Of a stretch of DNA of 6,836 nt, positions 1 through 6,836 are shown one piece after another; position 1 is the first letter of the stretch; every line of letters starts with the position of its first letter. The DNA comes from Bacteroidales bacterium (GTDB lineage Bacteria; Bacteroidota; Bacteroidia; Bacteroidales; UBA932): the NCBI GenBank assembly GCA_023230265.1, contig JALNXR010000110.1, forward strand, positions 1-6,836, read 5' to 3'. The notes under the pieces were generated by a model. The model did not search any database, was not told where the DNA came from, and was given only the letters and a program-made list of their open reading frames with translations. The position numbers and the translations under genes are program-made.

Positions 1-625
1 ACAGAAATCTGTTGTGATGGATTTCATTTGACGAATCATAGTCGCTGCTGCGATGAATTTTTGAAGGCGGGCAAAGCAGTATCCCCTTGTCGGCTGCCTG
101 CCGGAGTGCTCCGGTCATCAGCCCCAATGAGGTGATTTTTTCATCGGCGGCTGCGGTTATGTCGATATGCTCAACCACGAGTTTAAGCGCCAGCAGATCT
201 GCGCTTACGGCCTCTGCAATGTTCGGCCGGTTTGATTCGGGATTTTTCCAGATCATGACGACAGACTCACCCGGTTCCGGATCGGCAGCGCGGGCGGCCG
301 AAGGCGGATCGATCAGGCTGGCAAGGCGTTTAAAGGAAACCGGATACAGTTTAAGTGTCGGGTTTACCGTATAGGATGAGACGGCTGGAAACGGTTGGCT
401 TTTTTCGGTACTCAGCTGCCGGAATGCCCTTTCGATCCGGGCAAGTTCGGACAGAAAATCCGGAAGGCCGTTCGGTGCGGCCAGGCGTTGCAGCAGCTGC
501 GGGACATCATCCGGCGGCAGTCCTGTCCCACACGCCGCCTGTATTCTTCCCCAGGCTTTATCATCTATGACTGAGCGGCATGTGGGGTAGACCGTTTCAA
601 ATGTTTCAACCTCAGTTGTTGACAC
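1..625 (-). CDS. sbtM: Radical SAM peptide maturase, selenobiotic (SbtM) family, N-terminal part only
   Basis: The frame is open for 208 codons from GTG 625 to the window edge, so the gene is truncated by the window. The GTG start is fixed by an AAGGA Shine-Dalgarno (633-637) with a 7-nt spacer and by an in-frame TAA a few codons upstream. The visible part is the region that precedes the radical SAM core: it begins MSTTEVETFETVYPTC, continues with a Leu/Pro-rich helical segment, and ends near KIHRSSDYDSSNEIHHNRFL. The CxxxCxxC cluster would lie beyond base 1, so the radical SAM call rests on resemblance to the N-terminus of selenobiotic maturases and on the adjacent UGA-containing precursor 42 nt upstream. 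If right, the enzyme would use a 4Fe-4S cluster and SAM to modify the SbtA peptide. Plus-strand ORFs across this region are shadows. The coding region is certain; the family is fairly likely. Confidence 0.8.
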   Translation of the reverse strand, partial: MSTTEVETFETVYPTCRSVIDDKAWGRIQAACGTGLPPDDVPQLLQRLAAPNGLPDFLSELARIERAFRQLSTEKSQPFPAVSSYTVNPTLKLYPVSFKRLASLIDPPSAARAADPEPGESVVMIWKNPESNRPNIAEAVSADLLALKLVVEHIDITAAADEKITSLGLMTGALRQAADKGILLCPPSKIHRSSDYDSSNEIHHNRFL

Positions 626-667
626 AACCGGTTCCTTTTTTTACGTTAAATCTGGAAAACATCATTC

Positions 668-865
668 TTACTCGGTCTTTTCCTTGTCTGTGCCACCGGC
701 ACAGGAAGATCCGCCGCTTCAACTGCTCTGGGAGCTTCCAGCTCCCGGTTTCTCACCGGATCATGCGCTTGCCTTCTCACATCCGTTGAGCGTGAGAGCC
801 GTACCGGCAATCAGCCCGGCGATACAAAATCCTGCCAGAATTTTTTTAAGCTCATTGCTGTTCAT
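668..865 (-). CDS. sbtA: Selenobiotic-type radical SAM-modified precursor peptide with two selenocysteine (UGA) codons
   Basis: Starting at ATG 865, after a strong AGGAGG site (874-879), the frame runs 65 codons to TAA 668-670, with TGA at codons 35 (761-763) and 49 (719-721). Read as selenocysteine (U), the protein has a charged N-terminus (MNSNELKK), a hydrophobic leader (residues 9-27) ending in a lipobox-like LNGC (26-29), then a Gly/Ser-rich core with three repeats: SAUSGE, SSUSGG and SSCAGG. The third repeat has Cys where the others have U, which strongly supports Sec rather than stop. A SECIS-like hairpin follows each UGA at identical spacing. The maturase gene starts 42 nt downstream on the same strand. 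This matches the selenobiotic family of radical SAM-modified, Sec-containing target peptides. The host would need selA/B/C/D, which are not in the window. Final product and function are unknown. The alternative, two nonsense mutations, fits the repeats and hairpins poorly. Confidence 0.85.
689..703 (-). promoter_or_regulatory. SECIS-like hairpin for the second UGA of sbtA
   Basis: On the minus strand, TGTGCC-GGT-GGCACA forms a perfect 6-bp stem with a GGU loop. It starts 15 nt after UGA 719-721, so the loop GG again falls exactly 22 nt past the codon. The loop GGU resembles the GGU core of well-studied bacterial SECIS loops. The matched spacing at both UGAs is the main argument that both are recoded. 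Confidence 0.7.
730..746 (-). promoter_or_regulatory. SECIS-like hairpin for the first UGA of sbtA
   Basis: On the minus strand, GGGAGCT-GGA-AGCTCCC forms a perfect 7-bp stem with a 3-nt loop. It begins 14 nt after UGA 761-763, so the loop GG starts 22 nt past the codon. Bacterial SECIS elements lie inside the coding region just after the UGA, with a G-containing apical loop at about this distance. A smaller CCGGT/ACCGG stem lies between the UGA and this hairpin. Confidence 0.65.
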
Positions 866-868
866 GGT

Positions 869-896
869 ATTCACCTCCTGGTTTTGGTTGGTGAAT
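869..896 (-). promoter_or_regulatory. Hairpin over the sbtA ribosome binding site
   Basis: On the minus strand, ATTCACC (890-896) and GGTGAAT (869-875) form a perfect 7-bp stem around a 14-nt loop. The sbtA Shine-Dalgarno AGGAGG (874-879) lies partly in the stem and partly in the loop, 8 nt from the ATG. This could limit or tune translation initiation; a regulatory role is inference. Confidence 0.4.
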
Positions 897-1026
897 TGCT
901 GAGGTGCTAAATCCCGGGGAAGAAATACACTTTGTAATGCACACAGCCATCCTGTTGGATCGACCGTTTGTCGCAGTGCGGGGAAAACGGAACCTATACG
1001 GATTCATAACCGGTTGGATAGTATTA

Positions 1027-1054
1027 ATTATAGCGATATGCCGGCTGGCGTCAA
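1027..1054 (-). promoter_or_regulatory. Sigma70-like promoter for the sbtA-sbtM operon
   Basis: Minus-strand TTGACG (1049-1054) and TATAAT (1027-1032) are separated by 16 nt, an 11-of-12 match to the consensus hexamers. Transcription would start near 1020, giving a leader of about 155 nt before the sbtA ATG. No other promoter of similar quality is seen between here and sbtA. It abuts the outer end of the large inverted repeat at 1066. Confidence 0.6.
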
Positions 1055-1065
1055 TTATAAATAAT

Positions 1066-1311
1066 GGCCTTGATCATCATTTCGGCCACGTCGTCACGGG
1101 AGCCGTCCCGCCCATTGCCGGCTTCTCCAGCACGATCCGGGGGATGCCGGGGCCATAAAGCTAAAGCGCAAAAATTCGGCGCGCCTCAGACAGTTTGCGC
1201 TTCTTAACGCTTCATGATCCCGGCATCTTTTCCCCGGAGCGCGCAACGTCGTACGCCAGAAACGGGCGGGACTCCACAGCTGGATATATGGCCGAGACGA
1301 TGATCAAGGCC
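1066..1311. repeat. Long imperfect inverted repeat (fold-back element, about 245 bp)
   Basis: The arms meet near 1185. Matching blocks include GGCCTTGATCATC (1067-1079) with its complement (1299-1311), TCCCGCCC (1106-1113) with 1264-1271, GATGCCGGG (1143-1151) with CCCGGCATC (1219-1227), and GCGCAAA (1166-1172) with 1194-1200. The order and spacing of the blocks mirror each other, so this is one fold-back structure and not scattered palindromes. Read outside-in, each arm gives a similar peptide (ALIIISA... and ALIIVSA...), hinting at two inverted copies of an older coding fragment. The small ORFs here arise from that symmetry and look non-coding. It could also act as a transcriptional barrier upstream of the sbtA promoter. 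Confidence 0.7.
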
Positions 1312-1327
1312 GAAAACTGTAAGAAAA

Positions 1328-1461
1328 GGTGTCAGATCTTGCATAGTGAATAGTGCTGTAAAAAGGTTAAATAGTACACTATGCAAGATGTAACACTATT
1401 TGTGCTTAATCCTGATCAGCCTATGTAGCTGAGTCTTATTTACTATATAAGATCTGACACC
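1328..1461. mobile_element. MITE-like element, 134 bp, with 13-bp terminal inverted repeats
   Basis: The ends are GGTGTCAGATCTT (1328-1340) and its exact complement AAGATCTGACACC (1449-1461). Inside, ATCTTGCATAGTG (1336-1348) pairs perfectly with CACTATGCAAGAT (1377-1389), and AATAGTG is complementary to CACTATT further in. There is no coding capacity, so it would depend on a transposase elsewhere. The end motif resembles sequences flanking REP-associated (RAYT/IS200-type) transposases; that link is from memory. A related end motif occurs at 2044-2067. No clear target-site duplication is visible. Confidence 0.6.
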
Positions 1462-1479
1462 GATCTTTGAATATTCACC

Positions 1480-1541
1480 ATATAACGCCGTGGTTGACAG
1501 GCAGCGAGGTACGATCGGTCCTATGTGAAACCACATATTAT
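1480..1541 (-). other. attC site (degenerate) of the last cassette, array edge
   Basis: The minus-strand R' core GTTATAT (1480-1486) is close to the GTTATAC of the next attC. The arms GTGGTT (1529-1534) and AACCAC (1490-1495) pair, followed inward by shorter pairings with bulges. The position just after the stop of the broken cassette gene is right. The R'' core lacks a good AAC, so this is the weakest of the five sites and marks the junction with non-cassette DNA. Confidence 0.5.
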
Positions 1542-1545
1542 ACAA

Positions 1546-1941
1546 TTATTGGATTATTCCCTTTAGATATGGTTTCAAGCTAATTGATTTCCCACCCCGT
1601 GCATACATTACATAATTGCTATCCGTGTCTATTGAAACGACTTTTATTCCTTCGTGGTGATAATCCTGATATGCATCAGGATCAGTGTATATTTTTTTTA
1701 TTATTTCGATCGGTGTAAGATAATATGTTTCCTGATCCCCGCAAATCCACAACTCAAAAGCTGTAGTTAATGTGTTGGAGTTAATGTTAAATTTTTATTT
1801 TGAAGGTGAACGACTATTTGTTGAGCAAAATCGAACGTGAATAACATTATTCCCTATTCTTATTTTTGCTCGACCAGAAGGGACCCAATTTTGCGTTCCA
1901 CAAATCTTTGAATAAACTGCTCTCTTAATTTGTTCACTCAT
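1546..1941 (-). pseudogene. Small cassette gene (131 codons) interrupted by one in-frame TAA
   Basis: ATG 1941 has an AGGA site 7 nt upstream and opens a 48-aa ORF (MSEQIKRAVYSKICGTQNWV..., 1795-1941) ending at TAA 1795-1797. The same frame continues without another stop to TAA 1546-1548. The downstream part reads KFNINSNTLTTAFE and then a 68-aa segment with ELWICGDQETYYLTPIEII, a D/Y-rich middle, and the ending LKPYLKGIIQ. The segment between the stop and the first possible downstream start (TTG 1752) still reads like protein, and composition is the same on both sides. I read it as one beta-rich protein of about 130 aa with a nonsense codon, in context AAA TAA AAA. The two halves could instead be separate small genes, or the stop could be a sequencing error or be read through. 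Function is not recognised. It forms its own cassette between two attC sites. Confidence 0.65.
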
Positions 1942-1954
1942 TTTATGTTCCTTC

Positions 1955-2020
1955 GTATAACGTGCGGGTAACTTGCCGGGCGCGTTGTTTTGCCCGGTCA
2001 AGTTCACCCGATGGTTCGGC
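1955..2020 (-). other. attC site of the PHP-ATPase cassette
   Basis: Minus strand: R'' GCCGAAC (2014-2020), left arm CGGGTgAACTTGaCCGGGC, loop AAAACAACGC, right arm GCCCGG then CAAGTTACCCG, and R' GTTATAC (1955-1961). Pairing is complete apart from the extrahelical G and A in the left arm, the hallmark that tells integrase which strand to use. Length 66 bp. The right arm is identical to that of the attC at 5496-5563. Confidence 0.85.
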
Positions 2021-2043
2021 GAAGCCGTTGTTGTTTCCAATTC

Positions 2044-2067
2044 TGTCAAGAATGAAGACCTGACCCC
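2044..2067. repeat. Solo end motif related to the MITE ends
   Basis: The 3' part, AAGACCTGACCCC, matches the MITE end AAGATCTGACACC at 11 of 13 positions. It sits one base past the stop codon of the 92-aa gene and just before the attC. It may be a solo inverted-repeat end left by an element of the same family, or a conserved feature of the cassette tail. Chance similarity is possible. Confidence 0.35.
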
Positions 2068-2068
2068 G

Positions 2069-2347
2069 CTATTTTTTCACCTCGTCAAACTGTTCTTCGA
2101 TAACCTGATTGAAAGATTCGATTATCCCATCGACTACCTCTTTGGCTATATTTGCCTTATCCGTTGGTTCCTCAACCTCAGCCCATGTGATTGCTATGCC
2201 GCATTTGCGTTCAATTAGATGGGTTAAGTGTTTGGCTAAAGGAGTGAAATCTATGTCTCCATCCAATGAGATCAAAATCGCCGTACCATCCAAAGCAATT
2301 TCAATGGATTCTTCGGTGATGGTTGCGGTGCAGTTTATTTCACACAT
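2069..2347 (-). CDS. Small acidic partner of the PHP-ATPase (92 aa)
   Basis: ATG 2347 lies inside the last codons of the ATPase gene (8-nt overlap), with GAGG 7 nt upstream, so the two are translationally coupled. The protein is acidic and soluble: an N-terminal beta-strand segment (CTATITEESIEIALDGTAIL), an SLDGDIDFTPLAKHLTHLIE motif (residues 28-47), a further strand, and an amphipathic C-terminal helix (residues 63-92). No transmembrane or catalytic motif is evident. The tight overlap implies a stoichiometric partner or regulator of the ATPase. I have an impression that similar small proteins accompany other TrlF-like ATPases but cannot verify it. A divergent repeat end and the attC follow its stop codon directly. 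Confidence 0.85.
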   Translation of the reverse strand: MCEINCTATITEESIEIALDGTAILISLDGDIDFTPLAKHLTHLIERKCGIAITWAEVEEPTDKANIAKEVVDGIIESFNQVIEEQFDEVKK

Positions 2348-4769
2348 GGTCTTGCCTCAATTCAGTTAGAATGCGTTTGATGTTATATTTCTTGGCCCGC
2401 CGATCAAAAATGTATTCGCCACCATCCAATATTTGACAAACCTCTTTTTGTGCCTGTCGATCTTCCAGCACGATTTGCCGGTAGCTGATGCGTTGATCGT
2501 CATTGCTTGCCACAATGATGGACTCGGCATCCCCATAGACGACAATAGCGGGATTGTGGGTTACAAGAAATACCTGACCTCGGAACTTCTTTTCCCGAAT
2601 CATGGAAACGAGAGCTTCAGCAATAAAGTTGCTACCCAAGTTGTCCTCTGGTTGGTCTATGAAGACGAGTTTGCTGTCCGCTTGAGAGAGAAGGATTTCC
2701 AAATATTTTTCAGAGTTATAGCCCGGACTGTTGCCTTTCGAGGTTGATGCGTCTGCATATATTAACGACTCATTCGGATTGCTGTAACACTCATAAAGCG
2801 GAGTAAAAAGGGTTCCTAACTTGCGGCTCAACGCATCAGGTGTATTGCCGCCGAGGTTCTTAACACTCTTTTCGTCTGAGATGAGAGCAAGCAGGTTGCT
2901 GTAAAGGCTCTTTGCCGTGTCTGCGTTTCGAATAGCATCCAAAACGACATCACGCGGTGAGGTATTGGCTGTGGCCTCGACAACAAACCTTGTTTCCCCA
3001 TGAAGGTCGAACTCCTCAACTTCATGGCATAACAAGCTACTTGTCTGGTTGCTTACCAATAAGAGCTTCGCGGCGGACTCAAGCTTATCTTTTACATCTA
3101 CAGCGATAGCTTGGATTGTCTGAGTCGCATTGGCCTTGTCCTCGGCAGCATTTCCCAAGCCGGTGTTCTTTTCTGAAAGAGTCTTTTCTACCCACTCGAC
3201 AAAGGTTTGTTTTCTTAGAGAAACAAGCCCTCTATTGCGATAATGCTGTTGCTTATCTTGAATCAACTTCTCAAAGGCTTCAGTGAGTTGAGATTCTTCA
3301 TCGGTGAACGAAATGAAAGCATTCTCTTTCAAGGCGTCCACGGCTTTTAAGACTGCGAGAAACTGCTCATCTGTCTCTTTCAAAAGCTCTGTGGAATTGC
3401 CGATTTCTTCAAGGATTGTTTCCTTGTCGAACTTTACAGTGTATTCATCACTTAAGCTCTCTGCGATAGTCTGTTCATGAAGCACAAAACTTCGTTCCTT
3501 CAGGCTTTCATAAGCCTCACTGTAAGCTTTAGATAGAGCGTCTACCTCATTTCTAAGCTGATTGCGTTTTTCAATCAGGTTCTGCCGCGCCAAATTCCTT
3601 TCGTCTTTTTTCCCCACTTTGTCAGCAAGCTCATCGAGGTGGAACTGCTCGAAATATCGAATGATGTCGCCTTGCTTAATCCAGATAGGCTCTGCATCCA
3701 AGGTTGATTCGCCTGAATATGCAGCTTCACGTTGAGTCTTGGTCTGCACCGTAGCGGTGGATAGCAGACCTTCGTAAGTATGGTCTTCAGGAAGCCTGTC
3801 GATACATTTACCGAACAAGCTCATTAACAAGCTTTTTCCACTGGAACGTCCCCCGATAATGACATTGAGATGAGGGCTGAACATAAGGTGTGTGTCTGAA
3901 ATGTGGTCACATCCCGAAATCTTTAGCCCCTCCAAATGGTTTTGGTTACGAGGAAAAGTCGCCAGTTGAGCTTCGGACTTAATGCGCGACTCAGGATCAA
4001 TGAATGCTTGCCTAAGCGTCTCGTAATTCTTACCGCCTTTAACATAATTGAATTCATGCGGAGGATTTTCAGTTCCTCCCTTATGCACGAGGGGATACTT
4101 CTCTATGTTGTGATTATCGGAAAACTGTATGTATGCGATGTCTTTCCTATCACGATGGGCTTCTGGCATTTGCTTGCCGAACGAGTCATTGTAATGGGCA
4201 ATAGCTTTTTGTTTCACCTTCTCCAGAGCACAACTCGGCATAAGCAAAAGCATCTTTTGTGCATAAGGTATATCAGCGCGATAAGCATCAACCAGACTGT
4301 TAGAGCCGTTGCCTGCGTGGGGAATAAAGAAGAAATCATCAGTCGGAAACAAAGTAACAATATCATCAAGAGTTATTACACGATCAGCATGCGCCAGTTC
4401 TTTCTCCGAATAGTAACCCTCCAGTGCATCACTAAGTCGATTGACGTTATCAATATCATGATGGCAGAAAATGAATAGTGAATGGTATCGTGCTCCATCC
4501 ACAGTCACATCAAGCTCTATTCCAATTAATAGGAGAGGGCCATCTTCACTCGCAAAGGTCTCATAGTATTCAGTATAGGCTGCGACATTGATGATGTTGT
4601 GATCAGTTAATGAGAATATTTCGACACCGTTCTCCACCATTTTGCTGTAGACTGTCTGTATAGAGAAGGTGCCTTTGTAGTCATTTGCTTTGGTCAGCTT
4701 GCTCATATCCGTATGGATATGAAGATCCACCCTCAGGAAATCAGAATATGGTTTTGAGGTACCTGCCAT
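2340..4769 (-). CDS. PHP-domain / SMC-like ABC ATPase (TrlF-like), candidate defence protein
   Basis: Two fused parts, numbered from the upstream ATG 4799. An N-terminal PHP phosphoesterase/nuclease-like domain carries metal-ligand motifs VDLHIHTD (24-31), SLTDHN (63-68), GIEL (93-96), PHAG (160-163) and SDNHN (227-231). An SMC/RecN-like ATPase carries Walker A GGRSSGKS (316-323), a helical coiled-coil-rich insert (about 395-640), a signature-like SKGNSPGYNSE (687-697), Walker B KLVFIDQPEDN (710-720) and the H-loop LVTHNP (745-750). All catalytic motifs look intact. I chose ATG 4769 (809 aa) because GGAGG (4777-4781) lies 7 nt upstream; ATG 4799 (819 aa) is possible but has a poor site. The layout matches the TrlF family AAA-like ATPases. 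A role in phage or plasmid defence through a nucleic-acid-triggered PHP nuclease is inference from family type and cassette context. It is co-translated with the 92-aa protein. Confidence 0.92.
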   Translation of the reverse strand: MAGTSKPYSDFLRVDLHIHTDMSKLTKANDYKGTFSIQTVYSKMVENGVEIFSLTDHNIINVAAYTEYYETFASEDGPLLLIGIELDVTVDGARYHSLFIFCHHDIDNVNRLSDALEGYYSEKELAHADRVITLDDIVTLFPTDDFFFIPHAGNGSNSLVDAYRADIPYAQKMLLLMPSCALEKVKQKAIAHYNDSFGKQMPEAHRDRKDIAYIQFSDNHNIEKYPLVHKGGTENPPHEFNYVKGGKNYETLRQAFIDPESRIKSEAQLATFPRNQNHLEGLKISGCDHISDTHLMFSPHLNVIIGGRSSGKSLLMSLFGKCIDRLPEDHTYEGLLSTATVQTKTQREAAYSGESTLDAEPIWIKQGDIIRYFEQFHLDELADKVGKKDERNLARQNLIEKRNQLRNEVDALSKAYSEAYESLKERSFVLHEQTIAESLSDEYTVKFDKETILEEIGNSTELLKETDEQFLAVLKAVDALKENAFISFTDEESQLTEAFEKLIQDKQQHYRNRGLVSLRKQTFVEWVEKTLSEKNTGLGNAAEDKANATQTIQAIAVDVKDKLESAAKLLLVSNQTSSLLCHEVEEFDLHGETRFVVEATANTSPRDVVLDAIRNADTAKSLYSNLLALISDEKSVKNLGGNTPDALSRKLGTLFTPLYECYSNPNESLIYADASTSKGNSPGYNSEKYLEILLSQADSKLVFIDQPEDNLGSNFIAEALVSMIREKKFRGQVFLVTHNPAIVVYGDAESIIVASNDDQRISYRQIVLEDRQAQKEVCQILDGGEYIFDRRAKKYNIKRILTELRQDHV

Positions 4770-4776
4770 TACACCG

Positions 4777-4781
4777 CCTCC
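4777..4781 (-). promoter_or_regulatory. Ribosome binding site deciding the ATPase start
   Basis: Minus-strand GGAGG lies 7 nt before ATG 4767-4769. The ATG at 4797-4799, 30 nt upstream in the same frame, is preceded by no comparable site and lies within 6 nt of the cassette boundary. Confidence 0.65.
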
Positions 4782-4804
4782 AATTTGTTTCTTCTTCATT
4801 TCTC

Positions 4805-4893
4805 AGTGAACGGTTGGGGTGAGGCGCGCGCGTGACCATTTGCCGTAAAAACGGACCCGCTATTCCGCGTCCCTCTCCACCCCATGGTTGCGC
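4805..4893 (-). other. attC site of the HEPN-like cassette, overlapping the gene end
   Basis: Minus strand: R'' GCGCAAC (4887-4893), left arm GGGGTgGAGaGG then CGCG, right arm CGCG...CCTCACCCC, and R' GTTCACT (4805-4811). The stems pair with unpaired G and A at the same places as in the other sites, and the R''-to-stem spacer CAT equals that at 1955-2020. The left arm lies inside the last codons of the 202-aa gene (NHGVERDAE), so the site also encodes the C-terminus. Length 89 bp. Confidence 0.7.
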
Positions 4894-5468
4894 GCATTTA
4901 ATTTTTGATTTCTCTCAATTATACCAATAGCTGTTTCAATTAAACTCAGGGACTTTTCCTCAATAACTCTTTCAAAATCATGCATCGTTGTATGGTAGGT
5001 TCCGCCAAAGATTTTTTCATGAAAATCAAAAAGAAAATCATCATGATTAGAAACAAATCGCCTTGGAAGTCCATGGTGTAATGGAATTCGGACATCTTTG
5101 TAAAATTGCAGGGATAGTTCGGCGTCTTTTGAATCAAAAAATCCTTCGGATTCTAATATTTCCACCAGCTTCGAGAAGCCCAAATGTCTCTTGTCTTCTA
5201 ATTCTTTTTCTATGTTCCTATTGTTATTTGTTTTCGGAAGAGCATCCGTTGTAAGCTTAATAACCATTTCTCTAATTGTAAGCTCCAATATTGTGGATGA
5301 TAGATGAAGGGCTCCAAGCAAGGCTCCAGCTTGCAGGCAAAGAGACAAATCTACAAGATAATATCTGGATACTTTCTGAGACAGTTTTATGGAGTTGATA
5401 CGACATAGCAGACCCTGGATTTGTTTCACAATCTTGCCTTTAAATTGCTCCTCATAGCCTCTAATCAC
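4860..5468 (-). CDS. Cassette protein of 202 aa with HEPN-like Rx4H motif
   Basis: The start is GTG 5468, supported by AAGGA 8 nt upstream; the stop is TAG 4860-4862. The protein looks almost entirely helical: a basic N-terminus, a long hydrophobic helix (about 42-70, LCLQAGALLGALHLSSTILE), a charged linker (76-96), and the motif DVRIPLHHG (125-133) with R127 and H132 in Rx4H spacing. This resembles the R-x4-6-H motif of HEPN ribonuclease-type domains and the R-x-P-x-x-HG pattern of related helical-bundle families. A long C-terminal helix (165-190) follows. The last nine residues are encoded by the attC arm and are probably not conserved. The hydrophobic helix is more likely a buried bundle helix than a membrane span. 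No antitoxin is adjacent within the cassette. HEPN assignment is tentative; the gene is certain. Confidence 0.85.
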   Translation of the reverse strand: MIRGYEEQFKGKIVKQIQGLLCRINSIKLSQKVSRYYLVDLSLCLQAGALLGALHLSSTILELTIREMVIKLTTDALPKTNNNRNIEKELEDKRHLGFSKLVEILESEGFFDSKDAELSLQFYKDVRIPLHHGLPRRFVSNHDDFLFDFHEKIFGGTYHTTMHDFERVIEEKSLSLIETAIGIIERNQKLNARNHGVERDAE

Positions 5469-5495
5469 AAATCAAATCCTTGATATTTATTTCGT

Positions 5496-5563
5496 GCACA
5501 ACGTTCCGGGTAACTTGCCGGGCGCGTCGTTTTGACCGGACAATGTTCACCCGGTGGTTAGCG
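5496..5563 (-). other. attC site of the tail-anchored protein cassette
   Basis: Minus strand: R'' CGCTAAC (5557-5563), left arm CCGGGTgAACaTTG then CCGG, loop AAAACGACGC, right arm GCCCGG then CAAGTTACCCGG, and R' GTTGTGC (5496-5502). The stem has an extrahelical G at the standard place. It is a near copy of the attC at 1955-2020, suggesting that the two cassettes were made in the same kind of host. Length 68 bp. Confidence 0.85.
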
Positions 5564-5583
5564 AAAATTATCTTTGGGCATTA

Positions 5584-5901
5584 CTACTTAAAAACTTTAG
5601 TTAAAATGACTGTAAGTATAGCACCGATAATTGTACCCGTGATGCCAAAAATGCTTGCAACTACAGCTGTCTTGTTTTGCGATTTTATGAGTTTTTTGTT
5701 GAGTTCGTGTTGTTCAATTTTGTCTCGTCTCCGCCATTCATTTAGTACGACTATCGACCCTGGGTCATCTGGCTTATATTTTAATTGTAACACCGCCAAA
5801 TCAATACCTGACATGCTTTCAATTTTTTCTTTAGATGGTATGTCGTAATATGAACGTGAACGAAAATCTTGTTCTTCCTTATCGTTTTGTAATGTATTCA
5901 T
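5584..5901 (-). CDS. Small C-terminally membrane-anchored cassette protein (105 aa)
   Basis: I take ATG 5901 as start: it lies 8 nt past the cassette boundary core and follows a weak GAGAG. The longer frame to 5964 would run through the neighbouring attC. The protein is hydrophilic for about 75 residues, with the segments MSGIDLAVLQLKYKPDDPGS (30-49) and VLNEWRRRDKIEQHE (51-65), then has one strongly hydrophobic stretch (about 79-102, VASIFGITGTIIGAILTVIL) and ends TKVFK. That is the layout of a tail-anchored inner-membrane protein with its N-terminal part in the cytoplasm. Proteins of this shape (short charged domain, EWRRR-like helix, one TM) are familiar from integron cassettes, but I know no function. 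No homology to a toxin is evident. Confidence 0.8.
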   Translation of the reverse strand: MNTLQNDKEEQDFRSRSYYDIPSKEKIESMSGIDLAVLQLKYKPDDPGSIVVLNEWRRRDKIEQHELNKKLIKSQNKTAVVASIFGITGTIIGAILTVILTKVFK

Positions 5902-5909
5902 TTTTCTCT

Positions 5910-6033
5910 CGCTAACGCTTCGGCTCATGGGCCGCAAAAGAAACATGGCCGGAATTAAAGACAAGTTAAATGATGCCTACGGAAATTCTCAAATCGACCG
6001 CATTTTGCGGTCCAATGCAGCCGGTTGTTCGCT
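5910..6033 (-). other. attC site of the Cap15 cassette (long form)
   Basis: Minus strand: R'' AGCGAAC (6027-6033), left arm CGGCTgCATTGGaCCGC, right arm GCGGCCCATGAGCCG, and R' GTTAGCG (5910-5916). The arms pair with one T/C mismatch and with extrahelical G and A exactly as in the 66-bp sites. The right end AAGCGTTAG matches well-known resistance-cassette attC ends. The 72-nt apical region contains a second perfect hairpin (5995-6011). Length 124 bp, in the range of the long Vibrio-type repeats. It starts 21 nt after the Cap15 stop. Confidence 0.8.
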
Positions 6034-6053
6034 GCTGTGTGTTATGTATTTCA

Positions 6054-6713
6054 TCATGATCTTCCACAGCCAGCATCTCCCTCGCCGCCTGTCACTGGAT
6101 GCGTCGGAAGATCGCCTGGCATTTCGTCAAGTAGTTCATTTACCCGGAAAGAAAGTGTTACCGATCCGGCTGTTTGGCGTTGCGTCCAGTATTCACCTTC
6201 AAGCTTGTGAACGGGCGTCCCAATAATGTTAAACAGCATCGTACCATCATGTGGCGTACTTCTTTCGCGCAATGAAGCTTTTGGTCTGCTCGTGTACGAG
6301 TAGCAGAGCCGCCGGACTTGGGCGTCCTTGTCGATGCAAAATCCTTCAAGATAGCTGTAGCTTTCCATTTCCTCGGTTCGCATAACACAACTCATTCGCC
6401 CGAAGCTCTGCTTTATTGTCAAGATCGTGAGAATAGGACCAGGCGTCTTTCCTTCAACATCCTTCCAGTTCGTTTGAATGTTCCCTTGCCATGTGCCATT
6501 CAAGTCGGGGAACGGGATTAGCCAGCCTTGAAGACGCTTCCAGCGCCAAAGCCAGACAGTGAAGAGGAAGTAGGCGATACCGTCCGCCGTGGCAACAACC
6601 GGGATGAGCCGAAGCACGTCAAAAAAGTTCCGAAGGTCAAACCCCTGAACAATAGCGGCCAAGAAGAGTACAACCGCAGAGAAACCGGCAAGCAGGTAGA
6701 GGAAGGGCTTCAT
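6054..6713 (-). CDS. cap15: Cap15-like CBASS effector: two TM helices plus beta-barrel (S-2TMbeta)
   Basis: Numbered from ATG 6713 (219 aa): TM1 about 4-25 (FLYLLAGFSAVVLFLAAIVQ), TM2 about 36-56, then the beta-rich domain that opens WLIPFPDLNGTWQGNIQTNW (64-83) and contains PGPILTILTIKQSFG, SYSYLEG and LEGEYWTQRQTAG (171-183). These are the hallmarks of the SMODS-associating 2TM beta-strand-rich effectors (Cap15), whose barrel binds a cyclic dinucleotide and whose TM part then disrupts the inner membrane during phage infection. The frame also opens at TTG 6764 (236 aa), but neither start has a clear Shine-Dalgarno. ATG 6713 is preceded by a 19-codon leader ORF whose stop touches it. No CD-NTase is in the window, and a single cassette would not normally hold one with it, so the activating nucleotide source is unknown. 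The tail after about residue 200 is low in structure. Confidence 0.88.
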   Translation of the reverse strand: MKPFLYLLAGFSAVVLFLAAIVQGFDLRNFFDVLRLIPVVATADGIAYFLFTVWLWRWKRLQGWLIPFPDLNGTWQGNIQTNWKDVEGKTPGPILTILTIKQSFGRMSCVMRTEEMESYSYLEGFCIDKDAQVRRLCYSYTSRPKASLRERSTPHDGTMLFNIIGTPVHKLEGEYWTQRQTAGSVTLSFRVNELLDEMPGDLPTHPVTGGEGDAGCGRS

Positions 6714-6714
6714 G

Positions 6715-6774
6715 TTAACCCAAGTTCGCCAAAATTGATGGCGTAGAGGATGAAATTTGGCCAAATTGAGCCAT
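6715..6774 (-). CDS. Possible 19-codon leader ORF coupled to the Cap15 gene
   Basis: The first ATG in the cassette (6774) opens MAQFGQISSSTPSILANLG and stops at TAA 6715-6717. The Cap15 ATG (6711-6713) follows after one base (TAACATG), an arrangement that favours translational reinitiation. The leader is in a different frame from the Cap15 gene. Neither start has a good Shine-Dalgarno. Short leader ORFs are known to boost translation of first cassettes. Coding is unproven. Confidence 0.35.
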   Translation of the reverse strand: MAQFGQISSSTPSILANLG

Positions 6775-6781
6775 ATGAGTC

Positions 6782-6788
6782 ATCTAAC
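6782..6788 (-). other. Integron core site at the start of the Cap15 cassette (attC R' or attI core)
   Basis: Minus-strand GTTAGAT matches the GTTRRRY core fully and lies 7 nt before the first ATG, where a cassette boundary is expected. The 48 bases to its right are AT-rich and show no GC-rich attC arm, so this may be an attI core rather than an attC, or the partner arm may lie beyond the window edge. Confidence 0.4.
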
Positions 6789-6797
6789 TATCTGATA

Positions 6798-6826
6798 TTT
6801 TTAGATCAGAATTTTTTGAAAGTCAA
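6798..6826 (-). promoter_or_regulatory. Possible promoter reading into the cassette array
   Basis: Minus-strand TTGACT (6821-6826) and TAAAAA (6798-6803) are spaced by 17 nt: a 5-of-6 match at -35 and 4-of-6 at -10. Transcription would start near 6791, just before the core site, and read through all cassettes. If the core site is attI, this would be the array promoter (Pc-like). The AT-rich context raises the chance of a spurious match. Confidence 0.35.
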
Positions 6827-6836
6827 TGTAGTGACC

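Follow-up and report, generated by a model that had tools for sequence, protein, structure and literature searches.

A bacterial sbtA-sbtM gene pair with two predicted selenocysteine sites: comparison with thiooxazole-forming systems and a proposed function

Thiooxazole systems and organization of the locus

The system to which the locus described here belongs, the SbtA/SbtM thio(seleno)oxazole RiPP system, was reportedly described by Lewis et al. in 2021. NCBIfam carries models for both its precursor (TIGR04081) and its maturase (TIGR04082). The family is named 'selenobacteriocin', with two Sec per protein, in a review table (PMC13188914), and SbtM is reported to act in vitro on peptides with Cys or Sec, which lose four hydrogens, the product from Cys being a thiooxazole (PMC11002830). 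The class, which a previous sequence-only reading of the locus had called scarcely studied, is thus not an undescribed one; among the literature searched, no paper was found that settles the role of SbtA thio(seleno)oxazole peptides.

Thiooxazoles are also found in the bufferins, oxazolins and captophorins, which are products of MNIO enzymes depending on the partner protein PME1. According to the relevant passages of PMC12452194 and PMC12668002, these enzymes use O2 and make 5-thiooxazoles, and PME1 occurs together with signal-peptide-bearing precursors. In the captophorin paper, products of the characterised MNIO-PME1 pathways are described as Cu binders in general, and the SbtM-modified peptide is noted to share the band near 305 nm (PMC12668002). 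PMC12452194 separates the precursors of pearlin and methanobactin from those bearing signal peptides, and that a related peptide protects against copper is doubted by one group (PMC12538549).

The window, i.e., the whole stretch of 6,836 nucleotides analysed here, contains sbtA and, 42 bases from its stop to the GTG of the next gene, the adjoining 5' part of sbtM. The features are as follows:

2..625, minus strand: 5' part of sbtM, 208 codons, GTG start, leaving the window at its edge (TIGR04082; PME1-like DUF2063 plus RRE module)
56..379, minus strand: SbtM residues 83-190, RRE-like (three strands, three helices), predicted to bind the leader
380..625, minus strand: SbtM residues 1-82, DUF2063-like helical part (hhalign to DUF2063 proteins, 96.9%)
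668..865, minus strand: sbtA, 65-codon selenopeptide precursor (UGA codons 35 and 49, stop TAA; translation with TGA read as U; TIGR04081)
688..704, minus strand: SECIS 2, 7-bp stem, loop GGU (folding z -0.6; model R1 match 721-683; double change in stem)
701..703, minus strand: Cys55 codon, a possible third site of modification located within the SECIS 2 stem (5' arm) (alignment A2; fits the pattern [SGT][SGA][UC])
719..721, minus strand: UGA codon 49, predicted selenocysteine (translation, covariance model, UGA/Cys exchange in relatives)
730..746, minus strand: SECIS 1, 7-bp stem, loop GGA (folding z -2.2; model R1 match 763-725)
761..763, minus strand: UGA codon 35, predicted selenocysteine (translation, covariance model, UGA/Cys exchange in relatives)
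779..865, minus strand: SbtA leader, residues 1-29, with KK, a hydrophobic run and the lipobox L-N-G-C (regular-expression scan; TIGR04081 over residues 1-26)
865-863, minus strand: start ATG of sbtA (read from the sequence)
874..879, minus strand: Shine-Dalgarno AGGAGG of sbtA (read from the sequence)
1027..1054, minus strand: promoter-like TTGACG-16-TATAAT, candidate (consensus scan, 11/12 matches)

The precursor, MNSNELKKILAGFCIAGLIAGTALTLNGCEKASAUSGEKPGAGSSQSSUSGGSSCAGGTDKEKTE (865-668, minus strand, TGA read as U), is a member of TIGR04081 (SbtA precursors of thio(seleno)oxazole RiPPs) with 48.1 bits (cut-off 30.5), the match covering residues 1-26. The sequence-only reading had located it at 668..865, which holds, and had left out the strand: sbtA is a minus-strand gene, and the 65-codon peptide is not encoded in the first frame of the plus strand of 668-865. 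The strong AGGAGG site that it described is present at 879-874, ahead of the ATG, whereas its promoter stays a candidate at 1054-1027, as 0.8 sites are expected by chance at the scan threshold of 9/12 over 560-1100. The maturase that it placed beside the gene is borne out by the SbtM homology of the next ORF, of which only the N-terminal domain lies inside the window.

This SbtM fragment reaches 117.3 bits against positions 1-193 of 516 of TIGR04082, the cut-off of 350 bits applying to the full length, whose remainder lies outside the window. Its frame, open for 208 codons, runs colinear with the SbtM of eight close relatives, to which it is 34-39% identical where the sequences align; the SbtM ORF of a ninth close relative (L008) is shorter, and the SbtM alignment (A4, 48 rows) omits L008 and some other SbtM. 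The window edge falls approximately where the FTLQWH and CxxxCxxC stretch of the relatives starts. The radical SAM CxxxCxxC motif and SPASM are present in the SbtM of the three relatives scanned, and the radical SAM core of the window SbtM would lie beyond the window edge.

In comparison with the known SbtA/SbtM system, the locus shares the leader model over its cut-off, UGA sites with SECIS and an adjoining sbtM. It differs in its two Sec sites without a C-terminal one (which 55 of 69 SbtA genes possess), in a Cys inside the second SECIS stem, and in an SbtM only 34-39% identical to those eight close relatives.

The N-terminal domain of SbtM exhibits fold and profile likeness to PME1, the DUF2063-RRE partner protein of MNIO enzymes; the hhalign value was obtained with the DUF2063-like half of the SbtM profile aligned alone, and Pfam alone gave weak DUF2063 matches only. 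With the bufferins, oxazolins and captophorins the locus thus has in common a PME1-like DUF2063-RRE module, a signal-like leader and a thiooxazole as reported product. They differ as follows: the module of SbtM is fused to a radical SAM-SPASM enzyme (in the three relatives scanned) instead of being the partner of an O2-using MNIO, and Sec replaces Cys in SbtA. The partners TglI and MbnC of TglH and MbnB, unlike the fused module of SbtM, are separate proteins as well. MNIO (PF05114) was found in 0 of the 43 SbtM genomes examined, where about one is expected by chance, and in none of the window ORFs scanned against Pfam; as a control, PF05114 was detected in 7/7 DUF2063 genomes, DUF2063 itself being rare (7/297 genomes of the phylum sampled). 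With the PME1-type module present as the N-terminal domain of SbtM, and MNIO absent from these genomes, the window pair is not assigned to the captophorin class.

Selenocysteine sites and SECIS hairpins

For bacterial SECIS elements a loop of 3-9 nt, a stem of 4-16 bp, a G within the first two loop bases and a spacing of 16-37 nt are given in the legend of Fig. 2 of PMC13188914. Both window hairpins comply, with a loop of 3 nt, a stem of 7 bp, G first in the loop and 21 nt from UGA to loop, and differ from this model in that two copies occur within one 65-codon gene, each in a Gly/Ala/Ser-rich peptide stretch. Compared to dinucleotide shuffles, SECIS 1 has a z of -2.2, whereas SECIS 2 is barely better than they are (z -0.6); among 100 synonymous-codon shuffles the window hairpins rank 0 and 1. 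Rfam gave no match in the window at gathering scores and none in 560-900 at E <= 1. A covariance model (R1) was built from 51 SECIS sites with the window and its close clade excluded. It matches the UGA35 site (763-725) with 34.1 bits (E 1.1e-6) and the UGA49 site (721-683) with 25.9 bits (E 6.1e-5), the third-best of the 26 listed matches reaching 7.2 bits (E 0.64). Applied to 13 other loci, R1 detects a pair of sites at every one of the nine clade loci; the four loci with SbtA sites that are all or nearly all Cys give no match below E 0.5.

Concerning covariation, 90.7% of the SECIS cells are paired in the alignment of the close clade, above every slid version, a lead that is partly built in because the structure counted is the window's own fold. 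In the stem of SECIS 2 the window has a U-A pair where 8/9 close relatives have G-C; the 5' change replaces Gly by Cys, and the 3' change is silent, altering the third base of a Thr codon. The 51 sites beyond the window and its clade exhibit double changes in 6/7 pairs and a covariation of 0.490 compared to 0.217 when shuffled, both this covariation and the paired percentage of these 51 sites being biased upward because they were picked for a hairpin at the main offset (alignment A3; 51 of 52 listed sites used, L037:1275-1313 excluded); the number of pair types in these 51 sites is not above shuffles. The R1 test of the window and the hairpin counts in the 69 SbtA genes are free of that picking. 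In these counts, which are not independent because the genes are related, a hairpin of <= -6 kcal/mol is found at 147/162 UGA sites but at 7/54 Cys sites; the exchange of UGA for Cys is accompanied by loss of the hairpin. The reading frame is kept 3' of UGA35, with 77/37/130 differences by codon position against nine close relatives (comparisons that are not independent).

Since each UGA has an equidistant SECIS-type hairpin that covaries in relatives, Sec is predicted at both, and the two window UGAs are almost certainly decoded in this way. The frame of 65 codons with two recoded TGA codons, as claimed from the sequence alone, is real by the TIGR04081 score, the independent R1 matches, the covariation and the UGA/Cys exchange in 69 genes. 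The conservation of the TGA places as TGA or Cys in homologues was found as well: all nine close relatives have UGA at the places of U35 and U49, and the 69 genes contain 162 UGA and 54 Cys sites, while the closest protein match (P0004) has Arg at place 35. As a discriminator, the Sec machinery was rejected: selB exceeds its cut-off in 41/43 SbtM genomes examined and in 33/40 genomes without SbtM.

The sequence-only reading also took SAUSGE, SSUSGG and SSCAGG as repeats of one core. SSCAGG as an independent third repeat is rejected as the simple reading, for it sits in the stem of SECIS 2 and its place reads SGAGG or SGAGS in the alignment of the nine close relatives; TGT in the window faces GGT in the relatives, a stem-base difference whose pairing partner changed silently. 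Its Cys fits the site motif nevertheless. P0004 has Cys at places 49 and 55, and Cys55 is therefore possibly a true site and may still be modified. Residues of the GAGS type follow 96/109 internal UGA sites but 4/40 internal Cys sites in the 69 genes. Together with the hairpin counts, the apparent peptide repeat is thus largely the RNA element showing through, and for annotation the GAGS-type repeats of SbtA precursors should be regarded as largely SECIS footprints.

Relatives, leaders and neighbouring genes

SbtA relatives are found in four MAGs (Desulfobacteraceae, Desulfococcaceae, Desulfosarcina and the Olavius delta symbiont). SbtM exceeds its cut-off in 39/395 genomes in a sample of the phylum to which the Desulfobacteraceae MAG belongs, in 31/291 of an order sample and in 2/30 of a family sample; its spread is patchy. 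SbtA was not confirmed in the viral contigs searched. Plasmids and phages yielded no megablast match to the window, and the search with its SbtM fragment yielded no genome contig. By script, 70 SbtA-like genes were found, including that of the window, at 62/69 relative SbtM loci plus the window; the fetched loci exclude G669 and the second copy in G624. Counts refer to 69 of the 70 genes, L093 with its garbled frame being dropped. No SbtA was found at L033, L034, L038, L086 and L102, and those of L027 and L098, found by pattern search only, are excluded from the counts. In counting sites, a second UGA two codons past the last site was taken as the stop, with hand rules for L109, L037, L095 and L112.

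The close clade consists of L001-L004, L091, L100, L101, L106 and L108, and its usual layout is SAUSG-xKxGAGSS-xSGUSG-xxSGAGGTD...KSGU-x-stop. A C-terminal site, as in this layout, is found in 55/69 SbtA genes and is missing from that of the window. In L001-L003, L091 and L108 the gene ends with the UGA of the C-terminal Sec followed two codons on by a UGA stop, where L100 and L101 have TAG, and the hairpin of the C-terminal site extends beyond the gene end; UGA seems to carry two meanings two codons apart in these five. L028, L040 and L112 contain UGA pairs 15 nt apart with a single hairpin, spaced as usual from the second UGA, such that one SECIS may serve two UGAs. At L017 (Cys95), L110 (Cys49) and L115 (Cys40), Cys sites retain a correctly spaced SECIS-like hairpin and are perhaps recent changes from UGA; that of L115 may still serve U35, 15 nt upstream of Cys40. 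L094 (G505) encodes, from about 678 to 1328, an SbtA of 216 residues with ten in-frame UGAs in near-identical repeats of SGUGGDKDSAGGADKKDSGK, U155 and U215 being without a hairpin of -6 kcal/mol. At three SbtM loci (L031, L096, L097) all SbtA sites are Cys, so the pathway seemingly has no need for selenium.

In all 69 leaders, K/R occurs by residue 9, and a stretch of 14 or more uncharged residues lies within residues 1-36. A lipobox is found in 32/69, the window included (strict rule, regular expression), some AxA-like site in 34/69 (a loose rule, several hits being plainly chance) and neither in 3. In the window, LNGC follows the hydrophobic run, as scored by the regular expression alone, and its Cys29 is kept in 9/10 of the clade including the window, UGA standing there in one. 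In that one (L004, codon 29), UGA replaces the lipobox Cys codon, which reflects an error in sequencing or else a Sec at the lipidation site. From these sequence features, the leader of the window SbtA is predicted to be a lipoprotein signal peptide as well as the recognition region for SbtM, and this SbtA is probably exported. Gly-Gly directly precedes the first site in 4/69 genes (L015, L025, L028, L082), as in double-glycine leaders. Past the leader, the window peptide is hydrophilic and Gly/Ser-rich.

The neighbouring genes were compared by crude ORF calling and clustering (575 ORFs from 41 neighbourhoods). SbtM was recovered in 33 genomes (the caller missed it in 8) and a histidine-kinase type in 10; a further cluster of 10 stayed unassigned, and its only two members with a known place, roughly 1 kb away from SbtM and on the opposite strand, may represent shadow frames. 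The other clusters comprise at most 4 genomes and are scattered, such that no conserved third gene was seen in the 41 neighbourhoods; nor did immunity, transporter or protease genes stand out beside sbtAM in this clustering.

Within the window, two inverted-repeat pairs are situated upstream of sbtA (1066-1122/1255-1311 and 1328-1352/1437-1461, 72% and 88% complementary), which perhaps are small mobile elements. Two 37-nt repeats (1965-2001 and 5507-5543), 92% identical and imperfect palindromes, bracket several minus-strand ORFs and, in our assumption, resemble integron attC sites; the second folds little better than shuffles. Two likely defence genes lie on the minus strand, one for a TrlF/Ppl-like PHP plus AAA ATPase (4799-2340, below NCBIfam cut-offs), the other for a Cap15-type cyclic-dinucleotide receptor (6764-6054, 2TM effector).

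Proposed function and alternatives

The window contains a real selenopeptide gene, a member of a known family, and such gene pairs are already known; new are the likeness of SbtM to PME1 and the reading of SbtA as exported, from which we jointly propose a function. In this proposal, sbtA would be translated with selenocysteine at both UGAs, and SbtM would then likely turn the Sec residues of SbtA into selenooxazoles; that SbtM modifies SbtA at all is very probable. The PME1-like module would present SbtA via its signal-like leader, and radical SAM chemistry would do without O2 what MNIO does with O2, the simplest synthesis being that SbtM couples an O2-independent engine to a presenting module shared with these enzymes. 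The modified SbtA would likely leave the cytoplasm in the manner of a lipoprotein, and its exported seleno- and thio-azoles might chelate a soft metal. We lean towards regarding the product as an exported selenium counterpart of the copper-binding thiooxazole peptides, formed by radical SAM chemistry. Metal binding as such, suggested by analogy, is a real possibility that we would not yet call probable, the genes in the 41 neighbourhoods lending it no support. More tentative still is the full picture of sbtA-sbtM as an anoxic selenium captophorin, in which a fusion of PME1 module and radical SAM enzyme would replace MNIO and a lipid-anchored peptide would trap soft metal at the cell surface by its selenooxazoles.

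Several other explanations have to be weighed against this. If the UGAs were ordinary stops, a 34-residue leader product or a decaying copy would result, with which the missing C-terminal site (present in 55/69 genes) and an SbtM cut by the window edge would agree; yet both SECIS score well, one of them with a compensated stem change, coding constraint continues past the UGAs, and the sbtM frame runs uninterrupted through 208 codons and aligns colinearly with relatives, which makes such stops scarcely credible. Sec is reactive as such, and L094 has ten predicted Sec, as might be expected of an exported redox or selenium-storage peptide with Sec as selenol or diselenide and with SbtM modifying some sites only. 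This appears unlikely, given that an SbtA-like gene is found at 62/69 relative SbtM loci (with two more by pattern search), that SbtM converts Sec as well as Cys peptides in vitro (PMC11002830), and that selenium itself is dispensable, because genes with Cys sites alone exist (L031, L096, L097).

The two remaining alternatives also concern exported or secreted products. A secreted antimicrobial, very unlikely in our estimation, has in its favour the name 'selenobacteriocin' with two Sec per protein in the review table (PMC13188914), the small and repeat-bearing precursor and the four of 69 genes with Gly-Gly just before the first site (L015, L025, L028, L082), whereas lipobox or AxA-like sites in most leaders, the hydrophilic, Gly/Ser-rich peptide past the leader and the lack of an immunity, transporter or protease gene standing out in the crude clustering of 41 neighbourhoods point away from it. 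That, with all else as proposed above, the exported product serves as a cofactor or ligand of another protein in the cell envelope, and not as a metal buffer, is quite unlikely, too: no conserved partner gene was seen in the 41 neighbourhoods and the characterised MNIO-PME1 products are said generally to bind Cu (PMC12668002), while the lipobox, seen in the window as in its clade (Cys29 in 9/10, UGA in one), does suggest anchoring.

For the family, the likeness between the N-terminal domain of SbtM and PME1 ties the SbtA peptides to the copper-binding ones, a large class that is understood in part. If the proposal of a selenium counterpart is true, two unrelated enzymes, one using O2 and the other a radical SAM enzyme, would share a presenting module and converge on one heterocycle.
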